From Staphylococcus sp. NRL 16/872 (GTDB lineage: Bacteria; Bacillota; Bacilli; Staphylococcales; Staphylococcaceae), in contig NZ_CP119327.1 of the NCBI RefSeq assembly GCF_022815905.2, positions 310,001 to 374,000 of the forward strand: a stretch of DNA of 64,000 bases. The letters run 5' to 3'. Numbering within the stretch: the stretch's first letter is position 1; each line of letters opens with the position of its first letter. Both the position numbers and the translations under genes were made by a program. Below the pieces are notes generated by a model. That model had not been told where the DNA came from. It saw only the letters and a list, made by a program, of their open reading frames with translations, and did not search any database. Shown here one piece after another: positions 1-64,000 of the stretch.

Positions 1-301
1 TAAAGATAGTATGAATTTTAGACTTAACGCACCGAACAAATTTGGTGAATATTTATCTGCTTCATTACCAATACTAGTATCTGTGTCAGGTGTTATGTCA
101 GAACTATTATTAGAAAATAATTGTGGCTATCAATATAAATCCTCAAATGATCTTGTTAATTTAATTAATAAATATTATGAAACAAAAAAATTACAACAAG
201 AACATGCACAAAATGCTAGAGACTTATTTGAAAAATCTTTTAATGCTGAAAAAGTATATAAAGATTTCAGTGAATATTTAGAAACGGTTGCTAAATTCTA
301 A
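1..301 (+). CDS. Glycosyltransferase, C-terminal end only (5' truncated by window)
   Basis: The reading frame is open from the first bases of the window, so the gene starts upstream and the Met at 11 is probably internal. The visible ~99 residues resemble the C-terminal lobe of a GT4-type glycosyltransferase: a KFGEYLSASLPILVS stretch matches the usual 'K..EYLA.G.PI' sugar-nucleotide-binding segment, followed by the typical helical tail. It would add a sugar to a lipid-linked surface polysaccharide in the cytoplasm. The next gene follows after 23 bases in the same direction, consistent with one polysaccharide operon. Donor and acceptor cannot be told. Confidence 0.7.
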   Translation, partial: KDSMNFRLNAPNKFGEYLSASLPILVSVSGVMSELLLENNCGYQYKSSNDLVNLINKYYETKKLQQEHAQNARDLFEKSFNAEKVYKDFSEYLETVAKF

Positions 302-324
302 AATGAAATAAAGGGTGTATATAT

Positions 325-897
325 TTGATAAAAAAAATAATAAAACGTTTAGCTAGAATATCTACTCTCAAAAAAGGGATTTATGGAAACATTGGGAAAG
401 GTAATAAATTTTCATGGAGCGTGTTCATTAGTGAAGGAGCACAATTAGGTTCTTATAATTACATTGGCCCCTATACAATGATAAATAATGCTAAAGTGGG
501 TAATTATTGTTCTATAGCACCAGGAGTTAAATTAGGTCAAGCTGAGCATAGTAAGGATTTTTTTACCACTGCCCAACTTCTTAGTAAAGACTTGATAAAT
601 CATTCATTAAATAAAGAAAAAACTAATATAGGTAATGATGTATGGTTAGGCGCTAATGTGGTGGTACTTCAAGGTGTTACTATTGGAGACGGTGCAATTA
701 TAGGAGCTAACGCTGTAGTCACAAAAGATATACCTGACTACGCTATAGCAGTGGGAATTCCAGCAAAAGTGATAAAATATCGTTTCAATGAGAATATGAT
801 TGCTACTTTAAAAGAATCAAACTGGTTTAATAATGATTTGAAAAAAGCTAAACAAATATTAAAAGATATTCAAAAGAAAGAATCCTTAGGTGAGTGA
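325..897 (+). CDS. Hexapeptide-repeat O-acetyltransferase (CatB/xenobiotic acetyltransferase-like)
   Basis: 190 residues starting at TTG 325, with AAGGGTG about 8 bases upstream. The body is a left-handed beta-helix of hexapeptide repeats: [LIV]G.-type repeats around residues 35-60, then a second set with GNDVWLGANVVVLQGVTIGD and GANAVVTKDIPDYAIAVGIP, the classic end of LbH acetyltransferases. A His (AEHSKDF, about residue 73) sits in the loop that carries the catalytic His in this family. By context it acetylates a sugar of the surface polysaccharide using acetyl-CoA. Acceptor unknown. It overlaps the possible GTG start of the next gene, so translation is coupled. Confidence 0.82.
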   Translation: MIKKIIKRLARISTLKKGIYGNIGKGNKFSWSVFISEGAQLGSYNYIGPYTMINNAKVGNYCSIAPGVKLGQAEHSKDFFTTAQLLSKDLINHSLNKEKTNIGNDVWLGANVVVLQGVTIGDGAIIGANAVVTKDIPDYAIAVGIPAKVIKYRFNENMIATLKESNWFNNDLKKAKQILKDIQKKESLGE

Positions 898-898
898 A

Positions 899-1993
899 AT
901 GAAAATACTACATTTAAATTCTAATTTTTTATTTACAAAAATTTATGAGAATCAAATTAAAAGTATGCCGTCTGATTTTGATCATATAATTTATAATCCA
1001 TTAAAAAAGAGTGTAAAAAATCATACGAATTTAAAAGTATTAAATCCAGTAAATTTAGATAAACTAGATTCAATTCTTAGTCTAAAAAGACTTTCTAAAT
1101 CTTATAAATATTTGAAACAAAATATTAAATTAGACCAAATAAATATTGTGCATGCTCATACTTTAACTAATGATGGGCTATTAGCTTTAAGATTATTTAA
1201 AAGAAATAAAATACCATATATTTTAACAATTAGAAATACAGATATTAATTTCACTTTAAAATACAAAAAGCATTTAAAAAAACAATTTTTTGATGTAATT
1301 ATGTCAGCGAAAAATGTAATTTTTCCCAATCACTCGTATAAACATAAATTATTAGATATATTTAAAAATAATATTAAATTAGTGAAAAAACTTAATGATT
1401 CTTTAGTTATCCCTAACGGTATTGATGAATTATGGATAAATAATCCATCTCAAAATGTAAAGACTATCAATAAACAAAATGTAAAAATTTTATTTGTTGG
1501 AAGAATTTATAGTAATAAGAATTTACATACTTTATTAGAAGCTTTAAATAGGATAGAAAATTATGAGTTGACAGTAGTAGGCAGTATTATTGATACTAAA
1601 TATTTTGATGAGTTAAATAAAAAATATAATTTTAATTATATTGGAGAAAAAAGTAAAGAAGAATTAATTGAAATTATGAAATATCATCATATTTTTGCCA
1701 TGCCATCTTTTAATGAAACTTTTGGACTAGTTTATATTGAAGCTCTAAGTCAAAATCTTCCTGTATTATATACTAAAAATGAAGGAATATATAATTATTT
1801 TGAGGAAACCAAGTATGGAATTGCTGTCCAACCGAACGACGTTAAAAATATTGAAGAAGGTTTAAAATTCATCATACATAACTATCAAATAATTCAAAAC
1901 AATCTAAAGGATAAAACCTTCTTAACAGATTTCGATTGGAATAATATTGGGAAAGTTTATGAAAAATTGTATTTAGGTGAATATTATGGGTAG
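899..1993 (+). CDS. Glycosyltransferase family 4
   Basis: About 364 residues. The frame could open at GTG 890, but an AGG at 888-890 with proper spacing favours ATG 899. The N-terminal lobe carries the VHAHTLTNDG segment. The C-terminal GT-B lobe has ILFVGRIYSNKNLHTLLEAL (near residue 200), then MPSFNETFGLVYIEAL with the E-x7-E nucleotide-sugar motif of GT4 enzymes. It would transfer a sugar to the growing undecaprenyl-linked repeat unit at the inner membrane face. It lies inside the polysaccharide operon, overlapping both neighbours by a few bases. Linkage and sugar cannot be predicted. Base composition is very AT-rich even for this chromosome, common for variable capsule-type loci. Confidence 0.85.
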   Translation: MKILHLNSNFLFTKIYENQIKSMPSDFDHIIYNPLKKSVKNHTNLKVLNPVNLDKLDSILSLKRLSKSYKYLKQNIKLDQINIVHAHTLTNDGLLALRLFKRNKIPYILTIRNTDINFTLKYKKHLKKQFFDVIMSAKNVIFPNHSYKHKLLDIFKNNIKLVKKLNDSLVIPNGIDELWINNPSQNVKTINKQNVKILFVGRIYSNKNLHTLLEALNRIENYELTVVGSIIDTKYFDELNKKYNFNYIGEKSKEELIEIMKYHHIFAMPSFNETFGLVYIEALSQNLPVLYTKNEGIYNYFEETKYGIAVQPNDVKNIEEGLKFIIHNYQIIQNNLKDKTFLTDFDWNNIGKVYEKLYLGEYYG

Positions 1994-3212
1994 ATTTTTA
2001 AAAGATTCAACGCTAAATATAATTTCTAATTTAATTGTAGTAGTGGTAATACAATTAATAGCTTTTCCATTCATAAATAAAAATGTAAATAATGATCAAT
2101 TCGCATTATTAATAGTTTTATACGGGATAGCTATAGTTGTGGCAACTAGTTTAGGAAATACTTTAAATAACGTAAGGTTGTTGCATCGAGAAGATATCGA
2201 TGAAATCGAGAGAGAAACTATTTTCACAAATGGTTTTATTATCATATTAATTCTTAATCTAATTATTTTTAGTGGTGTAAGTTTATTCTATAGTCATAAT
2301 TTTGATTTCAATTTATTATTAATGATTATTTTTTCTTTATTACTAACTTCAAGATATTATTTAAATGTATATTTTAGAGAAAATTTAAAATATATTAATA
2401 TTTTGTTAGTGAATATATTTGTATTTATTGGTTATTTACTTGGATTACTGATTTTTAAATTCTTAATACCTTTCTACTCGATTGTATTTGTTTTTGGCGA
2501 ATTGTTAGGATTTATTTTTTTAGTGAAAAAGAACAATTTCATAAAATATATTAACGCTAAAAAAACAACAAATAAGAAAAAAATAAAAAAAATATTTGAT
2601 GATTATGTAAATTTCACTTTAATAAACGTTATAATAAACGTATTAAATTATTTAGATAGGTTTATACTTTTACCAATTATCGGTCCCTTATTAGTTAACG
2701 TATACTTTATAGCTTCAACAGCAAGTAAAATGATAGGATTAATAACTACTCCAATGAATAATGTCATTCTTTCATACTTAAGTGTGAAAAATAGCAAAGA
2801 TAATTTAAAAAGGTTTATACAAATTAATATTGGAATTTTAATAGCAAGTATCCCATTATTTTTCATAGTAAAATACTCTTCACTTTTAGTAGTGTATATT
2901 TTATACAATAAATATACAGATAAAGTTACGATAGTAATTAACTTAGTGGTTATAATATGTATTTTACAAATATTTAATAGTATATTTCATCCGTTTGCGA
3001 TGAGAATGATTAATTCTAAAATTATTTTCTACATACAAATAGGTTATGGCTTAGTGTACTTAACTTTAGCAATTATTGGAAGTCATATGTTTGGATTATC
3101 AGGATTTTGTTGGGCGACAATTATAGCAATGTTATTAAAATTAATAGTAACTAATTTACTAGTAGTTAAAATTACTACTTCAAAGAAAGGAAAGAATACA
3201 ATTGGTACATGA
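1986..3212 (+). CDS. Polysaccharide flippase-like membrane protein (Wzx/MOP superfamily)
   Basis: About 408 residues. The start is placed at ATG 1986, five bases after AGGTGA, rather than the in-frame GTG 1977. The protein is almost entirely hydrophobic with 12 or so predicted membrane segments separated by short charged loops (for example a Lys-rich loop near residue 190), the usual pattern of O-antigen or teichuronic-acid type flippases. The N-terminus (FLKDSTLNIISNLIVVVVIQ) resembles the start of MOP-family exporters. The role would be to turn lipid-linked repeat units to the outer membrane leaflet. Its 3' end overlaps the next gene by 11 bases. Assignment rests on topology and operon context; primary sequence motifs are weak. 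Confidence 0.72.
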   Translation: MGRFLKDSTLNIISNLIVVVVIQLIAFPFINKNVNNDQFALLIVLYGIAIVVATSLGNTLNNVRLLHREDIDEIERETIFTNGFIIILILNLIIFSGVSLFYSHNFDFNLLLMIIFSLLLTSRYYLNVYFRENLKYINILLVNIFVFIGYLLGLLIFKFLIPFYSIVFVFGELLGFIFLVKKNNFIKYINAKKTTNKKKIKKIFDDYVNFTLINVIINVLNYLDRFILLPIIGPLLVNVYFIASTASKMIGLITTPMNNVILSYLSVKNSKDNLKRFIQINIGILIASIPLFFIVKYSSLLVVYILYNKYTDKVTIVINLVVIICILQIFNSIFHPFAMRMINSKIIFYIQIGYGLVYLTLAIIGSHMFGLSGFCWATIIAMLLKLIVTNLLVVKITTSKKGKNTIGT

Positions 3213-4416
3213 AAATAATGTGAAACCTAAAAATCCAATTATGAGTAATATTATATTAAGTATCCTTTTCATATTACTTCTAATTGGATCTCTAAATGCC
3301 AACGGTTCTAGAATCGGTATTATATCTCTAGGAATTGTAGTTGGTTATACGAATGTATTCTATTTTCTTAAAATTATTTATAAAAGACATGTTAAATTTT
3401 CAGATTTGATTATACTATTGTTAACAATTTTTTATATAGTTATTTCTCTAATTTCCTCTCAAATTGGATTAGGAAATAAAGGTCTTACGAATACATTTGA
3501 ATTTGTAGCTTGTATAGGAGTTTATTTATATTTTTCTAATAGTGATTGGAATGAAAAAGTGATACTCATGTTTTATAGAATAAGTATTATTTTTGTTTCT
3601 TTACATTTTCTTATATGGGTAGGTAAGGGCTTTGGACGTCAATTTTCAAGTATATATCCTAATTCAAATATTTTAGGGCCTTTTATGTTTATAGCCATCT
3701 ATTTCATTTTAATGAGAATATTTACAACTAAAAAACGATTAATTCCATATGTTTTTCTATTTTTAGCGTTATTATTATTATTGGCTAGTGATACTAGGTC
3801 AGTATTATTATCAATGTTAATTGGCTTAAGCATTTATTTAATTTGGAATAAAATAATTAAATATAAAGCTGTCAGTGTAATTACTTTTATTTTGATAATG
3901 GTAATTTTTGGTTCTATAGTTTTCTTATATCCTAAATTACCAAAATGGAGTCAATATGGTAAATTAGAAGCTTGGATGTTAGAACATACTGGAAAAAGTA
4001 TAATGTCAGGACGAGCTGACATATGGGGAAGGTTGAATAATTTAATAGACATACGTCCAATATTTGGATTTGGACCTAATACAGTGGCTACCGATGTGAT
4101 TGGTAGAAATGCATCTTCACATAATCTGTATGTAAACATGGCTCTTCAAATTGGTTACTTAGGATTGTTAATATTTATTTTAATTTTATTTGTTATTTTT
4201 ATGAGATATGTTTCCAAAGGTCATAATCAATTAGTCCGTTTAGCGGTCGCTGCTTTTATAGCTATATTAGCACATCAGTTATTCGAAATTACTTTGGTAC
4301 AAAATCAGTTGTCAATTGGCTTAATACAATGGCTAGTTATCGCAACTGGAGCAGCAATGACTTTAAAATACTATGACATAAAAAATGAAAGTGAGGAAGT
4401 TAATCATGAAAAGTAA
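3202..4416 (+). CDS. O-antigen ligase/polymerase (Wzy-like) family membrane protein
   Basis: 404 residues from TTG 3202, with a purine-rich AAGAAAGGAAAG upstream. About ten to twelve hydrophobic segments surround one longer extracytoplasmic loop (about residues 250-320) that holds GRADIWGRL and the SSHNLYVNMALQIG stretch. The H-N-x-Y signature there is typical of Wzy_C/O-antigen ligase proteins. It would polymerise or ligate flipped repeat units outside the membrane. It sits between the flippase-like gene and the LCP gene, as expected for the end of a Wzx/Wzy-type pathway. Sequence in this family is poorly conserved, so polymerase versus ligase is undecided. Confidence 0.78.
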   Translation: MVHENNVKPKNPIMSNIILSILFILLLIGSLNANGSRIGIISLGIVVGYTNVFYFLKIIYKRHVKFSDLIILLLTIFYIVISLISSQIGLGNKGLTNTFEFVACIGVYLYFSNSDWNEKVILMFYRISIIFVSLHFLIWVGKGFGRQFSSIYPNSNILGPFMFIAIYFILMRIFTTKKRLIPYVFLFLALLLLLASDTRSVLLSMLIGLSIYLIWNKIIKYKAVSVITFILIMVIFGSIVFLYPKLPKWSQYGKLEAWMLEHTGKSIMSGRADIWGRLNNLIDIRPIFGFGPNTVATDVIGRNASSHNLYVNMALQIGYLGLLIFILILFVIFMRYVSKGHNQLVRLAVAAFIAILAHQLFEITLVQNQLSIGLIQWLVIATGAAMTLKYYDIKNESEEVNHEK

Positions 4417-5350
4417 ATCTAAACTTTTTAAAATTATCATTGGTATTCTAGTTTTCTTTTTAATAATTGCTGCTATTATTGGTGTTTTTATTTTTACTAA
4501 AGTAAAATCTTTAAATGATAGTGTGAATTCTCCGTTAAAAAGATCGCATTCTGAATTCAGAGATAAACCAACAAAAGATGGAGAACCGATGACTGTAGTA
4601 TTATATGGGATAGATAGCGATTCTCAAAGAGAAGAACAAAATTCTGGCCAACGTAGTGATTCAATTGTATTAATCTCAATTAATCCAAAAGATAAAAAAA
4701 CTGTGATGGTAAGTATACCTAGAGATACTCGTGCTAAAATTGTAGGAAAAGATTCAACTGAGAAAATTAACCATGCTTATGCATATGGTGGTCCTGATAT
4801 GGCTGTTAAATCTTTAGAACATTTAATGAATGTACCAGTAGATCATTATATTTCAATTAATATGGATGGAGTTAAGACGGTGGTAAATGAAATGGGTGGC
4901 GTTACACTTCCAAGTAATGCATCATTCACAACTAGAGACTCAAAAAACACATATCAATTTGAAAAAGGGAAAAAATACAAAATGGATGGAGAAAAAGCCT
5001 TAGCTTATATGCGTAGTCGTAAAGAAGAGGGCGCTGGTGGAGATGAAGGACGTCAATTACGTCAACAACAAGTTATTACTGCAGTTGCCAAAGAGGCCTT
5101 TTCAATTAATTCCATCACAAAATTAAATGGGATTTTTAAAGCTACTCGAGACAATTTAAAAACGGATTTAAGCTTTGTGCAGTTAAATGGTTTTAGATCA
5201 GATTATGATAAAGCTCAAGATAACGTAGAAAAGCTTACAATCGATGGTGAAAATAAAATCGGCGATGATGGATTATATTATTTCTATCCTGATAAAAATA
5301 GTTTGAGTAATGTCGAAAAGAAAATAAAGGATAATTTAAATCTAAAATAA
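4406..5350 (+). CDS. LytR-CpsA-Psr (LCP) family glycopolymer transferase
   Basis: About 314 residues. An in-frame ATG exists at 4385, but GTGAGGAAG just before ATG 4406 favours the latter. A short basic N-terminus leads into one membrane anchor (about residues 8-30), then an extracellular LCP domain with the expected signatures: LYGIDSD, RSDSIVLISINP, VSIPRDTRAKIVG, KINHAYAYGG, and ALAYMRSRK near residue 200 with basic pyrophosphate-contacting residues. LCP enzymes move undecaprenyl-linked polymers onto peptidoglycan. As last gene of the operon it very likely attaches this polysaccharide to the wall. Its start overlaps the previous stop, and a rho-independent terminator follows at once. Confidence 0.9.
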   Translation: MKSKSKLFKIIIGILVFFLIIAAIIGVFIFTKVKSLNDSVNSPLKRSHSEFRDKPTKDGEPMTVVLYGIDSDSQREEQNSGQRSDSIVLISINPKDKKTVMVSIPRDTRAKIVGKDSTEKINHAYAYGGPDMAVKSLEHLMNVPVDHYISINMDGVKTVVNEMGGVTLPSNASFTTRDSKNTYQFEKGKKYKMDGEKALAYMRSRKEEGAGGDEGRQLRQQQVITAVAKEAFSINSITKLNGIFKATRDNLKTDLSFVQLNGFRSDYDKAQDNVEKLTIDGENKIGDDGLYYFYPDKNSLSNVEKKIKDNLNLK

Positions 5351-5356
5351 AATAAA

Positions 5357-5392
5357 AAGTGCTTTGTCCGATAGTGGATAAAGCTCTTTTTT
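5357..5392 (+). terminator. Rho-independent terminator after LCP gene
   Basis: An imperfect stem pairs GCTTTGTCC with GGATAAAGC (one G-U) around a short loop, flanked by A-run and T-run. It ends the polysaccharide operon and may also work from the other side. Confidence 0.8.
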
Positions 5393-5407
5393 ACGTATAT
5401 AAACTTA

Positions 5408-5444
5408 AAAAAGCAGGCCTCCTTATTTAAGAGAGCGCCTGCTT
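5408..5444 (-). terminator. Rho-independent terminator after alkaline phosphatase
   Basis: Read on the minus strand, GAAGCAGGC pairs with GCCTGCTT, followed by a T-run. It lies just past the phosphatase stop codon. Confidence 0.82.
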
Positions 5445-5456
5445 CAATATTACATA

Positions 5457-6926
5457 TTATTGATTTTGTTGGCTTGCTACGTCGTTTGCGAAGAAGTCGA
5501 AGATATTTTTTGCGCTTTGAGTGTTGTCCATGTTGCCAGCGAATCTATCTTCACCTGGACCGTATGCGTAAGTGTTTACATCTTCACCTGTATGACCGTA
5601 TGTAGTCCAACCAGTGTGAGATTCATCGTTAATTGGTTTTTGGATAGCATCTTGTAATTTTGTAGTTGCTTCAGTGACTTTAGGGTCTTTGTCGTCTTTT
5701 GCTTTAGATTTAGCGTCTTTTAAGTCTTTCGCTGCTTCTTTAACTTTATCTAATTGATCACTAGGGAATTTGATTCCATAACCGTCATTGATAACTTCTT
5801 CTGGGTCTTTGCCATCAGCAATTTGTTTTGTCATGTAGCTACCAGAGTGTTTCATTTTGTGAATTGCTTCAGGGTTCCAAACGTAATCTTTACCTTTAGC
5901 GATTGATAAGCCACCAGTTGAGTGGTCAGCTGTTGCAACAACTAACGTATCTTTATGTGTATTTGCGTAATCGATAGCGTTTTGGAAAGATTTTTCGAAA
6001 CCACTCATTTCTGACATAACACCAGTGATGTCGTTAGGATGGCCAGATTTATCGATAGACGCACTTTCTACCATTAAGAAGAAGCCTTTGTCATTTTTTT
6101 CTAATTTAGATAATGCACTGTTTTCCATATCGACTAATAATGGATTTTCTTGAGGTGCATCGATTTGTAATGGCATATCTTTTTCAGAGAATAAACCTAA
6201 TACTTGATTGCTTTGAGAGTTTGCTAATTCATCTTTATTAGTAACATAGTCGTAACCATCTTGTTGGAATTTATCAGTTAAGTTGCCATTTTCCTTACCG
6301 AAGTATTTAGAACCGCCACCTAAGATAACGTCTGCTTTATGTTGTCCATTAATTTTATCGTTAAAGAATTGTTGAGCGATTTCATCTTTTTTATCACGGC
6401 TATCAACGTGAGATGCGTAAACAGCTGGTGTAGCATCTGTGACTTCTGCAGTTGTCACGATACCAGTTGATTTACCATCTTCTTTAGCTTGTTCTAATAC
6501 TGATTTAACAGGTTTTTTATCAGTATCTACTGAAATAGCACCATTGTATGTTTTTTGACCAGTTGCGAAAGCTGTACCACCAGCAGCTGAGTCAGTTACG
6601 TTTTCTTTAGGGTCATTTGGATTTGTACGGTTTGTACCTTTTAAATATTTATCAAATGCGGTTTGATCTAATTCTTTTGTATCTGGGTTATCTGCGAAAT
6701 AACGGTAAGCTGAGTTGTAAGACGGTCCCATGCCATCGCCAACCATGAAGATAACGTTTTTAGGATTCTTAGTGTTACCAAATGCGATAGCGCCATTATC
6801 ATTTTGTTGATCTTCTGGACCTGCGCCTGGACTAGATGCGAATGAAATTTGTGATGTTCCCAATAATGAAGCAGTTAAGATTGAACCTGCAACAGTAGTT
6901 TTACCGAATTTGTTGATGAAACTCAT
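5457..6926 (-). CDS. phoB: Secreted alkaline phosphatase
   Basis: 489 residues with an N-terminal signal peptide: basic start, hydrophobic core VAGSILTASLLGTSQI, and a likely cleavage after SFA near residue 30. Alkaline phosphatase signatures are all present: NVIFMVGDGMGPSY (first metal Asp), DSAAGGTAFATG with the nucleophile Ser, ASHVDSR, MVESASIDKSGHPND, VATADHSTGG, and a C-terminal HTGEDVNTYAYGP metal His. It releases phosphate from phosphomonoesters outside the cell. The start codon is preceded by AGGGGGC. A ladder of Pho-box-like repeats lies upstream, so induction by phosphate starvation is expected. The Lys/Asp-rich insert near residues 395-420 is typical of staphylococcal forms. It is a single-gene unit between two terminator-flanked operons. 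Confidence 0.93.
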   Translation of the reverse strand: MSFINKFGKTTVAGSILTASLLGTSQISFASSPGAGPEDQQNDNGAIAFGNTKNPKNVIFMVGDGMGPSYNSAYRYFADNPDTKELDQTAFDKYLKGTNRTNPNDPKENVTDSAAGGTAFATGQKTYNGAISVDTDKKPVKSVLEQAKEDGKSTGIVTTAEVTDATPAVYASHVDSRDKKDEIAQQFFNDKINGQHKADVILGGGSKYFGKENGNLTDKFQQDGYDYVTNKDELANSQSNQVLGLFSEKDMPLQIDAPQENPLLVDMENSALSKLEKNDKGFFLMVESASIDKSGHPNDITGVMSEMSGFEKSFQNAIDYANTHKDTLVVATADHSTGGLSIAKGKDYVWNPEAIHKMKHSGSYMTKQIADGKDPEEVINDGYGIKFPSDQLDKVKEAAKDLKDAKSKAKDDKDPKVTEATTKLQDAIQKPINDESHTGWTTYGHTGEDVNTYAYGPGEDRFAGNMDNTQSAKNIFDFFANDVASQQNQ

Positions 6927-7002
6927 TTTTTAAAAAGCCCCCTAATATGTATAAAGTAGTTGTTACACTTATATATTAAGAAACTTTATTTGATTTAAGA
7001 TG

Positions 7003-7037
7003 ATTATAAAGTTATTTTTAAGTAAAGGTATTGTAAA
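7003..7037 (-). promoter_or_regulatory. Candidate Pho box array and -10 for alkaline phosphatase
   Basis: On the minus strand TTTACA (7032-7037), TTTACT (7021-7026) and ATAACT (7010-7015) repeat with an exact 11-base period, matching the TT(A/T)ACA-N5 layout of PhoP-binding boxes. A perfect TATAAT (7003-7008) follows directly. The gap between last box and -10 is shorter than in Bacillus models, and a second -10-like TATATA lies at 6972-6977, so the true start site is uncertain. Confidence 0.6.
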
Positions 7038-7143
7038 CAATTATTAATTTGTCTAATTTATAATATTTTTTATTTGAATTAATTTCTTATTTCTTTTCAG
7101 AAATTAAGGAGTAGGTTATAATGATGTTAAATAAAATAGTTCG

Positions 7144-7265
7144 TCTTATTAAGAGTGAGTGGAGGGATTTGGCCCTATGAAGCTCCAGCAACTGCGTTCA
7201 TCGTGAGGTGCTACATCCAACAGGAATTCCTGAAAGATAAGAAGATGTCTGGAAGCGCTTCTTAT
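7144..7265 (+). promoter_or_regulatory. SAM-I (S-box) riboswitch
   Basis: The stretch carries the conserved S-box blocks in order: CTTATTAAGAG, GTGGAGGGA, GGCCCTATGAAGC, CCAGCAAC, GAGGTGCTA, CCAACAGGAATTCCTG and AAAGATAAG. P1 pairs CTTAT (7144-7148) with ATAAG (7237-7241). The same ATAAG also belongs to a perfect hairpin ATAAGAAG/CTTCTTAT (7237-7265), so P1 and that hairpin exclude each other, as in a switch. A T-run at 7293-7299 and a weak GGG/CCC hairpin follow. Whether control is by termination or by hiding the GGTGG ribosome site at 7305-7309 is not clear. It controls the 56-residue ORF at 7317. Confidence 0.9.
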
Positions 7266-7316
7266 TTAAGGAGGGCTATTTTATTTACCCAATTTTTTTG
7301 AAAAGGTGGTAAACAC

Positions 7317-7487
7317 ATGGAGACATTGCGAGAATTATTTAAACAATTGGACTACTGGGAGAACTACGCACCAAGAAGTTATAGTGGCAGTATGATGAGA
7401 GTAGGTAAGCGAAATGAAGTTAAACGACAAATCTTTAAAAGTATCACGGTAGAGGATATTAGAAAGTATATATTAAATAAGAAATAA
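7317..7487 (+). CDS. Uncharacterised 56-residue protein under SAM riboswitch control
   Basis: ATG 7317 has GGTGG at good spacing and the frame stays open for 56 codons, ending just before a terminator at 7495-7531. The product begins METLRELFKQLDYWENY and continues with a basic, probably helical second half (KRNEVKRQIFKSITVEDIRK). It has no signal peptide, membrane segment or cysteine. I do not recognise the family. The position between an S-box and a terminator makes it the only gene the riboswitch can serve locally, which suggests a role in methionine, SAM or sulfur metabolism. That is inference from context only. Confidence 0.72.
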   Translation: METLRELFKQLDYWENYAPRSYSGSMMRVGKRNEVKRQIFKSITVEDIRKYILNKK

Positions 7488-7494
7488 TGAATAC

Positions 7495-7533
7495 AAAGCC
7501 TCATCATACTATATGTTATGGTGGGGCTTTAAC
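7495..7533 (+). terminator. Rho-independent terminator after the S-box ORF
   Basis: AAAGCCTCATCATA pairs with TATGGTGGGGCTTT with two mismatches, and a T-containing tail follows. It separates the riboswitch unit from the two-component genes. Confidence 0.75.
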
Positions 7534-7632
7534 AAATCTCGTTGTATACGCGTATTCATTTTCATGAAAAAGATGTAAAATAAAGGCTAAGTAATTCGAA
7601 AATACTAGATAAAAATATAGAGGTGAACATCT

Positions 7633-7797
7633 GTGATATTAATTATGTTGTCTCCATTATTAATTATTGGATTTATCGCATTATCTATCAGAGAAGAAAG
7701 AAAACGTAGTAAAAAAGACCAAGAGAAAAAAGCAGAAATGGAAAAAGAGAAAAACAAAATCTCAAATCCGGACTATGATAAGCAAGATAAAGAATAA
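7633..7797 (+). CDS. Small single-pass membrane protein upstream of braRS
   Basis: A GTG start at 7633 has AGAGGTGAA six bases upstream. The 54-residue product has one N-terminal membrane helix (ILIMLSPLLIIGFIALSI), then a highly charged Lys/Glu tail ending NPDYDKQDKE. A start at ATG 7645 is also possible. The tail after the helix is probably cytoplasmic by the positive-inside rule. It lies 41 bases before the response regulator in the same direction, so it may be co-transcribed. Family not recognised. Confidence 0.6.
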   Translation: MILIMLSPLLIIGFIALSIREERKRSKKDQEKKAEMEKEKNKISNPDYDKQDKE

Positions 7798-7838
7798 ATT
7801 ACTAACTCTAAGAAATTTAGTTATGAAAGGTGAGCAAT

Positions 7839-8504
7839 ATGAAAGTCCTTATTGTGGAAGATGACTTAGTGATTGCAGAAAGCTTAGAACATGAGCTATC
7901 TCAATGGAATTATGAAGTAGTTGTAGCAAAACAATTTGATAATATTCTTGATTTATTTAACACTCATCAACCGCAACTTGTATTGTTAGATATCAATTTA
8001 CCAACATTTAATGGTTACCACTGGTGCCAAGAAATTCGAAAGACGTCGAATGTGCCGATTATCTTCATTAGTTCGCGCACGGATAATATGGATCAGATTA
8101 TGGCGATTCAAATGGGTGGCGATGATTTCATCGAGAAACCATTCAACTTATCTTTAACTGTGGCGAAGATTCAAGCGTTGCTACGTCGAACATATGATTT
8201 AGCCGTTTCTAATAATGAAATTATTGTACATGATTGTAAGTTGATTATTGATGAAGCGACACTTTACCATAATGATGAATCTGTGCAATTATCTTTCACA
8301 GAACTTCAAATCTTGCATATGCTATTTCGCAATGAAGGTAAATATGTCAGCCGTACAGCTTTAATTGAAAAGTGCTGGGAATCTGAAAATTTTATTGATG
8401 ACAATACACTTGCCGTGAATATGACACGTTTGCGTAAGAAGTTACAATCCATTGGCGTGAAAGATTTAATAGAAACGAAGAAAAATGTTGGGTATAAGGT
8501 GTAA
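7839..8504 (+). CDS. braR: OmpR-family response regulator, BraR/NsaR type
   Basis: About 221 residues from ATG 7839, which has GAAAGGTGA ahead of it; an in-frame GTG at 7830 is less likely. Receiver domain: acidic pair in VEDD, phospho-acceptor Asp in LVLLDINLPTFNG (about residue 51), Ser in IFISSR, Lys in FIEKPF. A C-terminal winged helix follows (SFTELQILHMLF to NMTRLRKKL). The following kinase is of the short intramembrane-sensing type and a BceAB-like transporter lies downstream, so this matches the staphylococcal BraRS/NsaRS system for bacitracin and nisin response. GraR-type paralogues are similar, but the kinase, transporter and sulfur-gene neighbourhood favour BraR. Confidence 0.87.
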   Translation: MKVLIVEDDLVIAESLEHELSQWNYEVVVAKQFDNILDLFNTHQPQLVLLDINLPTFNGYHWCQEIRKTSNVPIIFISSRTDNMDQIMAIQMGGDDFIEKPFNLSLTVAKIQALLRRTYDLAVSNNEIIVHDCKLIIDEATLYHNDESVQLSFTELQILHMLFRNEGKYVSRTALIEKCWESENFIDDNTLAVNMTRLRKKLQSIGVKDLIETKKNVGYKV

Positions 8505-8509
8505 CGGAT

Positions 8510-9406
8510 ATGTTCAAAGCATTTATGAAATCGATATTGAATGAAATTATTATTGTGATTGCGACTATATTATTGTTTCTATTAATCTTCTTTTTATTTA
8601 GTTTGCCTTTGAGCGCATTTCTATTAGGTACAGCAATTATTTTATTTGTCATGATTATTTATTGGCTTATTCAATTGAGTGGATTTAAAGAACAAGAAAA
8701 TATGAAAGAAACAATTACGGAACTTGAAGAAGAATTGCAACAAGTTAAGAGTAATCAAACTGAGTATCAAGCCAATGTGGAGAACTACTTTTTAACATGG
8801 GTCCATCAAATCAAGACACCAATTACCGCTTCGAAATTGTTACTAGAACGCAATGAAGATAATGTGGTTAACCGTGTACGCCAGGAGGTTATTCAAATTG
8901 ATAACTATACAAGCCTCGCCTTAAGTTATTTAAAGTTGATGAATGAAGAAACGGACATGTCCTTTTCCAAAGTAACAATTAATGAACTTGTGCGTCCCTT
9001 AATTATGAAATATTCAATTCAGTTTATTGATCAAAAAACAAAAATTCACTATGAACGTTGTGAAGATGAGGTGTTAACCGATGTTCAGTGGTGTAGCATT
9101 ATGATTGAACAAATTCTAAATAATGCATTGAAATATGCTCGAGGAAAAGATATTTGGATTGAGTTTAATAACGAAACAAAAGTACTATCGATTCGTGATA
9201 ATGGTGTTGGAATTAGCCAAGCCGATTTGCCGAAAATATTTGATAAAGGTTATTCAGGTTATAATGGTCGCCTTAATGACCAATCAAGTGGTATAGGCCT
9301 TTTCATCGTGAAACATATTTCAAGACATCTTCATCATAAAGTCGAGGTCGACTCAGAGCTTGGAACAGGCACAACTTTCTACATTCACTTCCCACAATCA
9401 AACTAA
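8510..9406 (+). CDS. braS: Intramembrane-sensing histidine kinase, BraS/NsaS type
   Basis: 298 residues, starting five bases after the braR stop. Two N-terminal helices (about residues 12-35 and 38-58) are joined by a very short loop, the BceS-type layout that lacks a sensor domain and relies on its ABC transporter for sensing. A coiled-coil linker leads to the HisKA-type box FLTWVHQIKTPITASKLLL with the phospho-His. The ATPase domain has EQILNNALKYARG (N box), IRDNGVGISQADLPKIFDKGYSG (G1/F) and GIGLFIVKHISRHLH (G2). It phosphorylates BraR in response to bacitracin/nisin-type peptides in S. aureus; the same is inferred here. Confidence 0.88.
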   Translation: MFKAFMKSILNEIIIVIATILLFLLIFFLFSLPLSAFLLGTAIILFVMIIYWLIQLSGFKEQENMKETITELEEELQQVKSNQTEYQANVENYFLTWVHQIKTPITASKLLLERNEDNVVNRVRQEVIQIDNYTSLALSYLKLMNEETDMSFSKVTINELVRPLIMKYSIQFIDQKTKIHYERCEDEVLTDVQWCSIMIEQILNNALKYARGKDIWIEFNNETKVLSIRDNGVGISQADLPKIFDKGYSGYNGRLNDQSSGIGLFIVKHISRHLHHKVEVDSELGTGTTFYIHFPQSN

Positions 9407-9426
9407 ACTTTCAAAATTGTAAGCCA

Positions 9427-9472
9427 GCCAACAACATTTGTAAGAAAATATCAATGTTGTTGGCCCTTTTTT
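9427..9472 (+). terminator. Strong terminator after braS
   Basis: GCCAACAACATT pairs perfectly with AATGTTGTTGGC and a T-run follows. It separates braRS transcription from braDE. Confidence 0.88.
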
Positions 9473-9651
9473 GTTTTATCATAGAATTAACACAAAAATA
9501 TACTAGTTTTAGTTTTGTTAAATATAAAAAAATAGTGAAAGACTTGGGTGAATAGATTTAAACATCCCACACTTAAGTGATTTTAAGATAGATAATTATA
9601 GTACAGTTGGCAGATTTTTTTGAAGAGATAAATATGTAAATGCAATTGTAG

Positions 9652-9790
9652 AAGGCATTTTAAGATAGAAAACGTAGCGTAGTTATGAGACTCCTAGTGG
9701 AAAAGAAAGAGTCTCAAGACTACAGGCTTGAGCCTTTCCCACAGGAAAGCGAAATAACTTAAGCAAGTGACTATCTATCTTAAAACGACT
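9652..9790. repeat. MITE-like intergenic repeat, copy 1 (between braS and braD)
   Basis: About 139 bases bounded by an inverted repeat: AAGGCATTTTAAGATAG at the left and the inverse of AGTCGTTTTAAGATAGATAG at the right. The interior, read on the minus strand, matches the repeat at 56530-56670 almost throughout (GCTTTCCTGTGGGAAAGGCT, AAGCCTGTAGTCTTGAG, CTTTTCCACTAGGAGTCTC). It carries no ORF. The rest of the 441-base braS-braD gap holds the braS terminator and otherwise AT-rich DNA where I see no clear BraR site. Confidence 0.75.
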
Positions 9791-9848
9791 GAATGACTTT
9801 AATAAGAAATTTAAAAAATCATTTTCAATGAAAGGAAGAAACGAAGAC

Positions 9849-10598
9849 ATGCTATTAGACGTAAAAAATGTAAAGAAAACTTTCGGCAGGGGCTTAAACG
9901 CAACCACAGCCCTCAATGGCATATCCTTAACCATAGACAACGGCGAATTCGTCGCAATCATGGGCGAATCAGGCTCAGGCAAATCCACACTCCTCAACCT
10001 CATCGCCACATTCGACAAAGCTACAGAAGGCACCATTACCATCAACAACCAAGACATTCGTAAATTACGCAACAAACAAATCGCACATTTCCGTCGTGAT
10101 AACCTAGGCTTCGTCTTTCAAGACTTCAACGTCCTACCAACTATGACCAATAAAGATAATATGCTCATGCCACTCGTCTTAGCAAATCGCTCACATAAAA
10201 TTATGCAACAACGTTTAAATCAACTCAGCACCGAACTAGGCATTGAGAAATTACTAGATAAATATCCATATCAAATTTCTGGTGGGGAACAACAACGTAT
10301 TGCTATTGGACGTGCGCTTATCAATGAGCCAAATTTATTACTTGCCGATGAACCAACTGGCGCACTTGATTCAAAGACATCGAAGAATATTATGGACCTT
10401 TTCAAAAAAATAAATAATCATCAACAAACAATCTTAATGGTGACGCATTCAGCAGTGGATGCATCTTATGCAAAGCGTGTGTTGTTTATTAAAGATGGAC
10501 GTTTGTATCATGAGATTTATCGTGGAGAGGAATCACAACAAGATTTCCAGAAACGTATTGCGGATAGTTTAGCCATTCTGAATGAAAGAGGTGACTAA
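9849..10598 (+). CDS. braD: ABC transporter ATP-binding protein, BraD (BceA-type)
   Basis: About 249 residues from ATG 9849, with AAAGGAAG upstream; ATG 9828 is in frame but lacks a ribosome site. Walker [10 protein letters not shown] (about residue 40), Q-loop [14 protein letters not shown] signature [15 protein letters not shown], Walker [14 protein letters not shown] and H-loop MVTHSA are all intact. Together with BraE it forms a BceAB-type transporter that protects against lipid-II-binding peptides and acts as co-sensor for BraS. Oddity: roughly the first 110 codons use many C-ending codons (GGC, ATC, CTC, AAC), unlike the rest of the gene and its neighbours. The stop lies one base before the BraE start. 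Confidence 0.88.
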
Positions 10599-10599
10599 G

Positions 10600-12591
10600 A
10601 TGCCATTTCGTATGCTTTGGACGATGATTGGTCAGAACTTCAAAACACAACGCCATGTGATGATACCGTTTATTTTAGCGTTGGGTATGATATTTGGCAT
10701 TGAATTCATACTACTATCTTTAAACATGAATGAGTATGTACAAAAACGTAGTGATACGTTACCGATTTTTATAGGGTTAGGTAACTTTTTCATGAGTGTC
10801 TTAGGTTTTACCTTTATTTTATATGCGAATCGTTTCATGATGAAACGACGTCAACAGGAATTGGCGATGTATATGATATTAGGAATGGAGAAGAAACATT
10901 TCCAAATCATTATATTGATAGAAATGATTTATCAATATATTATGATTGCACTTCTTAGTATTTCAGGAGGCTATTTATTTGGTGCTTTAATTTTTATGTT
11001 GTTAAATAAATTGATGCATCAAACAGGCATGTCATTAATAGACTATCCCTTCAATATTAACGCTATGCTCATTACTTTATTAATGTTGGCAGTGCTAATG
11101 TTATTCTTATTTGTAATGAATAATATTAAACTATTATTCCAAAGTCCAATTAAATTAATTCAGCAACACCAGAAAATGGAGAAGCGATTACCTAAGCCCA
11201 TACTCTATATATTATTAATCATAGGTCTTATCGCCATAGCTATAAGTTATAAAACTGCCTTAAGTGATGTGTTATTAACTGAATCATTAGTCCATATTTT
11301 TAAGGCTGTCTTTCTTGTTATGTTAGGAACATATTGTTTGTTTATGTCATTAGGAGTTTTATTACTTGAATGGTTACAAAAAATTCCGAAACTGTACTAT
11401 CATCCGAAATATTTTTTCATTATTTCTGGTTTAAGATCTAGAATTAATACGAATGCTATCGGACTTGCCAGTATTTCTATTTTATGTACATTTTTAATTG
11501 TCACTTTGGGCATGACGATTACGACATATCGTGGTATAGACAAAAGCATCGATAAAATGATGCCTGACCAATATAAAATTTCAGTTAAAGGTAATGTGAA
11601 AACAGATAAGCACGTTCAACGTAAAGTGTATAACTTAGAACGTGATATTGAGAAGAATGCGAAGATAGATTTCTTTAAAGAAATACCAATAGCTATGGTT
11701 AGTTCTGCATACCAGCCTCCAAATAAATTTGTTAAAGAAAAAAATAACTTAACAAAATTGAACCTTAATAGTACTTTCTTAATTTTTATGACGCAAGATG
11801 AATATAATAAAGTGGCTACAAATAAAGTACATTTAAACAAAGATGAAGTAGGGCTTTCTAGCGATAGTTTAGTATTTAAAAAATTAAAACATCTCACATT
11901 GATGAATCAGCACTTTAAGGCGAGACAAGTCAATCAGTATAGTTATAGTTATAAGATGCCTTATGCATTAACAGTAGTAACGCCTAACAATAAAATTTAT
12001 AATCAATTAACACATTACTATTTAAGTGGTCTTTATTCACCTAGTCGTAATATGAGCATTTATGAAACAACATTTATAAATTTTAATATTATGACTAAAG
12101 ATGCTTCTCATTTTAATAAAATGATGAATCATCTAGAGGATAAATATAAAATTGATATTCAAACTAGACACGAAACTGCAACAGTTTTGTATGAATTTAA
12201 TGGTGGATTGATATTTATTGGTGTAGTTGTGTCTATAGTCTTGCTGCTTGGCACGTTCTTAATGATGTACTATAAAAATATTGCAGAAGGCTATGAAGAT
12301 CGTCGTAATTATCAAATTATGGCAAAAGTTGGGATTGAGGACGAACGTATTAAATCGACTATTAATCATCAGATTATTTGGATTTTTGCTTTACCGATTT
12401 TAGTAGCGATGATTCATGTCACTGTGGCGTTTAAATATATTTTCACGCTATTAGGTGCGTTAAGCATTACGAATATAGGTGTTTTCGCGACAAGTTATAT
12501 TGGTGTTATCATCACTGTTATCGCTATCTATGCCTTAATGTATTGGATTACGTCACGCATTTATTACCTAATTGTCCATCGTTATTTTTAA
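10600..12591 (+). CDS. braE: ABC transporter permease, BraE (BceB-type)
   Basis: About 663 residues. ATG 10600 with AGAGGTGA five bases upstream is preferred over ATG 10582, which would overlap braD. Ten membrane segments are expected: one at the N-terminus, groups of FtsX-like helices, and a large extracellular domain (about residues 310-530) between helices 7 and 8, which in BceB proteins recognises the peptide antibiotic. The last three helices (GGLIFIGVVVSIVLLLGTF and two more near the end) complete the fold. Function follows BraDE/VraDE of staphylococci: detoxification of nisin and bacitracin-like peptides and signalling to BraS. Confidence 0.88.
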   Translation: MPFRMLWTMIGQNFKTQRHVMIPFILALGMIFGIEFILLSLNMNEYVQKRSDTLPIFIGLGNFFMSVLGFTFILYANRFMMKRRQQELAMYMILGMEKKHFQIIILIEMIYQYIMIALLSISGGYLFGALIFMLLNKLMHQTGMSLIDYPFNINAMLITLLMLAVLMLFLFVMNNIKLLFQSPIKLIQQHQKMEKRLPKPILYILLIIGLIAIAISYKTALSDVLLTESLVHIFKAVFLVMLGTYCLFMSLGVLLLEWLQKIPKLYYHPKYFFIISGLRSRINTNAIGLASISILCTFLIVTLGMTITTYRGIDKSIDKMMPDQYKISVKGNVKTDKHVQRKVYNLERDIEKNAKIDFFKEIPIAMVSSAYQPPNKFVKEKNNLTKLNLNSTFLIFMTQDEYNKVATNKVHLNKDEVGLSSDSLVFKKLKHLTLMNQHFKARQVNQYSYSYKMPYALTVVTPNNKIYNQLTHYYLSGLYSPSRNMSIYETTFINFNIMTKDASHFNKMMNHLEDKYKIDIQTRHETATVLYEFNGGLIFIGVVVSIVLLLGTFLMMYYKNIAEGYEDRRNYQIMAKVGIEDERIKSTINHQIIWIFALPILVAMIHVTVAFKYIFTLLGALSITNIGVFATSYIGVIITVIAIYALMYWITSRIYYLIVHRYF

Positions 12592-12630
12592 TTTTTTGAA
12601 AAGGAATTTTATTTTACTTTTCAAAAATAA
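12592..12630 (+). terminator. Terminator after braE
   Basis: TTTTTGAAAAG pairs with CTTTTCAAAAA around a 13-base loop. There is no long T-run, so strength is uncertain. Confidence 0.55.
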
Positions 12631-12680
12631 GAGTAACATCAATATCAGTAGGGTATAGGACAAAAAAAGGAGGCATAATT

Positions 12681-13850
12681 ATGGCGAATCAAACATATGA
12701 TTATTCAACAAAGAATGAACATGGACATAATAAAGTGAGCCGAGTTGGTGAACACATACTGACTTGGGTCGGTGTTGCTATACAAGCGTTGGTTGCAATT
12801 ATATTTCTTTTAATCCGTCCTTTTGTAGGTAATAGTGAATTCCGCCAACAAATCTTAACGGAATCTCAAAAACAAGGAAATCAATATTCTACAACTGAAG
12901 TTAACCAGGGTGTTAGTGCGTTAAGTAAATTTATTGATTTCTTTACATGGGCTTCAATCATTCCTTTAATTTTAGCAATTATTGGAGGCTTTTTAATCAG
13001 TAAAAAACATAAAGCTGCTGGTATTTTAATTCTTATCGCAGGTATCTTAGCTTTAGCATCTAACTGGATTAGTGCTATCTTATGGTTAATCGCAGGTATT
13101 ATGTTATTAGTAAGAAAAGCTAAAAAACATAATGATAATGATTATGATCACCGCTATTATGATAATAATGGTAATCATCACGATAATGGTTACGACAACC
13201 GTCACGACAACCGTCACAATGGTTATGGTGACCACCATGACAATAACTATGATAATAACAACAGAAATAATGGTTATGCGAATATGACAAACCAAGGTCA
13301 ACGTGGCAATGATTATCATAATGATAGAAATGATCACCGTTATGATAGAGACAACCACGATAGAAACGATAGAGAGCGTAATGATGTAAACGCTAGTAAC
13401 AATGCTTTCATTTTAGATGAAGAAGATAAAGCGAAAGAACAAGATTATATTAAAGATCAATATTCAAATAATGAACATGACGTGCATAATGGTAGTCATT
13501 ATGATTCTCGTCATAGCAATGACAATGAGCGTCATCACCATGATGATTTAAACCGTGATGAGGACTTCAATCGTCGCAATGATGTGGATTGGTCAGCAGA
13601 TAACAATCACGAACACAATAATAATCTTGGTAGAACATTAACTAATGATGAAGATTATCAACATGATAATCACCGTCGCGATATCGATGACAACAACTAT
13701 CGTCGTAGTGATAGATACAATCATAGCAATGATAATCATTCTAATGATTTAAATAGAGATCATGAACAGAATCATCAAAATGATAATTTCTTAAAAGATG
13801 AAGCTAAAAAATTACAAGACAAAAAAGATAACGATCCATATAAATATTAA
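12681..13850 (+). CDS. Membrane protein (DUF4064-like) with long Asp/Asn/His/Arg-rich tail
   Basis: 389 residues with AAAAGGAGG before ATG. The N-terminal ~150 residues hold four hydrophobic helices (VGVAIQALVAIIFLLI, FFTWASIIPLILAIIGGFLI, AAGILILIAGILALAS, SAILWLIAGIMLLV), resembling staphylococcal DUF4064 proteins. The remaining ~235 residues are extremely hydrophilic and built almost only from D, N, H, R, Y, G, E and K in loose repeats (DNRHDNRH, DRDNHDRNDRERND), with no aliphatic core, so probably disordered. His and Asp density suggests metal or polyanion binding, but nothing proves it. The gene stands alone between terminators. Function not known. Confidence 0.82.
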   Translation: MANQTYDYSTKNEHGHNKVSRVGEHILTWVGVAIQALVAIIFLLIRPFVGNSEFRQQILTESQKQGNQYSTTEVNQGVSALSKFIDFFTWASIIPLILAIIGGFLISKKHKAAGILILIAGILALASNWISAILWLIAGIMLLVRKAKKHNDNDYDHRYYDNNGNHHDNGYDNRHDNRHNGYGDHHDNNYDNNNRNNGYANMTNQGQRGNDYHNDRNDHRYDRDNHDRNDRERNDVNASNNAFILDEEDKAKEQDYIKDQYSNNEHDVHNGSHYDSRHSNDNERHHHDDLNRDEDFNRRNDVDWSADNNHEHNNNLGRTLTNDEDYQHDNHRRDIDDNNYRRSDRYNHSNDNHSNDLNRDHEQNHQNDNFLKDEAKKLQDKKDNDPYKY

Positions 13851-13872
13851 TGGAGATTGTCTAGAGTCTGGG

Positions 13873-13900
13873 GCGAGCCTGAAAAAACGGCTCGCTTTTA
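13873..13900 (+). terminator. Terminator after the D/N/H-rich protein
   Basis: GCGAGCC pairs with GGCTCGC around a nine-base loop, followed by TTTT. Confidence 0.82.
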
Positions 13901-13907
13901 TTATGGA

Positions 13908-13949
13908 AAAAATAAGGCGATGGTGCTCCTAAGTTAGCATCATCGCCTT
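13908..13949 (-). terminator. Terminator downstream of the monooxygenase operon (minus strand)
   Basis: Read on the minus strand, AAGGCGATGATGCT pairs with AGCACCATCGCCTT (one mismatch), followed by a T-rich tail. It is 157 bases past the monooxygenase stop; the stretch between is AT-rich with no gene. Confidence 0.75.
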
Positions 13950-14105
13950 CATGTTAATTTCTATTATATGAATTAATAAATTGGATATGGGATAAATGAA
14001 TTTTGAATTGGATAATTTGGATAATAATGAATGTCTTAAGACTGTAGGTAAACTCTTTCAGTCTTAATAGTTTTAAGAACTTTATCAATAAGCTCTATTG
14101 AATTT

Positions 14106-15407
14106 CTAATTTAACCCTAAGTGATCTCTCAGGGTATGTCCTGTGTACGCTGTGCGATATAAACCACGACGTTGTAATTCAGGAACGATTAAATCTACAA
14201 AGTCTTTTAAGCTATGTGGGAGGGAAGGTGGCATTAAATTGAACCCATCTGCGACACCTTCGTTGAACCAATGCTCCATTTCGTCTACGATTTCTTCAGG
14301 TGTGCCGACTAAAGTTAAATGACCGCCTCCAGCATTTAAATAGCCAAGTAATTCACGAACAGTCGGTTGTTTGTCATTAATGATTTCAAGGATGGTTTCA
14401 TAACGACCTTTAGGTCCACTAAATTCTTCAAGTGGGGGTAATTCAGGAACGGGTTGGTCTAGTTCCCATTGATTACAATCTTGTTGGACAAAGAAACTTA
14501 ACTGTTTTAAAGCAGTTTCAACAGAAAGTAAGGCATCTAGCTCTGCTTTTTTAGCTTCTGCTTCTTCATGCGTACGCCCCACGTAAGTGACTAATCCCGG
14601 AAAGACTTTAATGTATCTTGGGTTATCTGTATTTTGTTTCATTTGAGCATCTAGTCTTTCACGATAGCGTTGAGCTTGTTTGAGATTCCACGCTACTGAA
14701 TAGACGGCATCAGCATATTTCGTAGCTAATGCAATACCGTGGTTAGATGAACCTGCTTGCATAGCAACGGGCTTTCCTTGTGGACTTTGTGGTGTAGTGA
14801 GTGGTCCACGCACTTGGAAATATTTACTTTTATGGTGAAGCGGTTGTATCGTTGTCGTATCCATCAACGTGCCGGCTTCACGATCAGGTTGAAAGTCCTC
14901 AGTAGTCCATGACTCAAACAACTCATTAACGACGTGGGCGAATTCGTCCGCCTTTTCATAACGAACAGCATGCTCAGGCAATGCTTCCATACTGTGGTTC
15001 TGAGCCTCCACATCTGTCATAGAAGTCACTAAATTCCAACCGACGCGTCCACCAGTGATATGGTCCAAACTTAATAACTGACGCGCTGCCGTAAATGGAT
15101 TTGAAAATGTACTCGAGATAGTGGGTACCAAACCAACATGATGTGTAACCTGGGAAATAGCCGTTAAGTTAATGAGCGGGTCAAACCAGAAACTCGGCAT
15201 CGTCGTGAAACCAGGATTGAAAGCTTGATTATCCGCAAAGAATACGACGTCAAATAGTCCTTTTTCGGAAAGTTGAGCTAGCTCTTGATAATACGTAATA
15301 TCACCAAGACGTTCAACGCTTGAATTAGATTGTTGCCAAGCTGCCTGATGATGCCCACAACCGTAAATTAAAATGCCAATGTGTAATTGTTGTTTCTCTT
15401 TCTTCAT
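14106..15407 (-). CDS. LLM-class FMN-dependent monooxygenase (NtaA/SnaA/DszA/DmoA family)
   Basis: 433 residues, the normal size for the NtaA/DszA group of bacterial-luciferase-like TIM-barrel enzymes. Landmarks: GILIYGCGHHQAAW at the N-terminus, FDVVFFADNQAF, TISSTFSNPFTAARQLLSLDHITGGRVGWNLVTS (the group's SGGRxGWNVVTS signature), AVRYEKADEF, and GKPVAMQAGSSNHGIALATKYADAVY (flavin phosphate site). Such enzymes use reduced FMN from a partner reductase to oxidise small S-, N- or aromatic substrates. It lies 93 bases after a SDR gene in one unit led by a TPP riboswitch, so the substrate may be a thiamine-related compound. That is inference. No FMN reductase is next to it. Confidence 0.88.
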   Translation of the reverse strand: MKKEKQQLHIGILIYGCGHHQAAWQQSNSSVERLGDITYYQELAQLSEKGLFDVVFFADNQAFNPGFTTMPSFWFDPLINLTAISQVTHHVGLVPTISSTFSNPFTAARQLLSLDHITGGRVGWNLVTSMTDVEAQNHSMEALPEHAVRYEKADEFAHVVNELFESWTTEDFQPDREAGTLMDTTTIQPLHHKSKYFQVRGPLTTPQSPQGKPVAMQAGSSNHGIALATKYADAVYSVAWNLKQAQRYRERLDAQMKQNTDNPRYIKVFPGLVTYVGRTHEEAEAKKAELDALLSVETALKQLSFFVQQDCNQWELDQPVPELPPLEEFSGPKGRYETILEIINDKQPTVRELLGYLNAGGGHLTLVGTPEEIVDEMEHWFNEGVADGFNLMPPSLPHSLKDFVDLIVPELQRRGLYRTAYTGHTLRDHLGLN

Positions 15408-15500
15408 AATGAATCACTAACACTCCAGTTTGTTGTTGGGATTTTGATTAAATAGAGAAGAATGCGTGCATTGAGTACGTCACTATCGACTCCAAAAGTT

Positions 15501-16250
15501 TTAGTTCATTGTTAAACCACCATCAACTGTAATGTTTTGTCCTGTAACGCCATTTGCGGCTTCAGAACTTAAGTACGCTACCATATTTGCCACGTCTTGA
15601 GGTGTAGTCACTTTGCGTAATGGTGTCGTTTGGGCAATCAAGTCAAATACTTCTGGTGTGGTTACAGCACTGGCATCAGTCGTTTTTAATAAGCCACCAG
15701 AAACCATATTAGCCGTAATGCCATATTGACCTAATTCAGCAGCAACGTTGCGTGTAAATCCGATTAAGCCTGCTTTGGCTGTTGTATATTCATGATATGG
15801 CACGACAGGATTTTGGAATAAATTTGTACCGATGCTGATGATACTACCAGCGTTACGTTCAATAAATTGAGGGACTACACTTTGAGTAACATTAAATGCT
15901 GCTTTTAATGTGCCATCAATTTGCTGTTGGTAATCTTCCCAAGTTAAGTCTTTAAATGCTTTTTGTGCTACTGGGTCAAACTTGAAATTGACTAACGCAT
16001 TATTGACAACCACATCGATTTGACCGAAATGGGCGGTTGCTTCTTTGACTAAACGTTCCACTTCTTCGCGTTGTGTCACGTCTGCTTGTAGTGCGATTGC
16101 GTTGTCGCCTAATTCTGTTGCTAACTGTTCAGCAGTCTCTTTACTCTTATTATAATTAATGACAACTTGAAATCCTTGAGACACTAATGTTTTTACGATG
16201 ACTGCGCCTAAACCACGGCCACTGCCTGTTACTAATACTGTTCTTGCCAT
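15501..16250 (-). CDS. Short-chain dehydrogenase/reductase (FabG-like SDR)
   Basis: About 249 residues from the ATG at 16250, which has TGGAGG eight bases upstream; the longer in-frame start at 16268 would overlap that ribosome site. Classical SDR marks: VLVTGSGRGLGAVI (dinucleotide-binding Gly motif), Asp in ALQADVTQ, VVNNALVNF in place of NNAG, catalytic Ser in ISIGTN, Y-x3-K in YHEYTTAKAGLIGF, and a C-terminal GVTGQNITVDGGLTMN as in FabG. It reduces or oxidises a carbonyl/alcohol with NAD(P)(H). It is the first gene after the TPP riboswitch and precedes the flavin monooxygenase. Fatty-acid synthesis FabG is unlikely given this context. Confidence 0.86.
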   Translation of the reverse strand: MARTVLVTGSGRGLGAVIVKTLVSQGFQVVINYNKSKETAEQLATELGDNAIALQADVTQREEVERLVKEATAHFGQIDVVVNNALVNFKFDPVAQKAFKDLTWEDYQQQIDGTLKAAFNVTQSVVPQFIERNAGSIISIGTNLFQNPVVPYHEYTTAKAGLIGFTRNVAAELGQYGITANMVSGGLLKTTDASAVTTPEVFDLIAQTTPLRKVTTPQDVANMVAYLSSEAANGVTGQNITVDGGLTMN

Positions 16251-16281
16251 TGCACAAGCCTCCATCACTTTCTTTTACAGT

Positions 16282-16319
16282 AAAAAAATACGCAACCTTC
16301 GCTAGGAAAGTTGCGTAAA
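16282..16319 (-). terminator. Riboswitch-controlled terminator (TPP expression platform)
   Basis: On the minus strand ACGCAACTT pairs with AGGTTGCGT and T7 follows. The loop-side ACTTTCCT is complementary over eight bases to AGGAAAGT at the end of the TPP aptamer, giving a competing anti-terminator. High TPP should therefore allow termination before the SDR gene. Confidence 0.85.
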
Positions 16320-16384
16320 TGATAGATATGTATATAGAAAAGAGATTTGACATAAAATCTCTATCAACATCTAAAATTTATCCC

Positions 16385-16470
16385 ACACTTTCCTACGCTA
16401 GTATGAACTAGTTCAGGTTCAAAGGGTTCGAGGACAAGCCTCATCTCAGTTAAAAAACACCCCTAGTGCA
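16385..16470 (-). promoter_or_regulatory. TPP riboswitch aptamer (THI element)
   Basis: On the minus strand the conserved THI-box blocks appear in order: ACTAGGGGTG, CTGAGATGA, ACCCTTTGAACCTGA, CTAGTTCATACTAG and GCGTAGGAAAGTG. The final block overlaps the anti-terminator. It lies about 135-220 bases upstream of the SDR start. Confidence 0.94.
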
Positions 16471-16490
16471 TATATTAATACTATATTTAC

Positions 16491-16519
16491 AATGTATAAT
16501 TTTTGAATTTAGAAGTCAA
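16491..16519 (-). promoter_or_regulatory. Promoter for the TPP-controlled operon
   Basis: On the minus strand TTGACT (16514-16519) is followed after 17 bases by TACATT (16491-16496), or after 15 by TATACA. The start would fall just before the aptamer. Confidence 0.65.
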
Positions 16520-16533
16520 GGTAATTGCAGAGT

Positions 16534-16583
16534 AAAAGTAGGGCAAGATAGGCTATCTATTTGCGTCTATCTTGTCTGCTTTT
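16534..16583. terminator. Symmetric hairpin between divergent transcription units
   Basis: AAAAGTAGGGCAAGATAG pairs with CTATCTTGTCTGCTTTT around a 15-base loop. With A-run on one side and T-run on the other it could terminate in both directions, yet no gene ends here. The following stretch to 16880 is AT-rich and shows only the ribosome site of the next gene. Confidence 0.5.
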
Positions 16584-16900
16584 AGGAAATCTTTTAGTTT
16601 AAAGCGAATAAATTAAAGGCTCTTATAAGTTTCATAGGTTAATTAATTAATCAAAATTGATTAAAAATAAATTTGTAAAAATATTGAAATTCATTAAAAT
16701 TGGTAATGCACAAGTTTTAAGATTGAAAAAGTATTAAAAGTAAATTTAATATATATATGAACTAAATATAAATAGTTGTTTTTAAAATTTTCAATCTGGA
16801 GCGAAGATAAAAAAGGGGATATAAACGTTAAATATGAAGTTAACGTTTGTTTTTATATTGGGAAAATATTCAAAATTTATTAAAGGAGAGCGAAAGAAGT

Positions 16901-18493
16901 ATGAATTGGCTAGCAGTCTTGCTATTTTTAGGCGTAGTTATCGGTATTAGTGTTTATGCTTATTGGCGATCGAAAAAAGTACAAACCGATAGTGCAGACG
17001 GCTATTTTATGGGAGGCAATACTTTAACAGGTTTCACTATTGCTTCAACGATTATCATGACCAATCTATCAACAGAACAATTAGTAGGTCAGAATGGTCA
17101 AAGTTATGGAAAAGGTATGGAGGTTATGGCGTGGGAAATTACTGCTGCCGTAGCGGTAGTCTTACTCGCTTGGGTCTTCCTTCCTAAATACTTACGTTAT
17201 GGTGTTTCTACCATTTCTGAATTTTTAGAGATGAGATATGATACATTTACGAAGCGTTTTGTATCAATTTTATTTATTTTCACGTATGTCGTGTCGTTTA
17301 TGCCTGTTGTTTTATATTCAGGTTCTTTAGTCTTTAATAAGATGTTTCATATTGGCGACTATTTAGGTGTAAGCAATACGACAGCAACCATCATTATTTC
17401 ATTAACAATTGGTGTGATTGGTGTCCTTTATCTCTTTATAGGTGGCTTATCTTTAAGTGCATTCAGTGACTCTATTTACGGTATCGGGTTAATTGTTGGT
17501 GGTTTAATTGTAACTTTAATTGGCTTACATCATGTGGGTGATGGCGGTTTCGTCAAAGGTTTCGACAATATCGTTCAACACACGCCTGAGAAACTTAACG
17601 CGTTTGGCTCAGTAGATTCAAATATCGTGCCATGGCCAACATTATTCTTTGGTATGTTTTTTAATAACTTATTCTTCTGGTGTGCCAACCAAATGATTGT
17701 TCAAAAAGCACTAGCAGCTAAAAACTTAAAAGAATCACAAAAAGGTGCTATTTACTTAAGTATCTTTAAAATATTTGGACCTATCTTCACAGTCATTCCG
17801 GGTGTCATTGCTTATAACTATTTTAATGGTGGTATCGATAATAATGACAATGCGTATCCAGCGCTAATTCAAAGTATTTTACCAGACTTGTCATTAGGTC
17901 TCTTTGGTGCCGTTATTTTTGGTGCTATCTTAAGTTCCTTCGTAGGTTCATTAAACAGTACTACGACATTATTTACCTATGACTTCTATAAACCACTCTT
18001 TGGTAAAAAAGCGTCAGACAAACACATAGCTCGCGTAGGTCATATTGCGACAGTAGTCATTGGTGCTATCTGTGTAGGACTTTCTCCATTAATTTCACTA
18101 TTCCCAAGTGGTTTATATGCGATTGTTCAACAATTTAACGGCGTTTATAGTATGCCCGTTCTTGTGTTAGTACTTGTGGCATTTTTCTCTAGACGTACCT
18201 CTAAGTTAGGTGCTAAAGTAGCACTGTTTACGCATATTATTTTATATGTCACTGTAAGCTTGATGTTCCCACAAATTAATTATCTCTATACATTTAGTGT
18301 TATCTTCTTTATTGATTTAATCATTGTACTTATTTTCAATAAATTGAAACCATCTAATGAATTTGATTTAAATACAAATAACGCTAAAGTGGATCTAACA
18401 CCTTGGAAATATCGCTATATTGCAGGCACAATTATCTTAGCTTTAGTTGTGATTATTTATATCATCTTCTCACCATTAGTACTTGCTAAATAA
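16901..18493 (+). CDS. Sodium:solute symporter (SSS family)
   Basis: 530 residues from ATG 16901, chosen because AAAGGAGAG lies ten bases before it; an in-frame upstream start at 16847 lacks one. About 14 hydrophobic helices in the SSS (LeuT-fold) pattern. Family marks: YWRSKKVQTDSADGYFMGG after helix 1, TGFTIASTIIMTNLSTEQLVGQNGQSY (first sodium-site helix), YLRYGVSTISEFLEMRYD, FIGGLSLSAFSDSIYGIG, and GAILSSFVGSLNSTTTLFTYDFY. It imports an organic solute with Na+. The substrate is not clear; sugar/polyol-type SSS members look closest. Divergent from the TPP-controlled operon but without a riboswitch of its own. Confidence 0.88.
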   Translation: MNWLAVLLFLGVVIGISVYAYWRSKKVQTDSADGYFMGGNTLTGFTIASTIIMTNLSTEQLVGQNGQSYGKGMEVMAWEITAAVAVVLLAWVFLPKYLRYGVSTISEFLEMRYDTFTKRFVSILFIFTYVVSFMPVVLYSGSLVFNKMFHIGDYLGVSNTTATIIISLTIGVIGVLYLFIGGLSLSAFSDSIYGIGLIVGGLIVTLIGLHHVGDGGFVKGFDNIVQHTPEKLNAFGSVDSNIVPWPTLFFGMFFNNLFFWCANQMIVQKALAAKNLKESQKGAIYLSIFKIFGPIFTVIPGVIAYNYFNGGIDNNDNAYPALIQSILPDLSLGLFGAVIFGAILSSFVGSLNSTTTLFTYDFYKPLFGKKASDKHIARVGHIATVVIGAICVGLSPLISLFPSGLYAIVQQFNGVYSMPVLVLVLVAFFSRRTSKLGAKVALFTHIILYVTVSLMFPQINYLYTFSVIFFIDLIIVLIFNKLKPSNEFDLNTNNAKVDLTPWKYRYIAGTIILALVVIIYIIFSPLVLAK

Positions 18494-18511
18494 AACATAT
18501 CAATGTATAGG

Positions 18512-18554
18512 GTGTACGTTTAAATGTAGATTGCCACTTTAAACGTACACTTTT
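18512..18554 (+). terminator. Terminator after the symporter
   Basis: GTGTACGTTTAAA pairs perfectly with TTTAAACGTACAC, followed by TTTT. Confidence 0.85.
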
Positions 18555-18590
18555 CGTTTATTTTTTTTAAAAAAGGAGGGAGTTAACTTA

Positions 18591-19793
18591 ATGTACACGA
18601 TTGGACTCGTACCTTCGCCGGGCGTGGCACGTAAACATGTCGACTGTGCGATACCCAAGATACAAGGCTTACTTCAACAACGTATTAATAGCAACGTAGA
18701 TTGGAAGTTCGAAACCAAAGTCGACTTATTAATCGGCTCAGCAGAAGATGTGTACGCAAGTATAGATAAAGCTGCTGAATTAAAGAAACAAAATGAGTGG
18801 GATTTCGTCGTTTGCATTACCGACTTACCAAGTATCTCAGGTAACAAAGTCGTTATTAGTGACTTTGATAGTGAACAACAAATCGCAATGATATCGATGC
18901 CTTCATTAGGCTGGTTTAATTTTGAACGTAAATTAGTTAACAGTATTACGTCATTAATTGAGCAATTGTATTACGACAAACCTAAATCTCACCCTAAATT
19001 TTCACTATTTATTCGTCCGAAAGCAGTGGAGCCGAGTGAGGATGATAGTACAAAACAACGCTATATCAATCCTTTCCTTATATTAGGGTGGATTCAACTT
19101 ATACTGGGGTTAACGCGGGCGAATGAACCGTGGAAGAATATCTTTAATTTTAAAAAAATTATTTCAGTGGCATTTGCGACAGGGACCTATGTTTCTATTT
19201 TTTCAATGCCTTGGGAATTAAGTGTTCAATATTCAATTTATCGATTTATTATTTTAATGATTATCGCTATCGTAGGCATGGCAGGCTGGTTACTCTATGC
19301 ACATCAATTATTTGAACGTAAAACAGCGAAATCTCAACGGGTTTATCGTTATATTTATAACGCTACAACGATGCTCACATTAATTTTAATTACATTAATG
19401 AATTACGTGATATTATATGTTTTACTATCTATCAGTATTTCACTATTTGTACCTGTGAGTTTATTTAATAATTGGACAAGTGCGAATCCGGATTTTACTT
19501 TTCAAAATTATTTAAAACTCTTATGGTTTGTAGCGTCATTAGGCTTACTGGCTGGAGCAATGGGATCTACAGTAGAGGACGAAGAAAAAATTCGTCGCAT
19601 TACGTATTCATATCGCCAGTATCATCGTTATAAAGAAGCGGAACAAGAAGAACAGAAAGAGGAAGAACAACAACAATCTGCTTCTCAAGATGAGTCACAA
19701 CAACAAGTAGAACAATCCGCTTCAAATAAAGAAGATAATGAAGAAGCGCATGAAGGTAAAAAACAAGACCACAGAGAGGAGGATGAAGGATGA
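18591..19793 (+). CDS. Uncharacterised protein: N-terminal alpha/beta domain plus C-terminal membrane domain (paralogue A)
   Basis: 400 residues after AAAAAAGGAGGGAG. The first ~150 residues look soluble and alpha/beta (TIGLVPSPGVARKH, EWDFVVCITDLPSISGNKVV, AMISMPSLGWFNFERKLV). Residues ~185-335 hold four or five membrane helices. A low-complexity Glu/Gln/Ser tail of about 55 residues ends the protein. The same plan, with matching motifs (GLV.PGV, W[DY][FY]VV.ITDLP, GW at the end of a strand, G[LM]T.AN.P, WF.AS, T[YG]YRQ), occurs in the next gene, so the two are tandem paralogues with ATGA-overlapping stop and start. The soluble part somewhat recalls Rossmann-like folds but I see no catalytic motif. 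Function unknown. Confidence 0.85.
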   Translation: MYTIGLVPSPGVARKHVDCAIPKIQGLLQQRINSNVDWKFETKVDLLIGSAEDVYASIDKAAELKKQNEWDFVVCITDLPSISGNKVVISDFDSEQQIAMISMPSLGWFNFERKLVNSITSLIEQLYYDKPKSHPKFSLFIRPKAVEPSEDDSTKQRYINPFLILGWIQLILGLTRANEPWKNIFNFKKIISVAFATGTYVSIFSMPWELSVQYSIYRFIILMIIAIVGMAGWLLYAHQLFERKTAKSQRVYRYIYNATTMLTLILITLMNYVILYVLLSISISLFVPVSLFNNWTSANPDFTFQNYLKLLWFVASLGLLAGAMGSTVEDEEKIRRITYSYRQYHRYKEAEQEEQKEEEQQQSASQDESQQQVEQSASNKEDNEEAHEGKKQDHREEDEG

Positions 19794-20905
19794 GTAATAA
19801 CGACGAAAAATTAGTTGGTTTAGTTGTCGCGCCAGGCGTCACTGAAACCTTAGGCGAAAGTTTAATTGATGAGCTACCAGACATTTTGTCACAACAACAC
19901 AATCATCAACACGATTGGAAAATTGATCTCGTCGCTGATCCTCTGACTGGTTTTGCTGAATCTGTAGAAGAAATCTTCAAAAAAATTCAAGATTATCATG
20001 ATGAAAGACAATGGGATTATGTGGTTGCTATTACAGACTTACCAATGTTTTATCAGCACCATGTGTTAGCTTTAGATATTAATAAAAAGAATGGGGCAGC
20101 CATTTTTTCATATCCAGCATTTGGATGGCGACCTGTTAAGAATCGTTTTAAGAATGCTATCGTTACGATAATCAATGAAGTACATCGTTCAGAAGAACAA
20201 AACAAAGAATACGATGATGATAATAGTGTTAAAAATATGATGAGTAAGCAATTTCCTTTCTCAAAAATTAAAAAAACAGAAGTTTATTTAGAGGAAACAA
20301 AAACGAATCATTTACGTTATTTATCTAACTCACGTTCTGCAGGTATGTTACGTTTAGTCAGTGGCATGACCTTTGCGAACAATCCATTAAATATGATGGC
20401 AAGTCTAAGCAATATCGTAGCGATTGCCTTTACAACTGGCGCATTTGGCCTAATCTTTACAACGATGTGGCAGATGAGCATGGAATTTTCAATGTGGCGT
20501 CTCTTTGGAATCTCGGTCATCGCGATTCTCGGGATGTTGGTATGGATCATGTTGTCTCACAATTTATGGGAATCAACTAAACATAGTAATAATAAGCGCA
20601 TCATTTGGTTATATAATTTAACAACCGTTATGACCTTATTAATCGCTATTATTATTTACTACATTATCTTGTATCTATTATTCTTAATCGCAGAAGTCGT
20701 TCTCTTACCAGCTAATTTCTTAGGACAACAAGTAGGATTGAAAGGACCAGCTGGCATAAATTTATATCTCAGCATTCCATGGTTCGCCGCTTCTATATCT
20801 ACTGTGGCCGGTGCGATTGGCGCTGGTTTATTGAATGATCAACTGATTAAAGAAAGTACGTATGGTTATCGCCAACAAATGCGTTATAACGATAGAAACC
20901 AATAA
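19790..20905 (+). CDS. Uncharacterised protein: N-terminal alpha/beta domain plus C-terminal membrane domain (paralogue B)
   Basis: 371 residues, ATG overlapping the previous TGA, with GAGAGGAGG upstream: strict translational coupling. N-terminal half: LVGLVVAPGVTETLGESLIDEL, QWDYVVAITDLPMFYQHHV, AIFSYPAFGWRPVKNRF. The linker is charged (to about residue 175), then comes SGMTFANNPLNMMASLSNIVAIAF and four to five helices, ending in WFAASISTVAGAIGAGLL and TYGYRQQMRY. It lacks the acidic tail of paralogue A. A stoichiometric hetero-complex in the membrane is a fair guess. No enzyme signature is visible. A terminator follows at 20932. Confidence 0.85.
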   Translation: MSNNDEKLVGLVVAPGVTETLGESLIDELPDILSQQHNHQHDWKIDLVADPLTGFAESVEEIFKKIQDYHDERQWDYVVAITDLPMFYQHHVLALDINKKNGAAIFSYPAFGWRPVKNRFKNAIVTIINEVHRSEEQNKEYDDDNSVKNMMSKQFPFSKIKKTEVYLEETKTNHLRYLSNSRSAGMLRLVSGMTFANNPLNMMASLSNIVAIAFTTGAFGLIFTTMWQMSMEFSMWRLFGISVIAILGMLVWIMLSHNLWESTKHSNNKRIIWLYNLTTVMTLLIAIIIYYIILYLLFLIAEVVLLPANFLGQQVGLKGPAGINLYLSIPWFAASISTVAGAIGAGLLNDQLIKESTYGYRQQMRYNDRNQ

Positions 20906-20931
20906 TAGTTTAATATGATTAAGAGTTTGCC

Positions 20932-20973
20932 AAAGCCAATGGGAGTGTTATTACTTCGATTGGCTTTATTTTT
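20932..20973 (+). terminator. Terminator after paralogue B
   Basis: AAAGCCAAT pairs with ATTGGCTTT around an 18-base loop, followed by ATTTTT. Confidence 0.75.
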
Positions 20974-21128
20974 AAATTATTTTCCGGGAAAAATAAATAT
21001 AGAAAATTTCAAAGAAGTCATTTAAAATTAAGCGTAAATACTACGTGTGTATACATAAAAATAGAGAAACCTTATTTCACACTCATCATTGTTATTACTC
21101 TCATCAAGAAGTGAAAGGAAGGTCATTT

Positions 21129-21914
21129 ATGAAATATTGCACTCAATGTGGAAATGAAATTAACGCTCATCAACGTTTTTGTAACAGATGCGGTCACGAT
21201 TTAAAAGCATTTGAACAGTATCGGGATAGTGAAATTTATTTCCAACCTCAACCGTCAGAATCATATCAACCAAAGCGTAAAGTTTGGCCGTGGGTTGTTA
21301 TAGGTATGCTCATTATTGCTATTATATTTGCAAGCTCTCTTACATATTATTTCTTCTTTATAAAAGATGAACAACATACGCCAAACGAAACTACCACTAC
21401 CCAACATACTTCAAAAACTGAAAAACAAACAGGTGAACATAAAGTATCTAATGACCCTAAAAAATCTGAAAAACATGAATCAGAAAAAGAGAAAGAGAAT
21501 AAAGTTAAATCTCCAAAAATTGATGTCATGAGTGAAGATTTCGAAAGAACCTATATGCAAAGTAATAATTTAGGTGGCTATATGGGCGTGAGAAAAGGAA
21601 TGTCTCATTCAGAAGTAGAAAAAATTGTAGGAAAACCTACCGGCACATTAAAAGTGGATGGCTTTAAATGGGAATCTACCAAATATGGCAATTTAACAGT
21701 GGATTATGATAATAAAGGCGACGATGGAAAAGTCATAGCAGTAGGGGTATCTCCTGATCATGTCACAACGAGTGAATTTCTTGAGCATTATCCTGCATAT
21801 GATGATTACAGTGGTTCGGAGATTGTGTATAACAACTTTAAAGGTAACGGTTATTTAGTTGCCGTAGATATTGATCATGGTTATATTGCTAAAATTCAAT
21901 GTCTTGCTGAATAA
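21129..21914 (+). CDS. Zinc-ribbon membrane protein with extracytoplasmic BamE/SmpA-like domain (paralogue 1)
   Basis: About 261 residues from ATG 21129 (GAAAGGAAGG upstream); the longer frame from 21045 has no ribosome site. Order: zinc ribbon CTQCG-x14-CNRCG (residues 4-24), linker, one membrane helix (VWPWVVIGMLIIAIIFASSLTYYFFF, about 57-80), a Lys/Glu/Thr-rich spacer, then a folded domain with YMGVRKGMSHSEVEKIVGKPTG, resembling the helix-turn of SmpA/BamE-like or DUF-type small outer domains. Zinc-ribbon-plus-TM proteins such as TcaA are common in staphylococci, but this one is shorter. Function unknown. A paralogue follows directly. Confidence 0.82.
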   Translation: MKYCTQCGNEINAHQRFCNRCGHDLKAFEQYRDSEIYFQPQPSESYQPKRKVWPWVVIGMLIIAIIFASSLTYYFFFIKDEQHTPNETTTTQHTSKTEKQTGEHKVSNDPKKSEKHESEKEKENKVKSPKIDVMSEDFERTYMQSNNLGGYMGVRKGMSHSEVEKIVGKPTGTLKVDGFKWESTKYGNLTVDYDNKGDDGKVIAVGVSPDHVTTSEFLEHYPAYDDYSGSEIVYNNFKGNGYLVAVDIDHGYIAKIQCLAE

Positions 21915-22004
21915 TTAGTCATGTATAAATTTTAATTCACTCATATACAAGTTTCACAAACAACTCAGTCTTAAAATCAAGAAAAGTGAAAGGTAGATGA
22001 ATAT

Positions 22005-22805
22005 ATGAAATATTGTCCTCAATGTGGTAGCCCATTAAAAGAACATCAACATTTTTGTAATCGATGTGGATGTGATTTACAAAGTTTTGAATATAACCAT
22101 AATCAAAACTATAATTATTTCTCAGAGCAACCGAAGCGAAAACGTTCAGTTTGGCCATTTATAGTCATCGCTATATTTGTTATTGCGATTATTGTGAGTA
22201 GTTGTTTCGCGTATTATCACTTTTTCCTAAAAGGAAATGAACAAGCACAAAATAAACCGGCGACTACGCAACATGTTTCAAAAGAAGAAGAGAAACAGGG
22301 CGAGCATAGAATTTCAAATGACCCTAAAAAAGCGGAAAAGCAAAGAGAAGAAGAAGAAAAAACAGACAAAGCAGATAAAGAGAATGCACCTCAACCACCA
22401 AAAATAGATGTCCTATCAGATGGATTTCAAACAACATATATGCAACAGAACAATTTAGATTCATTTATGGGAATTAAAGTAGGGATGAGTAGAGATGAAG
22501 TAGAAAAACGTTTTGGTAAAGGAAAATTAATGCCTCACATTACTGGTTTTGATGATGATTATATAAAATATGGCAATATAGCTATTATTTATAATCCAAG
22601 AACGCAAGATAACACTGTGTGGGGGATAGCTGTGGCACCAGATAACGTGAGTGAACAAGAATTTATTAGAAAGTATAATACTTATGACCAACATACAGGC
22701 TCAGGAGCTTATATTTATAACAATGTCAAAAATAATGGATTTGAAATTTTAGTTACTCCCGTAAATGGGAAAGTTGCGTTAGTAGAATGTATTCCAGAAT
22801 ATTAA
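22005..22805 (+). CDS. Zinc-ribbon membrane protein with extracytoplasmic BamE/SmpA-like domain (paralogue 2)
   Basis: 266 residues with the same plan as the preceding gene: zinc ribbon CPQCG-x14-CNRCG, linker, helix (SVWPFIVIAIFVIAIIVSSCFAYYHFFL), spacer rich in Lys/Glu, then FMGIKVGMSRDEVEKRFGKG and the matching C-terminal domain (YNTYDQHTGSGAYIYNNV, VALVECIPEY). Shared phrases such as THQHVS-like spacer text and HRISNDPKKAEK/HKVSNDPKKSEK show a recent tandem duplication followed by divergence. GTGAAAGG precedes the start. Probably a membrane sensor or assembly factor; no direct evidence. Confidence 0.82.
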   Translation: MKYCPQCGSPLKEHQHFCNRCGCDLQSFEYNHNQNYNYFSEQPKRKRSVWPFIVIAIFVIAIIVSSCFAYYHFFLKGNEQAQNKPATTQHVSKEEEKQGEHRISNDPKKAEKQREEEEKTDKADKENAPQPPKIDVLSDGFQTTYMQQNNLDSFMGIKVGMSRDEVEKRFGKGKLMPHITGFDDDYIKYGNIAIIYNPRTQDNTVWGIAVAPDNVSEQEFIRKYNTYDQHTGSGAYIYNNVKNNGFEILVTPVNGKVALVECIPEY

Positions 22806-22810
22806 TATTT

Positions 22811-22845
22811 AAAAACCACTTTAGATTAAGGCTAGAGTGGTTTTT
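22811..22845 (+). terminator. Terminator after the zinc-ribbon pair
   Basis: AAAACCACTTTAG pairs with CTAGAGTGGTTTT, followed by T's. Confidence 0.85.
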
Positions 22846-22892
22846 GTTTATCTAATCGTTTCTTTGTTCTCAAATATACTCCTCAAATGCCC

Positions 22893-22957
22893 TTGACTTT
22901 CTAAAAGAAACTCGATAAAGTAATAACATATTATTCTGACAATTCCGATAGGTATTA
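22893..22957 (+). promoter_or_regulatory. cysH promoter region with candidate CymR-type operator
   Basis: TTGACT (22893-22898) is followed at 16-17 bases by GATAAAG. Downstream, ATTCCGATAGGTATTA (22942-22957) recurs with two differences upstream of cysJ (23767-23782). In firmicutes the sulfur genes are repressed by CymR, so this is a fair operator candidate, though I cannot confirm the consensus. Confidence 0.5.
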
Positions 22958-22999
22958 GATAAATAAATTTGTGAACACTGAGGGGGGGAGCATAAGTTT

Positions 23000-23731
23000 A
23001 TGTCAGTACCGAAGATTACTTATGAGCGTTTTGATGGGGATCCATTTATCGACGCTATTTCTACAAATGACGCTACAAAGGGCGCTTACGAAATTTTAGA
23101 ATGGGCATACCGCACATATGGTGACTCTATCGTTTATTCATGTAGTTTCGGGGCAGAAAGTATGGTACTTATTAATTTGATTTCTCAAATTAAACCAGAT
23201 GCTCAAATTGTATTTCTAGATACGGATTTACATTTTCAAGAAACATATGACTTAATTGATAGAGTGAAAGAACGCTTTCCACAATTACGCATTGAAATGA
23301 AGAAACCTGACTTAACACTTGAAAAACAGGCAGAGAAATATAATCCAGCACTTTGGAAGAATAATCCTAACCAATGTTGTTACATTAGAAAGATTAAACC
23401 GTTAGAAGAAGTGTTAGGTGGTGCAGTCGCTTGGGTTTCAGGTCTACGTCGTGATCAATCTCCAACGCGTGCACACACTAATTTCATCAATAAAGATGAA
23501 CGTTTTAAATCGATTAAAGTATGTCCATTAATTTATTGGACTGAAGATGAGGTTTGGGATTATATTAAAGCACATGATTTACCCTACAATGAATTACATG
23601 ACCAACATTATCCAAGCATTGGTTGTATTCCATGTACTGCACCTGTCTTTGACTCTGAAGATTCTCGTGCAGGTCGTTGGTCGAATTTTGAAAAGACTGA
23701 ATGTGGTCTCCACGTTGCAGATAAACCTTAA
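23000..23731 (+). CDS. cysH: Phosphoadenylyl-/adenylyl-sulfate reductase (4Fe-4S type)
   Basis: 243 residues, GGGGGGGAG before ATG. It reduces activated sulfate (APS or PAPS) to sulfite using thioredoxin. Signatures: [11 protein letters not shown] (PP-loop), [23 protein letters not shown], and the C-terminal ECGLH with the catalytic Cys235. Both cysteine pairs of the iron-sulfur subclass are present (Cys126-Cys127 in NQCCYIRK and Cys209/Cys212 in GCIPC), so it carries a 4Fe-4S cluster as in APS reductases and B. subtilis CysH. With cysC in the same cluster, APS versus PAPS preference stays open. It is the first gene of the sulfate assimilation cluster, 160 bases ahead of cysJ. Confidence 0.93.
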
Positions 23732-23766
23732 TATTAAGGTAAAAATTTTTAAATATAAAACATAGT

Positions 23767-23828
23767 ATTCTGATAGGTTTTAAAAATGAAAATATATCTG
23801 GCTTTTGATGTACAGTCAGATATATTTC
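23767..23828 (+). promoter_or_regulatory. Second candidate CymR-type operator and hairpin in the cysJ leader
   Basis: ATTCTGATAGGTTTTA (23767-23782) matches the cysH site at 14 of 16 bases, and the flanks share AACATA-TATTCTGA. Six bases later GAAATATATCTG-like DNA (23788-23800) pairs with CAGATATATTTC (23817-23828) in a 12-base stem without T-run. This suggests that cysJ has its own regulated start. Confidence 0.45.
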
Positions 23829-23891
23829 TTACATAATAAAGATAGCATATTAAATAAAATTATATTTTTATAGAATAAGAGGTGGATAACA

Positions 23892-25769
23892 TTGAATTTA
23901 AGTGTCACAAATAGTCCTTTTACAGAAGGGCAAGCTACCCAAATTAATGAATTGTTACAGACGCTTACACCAGAACAAAAGGTTTGGTTAAGTGGATATT
24001 TAGTGGCTAATCAGCAATTCACTGCGAATGGTGCACCAACTCAATCTCAAACTGCGGCATCAAATCAAGCGACAGCTCAAGGCGAACTATCTGCCAACAC
24101 TGAAGCAATGTTGCAAGAAAAAGAACCTAGTATTACGCCTGAGAAACGTAGTATTACTTTGCTTTATGGTTCTGAAACAGGGAATGCGCAAGGTTTAGCA
24201 GAAATCTTTGAAGAGCGTTTATCAAATATTGGACACAACGTTACTTTAAAAGCGATGGATGAATTTAAACCTAAAAATCTTAAAAACGTAGAAGATTTAT
24301 TCATCATTACATCTACACAAGGCGAAGGGGATCCACCAGATAACGCAGCTGAACTTCATGAGTTTCTTCATGGACGTAAAGCACCGAAACTTGAAGGCGT
24401 GCGCTTCTCTGTATTAGCGCTTGGTGATCAAACTTACGAATTCTTCTGTCAAACAGGTCGCGACTTTGATAGAAAGCTTGGCGAGTTAGGTGCTGAAAGA
24501 ATTTATGATCGCGTAGATTGCGATGTTGATTATGAAGAAGACGCTGAAAAGTGGATGGCCAACGTTATCAATGCTATCGATACAGCGCCAGAAGGTACAC
24601 AAAACGAACAAGTTGTCAGTGAATCTATTAAATCGGCAAAAGAGAAGAAATTCTCTAAATCAAATCCGTATCAAGCAGAAGTATTAGAAAATATTAACTT
24701 AAATGGTCGAGGTTCTAATAAAGAAACACGTCATATTGAATTCTTATTAGATAACTTTGGTGAAGAATATGAAGTAGGCGATTGTTTAGTCGTCTTACCA
24801 CAAAATGATCCAGCATTAGTTGATTTACTCATCAGTACATTAGGCTGGGATCCAGAAGACCAAGTTCAAATTTCTGATGAAGGTGATACGTTATCACTTG
24901 AAGATGCCTTAACAACACATTTTGAAATTACTAAATTAACGAAACCATTGCTTATCAATGCAGCGACATTATTTGGCAATGATGAGCTAAAAGAAAAAGT
25001 AGAAGATAACGAATGGGTTCAAAGTTATATTGAAGGTCGCGATTTAATCGACTTATTAAATGATTTCGATACAACAGAATTACAACCGGAAAATTTATAT
25101 CAATTACTTAGAAAATTACCACCAAGAGAATATTCAATTTCAAGTAGCTACAAAGCTTTACCAGATGAAGTGCATATTACAGTAGGTGCAGTAAGATACA
25201 ATGCACACGGCCGTGATCGTTCAGGCGTATGTTCTGTACAATTCGCTGAACGTATTCAACCAGGCGATACAGTACCAATTTATTTAAAACGTAATCCAAA
25301 CTTCAAGTTCCCAACAGATGGTGACACACCAGTGATAATGATTGGTCCTGGTACAGGTATTGCGCCATTTAGAGCTTATATGCAAGAGCGTGAAGAAAAT
25401 GGTTATAAAGGTAACACTTGGTTATTCTTTGGCGACCAACACTTTACAACCGACTTTTTATATCAAACTGAATGGCAAGAATGGTTGAAAGACGGCACGT
25501 TAGGTAAGATGGATATCGCATTCTCACGCGATACAGATGAAAAAGTTTATGTGCAACACCGTATTTCAGAACACAGTGCGCAGTTTAATGAATGGCTACA
25601 AAATGGCGCTTCAATTTATATTTGTGGCGATGAAAAGAACATGGCTAAAGACGTACATCAAGCGATTCGCAACGTCTTAATTAAAGAGCAAAACTTATCT
25701 GAAGAAGATGCTGAGGCATATCTTAAACAAATGAAAAAAGATAAACGTTATCAACGTGATGTGTACTAA
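23892..25769 (+). CDS. cysJ: Sulfite reductase (NADPH) flavoprotein alpha subunit
   Basis: 625 residues from TTG 23892 with GAGGTGG upstream. Domains: a short N-terminal helical segment ([17 protein letters not shown]); flavodoxin/FMN domain about residues 95-235 with [15 protein letters not shown] and [15 protein letters not shown]-binding domain with REYSISSS and [15 protein letters not shown] domain with [22 protein letters not shown] and [14 protein letters not shown], ending RDVY as is usual. It passes electrons from NADPH through FAD and FMN to the CysI hemoprotein. Directly followed by cysI after 17 bases. Confidence 0.96.
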
Positions 25770-25786
25770 AGAAGGGGTGGTATTTA

Positions 25787-27508
25787 ATGGCTAAAACAAA
25801 TAAGCAAATATCTGATGAATTAAACCAAAAGCTTGACGCCTTAGAATATCTCAAAGACGATAGTAATTATTTACGTGGAACGATTGAACAAGGTTTAGCA
25901 GATCCATTAACTGGTGCTATTTCTGATGATGATACGAAATTATTAAAGTTCCATGGTAGCTACCAACAAGATGATAGAGATTTACGCGATGAACGTCGTA
26001 AACAGAAGCTTGAACCGGCATACGGCTTTATGATTCGTGTACGTCTACCTGGGGGCAAAGCAACACCAGACCAATGGTTAGCAATGGATGACATTTCAGA
26101 ACGTTATGGCAATCAAACAATGAAATTAACGACACGTCAAACGTTCCAATTCCACGGCATTTTAAAACGCAATTTAAAATCTTCAATGCAAAAGATTAAT
26201 GAAGCAGTACTTGATACGATTGCAGCCTGTGGGGACGTCAATCGTAATACGATGTGTAACCCTAATCCATATCAATCAAGTATCCATAAAGAAATCAATG
26301 ATTATGCTAAAGCAATTAGTGATCATTTATTACCTAAAACAAATGCGTATCATGAAATTTGGTTAGATGGAGAGAAAGTCTTAGATTCATCTGAAGAAGT
26401 GGAACCAATGTACGGTAAGAGATATTTACCACGTAAATTTAAAATTGGTATTGCAGTCCCACCTTCAAATGATATTGATGTCTACTCTCAAGATATTGGT
26501 CTTATCGCTATTGTTGAGAACGAAGAACTCATCGGATTTAACGTTACAATCGGTGGCGGTATGGGTATGACGCATGGTAACCCTGACACGTATCCTCAAG
26601 TAGGACGTTTAGTTGGATTTATCCCTAAAGATAAGGCGATTGAAGTTTGTGAGAAAATTTTAACGATTCAACGCGACTACGGCAATCGTGAGAATCGTAA
26701 AAATGCACGTTTCAAATATACTGTGGACCGCTTAGGTGTGGATAAGGTAGTTGAAGAACTCACTTCACGTTTAGGATGGAACATTGAAAAAGCACGTGAC
26801 TTCGAATTTGAACATAACGGCGACCGTCTAGGTTGGATTGAAGGCGAAAAAGGCGTTTGGAATTATACGTTATTTATTCAAAATGGACGCGTCAAAGATA
26901 CGGAAGATTATCAATTAAAAACGGCATTGCGAAAAATCGCAGAAACACATACGGGCGACTTCAGATTATCTCCAAACCAAAACTTAATTATTGCAAATGT
27001 AACTCCTGAGAAAAAAGAGGAAATCCAAAGTCTTATTGACCACTATGGTTTAACAGACGGTAAGAATTATACAGGTTTACGACGTAATTCAATGGCTTGC
27101 GTAGCCTTTCCAACATGTGGATTGGCTATGGCTGAATCAGAACGTTATCTACCATCTTTAGTTTCTAAGATTGAAGATTTATTAGATGAAGCGGGTTTGA
27201 ACGATGAAGAAATTACGATTCGTATGACAGGTTGTCCAAATGGTTGTGCGAGACCAGCACTTGCTGAAATTGCATTTATTGGTAAAGCGCCTGGTAAATA
27301 CAATATGTATTTAGGTGGCGGATTTAACGGTGAACGCTTAAATAAATTGTATAAAGAGAATATTGGCGAACAAGAAATTCTTGAAAGTTTACGTCCTATT
27401 CTTATGGACTATGGTAAAGAACGTCTTGAAGGTGAACATTTCGGTGACTTTGTTATTCGTTCTGGCGTAGTAGCTAAAGTTCACGGTGACCAAGATTTCC
27501 ATAGTTAA
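25787..27508 (+). CDS. cysI: Sulfite reductase (NADPH) hemoprotein beta subunit
   Basis: 573 residues, GGGGTGG before ATG. Catalyses the six-electron reduction of sulfite to sulfide on coupled siroheme and 4Fe-4S. Seen: [37 protein letters not shown] (siroheme/sulfite basic residues), [10 protein letters not shown], and the cluster cysteines in [15 protein letters not shown] and [12 protein letters not shown]. Full length for CysI. Partner of CysJ; siroheme is supplied by the next two genes. Confidence 0.96.
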
Positions 27509-27541
27509 TTTTCAGAAAAATAAAAAACGGGGGGTGACAGG

Positions 27542-28306
27542 ATGGGAAAAGTTTATCTAGTAGGTGCAGGGCCTGGTGATCCAGATTTATTAACGATTAA
27601 AGGTATGAAAGCAATTCAAGTGGCAGATGTTATTCTATATGACCGTTTAGTGAATAAAGAAATCTTAGAATTTGCGAAACCATCAACGAAATTCTTCTAT
27701 TGTGGTAAAGATCCGAATAAATACTCCTTACCGCAAGAGGAAACGAATCGCATGTTAGTGAGTTTAGCGAAAAAGGGTCATACGATTACGCGTCTAAAAG
27801 GGGGCGACCCATTTGTCTTCGGTCGTGGAGGTGAAGAAGCGGAAATCTTAGCACAACATCAAATCCCATTCGAAATCGTCCCTGGTATTACTTCAGGTAT
27901 TGCAGCACCAGCTTATGCGGGCATTCCAGTGACGCATAGAGATTATAGTTCTTCCGTTGCGTTTGTTACAGCAGTGAATAAACCTGGCATGTCGAAAGAC
28001 GCATACTGGGAACATCTGGCACATGGACCAGAAACACTGTGTGTTTACATGGGTGTAAAGCGATTGCCTGAAATTTGTGAATTGCTTATCCGTCATGGTA
28101 AATCGATGGATACACCTGTGGCGTTAGTCCATTTAGGAACGACTGCTTCCCAGAAGACTGTTACCGGCACATTAGGCACGATTGTCGAACAAGCATCTGC
28201 GATTAAGAATCCGGCAATGATTGTGATTGGCGATGTAGTGCAAATGAGACAGAAGATTAGCTGGTTTAAAGAACAAGTTGTTGATTTAGAAATGACCTTA
28301 CCTTAG
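27542..28306 (+). CDS. cobA: Uroporphyrinogen-III C-methyltransferase (SUMT)
   Basis: 254 residues with a GGGGGGTGA ribosome site. Methylates uroporphyrinogen III twice with SAM to precorrin-2, first step to siroheme. Motifs: YLVGAGPGDPDLLTIKG, YDRLVN, RLKGGDPFVFGRGGEEAE, EIVPGITSGIAAPAYAGIPVTHRD (substrate/SAM pocket), and VHLGTTASQKTVTGTL. Single-domain form, as in firmicutes. In the sulfur operon between cysI and sirC, providing cofactor for CysI. Confidence 0.94.
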   Translation: MGKVYLVGAGPGDPDLLTIKGMKAIQVADVILYDRLVNKEILEFAKPSTKFFYCGKDPNKYSLPQEETNRMLVSLAKKGHTITRLKGGDPFVFGRGGEEAEILAQHQIPFEIVPGITSGIAAPAYAGIPVTHRDYSSSVAFVTAVNKPGMSKDAYWEHLAHGPETLCVYMGVKRLPEICELLIRHGKSMDTPVALVHLGTTASQKTVTGTLGTIVEQASAIKNPAMIVIGDVVQMRQKISWFKEQVVDLEMTLP

Positions 28307-28360
28307 TTATAATGTAGGTGAATAAATCGGCATAAAGGCGAAGTGAATGGGGGAAACAGT

Positions 28361-28972
28361 ATGAATAGTATGCCACTTATGATTGATTTAACAAATAAAC
28401 ATATTGTCATTGTTGGTGGTGGACAAGTAGCGACAAGACGGGCCACTACATTAATAGCATATTGTCCCAATGTTCATATTGTGAGTCCTTCACTCACACC
28501 AGCCTTACATACATTAGTAACTGAAGGTCGCATTACATGGAGTGAAAAAGCCTTTGAACCACGTGATTTAGAAGGTGCGCATCTTGTAGTTGTTGCGACA
28601 AATGAGCCTGAAGTGAACAAGCAAGTGAAAGAAAGTCTACCTAAAGGGGTCTTACTTAATCACGCAACAGATGCACAATCAGGAGACGTCACATTTCCTA
28701 GCATTTTAACACGTGGACGACTAACGATGAGTGTCTCAACGAACGGCGCAAGTCCTAAATTAGGCGCGCAAATCATCTCTACTTTAGGTGATATGTACGA
28801 TGAACGTTACGAGGCATATATAGAATTTTTATATCAAAGTAGACAGCACATTAAAGCATTACCAATTGAGCCATCTGAAAAACAAAATTTATTGCAACAA
28901 ATATTATCTGAAACATACTTGAACAAAGATAAGCAACGAGAATTCATGCGATGGCTCCAATCACAAGTTTAA
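28361..28972 (+). CDS. sirC: Precorrin-2 dehydrogenase (SirC/CysG N-terminal type)
   Basis: About 203 residues. ATG 28361 has ATGGGGGAAAC nearby; the longer frame from 28343 would cover that site. N-terminal Rossmann segment HIVIVGGGQVATRRATTLI binds NAD, followed by HIVSPSL, VVVATNEPEVNKQV, LLNHATDAQSGDVTFPSIL and TMSVSTNGASPKLGAQI, all SirC/Met8 hallmarks. It oxidises precorrin-2 to sirohydrochlorin. The conserved Asp in NHATDAQSGD, which serves the chelatase activity of Met8, is retained. No separate SirB ferrochelatase gene lies in this cluster, so iron insertion is done by this protein or by an enzyme coded elsewhere. Confidence 0.9.
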   Translation: MNSMPLMIDLTNKHIVIVGGGQVATRRATTLIAYCPNVHIVSPSLTPALHTLVTEGRITWSEKAFEPRDLEGAHLVVVATNEPEVNKQVKESLPKGVLLNHATDAQSGDVTFPSILTRGRLTMSVSTNGASPKLGAQIISTLGDMYDERYEAYIEFLYQSRQHIKALPIEPSEKQNLLQQILSETYLNKDKQREFMRWLQSQV

Positions 28973-28992
28973 TATGAAGGGGCATATGATAT

Positions 28993-29868
28993 ATGAGGAA
29001 ATTATTTATATTTGCATTAGCTGGATTTTTAGCCCAACTTGTTGACGGGTCACTCGGAATGGGTTTCGGGGCCTCCTCATCATCTATTTTATTAACGTAT
29101 GGCATTGCACCTGCGATAGTATCCGCCACTGTGCACTTTTCCGAAATCGCAACGACAGCAGCTTCAGGAACGTCACATTGGAAATTTGAAAATGTACATA
29201 AACCGACCATGTTAAAGCTAGCGATTCCTGGAGCGATTAGTGGATTTATTGGTGCTGCATTGTTAACGCGTATACATGGCAATTATATTAAACCCTATAT
29301 CGCTTTATTTTTACTTTCAATGGGAATTTACATTTTATATCAATTCCTATTTAAACGAAATAAAGAACTTCACACGCATGATGGAAAGTTAAGTAGTGCT
29401 AAGCTTATGCCACAAGGTGCTATCGCTGGTTTTTTAGATGCCATTGGTGGCGGTGGGTGGGGTCCAGTCAATACACCTTTGCTATTGGCAAGTCATAAGA
29501 TTCAACCACGCTACGCTATCGGTACAGTCTCAGCGAGTGAGTTTTTCGTCACACTATCAACATCAATAAGTTTTATTCTCTTTTTAGGTATCACACAAAT
29601 TAATTGGTGGTTTGTCATCGCATTAAGTGTTGGCGGTATGGTAGCAGCTCCTATTTCTGCTTATCTTACTAAAATCTTACCAATAAATATTTTAGCTATT
29701 TGTGTTGGTGGATTAATCATCTTTACAAATAGTAACGCATTGATGAAATATTTAGGTAGCGATGGCACAATTACAAATATTATTAGATTCGCAATTATTT
29801 GTGCGATTGTGATATTAATTATTATCACACTAATTCGCAACAAAAAATTGTCTTTTTCTTACAAGTAA
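28993..29868 (+). CDS. TauE/SafE-family sulfite/sulfate permease
   Basis: 291 residues, GAAGGGG upstream. Eight or so hydrophobic helices and the two internal TauE/SafE repeats: VDGSLGMGFGASSSSILL near the N-terminus and FLDAIGGGGWGPVNTPLLL in the middle, each a helix-breaking Gly/Pro-rich substrate motif. The family moves sulfite, sulfonates or sulfate-like anions. Sitting between sirC and sat, it probably either imports sulfate for the pathway or exports excess sulfite. The cluster has no CysP or ABC-type sulfate importer, which makes import plausible. Direction is inference. Confidence 0.87.
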   Translation: MRKLFIFALAGFLAQLVDGSLGMGFGASSSSILLTYGIAPAIVSATVHFSEIATTAASGTSHWKFENVHKPTMLKLAIPGAISGFIGAALLTRIHGNYIKPYIALFLLSMGIYILYQFLFKRNKELHTHDGKLSSAKLMPQGAIAGFLDAIGGGGWGPVNTPLLLASHKIQPRYAIGTVSASEFFVTLSTSISFILFLGITQINWWFVIALSVGGMVAAPISAYLTKILPINILAICVGGLIIFTNSNALMKYLGSDGTITNIIRFAIICAIVILIIITLIRNKKLSFSYK

Positions 29869-29914
29869 AACCGAGTAAACTAATCAATTTAATTAGAAAA
29901 GGGGTAATGAAGTT

Positions 29915-31093
29915 ATGGCAACAAATGAAGCAATTATTAATTATACAATTCGACCACATGGTGGCGAATTAATTAATCGTGTCGTTGAAGGTGAAGAAAG
30001 AGATACTTTAATCGAAGCTGCGAAATCATTTAAGAAGATTACGTTAAATCCATGGGCAATTTCTGATTTAGAGTTAATTGCTATTGGTGGGTTTAGTCCA
30101 TTAACTGGTTTCATGGGTGAAGCGGATTACACTAAAGTTGTTGAAGACACACATCTTGAAAATGGTTTAGTGTGGAGTATTCCAATCACATTGCCAGTAA
30201 CTGAAGACGAAGCAGCTAAATTGGAAGTTGGCGATGACGTGGCGCTTTACGGGGAAGATGGAGAATTATACGGTACATTAAAACTTGAAGAAAAATATAC
30301 GTATGACAAAGAAAAAGAGGCACAAAATGTCTATGGTACTACTGAAGAAGCACATCCAGGCGTTAAAAAAGTTTATGACAAAGGCAATGTTTACCTAGCT
30401 GGTCCTATCCAATTAGTGAATCGTCCAAAACATGATGAATTCTCAGATTACCATTTAGATCCAGCTGAAACACGTCAATTATTCCATGATCTTGGTTGGA
30501 AAACTGTGGTTGGTTTCCAAACACGTAATCCTGTGCACCGTGCACATGAATATATTCAAAAATCAGCGTTAGAAATTGTGGATGGCTTATTACTCAATCC
30601 ATTAGTAGGTGAAACAAAAGCAGATGATATTCCAGCAGATGTACGTATGGAAAGTTATCAAGCGATTCTTAAAAACTACTTCCCGAAAGATAGAGCACGT
30701 TTAGTCATCTATCCAGCAGCAATGCATTATGCAGGACCACGTGAAGCAATCTTACATGCGACAGTCCGCAAAAACTATGGTTGTACACATTTCATTGTCG
30801 GTCGTGATCATGCAGGTGTAGGCGATTATTACGGCACGTATGAAGCTCAAGAACTTATTTCTCAATTTGAAGATGAATTAGATATTCAAATCTTGAAATT
30901 TGAACATGCTTTTTATTGTGAAAAATGTGGCAACATGGCAACGGCAAAAACATGCCCACACGATGCATCAGAACATGTTCACTTAAGTGGTACAAAAGTG
31001 AGAGAAAAATTACGTAACGGTGAATCATTACCAACTAAATTCTCAAGACCAGAAGTAGCAGAAGTATTAATTAGAGGTTTGAAACAACAATAA
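29915..31093 (+). CDS. sat: Sulfate adenylyltransferase (ATP sulfurylase)
   Basis: 392 residues, AAAAGGGG before ATG. Makes APS from ATP and sulfate. PUA-like N-terminal part ([20 protein letters not shown]) and catalytic core with [16 protein letters not shown] (nucleotide-binding Q-x-R-N-P-x-H-x-x-H), [16 protein letters not shown] and the zinc-binding [17 protein letters not shown] near residue 320. Ends in [13 protein letters not shown] and the PxxFSRPEV tail. Monofunctional Sat type. Followed after 14 bases by cysC. Confidence 0.96.
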
Positions 31094-31107
31094 GTGGAGG
31101 GAAAAGC

Positions 31108-31707
31108 ATGAGTCAATCAAGTAATATTACATGGCACGATTCTGAAGTAACGAAAGCAGATAGACAACAACAGAATGGTCATAAGAGTGTAGTGATTTGG
31201 TTTACAGGCCTATCAGGTTCAGGTAAATCAACCGTTTCAGTTGCACTTGAACAAGCATTATTTGAACAAGGAAAACATGCCTATCGTTTAGACGGCGATA
31301 ATGTACGTCATGGCTTAAACAAGAATTTAGGGTTCAGTCCTGAAGATCGTAAAGAAAACATTCGTCGTATTGGTGAAGTAAGCAAATTACTAGTAGATGC
31401 TGGCACGATTGCTATTACAGCATTTATCTCTCCATATAGAGCAGACCGCGATGATGTACGCGCTATTTTAGAAGATGGTGAGTTTATCGAAGTCTATACA
31501 GAATGTAGCGTTGAAGAATGTGAGAAAAGAGACCCTAAAGGACTTTATCAAAAAGCCCGTTCAGGTGAAATCAAAGAATTCACTGGCATTAGCGCCCCTT
31601 ACGAAGCCCCCAACCAACCAGAAATTACTATTAATACAGAACAACAAAGCGTAGAAGAATCTGTAGAAGTCATTCTTAACTACTTAAAAAATAAACAATA
31701 TATTTAA
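31108..31707 (+). CDS. cysC: Adenylylsulfate (APS) kinase
   Basis: 199 residues, GTGGAGGG upstream. Phosphorylates APS to PAPS. P-loop [12 protein letters not shown] (about residue 35), [18 protein letters not shown] (substrate loop), [23 protein letters not shown] with the lid Ser, and [17 protein letters not shown]. Last gene of the sulfur operon; a terminator follows. Its presence beside an iron-sulfur type CysH means either PAPS is the CysH substrate or PAPS serves another use. Confidence 0.95.
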
Positions 31708-31718
31708 ATAAATCATTT

Positions 31719-31762
31719 AAACGCATTATCGACATCAAACTATGTTGATAATGCGTTTTTTT
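31719..31762 (+). terminator. Terminator of the sulfate assimilation operon
   Basis: AAACGCATTATC pairs with GATAATGCGTTT around a 16-base loop and a T-run follows. Confidence 0.88.
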
Positions 31763-31947
31763 AATATATGTTTGTAGTTATTAACCCGATTTTCATGATA
31801 CAAAACATCTTCTAAATAATCAGATAAATTACAAAGTCGAGAACAACACTGTCGAAAAAAGACACAAACCCATTGGCATAGAGGGGCTATAGTTTTTGTA
31901 ATAAAGACTATCTTTTTTTACAAACTGCGTTACATTATTATGATTCA

Positions 31948-31964
31948 TTTACAAAGCTTTAACA
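31948..31964 (-). promoter_or_regulatory. WalR box upstream of the CHAP-domain antigen
   Basis: TTTACA-N5-TTAACA; its complement TGTTAA-N5-TGTAAA fits TGTWAH-N5-TGTWAH exactly. A second pair with six-base spacing (TTTACA, GTTACA) lies about 30 bases upstream. The 408-base region between cysC and the antigen gene shows no ORF; besides this box there is a 14-base palindrome TCGTTAATTAACGA in the presumed long leader. Confidence 0.7.
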
Positions 31965-32115
31965 TCGCCCACAAACCCTTGTATCTCTGTTAAAGTGTGT
32001 CTTGTCGTTAATTAACGAGAGAAAATCAAAAACATTACTTAAAATATTAATAATTGTAAATTGCAGGTAGCCACAAGAAAAATTATTTTCAAACAAATCT
32101 AGGAGGATATTAATT

Positions 32116-32955
32116 ATGAAAAAAATCGCTACAGCTACAATCGCGACGGCAGGTATTGCAACTTTCGGACTAGCGCATCACGATGCAGATGCAGCGGAAA
32201 ACAATAATAATGGATATAACCCTAACGATCCATATTCATATAGCTACACTTATACAATTGACCAACAAGGTAATTATCATTATAAATGGCAAGGTAACTG
32301 GAGCCCAGCATTAGCACAACAAGGCGGTCAACAAACTGCAAATAATCAAACACAAAATTACAATTATAACTACAGCTATAACAATAACTATGGCTATACT
32401 CAAAATCAAAACCAAACTCAAAATACAAACAATAATACACAATCATATACTGCTAACAACAACGGCGGTGGCTTAGGCTCAAATTATTCAACATCAAACC
32501 GCAATGTTAAAGTTACAACTCAAAAAGCACCAACGACTCAAACAACTCAAACAACTCAAACAACTCAAAAATCACAAACAACACAAACTTCAAACACAAC
32601 AAGCAGTAAAGCATTTGCTGGTAAATCAAGCTCAGGTGCTAACCTTTACACATCAGGCCAATGCACTTACTACGTATACGATAAAGTAGGTGGACAAATT
32701 GGTAGTACATGGGGTAACGCAAATAACTGGGCAAACGCAGCAGCACAAAGCGGTTACACAGTAAACAATACACCTAAATCAGGCGCTATCATGCAAACAA
32801 CTCAAGGCGCTTATGGTCACGTTGCATATGTTGAGAACGTAAATGATGACGGTTCAGTTAACGTTTCAGAAATGAACTACAACGGTGGACCAGGTGTCGT
32901 ATCAACACGTACAATTTCAGCTGGCCAAGCTGGTTCATACAACTATATTTCATAA
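32116..32955 (+). CDS. Secreted CHAP-domain antigen, SsaA-like peptidoglycan amidase
   Basis: 279 residues after CTAGGAGGA. Signal peptide [20 protein letters not shown] with cleavage near the AxA in DADAAE. Then a SsaA-type N-terminal segment rich in Asn, Tyr and Gln ([19 protein letters not shown]), a Thr/Gln repeat linker ([11 protein letters not shown]), and a C-terminal CHAP domain with catalytic Cys in [16 protein letters not shown], His in [11 protein letters not shown] and Asn in SEMNYNGG. It hydrolyses peptidoglycan cross-bridge or amide bonds outside the cell. S. aureus ssaA-family genes are controlled by WalKR; a perfect box about 150 bases upstream fits. Several ssaA paralogues exist in staphylococci, so I leave the symbol empty. 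Confidence 0.92.
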
Positions 32956-32969
32956 TACAAATGTACATT

Positions 32970-33009
32970 AACCACGATTCCTCATATATTGGAGTCGTGG
33001 TTCTTTTTT
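32970..33009 (+). terminator. Terminator after the CHAP-domain gene
   Basis: AACCACGATTCC pairs with GGAGTCGTGGTT (one G-U), followed by CTTTTTT. Confidence 0.88.
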
Positions 33010-33140
33010 GTTTTTAGAAAAGGTCAAGGCATGTTTTCTCACATTATGATTGAAGCCGAAGCAGAACGGGAAATAAATATAATAAGAAATACGACAATTT
33101 AAATAAAGTATTGCCCAATGTTAAAGGAAGGTGAGTTAAC

Positions 33141-33395
33141 ATGTCATTCGATATTATTAAATGGATTATATTGATTTTAATTGTTATTGTAACGATTGGC
33201 GTTATATTTGGATTAATATGGGGCTCAATATTTGAAGAACGTGCCTACGACAAACGTTCTAAAAAAGAAAAACAAAAAAATTTAGAAAAGAACTTAGACA
33301 TGGCAAAAGGTCATACAGAAGATGAAGAAACGTATGATGACACAAAAGATATTCCAACAAAAAAAGGAAAAATTAAAGACAATGACCATAAATAA
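33141..33395 (+). CDS. Small membrane protein with charged C-terminal tail
   Basis: 84 residues, AAGGAAGGTGAG before ATG. One long hydrophobic helix (IIKWIILILIVIVTIGVIFGLIWG) near the N-terminus is followed by a 55-residue Lys/Glu/Asp tail. Not recognised. It forms a single-gene unit with its own terminator at 33402. A structural or regulatory membrane role is possible; nothing in the sequence decides it. Confidence 0.75.
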   Translation: MSFDIIKWIILILIVIVTIGVIFGLIWGSIFEERAYDKRSKKEKQKNLEKNLDMAKGHTEDEETYDDTKDIPTKKGKIKDNDHK

Positions 33396-33401
33396 ATTGA
33401 G

Positions 33402-33433
33402 TGAGCCTGTGACATTATTATATGTTACAGGCT
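33402..33433 (+). terminator. Terminator after the small membrane protein
   Basis: GAGCCTGTGAC pairs with GTTACAGGCTC; T-rich tail is weak. Confidence 0.75.
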
Positions 33434-33510
33434 CATCTTACATATTGGCAGTAGCTAACTGAATTGAAAATGCGCTTATATTAAGCTTTTTTCAATTCTA
33501 GTTATCCTTG

Positions 33511-33616
33511 CCGGGGAGCGGGGTCCCAACATAGAGACTTTCGAAAAAGAAAGTTTACGGCCAACGTGAGTTGGGGTTGGACGACGAAATTATTTTAATT
33601 TCTGTTCCGCACCCAT
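33511..33616. repeat. Staphylococcal intergenic repeat (GGGTCCCAACATAGAGA family)
   Basis: The stretch holds GCGGGGTCCCAACATAGAGA, GACTTTCGAAAAAGAAAGTT, CCAACGTGAGTTGGGGTTGG and AATTTCTGTTCCGCACCC, the blocks of a palindromic intergenic repeat seen many times in staphylococcal genomes. Two internal dyads (GACTTTC/GAAAGTT and CCAAC/GTTGG) give stable RNA hairpins. No ORF. It lies upstream of the Fur box. Confidence 0.75.
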
Positions 33617-33621
33617 TTTAT

Positions 33622-33650
33622 TTGACTGCATAATTGATAATCATTATCAT
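33622..33650 (+). promoter_or_regulatory. Promoter overlapped by a perfect Fur box
   Basis: TTGACT (33622-33627), 17 bases, TATCAT (33645-33650). TGATAATCATTATCA (33635-33649) is a perfect 7-1-7 Fur palindrome covering the spacer and -10, so iron-replete Fur should block this promoter. Confidence 0.85.
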
Positions 33651-33769
33651 TTATAATGAAACAATTTTCAAAAATCAATATAGTTATATACGTTTAACAT
33701 CAGAAAGTGTTAAAATAAGTATGTTAAAAAAATCACATAAATCTCTATATATAGTTAGGAGCTTTCATC

Positions 33770-35062
33770 ATGCTACTATTCGTAGTAGAAATCGCGATCA
33801 TGATATTGGCCATATTATTAGGGCTTAGAACAGCTGGCGCTTTAGGATGTGGTATCTTCGCTATTGTGGCTCAACTTATCATGATATTCGGATTTCAATT
33901 ACCTCCGGGATCAGCACCCGTAACTGCAGTATTAATCATCTTATCTATTGGTATCGCCGGTGGTACTTTACAAGCTACAGGAGGTATAGACTATCTTGTC
34001 TATCTCGCTTCAAAAATTATCGAACGATTTCCTAGATCAATTATTTTTATTGCACCAATGATTGTCTTTCTATTCGTATTTGGCGTAGGTACAGCGAATA
34101 TTGCATTATCATTAGAACCAATTATTGCTAAGACAGCAGTTAAAGCGAAGATACAGCCTAAACGCCCTTTAACAGCTTCAGTGTTAACAGCAAATTTAGC
34201 ATTATTATGTAGTCCTGCAGCATCTGCCACAGCATACATTATCTCAGTTATGGCAGGTTATGATATTTCAATGGGCAAATATTTAAGTATTGTCTTACCA
34301 ACTGCTATTATTACAATGTTACTGTTAAGTGTCTTTTGTACATTTGTAGGTCGTAAAACAACAGTAACTGAAAGTGAAATTGCACATACGCCTGATGTTG
34401 AAATGGTGCTTTCATTTTCCAAAAAAGTAAAAATAGGTGTTATCGCGTTCTTACTATGTGTTGTAGGGATTCTAACATTTGGCATCTTCCCAGATTTAAT
34501 GCCTACTTTCAAAGTGAATGGAAAAGAAGTAGCGCTCACAATGACTGAAATTGTGCAATTCTTTATGTATTTAAGTGTGGCAGTTAATCTATTGCTACAA
34601 AAAATTAATACAAGCGATATTCTATCTTCTAATATTACACAATCCGCAATTGGTGCACTGTTTGCCGTGTTAGGGCCAGGGTGGTTAGGTGCAACGATCT
34701 TTAATGCGCCTCAGAATTTAAAAATTATTAGAGATGATATTGGTAAAACGATACAATCAGTGCCATGGCTAGTGATAATCTTAGTCGCTGTCGTCGCGAT
34801 GATTGTTATTTCACAAACGGCTACGGCTTCAATCATGGTGCCAATTGTCATGAGCATGGGCATTCCACCAATGTATTTTATTGCAATGGTTCAAACCTTG
34901 AATGTTAACTTTGTGATTCCTGCGCAACCAACGATACTCTTTGCGGTTAACTTGGATGAGACAGGACGCACCCGACCAACGAGTTTCATCATACCAGGTT
35001 TCTTCGCGATTATCGTCTCAGTCATCGTTGGATTTACTATTAAAATGATATTAGGATATTAA
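33770..35062 (+). CDS. Dcu-type (anaerobic C4-dicarboxylate) transporter, Fur-box controlled
   Basis: 430 residues, TTAGGAG eight bases before ATG. About 12 hydrophobic helices with DcuA/DcuB-like features: LLGLRTAGALGCGIFAIVAQ at the start, GGTLQATGGIDYLVYLASKIIER, FGVGTANIALSLEPIIAKTA and LLCSPAASATAYIISVMAG. The family exchanges or takes up fumarate, malate, succinate or aspartate across the membrane. The perfect Fur palindrome in its promoter points to expression under iron limitation, so a carboxylate linked to iron uptake (for example citrate-like) is conceivable. This is inference. Strong terminator at 35068. Confidence 0.82.
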   Translation: MLLFVVEIAIMILAILLGLRTAGALGCGIFAIVAQLIMIFGFQLPPGSAPVTAVLIILSIGIAGGTLQATGGIDYLVYLASKIIERFPRSIIFIAPMIVFLFVFGVGTANIALSLEPIIAKTAVKAKIQPKRPLTASVLTANLALLCSPAASATAYIISVMAGYDISMGKYLSIVLPTAIITMLLLSVFCTFVGRKTTVTESEIAHTPDVEMVLSFSKKVKIGVIAFLLCVVGILTFGIFPDLMPTFKVNGKEVALTMTEIVQFFMYLSVAVNLLLQKINTSDILSSNITQSAIGALFAVLGPGWLGATIFNAPQNLKIIRDDIGKTIQSVPWLVIILVAVVAMIVISQTATASIMVPIVMSMGIPPMYFIAMVQTLNVNFVIPAQPTILFAVNLDETGRTRPTSFIIPGFFAIIVSVIVGFTIKMILGY

Positions 35063-35067
35063 ATATT

Positions 35068-35115
35068 AAGGCTATTGAGTTCTTATCAACGTGGAAGAAC
35101 TTGATAGCCTTTTTT
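35068..35115 (+). terminator. Terminator after the Dcu-type transporter
   Basis: AAGGCTATTGAGTTCTT pairs with AAGAACTTGATAGCCTT almost perfectly and T's follow. Confidence 0.9.
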
Positions 35116-35214
35116 GATGAAAAATGGGCTATCCTATAAAAATAAAAATAAATATAAATGCATATATGAGTTATAAATATTCATTTTTAATTCGATGTAA
35201 ACTTTATTAAATAC

Positions 35215-35232
35215 GTTAAATTTAAACTTAAC
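35215..35232 (+). promoter_or_regulatory. Candidate CudC operator upstream of cudT
   Basis: GTTAAATTTAAACTTAAC matches 15 of 18 bases of the palindrome upstream of betB (37840-37857). It lies about 170 bases before the cudT start. Confidence 0.55.
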
Positions 35233-35400
35233 ACTGTTGTTTTAACGATTTAGGACGCTTATAAATATGTTGTTAATATATATTTATTCAAAAATAAAAA
35301 TGGATTAATTTGAATGGAATTTGCATTTTTATTTAATATTAGATATCGTCGAAATATAAAACACTCAAAAAACAGCAAAATATATAGAGGAGGAGCATCG

Positions 35401-37023
35401 TTGAAAAAAGAAAAAATTATGGATTGGCCGACCTTCATAGGGACGGTGATTGTATTATTAATCGCTGTTATACCGATGATGGTATTTCCTGGAGCAAGTG
35501 AAAAGGTCATTACTGATATTAATAGTGCAATTTCAAATTCAATTGGATCAGTATACTTATTCATGGGTTTAGCAATATTATTCTTTGTTCTATATATCGC
35601 ATTTGGAAGATATGGAAATGTAACGCTTGGGAAAGCAACAGATAAACCAGAATTTAATAATTTTAGCTGGGCATCAATGTTGTTTTGTGCCGGTATCGGT
35701 TCCGATATTTTGTATTGGGGCGTTATAGAGTGGGCATTTTATTATCAAGTTCCACCGAATGGCGCAAAAGGTATGACAGATGAAGCACTTACATATGCCA
35801 CGCAATATGGCATGTTCCACTGGGGACCAATTGCTTGGGCAATATATGTTCTGCCAGCGTTACCAATCGGATATTTGGTGTTCGTAAAAAAACAACCTGT
35901 TTATAAAATTAGTCAGGCATGTCGTCCAGTATTAAAAGGTCAAACAGATAAACTATTAGGTAAGTTAGTAGATATCTTATTCATCTTCGGCTTACTTGGT
36001 GGGGCGGCAACATCATTAGCGCTCGGTGTACCTATGATTTCTGCCGGTATTGAAAGACTTACAGGTATTGATGGAGAAAATATGGTCATGCGATCAATTA
36101 TTTTACTAACGATTACAGTCATTTTTGCCATCAGTTCTTATACTGGTTTGAAAAAAGGTATTCAAAAATTAAGTGACGTAAACGTATGGCTATCGTTCTT
36201 ATTACTAGCATTTGTATTTATCGTAGGTCCAACTATTTTTATTATGGAAACGACTATTACTAGTTTTGGTAATATGATGAGAGACTTTTTCCATATGGCC
36301 ACATGGATAGAACCGTTTGGTGGAATAAAAGGGCGTAAAGAAACGCACTTCCCACAAGATTGGACAATATTTTATTGGTCATGGTGGTTAGTATATGCAC
36401 CCTTTATCGGTTTATTCATCGCTCGTATTTCAAAAGGTCGTCGTCTTAAAGAAGTCATTTTAGGCACAATTATCTATGGTACTTTAGGTTGCCTATTATT
36501 CTTTGGCATCTTCGGAAATTATGCTGTTTATTTACAAATTTCAGGGCAATTTGATGTAATTAATTTCTTAAATGCTCACAGTACAGAAGCTACAATTATA
36601 GAAGTTATGCATCAATTACCTTTCCCTACTTTAACAATTATCTTATTCTTAATATCAGCATTCTTATTCTTAGCGACTACGTTTGATTCTGGTTCATATA
36701 TTTTAGCAGCCGCATCTCAGAAAAAAGTGATTGGAGAACCATTAAAAGCAAATCGTTTATTCTGGGCATTTGCTTTATGCTTACTACCATTCTCATTAAT
36801 GTTAGTAGGTGGAGAGCGTGCACTTGAAGTTTTAAAAACGGCTTCAATTTTAGCAAGTGTGCCACTTATTGTCATATTTATCTTTATGATGATATCCTTT
36901 ATCATTACGTTAAATAGAGATAGGATTAAACTCGAAACACGTGCTGATAAACATAAAGAAATTGAACGTCGTTCCCTAAGAATTGTTCAAGTTAAAGAAA
37001 AGCCAGAAGACGATAATTTATAA
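35401..37023 (+). CDS. cudT: Choline transporter, BCCT family
   Basis: 540 residues from TTG 35401, which has AGAGGAGGAG directly upstream; the longer frame from 35314 has no ribosome site. Twelve hydrophobic helices with BCCT marks: N-terminal MDWPTFIGTVIVLLIAVIPMM, FSWASMLFCAGIGSDILYWGVIEW (sodium/proton-coupled substrate segment), MFHWGPIAWAIYVLPALPIGY, and the DWTIFYWSWWLVYAPFIGLFIARIS signature. Takes up choline for osmoprotection. Divergent in layout from cudC and clustered with betB and betA, matching the cud locus of S. xylosus. Convergent with cudC across a shared terminator. Confidence 0.93.
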   Translation: MKKEKIMDWPTFIGTVIVLLIAVIPMMVFPGASEKVITDINSAISNSIGSVYLFMGLAILFFVLYIAFGRYGNVTLGKATDKPEFNNFSWASMLFCAGIGSDILYWGVIEWAFYYQVPPNGAKGMTDEALTYATQYGMFHWGPIAWAIYVLPALPIGYLVFVKKQPVYKISQACRPVLKGQTDKLLGKLVDILFIFGLLGGAATSLALGVPMISAGIERLTGIDGENMVMRSIILLTITVIFAISSYTGLKKGIQKLSDVNVWLSFLLLAFVFIVGPTIFIMETTITSFGNMMRDFFHMATWIEPFGGIKGRKETHFPQDWTIFYWSWWLVYAPFIGLFIARISKGRRLKEVILGTIIYGTLGCLLFFGIFGNYAVYLQISGQFDVINFLNAHSTEATIIEVMHQLPFPTLTIILFLISAFLFLATTFDSGSYILAAASQKKVIGEPLKANRLFWAFALCLLPFSLMLVGGERALEVLKTASILASVPLIVIFIFMMISFIITLNRDRIKLETRADKHKEIERRSLRIVQVKEKPEDDNL

Positions 37024-37030
37024 CACAAAT

Positions 37031-37066
37031 AAAGCTAGAGGACTTTGGAAGTCCTCTAGCTTTTTT
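37031..37066. terminator. Bidirectional terminator between cudT and cudC
   Basis: AAAGCTAGAGGACTT pairs perfectly with AAGTCCTCTAGCTTT around three bases, with T-run for plus and A-run for minus. It touches the cudC stop codon. Confidence 0.92.
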
Positions 37067-37619
37067 ATATTTCTTCGTCTTCTGGTATAGGATAATGTTC
37101 GAAGATTTGACCACTTTCAATTGCGTTACTCAAATTTTCTAACCATTTACAATATTGTTTGGTATGAGTAAGTTGGTCTTGAATTCTATTAATTTCTGAT
37201 TTTGCTTCATTATCTAAATTCTCGCTTTGTAATGCTTCTTCGAGAAGTATTTCTGCTTCTTTTATTGCTTCTAAATTAGTATTGACTTCGCGTTCCCATT
37301 TTTGAGTAAAGAAATTACGAAAGAAATTAAAAAAGTTTTTTTCAGCAATAAAATGTTGTTTTCTACTGCCACGAGTGAACTGTTGTTTTACGATGTCAAA
37401 CTCTTGCAGTTTTTTTACACCAGCACTCATACTTGGTTTGCTCATTTGCAATTGTTCACGCATTTCATCTAGCGTCATACTTCCTTCAAAAACCATAGTG
37501 CCATACAAATTACCTACACTTCTGTTAGTTCCATATAAGTCCATTGTTTCGCCAATGGAATTAATTACTAAATCTTTTGCTTCTTCAATTTTTTGATTAT
37601 AGTTTTTAGAACGTGCCAT
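37065..37619 (-). CDS. cudC: GbsR/MarR-family choline-responsive repressor
   Basis: About 184 residues from the ATG at 37619, with AAGGAGGTG just upstream; a longer in-frame start at 37688 is unlikely. A winged-helix MarR-type domain (GRSVGNLYGTMVFEG-like segment, TLDEMREQLQMSKPSMSAGVKKLQ recognition helix) is followed by a helical dimerisation part, as in B. subtilis GbsR. GbsR binds choline and represses choline uptake and oxidation genes. Here the paralogous palindromes in front of cudT and betB are the likely targets. The gene lies between its two presumed target units. Confidence 0.88.
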   Translation of the reverse strand: MARSKNYNQKIEEAKDLVINSIGETMDLYGTNRSVGNLYGTMVFEGSMTLDEMREQLQMSKPSMSAGVKKLQEFDIVKQQFTRGSRKQHFIAEKNFFNFFRNFFTQKWEREVNTNLEAIKEAEILLEEALQSENLDNEAKSEINRIQDQLTHTKQYCKWLENLSNAIESGQIFEHYPIPEDEEI

Positions 37620-37839
37620 GTGTGCACCTCCTTTATTGCATGTTAATAATTGCGACAATAAATATTTACGCTCATTTTTTAGTCTCAATCATTATAAAGC
37701 GTTTTATAAAAACTTTCAAAATTGCATAACTATTTTTAGCATTTTTTGTACTTAATTTTCAAGAAAAGTTGAAAAAATGTGTGTAGTTAGAACGTTTGCA
37801 AGGGTATAGAAAGTATGCTAGGATAAATTTGTAAAATTC

Positions 37840-37857
37840 GTTAAATAAAAATTTAAC
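37840..37857 (+). promoter_or_regulatory. Candidate CudC operator upstream of betB
   Basis: GTTAAATAAAAATTTAAC is a perfect inverted repeat (seven-base arms, AAAA spacer), ending nine bases before the GGAGG of betB. A near copy lies upstream of cudT. Confidence 0.65.
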
Positions 37858-37878
37858 AAACTTAACGGAGGTCGTTTG

Positions 37879-39369
37879 ATGGAACTTGTAGAAAAATTGT
37901 CTCGTCGTCAATATATCGATGGTGAATGGGTCGAAAGTTCAAATAAAAATACTAGAGATATTATCAATCCTTATAACCAAGAAGTTATTTTTACTGTTTC
38001 TGAAGGCACTGCTGAAGACGCTGAACAAGCAATTTTAGCAGCGCGTCGTGCATTTGAAGATGGCGAATGGTCATTAGAAACAAGTGAAGTCAGAGGTAAA
38101 AAAGTTAGAGCAATTGCGGATAAAATCGCTGAAAATCGCGATGAATTAGCAAAATTAGAAACATTAGATACTGGTAAAACATTAGAAGAATCCTATGCAG
38201 ATATGGATGATATTGCAAACGTGTTTACGTATTTCGCAGGTTTAGCCGATAAAGATGGTGGCGAAATTATTAATACACCAATCCCAAATTCTGAAAGTAA
38301 AGTATTAAAAGAGCCAGTAGGAGTAGTAACTCAAATTACGCCATGGAACTATCCATTATTACAAGCATCATGGAAGATTGCGCCAGCATTAGCGACTGGA
38401 TGTTCATTAGTTATGAAGCCAAGTGAGATTACACCATTAACTACAATTCGTGTGTTCGAATTAATGGAGGAAGTCGGTTTCCCTAAAGGTGTTATTAATC
38501 TAGTGCTAAGTAGTGGTGAAGAAATTGGCGATACACTATCAGGGCATAAAGAAGTGGATTTAGTTTCATTTACAGGCGGCATTGAAACAGGTAAACACAT
38601 TATGAAGAATGCTGCTAATAACGTAACGAACGTTGCATTAGAACTTGGTGGTAAAAATCCAAACATCATATTTGATGATGCGGACTTTGAATTAGCAGTA
38701 GACCAAGCATTAAATGGTGGTTATTTCCATGCAGGCCAAGTTTGTTCAGCAGGTTCACGTATTTTAGTGCATAACAACATTAAAGATGACTTTGAAAAGG
38801 CCTTAATTGAACGTGTTGGAAAAATCAAGCTAGGTAACGGCTTTGACGATGATACTGAAATGGGACCAGTTATTTCAACTGAGCATCGTAGTAAAATTGA
38901 AAAATACATGGAAATTGCCAAAGAAGAAGGCGCAACAATTGCAATTGGCGGTAAACGTCCTGATAGAGATGACTTAAAAGATGGTTTATTCTTTGAACCA
39001 ACAGTGATTACTAATTGTGATACGTCAATGCGTATTGTACAAGAAGAAGTATTTGGTCCGGTTGTTACCGTTGAAGGCTTCGATAGTGAAGAAGAAGCGA
39101 TTAAATTAGCCAATGATTCTATTTATGGTTTAGCTGGTGCAGTATTCTCAAAAGATTTAGGAAAAGCACAGCGAGTAGCTAACAAACTTAAATTAGGTAC
39201 AGTATGGATTAATGATTTCCATCCTTACTTTGCACAAGCACCATGGGGCGGTTACAAACAATCAGGTATTGGCCGTGAATTAGGTAAAGAAGGTTTAGAA
39301 GAATACTTAATTACTAAACATATCTTAACTAATACAAATCCAGAGCCAGTGAATTTCTTCAGTAAGTAA
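37879..39369 (+). CDS. betB: Betaine-aldehyde dehydrogenase
   Basis: About 496 residues; ATG 37879 follows GGAGGTC (a TTG lies one codon earlier). Oxidises betaine aldehyde to glycine betaine with NAD(P)+. ALDH marks: TQITPWNYPLLQASWKIAPAL, VSFTGGIETGKHIM (dinucleotide), VALELGGKNPNIIFDDAD (catalytic Glu), YFHAGQVCSAGSR (nucleophile Cys), and EEVFGPVVTV. Second step of the cud pathway, co-directional with betA. A hairpin with weak T-run lies at 39390-39425 between them and may lower betA expression. Confidence 0.93.
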   Translation: MELVEKLSRRQYIDGEWVESSNKNTRDIINPYNQEVIFTVSEGTAEDAEQAILAARRAFEDGEWSLETSEVRGKKVRAIADKIAENRDELAKLETLDTGKTLEESYADMDDIANVFTYFAGLADKDGGEIINTPIPNSESKVLKEPVGVVTQITPWNYPLLQASWKIAPALATGCSLVMKPSEITPLTTIRVFELMEEVGFPKGVINLVLSSGEEIGDTLSGHKEVDLVSFTGGIETGKHIMKNAANNVTNVALELGGKNPNIIFDDADFELAVDQALNGGYFHAGQVCSAGSRILVHNNIKDDFEKALIERVGKIKLGNGFDDDTEMGPVISTEHRSKIEKYMEIAKEEGATIAIGGKRPDRDDLKDGLFFEPTVITNCDTSMRIVQEEVFGPVVTVEGFDSEEEAIKLANDSIYGLAGAVFSKDLGKAQRVANKLKLGTVWINDFHPYFAQAPWGGYKQSGIGRELGKEGLEEYLITKHILTNTNPEPVNFFSK

Positions 39370-39529
39370 AAGTTATATATAGATAAAAAGGGGCCGTAGA
39401 ATTTGTAAATATCATACGGTCCCGTTTATTTGAACTAAGTAGAAAAACGTATCGAACTTAAATACGACATAGATAAAAAAGAAGTCGAGCTTATCGACAA
39501 ATTAATTTTAAGGGAGGACGAATATTACA

Positions 39530-41236
39530 ATGAGCAAAAAGAAATCTTATGATTATGTGATTATCGGAGGCGGAAGTGCTGGGTCAGTACTAGGGAACCG
39601 TTTAACAGAGGACAAAGATAAAGATGTCCTTGTATTAGAAGCAGGACGAAGTGATTATCCATGGGACTTATTTATTCAAATGCCAGCAGCATTAATGTTC
39701 CCTTCAGGAAATCGATTTTATGATTGGATTTATGAAACTGAAGAAGAACCACATATGGGTCGTAAAGTAGACCATGCACGTGGTAAAGTGCTTGGTGGTT
39801 CAAGCTCTATCAATGGCATGATTTATCAACGTGGTAACCCAATGGATTATGAAGGTTGGGCAGAGCCAGAAGGTATGGAAACATGGGATTTCGCACATTG
39901 TTTACCATACTTTAAACGATTAGAAAAAACTTATGGCGCTGCACCTTATGATAAATATAGAGGCCACCAAGGTCCTATAAAATTAAAAAGAGGACCTGCA
40001 ACCAACCCATTATTTAAATCATTCTTTGATGCAGGGGTTGAAGCGGGATATCATAAAACAAAAGATGTCAATGGTTATAGACAAGAAGGATTTGGACCAT
40101 TTGATAGTCAAGTACATAATGGTCGACGTGTTTCTGCTTCTAGAGCTTATTTACATCCAGCTATGAAACGTAAAAATTTAACAGTTAAAACACGCGCATT
40201 TGTTACTAAAATTCATTTCGATGGCAATAAAGCCACTGGGGTAACATTTAAACGTAACGGTAGATATCATACTGTTGAGGCTGGAGAAGTTATCTTATCA
40301 GGTGGTGCTTTTAACACCCCTCAATTATTACAATTATCAGGTATTGGTGATGCGGAATTCTTAAAATCTAAAGGAATTGAACCTCGCATGCACTTACCAG
40401 GTGTTGGAGAAAACTTTGAAGATCACTTAGAAGTATACATTCAACATAAATGTAAACAACCCGTTTCTCTACAACCAAGTTTAGATGTGAAACGTATGCC
40501 TTGGATTGGGCTACAATGGATATTCGCACGCAAAGGTGCTGCAGCGTCTAACCACTTTGAAGGTGGCGCATTTGTAAGATCAAATGATCAAGTTGATTAT
40601 CCAAATTTAATGTTCCATTTCTTGCCAATTGCTGTAAGATATGATGGTCAAAAAGCACCAGTAGCTCATGGCTATCAAGTACACGTTGGTCCAATGTATT
40701 CTAATTCACGAGGTAGCTTGAAGATTAAATCTAAAGACCCATTTGAAAAGCCAAGTATTGTATTTAATTATCTATCTACTAAAGAAGATGAACAAGAATG
40801 GGTAGAAGCGATTAGAGTAGCGCGTAATATCTTATCGCAAAAAGCCATGGATCCATATAATGGCGGCGAAATTTCACCGGGACCATCTGTTCAAACTGAT
40901 GAAGAGATTTTAGATTGGGTACGTAAAGATGGCGAAACAGCTTTACATCCTTCATGTAGTGCGAAAATGGGCCCTGCTTCAGATCCAATGTCAGTAGTTG
41001 ATCCTTTAACAATGAAAGTACATGGAATGGAAAATCTTCGAGTAGTTGATGCCTCTGCTATGCCTAGAACAACAAATGGTAATATTCATTCACCAGTACT
41101 AATGCTTGCTGAAAAAGCTGCAGATATTATTCGTGGTAAAGAACCATTAGAACCACAATATGTAGATTATTATAGACATGGCGTAAGCGATGAAAAGGCT
41201 GGGGCAATGGAATTCGATCCATATTATCAACACTAA
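39530..41236 (+). CDS. betA: Choline dehydrogenase (GMC oxidoreductase)
   Basis: 568 residues, AGGGAGGA before ATG. FAD-dependent oxidation of choline to betaine aldehyde. Seen: [17 protein letters not shown] (FAD dinucleotide fold) then E in [32 protein letters not shown] (GMC signature 1), [17 protein letters not shown] (GMC signature 2), and catalytic His in [12 protein letters not shown], with a C-terminal [16 protein letters not shown]. Full length. Final gene of the choline pathway; a strong terminator follows. Confidence 0.93.
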
Positions 41237-41260
41237 ATTTTAAAAATTATATATAACGAT

Positions 41261-41304
41261 AAAAAGGCAATTTCTAATTAAATCCAATAGAAATTGCCTT
41301 TTTT
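41261..41304 (+). terminator. Terminator after betA
   Basis: AAAGGCAATTTCTA pairs with TAGAAATTGCCTTT, followed by T's. Confidence 0.9.
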
Positions 41305-41427
41305 AATTTAATCATTAATACTGTTGTATGCCTGTCGCTACATATTACTCACTTTCAATCTTATTAATTAATGAAGTTTGATATTATAGATAAAAAGAAG
41401 TGATTTAGAAGGGCGGATGAATACCTC

Positions 41428-43692
41428 TTGAATGCAAATTATGAAATCACGTTCGATACGCAAAAAGAAGATACAGCTTCTGATTATTTATCGCTTAACT
41501 TAATACTAAAAGGTGAGATGACATGTCAAAGCAACAATCAAAATAAACAGTATCTTGCTGGGGATTTGATTTTAGTCAATAGCTACCAAAATTTCTTGAT
41601 TTTAGACGATTCAGAAGTAAGCTTTATGTCGCTCCGACTGTCTAATAGTTATTTTTCACATTATATTGAAGATAAAAATATTTACTTTCACTTTGAGGAA
41701 ATGTCTCAAAAAATACATAACGATATCAAAACATTATTGGCCAAAATAGGAATTACGTATTTAAGAAAAGGAAAGTTTCATCAACTACATATGGATCAAA
41801 TGATGATTCAATTAATCGAGATGTTAGTGAAATTTATTCCATACCAATCTAGACACGAGATGATTCAAGAACAAAATAAAGATGACCTCTTTGCTAGTCT
41901 GGCATCAGAATTTATTAATCAACATTTTATGGAACATATTGGTTTAGACGATTTGGCGCATTATCTCAATTTATCTAGTTCATATACTTCGCGCTTATTT
42001 ACGAAAAAACTAGGAACGTCGTTTAGTAGTTATCTTAATAAAGTTAGAACGAGAAATGCTGAAAAAGATTTGAAATACACGGATATTTCAATTACTGATA
42101 TAGCATTGAAAAATGGCTTTTCTAATTCAACGTCATTAGCCAAAAATTTTAAATTATGGTATTACATGACACCAAGCGAATATCGTAAACAATACCAAGT
42201 TAAAGACTTACATCAGTTAGTAACGAAGCCAATGAATAAACAAAGTATTAAAAGATATATTCAATATTTGTCGTCATTTGTGGATAATCAAATGGATGTC
42301 GTCATTAATTCGGCAGAGCCGCAAAAAGAAATTGATATTCAACTAGAGGAAAATCTTGGACAATTAAATAAATATAATCATATCGTACAAATTGGAAGTA
42401 TTGTTAATATGCGAGTACATCGATATAGACAACAACTATTAGAAGTAAAGGTCAGAATTGGATTAGATACTGTCCTTGTTCAAGATTTAGTGAACGATAC
42501 TTCTTGGAGAGAACATGTCGTAGCATCGGATGAAATTATTCCACATAGTCATGAGTATATGACTTTAGATGAATGTTTATTATTTTTAATGAATCATCAA
42601 ATACACTTGAGTATTCGTTTAAGACCACCACGTAGTGCAACTACCTTCCAATCATACTGTGATACTTGGGTAGAGATTCTTAAACATTTTATAAATATGA
42701 CAACACGTAGTAGTAAAATGCACCTTTCAGTGATTATAGATGCCATTGATTTGAAACGATATATACAATTATATGATGTGTTTAATCAATATATTTCTAA
42801 CGTGAAATTTATTGTGAATTATCAAGATGTTAGTGACTATAAGAATAACTTGAAATTAATCTTTAAAGATCACTCTGAAAAGATTAATATGTTAGCATTT
42901 GAAGCTAATCAAAATGACGTTGTCAATTTAGAAGTTTCTGAAGATATACAGTATCAATATGCTAAAAATCACATCAATGAGACTGTAAACGCATTACTCG
43001 AATGGCTTCCTGCGAGTCATAAAGACATTCCACTTATGTTACTCAACTGGAATACTTTAACTGGTAATTCTAATTTGACTAATGGTGAATATTTTAGAGC
43101 TGGTATTATATTTAAACAGTTACTGGATATTAATGAGAAGATATGTACGGTGGGGTATTGGTTGAATTATGAATTACATCAGAAGTATGGCGCAATGCAT
43201 GAACATCAGCTGATGGGTATCGACTTATATCATCAATTTGATGGGAAACGACCTGCGTTCTTTACAAGTAATTTCTTTAAAATGCTCCAATATAATGTGA
43301 GATTTAGAAATGAGGAATGTATAGTTGTCGGAGACGATACGCATCTTCAAATTGTTGTATGGGATGCAGATCATTATAATCCATATTATACTATCTCGGA
43401 ACAATTGAACGTCATGGAGAAGAGAAACGTTAAAATAGAAATTAAACAGCTTCAAAGTGGTTTATACAAAGTCAAACATTACACGTTAGATAAAGAAAAT
43501 GGTGCTTTATATCGAGTGTGGCAACAGCATAACACAACGTATGGTATGGACCAGGAAACGATTGATTATGTTAATCGTATTTCATATCCCAAATTGGATA
43601 TTACAGAAGTTAAAGTAGAAGAGACATTGAGGTATCATTTAAAAGTAATGACGAATTCTATTCATATTTTAGAAATTAATAAATATGTATAA
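41428..43692 (+). CDS. Large AraC-family transcriptional regulator
   Basis: 754 residues from TTG 41428 (weak GGGCGGA upstream). Cupin-like N-terminal ~130 residues (YLAGDLILVNSYQNFLIL), AraC double helix-turn-helix at about 155-255 (GLDDLAHYLNLSSSYTSRLF, ITDIALKNGFSNSTSLAKNF, MTPSEYRKQY), then a ~500-residue C-terminal region that looks like a glycosidase-type TIM-barrel without obvious catalytic function. The same architecture occurs in staphylococcal Rsp/Rbf-type regulators of surface proteins and biofilm. Targets here are unknown; it stands alone between the betA terminator and its own perfect 19-base terminator. Confidence 0.86.
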   Translation: MNANYEITFDTQKEDTASDYLSLNLILKGEMTCQSNNQNKQYLAGDLILVNSYQNFLILDDSEVSFMSLRLSNSYFSHYIEDKNIYFHFEEMSQKIHNDIKTLLAKIGITYLRKGKFHQLHMDQMMIQLIEMLVKFIPYQSRHEMIQEQNKDDLFASLASEFINQHFMEHIGLDDLAHYLNLSSSYTSRLFTKKLGTSFSSYLNKVRTRNAEKDLKYTDISITDIALKNGFSNSTSLAKNFKLWYYMTPSEYRKQYQVKDLHQLVTKPMNKQSIKRYIQYLSSFVDNQMDVVINSAEPQKEIDIQLEENLGQLNKYNHIVQIGSIVNMRVHRYRQQLLEVKVRIGLDTVLVQDLVNDTSWREHVVASDEIIPHSHEYMTLDECLLFLMNHQIHLSIRLRPPRSATTFQSYCDTWVEILKHFINMTTRSSKMHLSVIIDAIDLKRYIQLYDVFNQYISNVKFIVNYQDVSDYKNNLKLIFKDHSEKINMLAFEANQNDVVNLEVSEDIQYQYAKNHINETVNALLEWLPASHKDIPLMLLNWNTLTGNSNLTNGEYFRAGIIFKQLLDINEKICTVGYWLNYELHQKYGAMHEHQLMGIDLYHQFDGKRPAFFTSNFFKMLQYNVRFRNEECIVVGDDTHLQIVVWDADHYNPYYTISEQLNVMEKRNVKIEIKQLQSGLYKVKHYTLDKENGALYRVWQQHNTTYGMDQETIDYVNRISYPKLDITEVKVEETLRYHLKVMTNSIHILEINKYV

Positions 43693-43694
43693 CT

Positions 43695-43740
43695 GGAGAA
43701 TGACAAAAATTAATCATTAATTTTTGTCATTCTCCTTTTT
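43695..43740 (+). terminator. Perfect long-stem terminator after the AraC regulator
   Basis: A 19-base perfect stem starting GGAGAATGACAAAA with a TCA loop, followed by TTTTT. Confidence 0.94.
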
Positions 43741-43837
43741 AATTTTAAAAATAAATAAAATTAGAGATGAATAGGACATCGATTAAATATTAAATATAGA
43801 GATAAGCGATACAATAATAAGTGAGGAGAGATGAATT

Positions 43838-45013
43838 ATGAATAAACAATTAATTAACACTTTACAAGAAAAAGAAGGACGCATGATTGAAATAAGAAGA
43901 TATTTACATCAGCATCCTGAGTTATCATTCAAAGAACACGAAACACCAAAATATATAGCTGATTTCTACAAAGATAAAGATTGCGAAGTTGAGACTAATG
44001 TAGGGCCTAATGGGGTGAAAGTGACTATAGATAGTGGTAAACCTGGTAAAACAATTGCGATTCGAGCAGACTTTGATGCTTTACCTATTAAAGAAGCAAC
44101 CGGTTTACCTTTTGCATCTAAAAATGAAGGCGTCATGCATGCATGTGGTCATGATGCACACACAGCGTATATGTTGATTTTGGGTGAAACATTAATAGAA
44201 ATGAAAGATCAATTTAAAGGTAAAGTTATTATTATTCATCAACCAGCAGAAGAAATGCCTCCAGGTGGAGCACAAGGCATGATTAAAGATGGTGTACTTG
44301 ATGGTGTAGATCATGTATTAGGCGCTCATGTAATGAGCACTATGGAAGCAGGTAAAGTCTTCTACAGAGAAGGATTTGTTCAAACTGGACGTGCTTATTT
44401 CAAATTAAAAGTACAAGGTTCAGGTGGCCATGGCTCTTCGCCACATATGGCTAATGATGCAATAGTGGCTGGGGCTCAGTTCGTTACGGAAGTTCAAACC
44501 ATTGTATCAAGACGACTAAACCCCTTTGAAACGGGTGTTATCACAATAGGTTCATTTGATGGTAAGGGCCAATTTAATGTCATTAAAGATGCAGTAGAAC
44601 TTGAAGGTGACGTAAGAGCGTTAACTGATGACACACGTGACACAATCGAAAAAGAATTGAAACGCTTAGTTAAAGGTATTGAATCAACATTTGGAGTGGA
44701 ATGTGATTTCGAATTTAAAAAAGATTATCCAGCATTGTATAACGATCCTGAATTTACTCAATATGTTGCACAAACAATTAAAGAAGCGGATACAGATGAT
44801 ATTAAAGGTATAGAAGTTTGTGAACCTCAACCACCTTCAGAGGACTTCGCTTTCTATGCAACGACATTACCAAGCACATTTATTTATTCAGGTGCTGCAC
44901 CAAAAGATGGAAATATTTATCCGCATCATCATCCAAAATTCACAATCGATGAATCATCAATGTTAGTGGCTGCAGAAGCGGTGGGAACAGTCGTTTTAGA
45001 CTACTTAAGTTAA
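43838..45013 (+). CDS. M20-family aminoacylase/amidohydrolase (copy 1)
   Basis: 391 residues with GAGGAGAG upstream. M20D (hippurate hydrolase/N-acyl amino acid amidohydrolase) marks: RRYLHQHPELSFKE, AIRADFDALPI, HACGHDAHTAYML (metal ligands and nearby catalytic Asp), HQPAEEMPPGGA (Glu general base and ligand), DHVLGAHV, and YPHHHPKFTID at the end. It hydrolyses N-acyl amino acids or a similar amide in the cytoplasm. Near-identical twin at 46609 on the other side of an MFS transporter. Stop TAA overlaps the ribosome site of the transporter, so the two are co-translated. Substrate unknown. Confidence 0.88.
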   Translation: MNKQLINTLQEKEGRMIEIRRYLHQHPELSFKEHETPKYIADFYKDKDCEVETNVGPNGVKVTIDSGKPGKTIAIRADFDALPIKEATGLPFASKNEGVMHACGHDAHTAYMLILGETLIEMKDQFKGKVIIIHQPAEEMPPGGAQGMIKDGVLDGVDHVLGAHVMSTMEAGKVFYREGFVQTGRAYFKLKVQGSGGHGSSPHMANDAIVAGAQFVTEVQTIVSRRLNPFETGVITIGSFDGKGQFNVIKDAVELEGDVRALTDDTRDTIEKELKRLVKGIESTFGVECDFEFKKDYPALYNDPEFTQYVAQTIKEADTDDIKGIEVCEPQPPSEDFAFYATTLPSTFIYSGAAPKDGNIYPHHHPKFTIDESSMLVAAEAVGTVVLDYLS

Positions 45014-45025
45014 GGAGAGAACATC

Positions 45026-46408
45026 ATGGAAATGAAACAACAACAATTCACTGGAAATAATAAACTTTTATTAGGTATTGTGCTCGGAGTAATTACATTT
45101 TGGCTATTTGCACAATCATTACTCAATTTAGTACCAACGATACAGCATTCATTTTCAAGTAATATTGGTACAACTAGTATTGCGATAAGTATTACGGCAT
45201 TATTTAGTGGTATGTTTGTCGTTGGTGCAGGTAGCTTCGCCGATAAATTAGGTCGTGTAAGAATGACTTACATTGGATTAATATTGAGTATTATTGGCTC
45301 ATTATTAATCATAGCAACACCATTTACTTCAATGTTAATTCTAGGACGTATTATTCAAGGACTATCAGCAGCAGCTATTATGCCATCTACCTTAGCGATT
45401 ATTAAAACGTATTATCATGGTTCAGAGCGTCAACGTGCATTAAGTTTCTGGTCCATTGGCTCATGGGGCGGTTCAGGGTTTGCTTCTCTATTCGGAGGTA
45501 TGATTGAAACAGCAATTGGTTGGCGTTGGATCTATATTATCTCTATAATTGTTGCTATTCTGGCAATCTTATTAATTAAAGGAACACCTGAAACGAAAGC
45601 TAACCAAACAAGTAGTACTAGATTTGATTTTATAGGTCTAACATTGTTTGTCATTATGATGCTAAGTATCAATATAGTAATTACGCAAAGTGCAAAATTA
45701 GGTTTATTCTCACCTATAATTTTAGCTTTAATTGCAACATTTATTATTTCAACTATTATCTTTGTGCGTGTTGAAATGAAGATGCATCATCCATTAATAG
45801 ATTTTAAATTATTTAAGAATAAAGCCTATACGAGCGCTACGCTTTCAAATTTTATGTTAAACGGGGTCGCTGGTACATTAATCGTTGCTAATACTTTCGT
45901 ACAGCAAGGTTTAGGTTTCTCAACATTTCAAACTGGTTTACTTTCAATTACGTATTTAATTACAGTGTTATTGATGATTCGTGTTGGTGAAAAGGTACTG
46001 CAAAAAGTTGGTGCAAGAAAACCAATGTTATTAGGTACTGCACTTAATATGGTGGGGATTTTACTAATATCATTTACATTCCTATCACCTCAAATGTATG
46101 TTGTCGTGTGTGTTATTGGTTTCTTATTATACGGATTAGGGCTAGGCTTCTATGCGACACCATCTACAGATACGGCCATTTCAAATTCTCCTGAAGATAA
46201 AGTAGGTGTGGCGTCAGGTATTTATAAAATGGCATCTTCACTTGGTGGCGCCTTTGGTATCGCACTTTCAGGTACTATATATGGTATAGGTACTGCAATG
46301 GTTAATATTAATTTTGGTGCAATGTTGGGATTATGGTTGAACATCTTAATGGCATTCATTTCATTTACTGTCATACTTATAGGTGTTCCTAAACAGCATT
46401 CTAAATAA
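45026..46408 (+). CDS. MFS transporter (drug:H+ antiporter type)
   Basis: 460 residues. About 12-14 membrane helices. Family marks: ALFSGMFVVGAGSFADKLGRVR (motif A), LGRIIQGLSAAAIMPSTLAI (motif B/D1 area), FWSIGSWGGSGFASLFGGMI (motif C-like, antiporter), and a second-half GLGLGFYATPSTDTAISNSP. It resembles EmrB/QacA-type exporters. Between two M20 amidohydrolases it may import their amide substrate or export a product; the pattern of motifs favours export. Terminator at 46432. Confidence 0.86.
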   Translation: MEMKQQQFTGNNKLLLGIVLGVITFWLFAQSLLNLVPTIQHSFSSNIGTTSIAISITALFSGMFVVGAGSFADKLGRVRMTYIGLILSIIGSLLIIATPFTSMLILGRIIQGLSAAAIMPSTLAIIKTYYHGSERQRALSFWSIGSWGGSGFASLFGGMIETAIGWRWIYIISIIVAILAILLIKGTPETKANQTSSTRFDFIGLTLFVIMMLSINIVITQSAKLGLFSPIILALIATFIISTIIFVRVEMKMHHPLIDFKLFKNKAYTSATLSNFMLNGVAGTLIVANTFVQQGLGFSTFQTGLLSITYLITVLLMIRVGEKVLQKVGARKPMLLGTALNMVGILLISFTFLSPQMYVVVCVIGFLLYGLGLGFYATPSTDTAISNSPEDKVGVASGIYKMASSLGGAFGIALSGTIYGIGTAMVNINFGAMLGLWLNILMAFISFTVILIGVPKQHSK

Positions 46409-46431
46409 TATATCGCTTTTTAACTTAATCA

Positions 46432-46476
46432 AAGCGTGTGCAAAGTCTCTTGAGGACTTGCATACGCTTCTTTTTT
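46432..46476 (+). terminator. Terminator after the MFS gene
   Basis: AAGCGTGTGCAAAGTC pairs with GACTTGCATACGCTT (one bulge, one G-U), followed by TTTTTT. Confidence 0.88.
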
Positions 46477-46608
46477 AAGAAAAAGTGAATACAATATAGT
46501 AAGGTAACATTAAAAATTATTTAAGTAATATGAAACCGTGACACAACATTGTAAAAAGAGAAAAGCATATAATGAAGAAAAAGGATGCGAAAAAGGAGTG
46601 GAGAAAAG

Positions 46609-47787
46609 ATGACTCAAGATTTAGTGAAACGTTTACAAGATAAAGAAGAACGTATGATTGAAATTCGTCGTCATTTACATGAACATCCAGAACTTTCATT
46701 TAAAGAAACAGAAACCCCTAAATATATTGCTGATTTTTATAAAGATAAAGATTGTAAAGTTGAAACCAATGTTGGTGAAAATGGCGTGAAAGTAACTATC
46801 GATAGTGGTGAAGCAGGTAAAACAATCGCTATTCGTGCTGATTTCGATGCATTGCCTATTCAAGAAGATACAGGCTTATCTTTCGCATCGAAAAATGATG
46901 GCGTGATGCATGCATGTGGTCATGATGCGCATACTGCGTACATGCTTGTTTTGGCAGAAACACTGATTGAAATGAAAGATCAATTTAAAGGTAAAGTTAT
47001 TGTCATTCATCAGCCAGCAGAAGAAATGCCTCCTGGTGGCGCAAAAGGCATGATTGAAGATGGCGTTTTAGATAGCGTTGATCATGTGCTTGGTACGCAT
47101 GTCATGACAAATATGGAACCTGGTAAAGTGTATTATCGTCCAGAGAATGTCCAAACCGGCCGTTCATATTTCAAATTAACGGTTCAAGGAGAAGGTGGAC
47201 ATGGCTCATCACCTCATACAGCGAACGATGCAATTGTAGCGGGGGCTAACTTTGTAACTACCGCTCAAACTGTTGTATCACGTCGACTTAATCCTTTTGA
47301 AACTGGCGTAGTAACGATTGGTTCTTTTGATGGAAAAGGACAATTCAATGTAATTAAAGATAAAATTGTACTTGAAGGCGATGTGCTTGCACTTACAGAT
47401 GCTACGCGTGACCGTATTGAAGAAGAGTTGAACCGTTTAGTTAAAGGACTTGAGGCAACGTTTGGTGTTAAGTGCGACTTTGAATTTAGTAAAGACTATC
47501 CGGCATTGTACAATGATCCAGATTTTACTGAGTATGTAGCGAAAACAATTGAAAATGCAGATCTAGCAGATGTTAAAGGTGTCGAAGAATGTGAAGCACA
47601 ACCTCCATCTGAAGATTTTGCATTTTATGCGAAAGCACTTCCAAGTACATTTATCTACTCAGGTGCAGCGCCACAAGATGAGAAAGCGTACCCACATCAT
47701 CACCCTAAATTTAAAATTGATGAATCATCTATGCTTGTTGCAGCAGAAGCGGTAGGCGCAGTCGTTTTAGATTACTTAAATTCATAG
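46609..47787 (+). CDS. M20-family aminoacylase/amidohydrolase (copy 2)
   Basis: About 392 residues from ATG 46609 (AAAAGGAGTGGAG upstream). Aligned by eye with copy 1 it is the same protein with scattered substitutions: RRHLHEHPELSFKE, AIRADFDALPIQEDTGLSFA, HACGHDAHTAYML, HQPAEEMPPGGAKGM, YPHHHPKFKID. All metal ligands are kept, so both should be active. It has its own promoter region behind the MFS terminator, thus different regulation from copy 1 is possible. No terminator is obvious in the 120 bases after it. Confidence 0.88.
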   Translation: MTQDLVKRLQDKEERMIEIRRHLHEHPELSFKETETPKYIADFYKDKDCKVETNVGENGVKVTIDSGEAGKTIAIRADFDALPIQEDTGLSFASKNDGVMHACGHDAHTAYMLVLAETLIEMKDQFKGKVIVIHQPAEEMPPGGAKGMIEDGVLDSVDHVLGTHVMTNMEPGKVYYRPENVQTGRSYFKLTVQGEGGHGSSPHTANDAIVAGANFVTTAQTVVSRRLNPFETGVVTIGSFDGKGQFNVIKDKIVLEGDVLALTDATRDRIEEELNRLVKGLEATFGVKCDFEFSKDYPALYNDPDFTEYVAKTIENADLADVKGVEECEAQPPSEDFAFYAKALPSTFIYSGAAPQDEKAYPHHHPKFKIDESSMLVAAEAVGAVVLDYLNS

Positions 47788-47911
47788 TAAAGTATCGATT
47801 GAAACAATTTTTTAATCTACAATTTGGGTTAAACTGTCACCCTTACACCACTAGTTTTAAAGATATTGTTCATGATAATATAAGTTTATATAGAAATACT
47901 GGGGTGAGATG

Positions 47912-48127
47912 ATGAGTTTTTACGATTTTATGCAAGGATTTGTAGACGACCAGACCCCGTTAGGTGAACTTGCTCATTGGATAAATGAAGATCAGTCATT
48001 TCCAAAGCATGAACGTCTATCAGATAATATATTAAATTATTTTATAAACTTTCCTACTTCAGATAATGAATTTTTAGAAATTGTAAAACGTTCAATTTCT
48101 CTATATGAACAACAAGGACGAAATTAG
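47912..48127 (+). CDS. YozE-like (UPF0346) small protein
   Basis: 71-72 residues; ATG codons at 47909 and 47912 are adjacent after GGGGTGAG. SFYDFMQGFVDDQTPLGELAHW, FPKHERLSDNILNYF and a helical end match the YozE SAM-like fold family of firmicutes, whose biochemical role is not known. It precedes the heme monooxygenase-like gene by 36 bases and may be co-transcribed. Confidence 0.82.
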   Translation: MSFYDFMQGFVDDQTPLGELAHWINEDQSFPKHERLSDNILNYFINFPTSDNEFLEIVKRSISLYEQQGRN

Positions 48128-48163
48128 GCATAATACTAGTATAGAAATGAAGGAATAACAGAG

Positions 48164-48637
48164 ATGATTTTAGAAGACAGTTATAAAACTTATGTAATTG
48201 AAGAAATAGATAATCAATTAATGACAATTGAGAAAAATAATGATATCCAAAACTATAGTATTTTAGAAAAAATTAATGATTTATCCAATGACTCATTTTG
48301 TGTATTAAATCATTTATTCGTCAATGATGGTATGGAAGAAGCATTTGAAAAGAAATTTTTAGAGCGACCTAAGTACTTGCAAGATGAACCAGGATTTAAA
48401 GCATTACGTTTTTTACGTCCTAATGTTGCACATCGTCATTACATTATTTTGACATTATGGGAAGATCGCCAAGCATTCTATGACTGGCAAAACTCTACTG
48501 CTTATAATAAAACGCATGAAAAACGTGGCACTAGAGAAGGGGTAGACCACGATATAGTGAATCGAGATTTGTCTTATAATGTGCGTATTGAATTGGCAGG
48601 GTTGGAAACGGCAATAGATGTAAGTAATATATTTTAA
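48164..48637 (+). CDS. Antibiotic-biosynthesis-monooxygenase domain protein, HmoB/IsdG-like heme-degrading type
   Basis: 157 residues. An N-terminal extension of about 45 residues is followed by an ABM ferredoxin-like domain, the architecture of B. subtilis HmoB and staphylococcal TRAP-like proteins. The three residues required by IsdG-type heme oxygenases are in place: Asn49 (VLNHLFV), Trp108 (AFYDWQNS) and His118 (KTHEKR), with the same ten-residue Trp-His spacing as IsdG. Heme degradation is therefore likely, though binding is unproven. GAAGGAATAACAGAG precedes ATG. A terminator lies at 48645. Confidence 0.78.
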   Translation: MILEDSYKTYVIEEIDNQLMTIEKNNDIQNYSILEKINDLSNDSFCVLNHLFVNDGMEEAFEKKFLERPKYLQDEPGFKALRFLRPNVAHRHYIILTLWEDRQAFYDWQNSTAYNKTHEKRGTREGVDHDIVNRDLSYNVRIELAGLETAIDVSNIF

Positions 48638-48644
48638 CACGATA

Positions 48645-48697
48645 AGATTAAGTTTCTTAAAACCTATCATTATTGGGGTTGGAAACTTAATCTTTTT
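48645..48697 (+). terminator. Terminator after the heme monooxygenase-like gene
   Basis: AGATTAAGTTTC pairs with GAAACTTAATCT around a 25-base loop and T5 follows. Confidence 0.8.
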
Positions 48698-48806
48698 AAT
48701 TTATAAAGACGGGACTATTTAAAATCATTACCATAAGTGGTATATTTTAATGCGTTAAAGAATTTGAAAAGAGAGAGAAAGAATGAGAAGGGAAAGGAAG
48801 TTTAAT

Positions 48807-50399
48807 ATGAAGAATTCAAACTTACTTGCACCGGAAACGTATAACATTGTTTCTGAAATTGAGAAACACGCTTCAGATGCAACTAAAAAAGCACTGATTT
48901 ATGAAAATGGACACGATGAACCTATCACCGTTACATATTCTGAATTAATCAATAATGCCAATAAAGTAGGCCATGTATTTTTAAATCATGGGTTAAAAAA
49001 GGGCGATAAAGTATTAATTATGATGCCACGTTCAATTATGACGTATGAACTTTACATCGCAGCTTTAAAATTGGGCATTGCGATTATTCCAAGTTCTGAA
49101 ATGTTAAGAACGAAAGATTTACAATATCGTATTACACACGGGGAAATTAATGCTGTAATTGCTAAGGCAGATTTCGTCAAAGAATTTAAAAATATTAAAG
49201 AATATGATAATTTAACTAAATTTATTGTAGACGGACAAGAAACGGATTGGATTAGTATTGAAGATGAAAAAGAAGGCCAAAGTACGTCATTAGATATGGC
49301 TGACACGACTAGAGATGACATTGCTATATTATCGTACACTTCTGGTACGACTGGTAATCCAAAAGCGGTAACACATTCTCATGGTTGGGGTTACGCGCAT
49401 ATGAAAATGGCGCCAGAACATTGGCTATGTATTAAAGAAGACGACTTAGTATGGGCAACTGCAGCACCAGGTTGGCAAAAATGGGTATGGAGTCCTTTCT
49501 TATCTATTATGGGTTCAGGTGCTACTGCTTTCGTTTATAATGGAAAGTTCAATCCATCTCGTTACTTAGAATTATTACAAAATTTTAAAATTAATGTGTT
49601 ATGCTGTACGCCAACAGAATATCGTATGATGGCGAAGTTAAATAATTTACAAGATTATAATATAGAACATTTACATAGTGCTGTGTCAGCTGGCGAACCT
49701 TTAAATCGTGAAGTCGTAGAACAATTCCGTAAAAACTTTAACTTAACGGTACGTGATGGTTACGGTCAAACGGAAAGTACGTTACTTATTGGTTTCTTAA
49801 AAGATACTGACCCACGTCCAGGCTCAATGGGGAAAGAAATTCCAGGAAGTCACGTGACTGTAGTAGATGACGATGGTAATAAAGTGGATACTAATGTGAA
49901 AGGTAATATTGCATTGCCACTAGATTTCCCAGGACTTTTCAAAGGATATTATAAAGATGAAGAACGTACCAAAGCAGCACAAGCTGGAGACTACTATATT
50001 ACAGGGGATTTAGCTCGTATTGATGAGGATGGTTATTTCTGGTTTGAGGGTCGTCGTGACGATATCATCATTAGTTCAGGCTATACCATTGGACCGTTTG
50101 AGGTAGAAGATGCATTAACAAATCATCCTGCTGTCAAAGAATGTGCTGTTGTGGCAAGTCCTCATGCTATTCGCGGTAATATTGTAAAAGCATTTATTAT
50201 TTTACAAGATGGTTATACTGGCGATGATGCGTTAGTGAAAGAATTACAAACGTTTGCGAAACAAGAAGTAGCACCTTATAAATATCCACGTGCTATTGAG
50301 TTTGTGGAAGATTTACCAAAGACAAATTCAGGTAAGATTCGTCGTGTAGAATTACGTGATGCAGAAGTTGAGAAATATCGCGCAGAACATGGTGAATAG
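48807..50399 (+). CDS. mbcS: Acyl-CoA synthetase (MbcS-type, branched/short carboxylic acids)
   Basis: About 530 residues from ATG 48807, behind GGGAAAGGAAG; the longer frame at 48783 lacks a ribosome site. ANL-superfamily adenylate-forming enzyme: P-loop-like SYTSGTTGNPKAVTHSHGW, YGQTESTLLIGF, YYITGDLARIDEDGYFWFEGR, hinge DDIIISSGYTIGPFEVEDAL and the catalytic Lys in PKTNSGKIRR. In S. aureus the homologue beside betA/betB, mqo and fda is MbcS, which activates branched carboxylic acids such as 2-methylbutyrate for fatty-acid synthesis. Same neighbourhood here. Medium-chain acyl-CoA synthetase is the alternative. Confidence 0.82.
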   Translation: MKNSNLLAPETYNIVSEIEKHASDATKKALIYENGHDEPITVTYSELINNANKVGHVFLNHGLKKGDKVLIMMPRSIMTYELYIAALKLGIAIIPSSEMLRTKDLQYRITHGEINAVIAKADFVKEFKNIKEYDNLTKFIVDGQETDWISIEDEKEGQSTSLDMADTTRDDIAILSYTSGTTGNPKAVTHSHGWGYAHMKMAPEHWLCIKEDDLVWATAAPGWQKWVWSPFLSIMGSGATAFVYNGKFNPSRYLELLQNFKINVLCCTPTEYRMMAKLNNLQDYNIEHLHSAVSAGEPLNREVVEQFRKNFNLTVRDGYGQTESTLLIGFLKDTDPRPGSMGKEIPGSHVTVVDDDGNKVDTNVKGNIALPLDFPGLFKGYYKDEERTKAAQAGDYYITGDLARIDEDGYFWFEGRRDDIIISSGYTIGPFEVEDALTNHPAVKECAVVASPHAIRGNIVKAFIILQDGYTGDDALVKELQTFAKQEVAPYKYPRAIEFVEDLPKTNSGKIRRVELRDAEVEKYRAEHGE

Positions 50400-50417
50400 A
50401 TCAGTTTAGCCTTTTTT

Positions 50418-50890
50418 TAAAAGTAGTTCTTAGATAGATATTTACTCGTTTAAGTTGTTTCGCGTTCCAGGGGGTGCTGTCTCTAAAGCAGCTCTTAGAT
50501 GGATGGCACTCATTTTGTTGCGACGCTTTCTTGCGGGAAAGACTCAAGCCTGTAGTCATGTAAAGACATTCTTAGATAGATGTTCACTCACTTTAGTTGA
50601 GATGCTTGCCTAGGGGGGCTGGGTCGAGTCGCGATCTTGTAAAGTAGTTCTTTGATTTTAATCATTAGAACTACTTACTTAAGTGTGTAAACACTTAAGT
50701 TCCTCCCCCAGCTTGCTTTGTTTGTAGACTTTCTATGCAAAAGTCTCTTTGCTGGGGCCCCGCACTCAACTACGTTTCGTTATCTATCTTAGAACGCCTT
50801 ACACAAGTGCATTCGCACTTGTGTTCAATATAAAGATCGCCAAGAGTCGCGCAACGTCATTCGTAGTTCATCTTAGAATTACTTACTTAA
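50418..50890. repeat. Mosaic intergenic repeat region (several MITE-like ends and a GGGGCCCC-type repeat)
   Basis: No ORF. It contains several copies of the MITE-like end TTCTTAGATAGAT with its inverse ATCTATCTTAGAACGCCTT (right end near 50778), a copy of AAGACTCAAGCCTGTAGTC, palindromes such as ACTTAAGTGTGTAAACACTTAAGT and ACACAAGTGCATTCGCACTTGTGT in part, and, at 50702-50763, the staphylococcal CCCCCAGCTTGC...GCTGGGGCCC repeat. It appears built by nested insertion of repeat units. Confidence 0.7.
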
Positions 50891-50968
50891 GGGTTTGAGC
50901 ATTTAAATTCATTAAAATTACTGCTCTATCAGTTATCAAACTTATAAAAATACTAAACTAAATTGACA

Positions 50969-51003
50969 AAACACTTCTATGAATAATCATAGGAGTGTTT
51001 TTA
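50969..51003 (+). terminator. Terminator upstream of ppdK region
   Basis: AAACACTTCTATGA pairs with TCATAGGAGTGTTT, followed by T's. It is the first clear terminator after mbcS, 570 bases downstream beyond the repeat mosaic. Confidence 0.8.
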
Positions 51004-51050
51004 ATTTTGAAAAATATAGTTTAGAATAAATTAATGTTAAGAAATAGTAT

Positions 51051-51128
51051 GACACAATTAAGCGCGAAATAACAGTTGAACGTTAAAAAATAAGTTTGTT
51101 CTTATATAGCATTAATTGTGTCTTTTTT
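51051..51128 (+). promoter_or_regulatory. Long-loop hairpin with T-run in the ppdK upstream region
   Basis: GACACAATTAA pairs with TTAATTGTGTC across a ~57-base loop, then T6. It could be a terminator, the end of a short transcript, or part of a ppdK attenuator. Between it and ppdK, TATGACATA occurs twice with a 24-base period (from 51178 and 51202), possibly an operator pair. Confidence 0.4.
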
Positions 51129-51232
51129 GTAAACCATTGCTGAATAATTGTAGTTTTATTTGTATTTTGATTAATTATATGACATACTCTAAATTGATTA
51201 GTATGACATAATAATTAATTGAGGTGACATAT

Positions 51233-53857
51233 ATGACTAAATATATATATGCTTTTGATGAAGGACAAAAATCGATGAAAGATTTACTTGGAGGTAAAGG
51301 TGCTAACCTTTCTGAAATGAAACGTTTAGGTTTACCCGTACCTGATGGTTTTACAATTACAACGGAAGCGTGTATTGAATATTTACGCCAAGGTCAATCA
51401 TTATCGACAGATGTTAAAACGCAATTGATTGATCATCTTGCGGCATTTTCAGAGAGAACAGGTAAATCATTCTCTTCAGATAGCAATTTATTATTAGTAT
51501 CTGTACGTAGTGGGGCGAAAATTTCAATGCCTGGTATGATGGATACGATTCTTAACTTAGGATTAAATGATGATAACGTGAAGAAATTAGCTGAGAAAAC
51601 AGGCGACGCACGTTTCGCATATGACTGTTACAGACGTTTATTACAAATGTTTGGTGAAGTTGTATATAACGTGCCTATGCAAGCATTTGATACATACTTT
51701 GAAGATTATAAACAACGTCATAACTTTGAGAATGATGCTGCAATTACTGCAGATGGTTTACAAGAAATTTGTGAACGTTTTAAAGAAATTTATGTTGAAG
51801 AAGTGTATAAACCTTTCCCACAAGAACCTTTAAAACAATTGGAAGAAGCTGTGGAAGCTGTATTTAAATCTTGGGATAACGACCGTGCACGTATCTACCG
51901 TGATTTAAATGACATTCCACACGATATCGGTACTGCCGTAAACATCCAAGAGATGGTCTTTGGTAATAGTGGAGACAATAGTGGTACTGGGGTAGCCTTC
52001 ACGCGTAATCCAGTAAGTGGTGAGAATAAATTATTTGGTGAATACTTATTAAATGCCCAAGGGGAAGATGTGGTAGCGGGTATTCGTACGCCTAAAGACA
52101 TTTCAACATTACATGACCAAATGCCAGAGGTGCATCAAGAATTCGTAGATGTGACGAAACAATTAGAAGAACATTATAAAGATATGCAAGATATCGAATT
52201 TACGATTGAAAATGGCAAATTATATTTATTACAAACACGTAATGGTAAACGCACAGCCCGTGCTGCGATTAAAATTGCTGTTGATTTAGTAGAAGAGGGC
52301 TTACTTACTAAAGAAGAAGCGGTAACGAAAGTAGAAGCGAAATCTATCGATCAGTTATTGCATCCTAATTTTGATGAAAAATCTTTAAAAAAAGCGACGG
52401 CTATTTCGAAAATGGGATTACCAGCAAGTCCAGGTGCAGCAACAGGACAAATTGTCTTCTCAGCTGAAGATGCTAAGGCACAAGCAGACGCAGGCAAGAA
52501 AGTCATCTTAATGCGTCCAGAAACATCACCAGAAGATATCGAAGGTATGGTGGCAAGTGAAGCGATTGTGACAACGCATGGTGGTATGACATCTCATGCA
52601 GCGGTGGTAGCACGTGGTATGGGTAAATGTTGTGTTACAGGATGTTCTAATTTAGAAATCAATACAGTAGCTAAGACGGTTTATTATGATGGTGGCGAAT
52701 TACATGAAGGCGATACGATTTCAGTCGACGGCGCTAACGGCGATATCTATCAAGGTGAAATCAAAACAGTAAGTGCAGAGCACAGTGAAGAATTTGCAAG
52801 CTTCATGAAATGGTCTGAAGACGTTGCACGCTTAGATGTGCGTATGAATGCTGAAACACCTCAAGACATTGGAGCAGGATACAACTTTAATGCGAAAGGT
52901 ATTGGTTTAGTGCGAACTGAGCATATGTTCTTTGGTGCTGAACGTCTTGTTGAAATGCGTCGCTTTATCCTATCATCTTCATACGAACAACGTGTAGAAG
53001 CATTGAATAATATTCGCAAATATCAAATTGAAGACTTTGAAGCGATATTTAAATTATCAGGAGAGCGTCCTACGATTGTGCGTTTACTTGATCCACCGTT
53101 ACATGAATTTTTACCAAATTCGGATGAAGATATTGAAAATGTAGCACAACAACTCGATATTTCTAAAGAAACATTGAATAAGCGTATCGTAGACTTGCAT
53201 GAAGTGAACCCAATGTTAGGTCATCGAGGCTGTCGTCTTGCTATCACATATCCAGAATTATATGAAATGCAAGTTGAAGCGATTATGGGTAGTGTCTTAA
53301 AACTTAAAAAAGAGGGTATAACATGTAAACCTGAAATCATGATTCCATTAGTATCAACAGTGGAAGAGTTTACAACATTAAAAGATAAACTTGTAAAAAC
53401 AATTGAGAAGTTGGAAGAAGAGAAAGGCGATAAAGTCGATTACTTAATCGGAACAATGATCGAAACACCACGTGCATGCTTAGTGGCAGATGAATTAGCT
53501 CAACATTGTGACTTCTTCAGTTTCGGTACGAACGATTTAACACAATTGACATATGGTTTCTCTAGAGATGATGCAGGTAAATTCATAAATGTGTATACTG
53601 AAAGTAATATATTGAAACTTGACCCATTCCAAACATTGGATAAAGACGGTGTTGGAAAATTAATCGAAATTGCAGTCGAACAAGCGAAGAAAGTAAATCC
53701 TGATATTAAAATTGGAGTGTGTGGTGAATTAGGTGGCGATGCGAAGTCGATTCGTCGCTTCAATCAATTGGCTATCGATTATGTATCATGTTCACCATTC
53801 CGTGTACCAGGTGCAATATTAGCGACAGCTCAGAGTCAAGTGGAGGAAAGCGAGTAA
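51233..53857 (+). CDS. ppdK: Pyruvate, phosphate dikinase
   Basis: About 874 residues; ATG 51233 lies five bases after GAGGTGA (GTG 51224 is inside that site). Interconverts pyruvate + ATP + Pi with PEP + AMP + PPi. N-terminal ATP-grasp part (LLGGKGANLSEMKRLGLPVP), swivelling phospho-His domain with TTHGGMTSHAAVVARGMGKCCV, and C-terminal PEP/pyruvate barrel with GIGLVRTEHMFF and GVCGELGGD. Full length. It allows PEP to be made from pyruvate for gluconeogenesis. Followed after four bases by its regulatory protein gene. Confidence 0.95.
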   Translation: MTKYIYAFDEGQKSMKDLLGGKGANLSEMKRLGLPVPDGFTITTEACIEYLRQGQSLSTDVKTQLIDHLAAFSERTGKSFSSDSNLLLVSVRSGAKISMPGMMDTILNLGLNDDNVKKLAEKTGDARFAYDCYRRLLQMFGEVVYNVPMQAFDTYFEDYKQRHNFENDAAITADGLQEICERFKEIYVEEVYKPFPQEPLKQLEEAVEAVFKSWDNDRARIYRDLNDIPHDIGTAVNIQEMVFGNSGDNSGTGVAFTRNPVSGENKLFGEYLLNAQGEDVVAGIRTPKDISTLHDQMPEVHQEFVDVTKQLEEHYKDMQDIEFTIENGKLYLLQTRNGKRTARAAIKIAVDLVEEGLLTKEEAVTKVEAKSIDQLLHPNFDEKSLKKATAISKMGLPASPGAATGQIVFSAEDAKAQADAGKKVILMRPETSPEDIEGMVASEAIVTTHGGMTSHAAVVARGMGKCCVTGCSNLEINTVAKTVYYDGGELHEGDTISVDGANGDIYQGEIKTVSAEHSEEFASFMKWSEDVARLDVRMNAETPQDIGAGYNFNAKGIGLVRTEHMFFGAERLVEMRRFILSSSYEQRVEALNNIRKYQIEDFEAIFKLSGERPTIVRLLDPPLHEFLPNSDEDIENVAQQLDISKETLNKRIVDLHEVNPMLGHRGCRLAITYPELYEMQVEAIMGSVLKLKKEGITCKPEIMIPLVSTVEEFTTLKDKLVKTIEKLEEEKGDKVDYLIGTMIETPRACLVADELAQHCDFFSFGTNDLTQLTYGFSRDDAGKFINVYTESNILKLDPFQTLDKDGVGKLIEIAVEQAKKVNPDIKIGVCGELGGDAKSIRRFNQLAIDYVSCSPFRVPGAILATAQSQVEESE

Positions 53858-53861
53858 TAAC

Positions 53862-54692
53862 GTGAACGAAACGCAATCTAATGAACAAATTTTAAAGTTA
53901 TTTATAGTATCTGATTCTATTGGTGAAACAGCACAACGTATGATTCATGCAACTTTAACGCAATTTCCAGATTTGACAGATGTCGAAATCAAGAAATTTC
54001 CTTATATTAAAGATGAAGAAGAGTTCTTAAATATTTTAAATTTAGCACACGACCAACATGCGATTGTTGCAACAACACTTGTAAGTGAATCTTTTAATAC
54101 ATTAGGTCATGAATTCGCACGTGAACATGAAATTCCATACGTCGATTACATGTCAGATTTAATTAGTATTATTGAAAAGGTTACTAAGCATGAACCGCTA
54201 ATGGAAAGTGGCGCTTTGCGTAAACTCAATGAAGAATATTTCAAACGTATTGAAGCCATTGAGTATTCAGTTAAATACGATGATGGTAAACATTTTACAG
54301 ATATAGGTGAAGCGGATGCGTTAATTGTGGGCGTATCTCGTACGTCTAAAACGCCATTAAGTATGTATTTAGCGAACAAAGGCTACAAGATTGCGAATAT
54401 TCCATTGGTTCCGGAAATTAGTATTCCAGACAACGTGTTTAAGCAAAAAGGACTGAAAGTATTTGGTTTAACAGCAAGTCCGCAGTACATTGCGAATATT
54501 CGTAAAAATCGTGCAGAAACATTAGGGTTATCCAGTGAATCAAGATATAACAATCTCGATCGTATTAAGAAAGAACTTGCGTATGCGGAAGAAGTATTTA
54601 AAAAGTTAAATGCAACTGTGATTAATACGGAATATAAATCTATTGAAGAATCAGCATTTTATATTGAAAAGTTCTTACAACCAAAACTATAA
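53862..54692 (+). CDS. Pyruvate, phosphate dikinase regulatory protein (bifunctional Ser/Thr kinase/phosphorylase, DUF299)
   Basis: 276 residues from GTG 53862, with GTGGAGGAAAG inside the end of ppdK. DUF299 marks: LFIVSDSIGETAQRMIHATL, FPYIKDEEEF, VDYMSDLIS, and the P-loop-like VGVSRTSKTPLSMYLANKGYK, then NIPLVPEI. These proteins switch PPDK or PEP synthase off and on by ADP-dependent phosphorylation of a Thr next to the catalytic His and by Pi-dependent removal. Coupling to ppdK makes PPDK the obvious target. Confidence 0.94.
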   Translation: MNETQSNEQILKLFIVSDSIGETAQRMIHATLTQFPDLTDVEIKKFPYIKDEEEFLNILNLAHDQHAIVATTLVSESFNTLGHEFAREHEIPYVDYMSDLISIIEKVTKHEPLMESGALRKLNEEYFKRIEAIEYSVKYDDGKHFTDIGEADALIVGVSRTSKTPLSMYLANKGYKIANIPLVPEISIPDNVFKQKGLKVFGLTASPQYIANIRKNRAETLGLSSESRYNNLDRIKKELAYAEEVFKKLNATVINTEYKSIEESAFYIEKFLQPKL

Positions 54693-54703
54693 AATGATGG
54701 AAT

Positions 54704-54746
54704 AAAGACGTTTAATTGTCATTGAGGCAATTAGACGTCTTATTTT
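54704..54746 (+). terminator. Terminator of the ppdK operon
   Basis: AAGACGTTTAATTG pairs with CAATTAGACGTCTT (one mismatch), followed by ATTTTTG. Confidence 0.88.
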
Positions 54747-54961
54747 TGTGGATTGAATTGAAAACAAATATATTAAATCAAGAATATATTAGATTATAAT
54801 TTTATTTAAGTTTATTAGATTTACAATTTACTATATTTGTTTTAACATAATAGTGAAAGACTTAACAAACAATTCTTGCAATTAAATGTTACTAAAATAA
54901 AGGGAGAGTAAGTAATATTTATTAAATTGTTAATTAAATAACTTTGAAGAGGTGTACAACC

Positions 54962-56452
54962 ATGACAGAATCAAAAAGTGTGATTTTAATTGGTGCTGGT
55001 GTTTTAAGTACAACATTTGGTTCAATGTTAAACGAGCTTGAACCTAATTGGAACATCAAGCTATATGAACGCATGGATCGACCAGGTCTTGAAAGTTCTA
55101 ATGAACGTCATAATGCTGGAACTGGTCATGCTGCATTGTGTGAATTGAACTATACTGTACAACAACCAGATGGCTCAATTGATATCGAAAAAGCGAAAGA
55201 AATCAACGAAGAATTCGAGATTTCTAAACAATTCTGGGGTCACTTAGTAAAAGCAGGACATATTGAGAACCCAAGAGAATTTATTAATCCTCTACCTCAT
55301 ATTAGTTTTGTTAGAGGTGTCAATAATAAAAAATTCTTGAAAAAACGCTACGAAGCGATGAAAGAAGCGCCAATGTTCGATAACATCGAATATACTGAAG
55401 ACATCGAAGTAATGAGAAAATGGATTCCATTAATGATGAAAGGCCGTGTTGATGATGGCAAAATGGCTGCTAGTAAAATCGACGAAGGTACTGACGTTAA
55501 CTTCGGTGAATTAACTCGTAAAATGTCGAAACACTTAGAGGAAGACGATAATGTTGAAGTTAAATACAGTCATCAAGTATTGGACTTTGAACGTTTATCT
55601 AATGGTAAATGGTCAGTTAAAATTAAAGACCGTAGAACTGGTAACGTATTCGAAGAAGAAGCAGATTATGTATTTATCGGTGCTGGCGGTGCCGCAATTC
55701 CTTTATTACAAAAAACAGGCATCCCTGAAAGTAAACATTTAGGTGGTTTCCCAATTACAGGACAATTCTTAGCTTGTACTAACCCACAAGTAATTGAACA
55801 ACACGATTCAAAAGTTTACGGTAAAGAGCCACCAGGCACACCACCAATGACTGTACCACACTTAGATGCACGTTATATTGAAGGGGAAAGAACTTTATTA
55901 TTTGGACCATTCGCGAATGTAGGTCCTAAATTCCTTAAAAATGGTTCAAACTTAGATTTATTCAAATCTGTTAAACCTTACAATATTACAACTATGTTAG
56001 CTGCAGCTGTTAAAAACTTGCCATTACTTAAATATTCATTTGATCAAATCATCATGACTAAAGAAGGATGTATGAACCACTTACGTACGTTCTATCCTGA
56101 AGCTCGTGATGAAGATTGGGAATTATACACTGCAGGTAAACGTGTACAAGTTATTAAAGATACTGAAAAAGAAGGTAAAGGATTTATCCAATTCGGTACA
56201 GAAGTGGTTAATTCTGAAGACCATTCTGTAATTGCTTTACTTGGTGAATCACCAGGGGCTTCTACATCAGTATCAGTAGCGTTAGAAGTACTTGAAAAGA
56301 ACTTCCCAGAGCAAATTGGTGAATGGAACGCGAAAATTAAAGAAATGATTCCATCATATGGTGAATCATTAATTGATGATGTTGAATTAATGAGAAGAAC
56401 ACGTCGTCAAACTTCTAGAGATCTTCAATTAGGGTTTTATGACGAAAATTAA
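54962..56452 (+). CDS. mqo: Malate:quinone oxidoreductase
   Basis: About 496 residues from ATG 54962 (GAAGAGGTG six bases upstream); the longer frame from 54944 overlaps that site. FAD-dependent peripheral membrane enzyme oxidising malate to oxaloacetate and reducing quinone. Seen: VILIGAGVLSTTFGSMLNEL (FAD fold), SSNERHNAGTGHAALCELNYT, FVRGVNNKKFLKKRYEAM, YVFIGAGGAAIPLLQKTGIP and LLGESPGASTSVSVALEVLE at the C-terminus, all typical of Mqo. In S. aureus the second mqo copy neighbours mbcS and fda, as here. It pairs logically with PPDK in C3/C4 metabolism. Confidence 0.94.
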   Translation: MTESKSVILIGAGVLSTTFGSMLNELEPNWNIKLYERMDRPGLESSNERHNAGTGHAALCELNYTVQQPDGSIDIEKAKEINEEFEISKQFWGHLVKAGHIENPREFINPLPHISFVRGVNNKKFLKKRYEAMKEAPMFDNIEYTEDIEVMRKWIPLMMKGRVDDGKMAASKIDEGTDVNFGELTRKMSKHLEEDDNVEVKYSHQVLDFERLSNGKWSVKIKDRRTGNVFEEEADYVFIGAGGAAIPLLQKTGIPESKHLGGFPITGQFLACTNPQVIEQHDSKVYGKEPPGTPPMTVPHLDARYIEGERTLLFGPFANVGPKFLKNGSNLDLFKSVKPYNITTMLAAAVKNLPLLKYSFDQIIMTKEGCMNHLRTFYPEARDEDWELYTAGKRVQVIKDTEKEGKGFIQFGTEVVNSEDHSVIALLGESPGASTSVSVALEVLEKNFPEQIGEWNAKIKEMIPSYGESLIDDVELMRRTRRQTSRDLQLGFYDEN

Positions 56453-56460
56453 TATAAAAC

Positions 56461-56496
56461 TAGCCACTCCGTAATTTATATGGGGTGGCTAATTTT
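56461..56496 (+). terminator. Terminator after mqo
   Basis: TAGCCACTCC pairs with GGGGTGGCTA (one G-U), followed by ATTTT. Confidence 0.82.
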
Positions 56497-56529
56497 ATAT
56501 TCAATACTTTTTCAATGTGTAGACTTATA

Positions 56530-56670
56530 AAGGCATTCTAAGATAGATGTTCACTCGTTTAAGTTGTTGCGCTTTCCTGTGGGAAAGGCTCAAGCCTGTA
56601 GTCTTGAGGCTCTTTCTTTTCCACTAGGAGTCTCCACAACTACACTTCATAATCTATCTTAGAACGCCTT
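56530..56670. repeat. MITE-like intergenic repeat, copy 3 (between mqo and bglA)
   Basis: 141 bases bounded by terminal inverted repeats: AAGGCATTCTAAGATAGAT at the left and ATCTATCTTAGAACGCCTT at the right, 18 of 19 bases matching. Interior homologous to 9652-9790 in opposite orientation. Similarity to the 50.4-50.9 kb mosaic continues about 80 bases past the right end (ACACAAGT...CACTTGTGTTCAATATAAA). No ORF. The remaining bases to 56925 are AT-rich and show no clear gene. Confidence 0.78.
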
Positions 56671-56916
56671 ACACAAGTTCACTTGTGTTCAATATAAAAA
56701 ACGTCTAGAGTCACGCAACATTTGTAGTTCATCATTAGGATTCTTATGCATGTATTTTCTTAGGAATATACCTTCAATGCTACGAATATAAATTTTAAAA
56801 CTTACTCTAATTTACTTCATTAATTAAAACTTCCATTTCAACTTTTAATTAGTTATTTATATAAGAGTTTAAATTAGCAATCGTTACTATATTCCCTACT
56901 TATTTGATATATTTAA

Positions 56917-58380
<1,464 letters not shown>

Positions 58381-58416
58381 TTGTAAAATTTTATTAGATA
58401 TCGTGTAATAAAAACT

Positions 58417-58479
58417 AAGCTTTTAATCACTTTTAAGAGAGAGGTGTTGTCCTACTCTTGAGTGATTAAAAGCTTTTTT
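58417..58479 (+). terminator. Terminator after bglA
   Basis: AAGCTTTTAATCACTT pairs with AGTGATTAAAAGCTT, loop of about 28 bases, followed by TTTT. Confidence 0.85.
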
Positions 58480-58558
58480 CAATAGCAAGCCTATGAGTTT
58501 ATGTATGATAAATGGGAGTGTAAGATAGACATATATAAACTGACAAAGGAGTTTCCTC

Positions 58559-59410
58559 ATGCCAAAAGATATTTTTAGCAACCAATTCTGGGAAGAAGCT
58601 TGGAAGAATGATGAAAACACTCAAGATAAAAGAATGAAACGTGCAGGTTTAGGGGATCCGCATGCACCTGAATTTGAAAAGTGGGCTGAAAACTTTAATA
58701 AAAATTCATTTACTGAAGAAAGCCAGAAACGTACCAAACGTATTATGGACTGGGTCGAGAAACAAACAGATTCATTTAGTAATTTAAGTATATTAGATGT
58801 AGGCGCGGCATCTGGCGTGTTTAGTATTCCATTTGCAAAAAAAGGCGCTAAAGTTACAAGCTTAGAACCATCGCCTATATTACATGATATGTTGAAAGAT
58901 AATGCACAACACTACGGTGTAGAAGTAGCAACGGTAAATCAATCATTTGAGGATATGAGTGTAGAAAACATAGGCAATCATGACTTAGTATTTGCCTCAA
59001 TGTGCCCAGCAGTAACGACGTGGAAAACGATTGAGAAAGCAATCGATATTGCTCAGAAATATGTTTATGTAAGTTTAATCGCAGGACCTAAAGAGAATTC
59101 TATCGTTGATGAAGTTGTAGCATTTTTAGGAATAGAAAGTCAGGAAATGACTGCAGATATGTATTACTTACTTCAATTACTGTATTTCAATGATTATACG
59201 TATGAAACATTAATTGAACGTCATACACAACATAATGACAAATCGATTGATGACGTTATGCAGCAATTGCCAAACTGGTTAAAAGAGGTTGAAGTTGAAC
59301 TAGATGAACAACAATTTGCAAGTGTTGAACAATATTTACGAGATAAATATGGCGATAACGTACCTGTCGTAACTGGAGGTAAATTTGGAAAAGTATTAAT
59401 TCATGTGTAG
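58559..59410 (+). CDS. Class I SAM-dependent methyltransferase
   Basis: 283 residues, AAAGGAG before ATG. Rossmann-type methyltransferase: motif I LSILDVGAASGVFSIPFAKKGA (about residues 78-98), motif II acidic VTSLEPSP, then VNQSFEDMS and DLVFASMCPAV. The N-terminal ~70 residues are charged and helical. SAM binding is clear, substrate not. No partner gene adjoins it. Monocistronic, ahead of the PadR promoter. Confidence 0.85.
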   Translation: MPKDIFSNQFWEEAWKNDENTQDKRMKRAGLGDPHAPEFEKWAENFNKNSFTEESQKRTKRIMDWVEKQTDSFSNLSILDVGAASGVFSIPFAKKGAKVTSLEPSPILHDMLKDNAQHYGVEVATVNQSFEDMSVENIGNHDLVFASMCPAVTTWKTIEKAIDIAQKYVYVSLIAGPKENSIVDEVVAFLGIESQEMTADMYYLLQLLYFNDYTYETLIERHTQHNDKSIDDVMQQLPNWLKEVEVELDEQQFASVEQYLRDKYGDNVPVVTGGKFGKVLIHV

Positions 59411-59498
59411 TGAGGATTAAAAATAAAAAATAGTGATTGTTGAAATACTGTTCTGACAAGGTTTGTTGGAGCAGTATTTATTTTTATTGAAATTATTA

Positions 59499-59550
59499 CG
59501 ATATATCGCTTTACACATAACGATATATCGTTTATTATAGCGATATATCG
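59499..59550 (+). promoter_or_regulatory. padR promoter with three palindromic operators
   Basis: CGATATATCG occurs exactly three times: 59499-59508, 59521-59530 and 59541-59550. Between them TTTACA (59510-59515), 17 bases, TATTAT (59533-59538) form a promoter, so one operator lies upstream of -35, one in the spacer and one downstream of -10. Autorepression by the PadR protein is the natural reading. Confidence 0.8.
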
Positions 59551-59590
59551 AAAAAGTAATTAAATAATAATTTAAGAAAAGGTGATTAAT

Positions 59591-60175
59591 ATGATGTTTA
59601 GAAGACATATGCAAGATATGAGACAAGGTATGCAACGATTTGAACAATTTGATGGAGGTAAAGGACCTAGAGGTTTTGAAGGATTTGGTGGTTTCGGTGG
59701 ACGCCGTGGTGGCGGACGTGACAGATTCTTCAAAAAAGGAAATTTACAATTTGTTATTTTAAAAATGTTAGAAGAAGAATCACGCCATGGTTATCAAATT
59801 ATTAAAGATTTAGAAGAACGTTTTAAAGGGTTTTATTCACCAAGTCCAGGTTCAGTTTATCCAATTCTACAAATGTTAGAAGACAGAGAATTTGTATCAA
59901 TTTCAAAAGAAGGTAACAAAAAAATCTATACTATTACAGATGAAGGTAAACAATTTTTAGAAGAGAATGTTGACCAAAACGAATTTACACAACGCTTAGA
60001 AAAATTCAAAAATGTAGATTTCGAACAAATGAAAGCATCTCGTGAGCAATTACAAGAAGTCTTCCATGGCTTTATGAAGGCTAGCCAAAGTGCAATGCAA
60101 GATGAAGAAAAGAAAAAAGAATTAGATGCATTAATTGAAGAAACTAAAGAAAAATTAGAAAAAATTTATAAATAA
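59591..60175 (+). CDS. PadR-family transcriptional regulator with Gly/Arg-rich N-terminal extension
   Basis: About 194 residues; ATG 59591 follows AAGAAAAGGTGA. The first ~45 residues are unusual: Met/Arg/Gln-rich, then GGKGPRGFEGFGGFGGRRGG. A PadR winged helix follows (LQFVILKMLEEESRHGYQIIKDLEERF, SPGSVYPILQMLEDREFVSI, KIYTITDEGKQFLEENV), and a C-terminal helical dimerisation part (about 130-190). The extension recalls YqjI-like PadR proteins that carry flexible N-termini, but without their His clusters. Probably represses its own promoter. Other targets are not visible here. Confidence 0.87.
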   Translation: MMFRRHMQDMRQGMQRFEQFDGGKGPRGFEGFGGFGGRRGGGRDRFFKKGNLQFVILKMLEEESRHGYQIIKDLEERFKGFYSPSPGSVYPILQMLEDREFVSISKEGNKKIYTITDEGKQFLEENVDQNEFTQRLEKFKNVDFEQMKASREQLQEVFHGFMKASQSAMQDEEKKKELDALIEETKEKLEKIYK

Positions 60176-60206
60176 TTCTTCGGAGATATATAGAAATAGA
60201 TATTTA

Positions 60207-60243
60207 AAATGCCGGCTGGTCCAATTGAACCAGTCGGCATTTA
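60207..60243 (+). terminator. Terminator after padR
   Basis: ATGCCGGCTGGT pairs with ACCAGTCGGCAT (one G-U) around eight bases; A/T flanks on both sides. Confidence 0.78.
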
Positions 60244-60283
60244 CTTAATTTCGAGCGGAGTTATAATTGAACTTCGCCGGAAT

Positions 60284-60771
60284 GATAAACGGGCTACAGT
60301 GAGCAGATTGCTCAGCAATAATACGCATCGCGCTAAAACTAAAGAACAGTTTTCGCTTGATGCTAGTAATTGTTCGCAATCTAACCACTCACTTTCGCAC
60401 CTTGTGATAAACGGGCTACAGTGAGCAAGTTTTTCGGCAGAAATACTCAAAGCTCGACAAAACTTGAAGAACAGTTTTGCTCACTTTTCGATTCTGCTCA
60501 AAACCTAACCGCTCACTTTCGCACCTTGTGATAAACGGGCTACAGTGAGCAAGTTTTTCGGCAGAAATACTCAAAGCTCGACAAAACTTGAAGAACAGTT
60601 TTGCTCACTTTTCGATTCTGCTCAAAACCTAACCGCTCACTTTCGCACCTTGTGATAAACGGGCTACGAAAAGCAGGTCGTTCGACAATAATACGCTAAT
60701 CGCTAAAATCAAAGAACGATTTTTGCTCATAGCTAGTTATTGCTCGCGACCTAAGCGCTTTTCTTCGCACC
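60284..60771. repeat. Tandem ~124-bp intergenic repeat, four units
   Basis: Units begin with GATAAACGGGCTAC at 60284, 60406, 60530 and 60654. Units two and three are 124 bases each and appear identical; units one (122) and four (about 118) are diverged. Each unit contains opposed GTGAGC/GCTCAC and CAAAACTTGAAGAACAGTTTTG-type dyads giving hairpin potential. No convincing ORF. The array directly follows the fda stop and would form its 3' untranslated region. Confidence 0.85.
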
Positions 60772-61662
60772 TTAGTTTTTATTTACTGATGCGTCGTAGA
60801 TTGAGTCTACTGCTTCGCCTAATGCTTTATCAAATTCTTCTTGTGATTGGCTAGCGCGTAAGTCACTTGCTAATGCACGTGAGAAGCTTGCGATTAATTC
60901 GTCGTTATCTTTTAATAATTTGTTAGCTTCGTCTCTGCTGTAACCGCCTGATAATACAACCACACGTACAACATTTGGATGATCTGCTAATTCTTTGTAT
61001 AAGTTAGCTTTAGTTGGGATTGTTAATTTTAACATTACTAATTGATCTTCGTTTAAAGCATCTAAACCTTTTTTAAGTTCCTCTTTTAATACTTCTTCAA
61101 TTTGAGCTTTGTCTTTAGCATTAATATTAACTTCAGGTTCGATGATTGGTACTAAACCTTTAGCAATGATTTTTTCAGCGATTTCAAATTGTTGTTCAAC
61201 CACGTCTTTAATACCTTGTTCGTTTAATTCTAAGATATTAGAACGCATTTTTGTGCCGAAGATGTGACGTTCAACCGCGCGATCTAAAGTCTCATCTAAA
61301 TCATTGATAGGTTTCATTAATTGAACACCGTTTTGTTGCTCAGCTAAACCTTTGTCTACTTTTAAGAAAGGAACAACGCCTTTATCAGTTAAGTAGTCAC
61401 CAGTATATTTGCCTTCAACTTCACGATCCATAGTTTGTTCGAAAAGAATCGCACCTAAAATTTTATCTGCAGAGAATGAAGGAGAAGTAACAACTCTAGT
61501 ACGCATATCGTGTACAAGTTGGAACATTTCATCATCGTTGCTGTATTGATCTTCATTGACACCATATTCTTTTAAAGCTTTAGGAGTACTACCGCCACTT
61601 TGGTCTAGCGCCGCGATAAACCCTTTTCCTTTAGATACTTTTTCTAATTGTTCTTTGTTCAT
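60772..61662 (-). CDS. fda: Fructose-bisphosphate aldolase, class I
   Basis: About 296 residues from the ATG at 61662 (AAAGGAGTGG upstream); an in-frame GTG at 61674 is too close to that site. Schiff-base class I aldolase: [17 protein letters not shown] at the N-terminus, [27 protein letters not shown], Schiff-base Lys region [14 protein letters not shown], and [17 protein letters not shown] (phosphate site). Size and sequence match the staphylococcal metal-independent aldolase. Glycolysis/gluconeogenesis. Its 3' end runs into a tandem repeat array, where no standard terminator is obvious. Confidence 0.95.
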
Positions 61663-61852
61663 TACTCTTTCCACTCCTTTAATTAACTTTCATATTTATT
61701 ATGATAAAAATCAATTACATTCTCAAGTTAAATAGCTCATATTTATTGAAAATTCTTAATTAACAGTTTATAGTTTCATAAATTGTACTAATTTATTTCA
61801 TAAACTTTAATGTGGTTGAATATTTTTACTGAAAATATGCTATTCTAGATGC

Positions 61853-61988
61853 AAGCTAGGTTCTCTTATTTAGGATATTATTAAACCTTACAAATCGCTT
61901 ACTATTCTAAATAATGAGAGCCTACTTATACATATAAAGTCATCTTAGTTCTAATACATTAAGTATTGGACACTAAGATGACTTTTTT
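61853..61988 (+). ncRNA. Candidate small RNA between fda and nox
   Basis: Plus strand, both neighbours on minus. Promoter: TTGAAT (61816-61821) and an extended -10 TGCTATTCT (61838-61846). Then a long hairpin AGGTTCTCTTATTTAGGATA / TATTCTAAATAATGAGAGCCT (61858-61922) with a ~25-base loop, and a rho-independent terminator AGTCATCTTAGT / CACTAAGATGACT plus T7 (61938-61988). No start codon with ribosome site lies inside. About 135 nt; should be compared with the staphylococcal RsaOG/RsaI family, which I cannot confirm from memory. Confidence 0.6.
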
Positions 61989-61993
61989 TATTG

Positions 61994-62031
61994 AAAAACT
62001 CAGTGAAATGTCAATATGACGTCTCACTGAG
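61994..62031 (-). terminator. Terminator after the nox-like gene
   Basis: On the minus strand CTCAGTGA pairs with TCACTGAG and TTTTT follows. Located 24 bases past the stop. Confidence 0.85.
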
Positions 62032-62054
62032 TGTATTTCATCTATTTAAATGAA

Positions 62055-63416
62055 TTAGAATAACATTTTATCGCTTCCAAATGTATCGTCTAATGCTTGT
62101 TGTGCCAGTACATTGAGATAATGCCATGGACGATCATAATCAGGTTGGAAGAAGAAATCTTGAACCGCTAACTGTTCTAAAGTAAAACCAGCTGATATCG
62201 CTACAGAGATTACATTGATAGCATCAGTTACATTTTCAGTAGACATCACTTGTCCACCTAAAATTTTATGGCTATCTTCATCGTAAATCACTTTCATGTG
62301 AATAGTTGTATCGTCTTGTCTAAATTTAGGATGAATAAGTTCTTCGACATATTTTTGGCCTAGACTGCCGTCATAGCTATCTGCTTCAGAACCATGTACA
62401 CCTGTTTGACCAAATTTATAATCAAATAATTGTAATCCAGATGTACCTGAAACGCGTGGCATTGTCATATCTTTGCCAGCCATATTTTTAGCTGCTACTA
62501 CACCTTGTCGACGTGAATTAGTTGCTAGGGCAATATAGCGATCTTCTTCAATCGGTGCAAATGGAATAAGTGTTGCATCCCCACCTGCATATACGTCTTT
62601 TGCAGAAGTTCGTTGTTGATGATCGATGTTAATAATACCTTTTTTGCCTAAATCAATTTTGCCATCTAGCCATTCAGTAGCAGGTGCTACACCAACTGCG
62701 AATAAGACTGTATCTGCTTCGTATTCAGTTTTATCAGTTACAACTTTAGTAACATTGCTGTCGTTATCTCCTGAAAGTGATTGAACAGTTTCGCCACCTT
62801 TAAAGTAAAGACCATGTTTTTCAGAATTTCCCTCTAGAATATCAGTGAATTCTTTATCAAGATAAGTGCTTAAAATTCTGTCAGCAATATCAACAATTGT
62901 AGTTTCTATACCAGCTTTAGCAAAAGCTTCAGCAGCTTCAATGCCAATGTAGCCACCGCCTACTACCACAGCTTTTTTAGCTTGAGGCATGCGTTGTTTA
63001 ATTTTATCTGCCCACTCACGACCACGCATAAAGAAGACATTATTATATTTATCAATGCCTTCTACAGGTGGTGTGACAGGTTTACCACCTGGGCTTAGGA
63101 ATAATTTGTCATATGAAACTTCATTTGATTGGCCATTTTGTTCTACTGTAATCACTTTTTTATCAGTATCTAAATCAGTAACAGTGCTATTTGTGTGAAT
63201 ATTTACGCCTTGATCTTTATAAGATTTTTCGGAAGCATAGTGTAATGAATCAAGTGATGGCGCCACATCTTCTAAATAACTTTGAATACCACAAGATAAG
63301 AAAGAAGGTTTGTCTCCACTTTCGAATACTTCAATTTCAGCATTTGAATCTTCTTTTAAAAGTGTTTCAATTACTTCATATCCTGCATGTGAAGTACCAA
63401 CAACTACATATTTCAT
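62055..63416 (-). CDS. FAD/NAD(P)-dependent oxidoreductase, NADH oxidase-like
   Basis: About 453 residues from the ATG at 63416 (AAGGAGGAATCG upstream). Pyridine nucleotide-disulfide oxidoreductase fold: FAD motif YVVVGTSHAGYEVIETLL, redox Cys in PSFLSCGIQSYLED (about residue 42, single-Cys type of Nox/CoA-disulfide reductase/peroxidase), NAD motif AVVVGGGYIGIEAAEAF, VLFAVGVAPATEWL, and YAGGDATLIPF for FAD. The C-terminal dimer domain has KVIYDEDSHKILGGQVMST. Most like water-forming NADH oxidase; CoA-disulfide reductase is the alternative. Helps recycle NAD+ and remove oxygen. Confidence 0.87.
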   Translation of the reverse strand: MKYVVVGTSHAGYEVIETLLKEDSNAEIEVFESGDKPSFLSCGIQSYLEDVAPSLDSLHYASEKSYKDQGVNIHTNSTVTDLDTDKKVITVEQNGQSNEVSYDKLFLSPGGKPVTPPVEGIDKYNNVFFMRGREWADKIKQRMPQAKKAVVVGGGYIGIEAAEAFAKAGIETTIVDIADRILSTYLDKEFTDILEGNSEKHGLYFKGGETVQSLSGDNDSNVTKVVTDKTEYEADTVLFAVGVAPATEWLDGKIDLGKKGIINIDHQQRTSAKDVYAGGDATLIPFAPIEEDRYIALATNSRRQGVVAAKNMAGKDMTMPRVSGTSGLQLFDYKFGQTGVHGSEADSYDGSLGQKYVEELIHPKFRQDDTTIHMKVIYDEDSHKILGGQVMSTENVTDAINVISVAISAGFTLEQLAVQDFFFQPDYDRPWHYLNVLAQQALDDTFGSDKMLF

Positions 63417-63566
63417 AATTCGATTCCTCCTTAAAGAATTCACGATCTAAGTTATGTGACTATGCGATGAATTCCATTTATACATTAAGAAGATACCCGT
63501 TACTATTTTGTCTATTCATTTGTAAGGGCTTTAGACTATACTTTTCAAAAAATCGTCATAAACTAA

Positions 63567-63595
63567 CGCCTTTCAACTCAAATTGTTGAAAGGCG
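63567..63595 (-). terminator. Hairpin after the LPXTG protein gene
   Basis: CGCCTTTCAAC pairs perfectly with GTTGAAAGGCG around seven bases; T-run is poor on the minus strand (TTAGTTT). Confidence 0.65.
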
Positions 63596-63606
63596 CACTT
63601 TGTATA

Positions 63607-64000
63607 TTATGAAACTTTTTTATTTGTTCTATTTATCATTAAGGCGCTTCCTAATAAAAGGAATAAACCGCCGAATAATTGACTGGATTGTTCATGTGAT
63701 GCTTCACCCGTTTGAGGTAAAGATTTGTGTGAGTCATGTTGCTTTGATTTGTGTTTATTTACTTTTTTAGTGGAAGGGACTTCTGAAGAATCTACATTAC
63801 CTACATAGTACGTATTAAGTTCGCGTGCGCAATCTACTGAAGCGATTTTTGATTCTTCTTTATGTTGAGGTTCAATCTCAGCTGCTTTAGCTATACCGTG
63901 TTCAGCATGTGTTTCTCCATCTTGAAGTTTATTAAATTGACTGTATTTATCATTTTTATATTCTACTTCACCAGTTTTATAGACTTTGTAAACCCCGTTC
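63607..64000 (-). CDS. LPXTG cell-wall-anchored surface protein, C-terminal end only (5' end outside window)
   Basis: The minus strand stays open from the window edge to TAA at 63607-63609, about 131 residues. It ends in a sortase signal: LPQTG, hydrophobic LFGGLFLLLGSALMI, and a basic tail NRTNKKVS. The part before (VYKVYKTGEVEYKNDKYSQF, HAEHGIAKAAEIEPQHKEE, VDCARELNTYYVGNVDSSE) is charged, hydrophilic and not recognised; a Lys/His-rich spacer precedes LPQTG as in wall-spanning regions. Sortase A would link it to peptidoglycan. The ligand-binding part lies outside the window, so function cannot be told. Confidence 0.88.
   Translation of the reverse strand, partial: NGVYKVYKTGEVEYKNDKYSQFNKLQDGETHAEHGIAKAAEIEPQHKEESKIASVDCARELNTYYVGNVDSSEVPSTKKVNKHKSKQHDSHKSLPQTGEASHEQSSQLFGGLFLLLGSALMINRTNKKVS

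Follow-up and report, generated by a model that had tools for sequence, protein, structure and literature searches.

A TPP riboswitch-led SDR-LLM unit of staphylococci, conserved across three bacterial phyla and with a possible role in vitamin B1 salvage

Thiamine metabolism is regarded as well charted. Even so, two genes that follow a TPP riboswitch, one for an SDR-family oxidoreductase and the other for an LLM flavin monooxygenase, were found together in 96 of the Bacilli genomes examined (among them a few in which a gene is broken and a single one that lacks the SDR) and in two more phyla. The unit was thus found across three bacterial phyla, namely Bacillota, Actinomycetota and the one represented by a member of the Alphaproteobacteria, and it is a member of the thiamine regulon either by its conserved TPP riboswitch or by an operon shared with thiamine genes. 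Since the same riboswitch-SDR-LLM unit is present in three phyla, its enzymes likely form an undescribed vitamin B1 salvage route. The unit is described here from a 64,000-nt stretch of the Staphylococcus sp. NRL 16/872 genome (contig NZ_CP119327.1, positions 310,001 to 374,000), hereafter called the window, in which all coordinates are given.

Organization of the unit and predicted control

The features of the unit, all located on the minus strand, are as follows:

14106..15407, minus strand: gene for an LLM flavin monooxygenase of the NtaA/DmoA family (TIGR03860, 487 bits; Bac_luciferase in Pfam)
15501..16268, minus strand: gene for an SDR-family oxidoreductase (NF006393, 406 bits; adh_short_C2 in Pfam)
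16290..16316, minus strand: predicted intrinsic terminator hairpin (-14.8 kcal/mol) followed by a U-run (7 U)
16373..16474, minus strand: TPP riboswitch aptamer (THI element; RF00059, 78.3 bits, full length)
16386..16398, minus strand: aptamer 3' strand, predicted antiterminator partner of the terminator 5' arm (duplex -18.3 kcal/mol)

The aptamer matches RF00059 over model positions 1-105, with the score well above the gathering score of 54.3 (E 9e-14), and both genes follow downstream on the same strand. The terminator hairpin lies between the aptamer and the SDR gene. Since the aptamer 3' strand can also pair with the 5' arm of this hairpin, the leader is predicted to be a transcriptional OFF switch, in which the terminator forms when TPP is bound and the antiterminator forms without TPP. 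The two states lie at most 1.4 kcal/mol apart in a calculation for the unliganded leader. A terminator together with antiterminator complementarity was found in 86 of 87 leaders of relatives versus 56 of 435 controls, in which blocks of three bases rather than dinucleotides were shuffled; the count omits L092, L109, L143, L149 and L190 as well as L111-L113 and L117, which are copies from the same strain, and a regex match to the aptamer was lacking in nine loci. The SDR reading frame as listed opens with a GTG at 16268, and the likely true start, judged by the GGAGG located 8 bases upstream of it, is the ATG at 16250.

The two proteins

The SDR scores 406 bits with the NCBIfam model NF006393, '3-oxoacyl-ACP reductase', the cut-off of which is 292, and falls below the cut-offs of the FabG equivalog models NF004198 (173.1 vs 296 bits) and TIGR01830 (173 vs 297.75 bits). 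NF006393 bears the same product name as the FabG models. The classical SDR fold and the cofactor motif TGxxxGxG are common to FabG and the window's SDR, but the catalytic Ser of FabG is replaced in the latter by Thr, which is the first residue of the motif Thr-x8-PYHxYxxAK shared by all 101 orthologs, 95 of which are distinct sequences.

The LLM reaches 487.2 bits with the NtaA/DmoA model TIGR03860 (NCBIfam; curated cut-off 279.7) and is 95-96% identical to the LLMs of S. pragensis, S. croceilyticus and S. petrasii, to which the source of the window is close. A sequence-only reading of this DNA had described a THI element leading a two-gene unit with a FabG-like SDR and an LLM-class monooxygenase of the NtaA/DszA group; this observation is confirmed by the results above.

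The LLM shows 36% identity to CmoJ (6ASK), equal to its identity to NtaA (3SDO), and 26-32% to BdsA, EmoA, DmoA and riboflavin lyase. NtaA, EmoA, DmoA and BdsA belong to the same TIGR03860 subfamily and share the predicted fold at 29-36% identity, differing from the window's LLM in gene context. NtaA and EmoA release glyoxylate from N-carboxymethyl groups. No flavin-reductase gene is present in the unit. In a predicted structure (pLDDT 84.6, modelled without the start Met) the best match among solved structures was CmoJ. Derivation of the function from the fold alone was rejected, as the model fits the whole CmoJ/NtaA/BdsA group and names no substrate. CmoJ/YtnJ, an alkylcysteine sulfoxide C-S monooxygenase that acts on N-acetyl-S-alkylcysteine sulfoxide, is predicted to share the LLM fold with the window's protein, at an identity of only 36%; according to the available text of PMC10863075, it splits the sulfoxide C-S bond with release of an aldehyde, and its substrates include an S-benzyl compound. 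The setting differs from that of CmoJ as well: none of the genes seen next to the window's unit belongs to cysteine salvage, and the unit is predicted to be controlled by TPP.

Twenty-eight positions are conserved in the TPP-linked LLM clade and absent or rare in 19 paralogs, offering no clue to the substrate; this comparison comprised 102 clade rows including near-identical strains, the broken or partial L092, L109, L143 and L231 being omitted. In a tree, 22 TPP-linked LLMs from Bacillota, including that of the window, form one group with a support of 100/100. The placement of the Pseudochrobactrum, Rhodococcus and Streptomyces proteins was not used, the first two having no clear position in the tree and the rows of the last two being heavily trimmed (33% and 43% of columns, respectively).

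Conservation of the unit

An LLM ortholog (at least 65% identity) was found in 50 of 84 Staphylococcus genomes, and all 50 possess the SDR and the TPP riboswitch. The SDR gene adjoins the LLM gene in 49 of 49 genomes plus the window, and the riboswitch upstream was detected by its core motif in 47 of the 49 and by Rfam in the other two and in the window. Map reading sorts the flanks of 41 of the 50 loci into some ten different neighbourhoods, all of which surround the same three parts. The rest of the order contributed 16 further genomes with 17 loci, each with an Rfam-positive aptamer and SDR sequence, the SDR being fragmented in L094 and the LLM being split by inserted transposase-like genes in L092. 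Thirty loci came from other Bacilli, 12 of the genomes being those from outside the order in a class sample of 398 and 18 more coming from a family of 261; the TPP core motif stands in front of the unit, or of the operon that contains it, in all 30, the SDR is adjacent in 29, and the 20 genomes submitted to Rfam were all aptamer-positive.

A search of the plasmid collection with the LLM gave 697 matching records at E 1e-60, and the seven with the best matches came from Mesobacillus, Pseudochrobactrum, Rhodococcus and Exiguobacterium. One record per genus was taken, and in all four the SDR gene is followed by the LLM gene and preceded by an Rfam-positive aptamer, with the LLM frame interrupted in Exiguobacterium. 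The LLMs of the Pseudochrobactrum (Alphaproteobacteria) and Rhodococcus (Actinomycetota) plasmids are 52% identical to that of the window. In the next plasmid record, from Streptomyces nigrescens (44%), no aptamer is present within 6 kb, and the Mesorhizobium and second Rhodococcus LLM loci (42%) have neither an SDR gene nor an aptamer motif.

As a paralog control, 20 of 83 further LLM matches were taken, 19 of which are paralogs with 33-43% identity. None of the 19 loci has the SDR, and none of the 18 testable loci has a TPP riboswitch, L231 beginning at a contig end and so not being testable for the aptamer. The control locus L230 is a broken copy of the LLM ortholog that has kept the riboswitch. 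A chance riboswitch is excluded by the conservation of the unit together with this control. The sequence-only reading would have been refuted by a lack of the riboswitch-gene link in relatives; the link persisted at the level of genus, order and class and also in two more phyla, and the unit is better conserved than could be known from the window itself.

Thiamine genes in the vicinity of the unit

In total, 101 unit loci, including the window, were scanned with 17 thiamine-gene references over flanks of 1.5-6 kb. Thiamine genes are located in or beside the unit in 14 of them, and in every one of these 14 at least one belongs to the thiazole half (thiG, thiF or thiM); thiC and tenA occur in or beside none of the 101, and the remaining loci have no thiamine gene within the fetched flanks. 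Six loci from one genus-level group (L143, L145, L146, L195, L196 and L197) have the arrangement TPP-tenI-thiO-thiG-thiF-SDR-LLM, with TenI and ThiO of L195 backed by family models. In another five (L095, L097, L100, L193 and L194) the unit faces a tenI-thiG-thiF operon, from which thiO is absent in every case. In L144, one riboswitch precedes SDR-LLM-thiM-thiD-thiE-thiW, and in L093 a piece of thiF lies across the riboswitch from the unit. L148, L149 and L199 carry a relic of the thiM start between the aptamer and the SDR gene, which in L149 is fused to a thiW relic.

Among the 157 genomes of the order, LLM and ThiG occur together in 62, LLM only in 4, ThiG only in 42 and neither in 49 (Fisher p 6e-11), so that ThiG is present in 62 of 66 LLM-positive genomes vs 42 of 91 LLM-negative ones. 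For the genus Staphylococcus the corresponding numbers are 49, 1, 24 and 10 (p 4e-4), and for LLM and ThiC in the genus they are 30, 20, 13 and 21 (p 0.07), with two ThiC genes in two pieces; all these tests ignore kinship. In line with the co-occurrence, the LLM is broken and ThiG absent in G046 and G102; against it, an intact LLM was found and ThiG was not in G070, G124 and G139, and in G425 ThiG is present and the LLM is interrupted by a stop. G139 has unread bases beside a second aptamer.

Because thiamine genes share an operon with the unit or face it in several lineages, a thiamine-related role is well supported. This part of the sequence-only reading stands on the operon partners and the conserved riboswitch link, and its further proposals, a salvage role and the kind of compound acted on, are retained at the strength of a suggestion. 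Among the compounds that it named, the evidence leans to the thiazole branch, a choice that the sequence-only reading did not make.

Other TPP riboswitches of the genome

The genome from which the window was taken has seven TPP riboswitches, including that of the unit. Four of the others precede thiC, tenI-thiO-thiG-thiF, tenA-thiD-thiM-thiE and ykoEDC (TenA, ThiD, ThiM, ThiE and YkoC/D were named by sequence reading and not by family search), and the last two lie in divergent orientation, with a ykoE-like gene on one side of them and a LuxE-LuxC-SDR operon on the other. The SDR of this operon is 34.5% identical to that of the unit and has PYHxYxxAK in common with it, the catalytic Ser being kept; its best model is also NF006393, with 253 bits (cut-off 292), followed by one with 182. 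LuxE and LuxC pass the Pfam cut-offs and not those of the NCBIfam equivalogs. Relatives of LuxE and LuxC convert acids to aldehydes, so an SDR acting from aldehyde to alcohol would fit both operons. A thiamine catabolite such as 4-methylthiazole-5-acetic acid would be a suitable compound for the LuxE-LuxC operon.

Proposed role of the unit

The reading that we prefer, and hold only tentatively, is that the unit is likely switched on at low TPP and salvages a modified thiazole half, the LLM yielding a carbonyl compound and the SDR converting it to hydroxyethylthiazole for ThiM. When TPP is scarce, the leader would read through and the SDR and LLM genes would be on. The LLM would oxygenate the modified thiazole and release a carbonyl, by analogy with its relatives CmoJ and NtaA; the SDR, probably working in the reductive direction, would reduce it to hydroxyethylthiazole or a close form, which ThiM, by phosphorylation, and ThiE would use. 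The thiazole branch is suggested as the target by the operon partners and the co-occurrence with ThiG. As thiO and thiG already make thiazole in most staphylococci, such salvage would be a supplement. Several points speak against this reading: most unit loci stand alone and point to no branch, ThiD and ThiE of L144 serve both halves, and the unit lacks a gene for a flavin reductase. The salvage genes thiM, thiW, thiD and thiE have the same predicted regulation and share an operon with the unit in L144; their products belong to families unrelated to the SDR and LLM, which would act upstream of them. If true, this brings an oxygen-requiring reaction into B1 salvage and gives a function to an LLM subgroup. 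A broader version, which is possible though rather doubtful, takes the unit as part of an undescribed, horizontally mobile salvage arm in which, under TPP starvation, the LLM strips a modified thiazole to its aldehyde, a dedicated SDR reduces the latter to hydroxyethylthiazole, and LuxE-LuxC-SDR, with the ykoE-type transporter gene opposite it, reaches the same aldehyde from the carboxylic acid.

Salvage of the pyrimidine half, in which HMP aldehyde would arise when the LLM cuts a pyrimidinylmethyl-N or -S adduct and would then be reduced by the SDR to HMP for ThiD, is an unlikely reading, yet it has several points on its side. There are 19 Staphylococcus genomes with the LLM and ThiG and without ThiC, and lacking ThiC they need pyrimidine from outside; thiD lies within the L144 operon, and the pyrimidine branch is made possible by these LLM-positive species and by the fact that thiD and thiE serve both halves. 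The benzyl-like position of the bond would also fit, if compared with the S-benzyl substrate of CmoJ in the available text of PMC10863075. Against it stand the lack of thiC and tenA in or beside all 101 unit loci and the weak association with ThiC, which is present in 30 of 50 LLM-positive vs 13 of 34 LLM-negative genomes of the genus (p 0.07). It is quite improbable that the pair supplies de novo thiazole synthesis in the manner of ThiO, the LLM hydroxylating glycine or an N-substituted glycine to dehydroglycine for ThiG. In its favour, NtaA relatives oxidise N-carboxymethyl groups, thiO is missing from all five tenI-thiG-thiF operons facing the unit, and SDR-LLM sits within operons with ThiO, ThiG and ThiF. 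Against it, ThiO is present in the window's genome and in most LLM-positive genomes, and among ThiG-positive genomes the LLM shows no enrichment in those without a strong ThiO hit (5 of 8) over those with ThiO (57 of 96). Moreover, G043 has an intact tenI-thiG-thiF with neither ThiO nor LLM, and the scheme leaves the SDR without a place.

The predicted expression at low TPP and the stand-alone, mobile distribution would suit a TPP-sparing bypass in which the pair replaces a TPP-dependent step, as B12-independent isozymes do under B12 riboswitches, but thiazole genes in the same operon are not predicted by it, and we regard it as very unlikely. Least probable of all is the detoxification of a thiamine antivitamin or analogue: the accessory, partly plasmid-borne distribution is in keeping with such a function, whereas a gene shut off by any ligand that occupies the aptamer is poorly suited to removing that ligand, and the operon partners are again not predicted.

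Relation to described TPP regulons

The gene name oarX reportedly appears in a 2002 comparative-genomics paper on thiamin by Rodionov and colleagues; a search of the open-access literature for 'oarX' returned unrelated papers only. No paper joining a TPP riboswitch to an LLM/SDR pair was found in the open-access literature, with regulon databases and subscription papers being outside the search. The RegPrecise RNA-regulon paper (PMC3766115) covers 7 Staphylococcaceae and, in its available text, describes TPP riboswitch regulons as comprising thiamin biosynthesis and precursor transport. The words 'monooxygenase' and 'oxidoreductase' are absent from its main text, and the SDR-LLM pair may be listed, without a function, in its supplementary tables, the supplement being outside the search. 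The unit resembles the regulons described there in the aptamer family, the OFF-switch layout and, in some lineages, the operon shared with thiamine genes, and differs from them in that its enzymes are not among the thiamine genes described in the available text (PMC3766115). The same two words are absent from the available text of PMC12632268 on TPP riboswitches of ESKAPE bacteria, and PMC10789242 and PMC7793946, as far as their available text goes, deal with the thiC riboswitch of Paenibacillus. A thiamine gene regulated by TPP is of a known kind; no description of these enzymes or of their step was found in the literature searched. The pair is annotated merely as '3-oxoacyl-ACP reductase' and 'LLM class oxidoreductase'.

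Second TPP-switched unit

The genome of strain NRL 16/872 contains, outside the window, a LuxE-LuxC unit which is accompanied by an SDR gene and located opposite a ykoE-like gene (locus L008, genome C1:154086-158428), with a TPP riboswitch on each side, one for LuxE-LuxC and one for the facing ykoE-like gene. The LuxE-LuxC/ykoE-like arrangement is likewise found at the comparison loci L085-L088. LuxE is present in 4 of the 84 Staphylococcus genomes, all four of which possess the facing riboswitch pair and the ykoE-like gene. The LuxE-LuxC unit may serve in the reduction of a thiamine-fragment carboxylic acid.

TPP-SDR-LLM units in other genomes

At the Bacilli locus L195, the tenI-thiO-thiG-thiF-SDR-LLM operon is followed, after roughly 3 kb, by a further TPP riboswitch (10549-10655), which precedes three ORFs of 320, 327 and 518 aa. 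Genome G149 from the order Staphylococcales carries the TPP-SDR-LLM unit twice (L093 and L094), with the SDR gene being fragmented in L094. In both the Pseudochrobactrum and Rhodococcus plasmid records, a gene annotated as SRPBCC family is located upstream of the unit on the opposite strand, the two genes being unequal in length:

L107 (Pseudochrobactrum), 6013-6987, strand opposite to the unit, SRPBCC family gene
L108 (Rhodococcus), 4132-4641, strand opposite to the unit, SRPBCC family gene

Other features of the window

Three Rfam matches besides the TPP riboswitch, and two tandem pairs of similar-looking genes, were detected in the window:

6022-6125, sau-13, Staphylococcus sRNA (Rfam)
7143-7243, SAM riboswitch (Rfam)
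18591-20905, tandem pair coding for two membrane proteins
21045-22805, tandem pair coding for two zinc-ribbon proteins
33410-33634, S35, Staphylococcus sRNA (Rfam)
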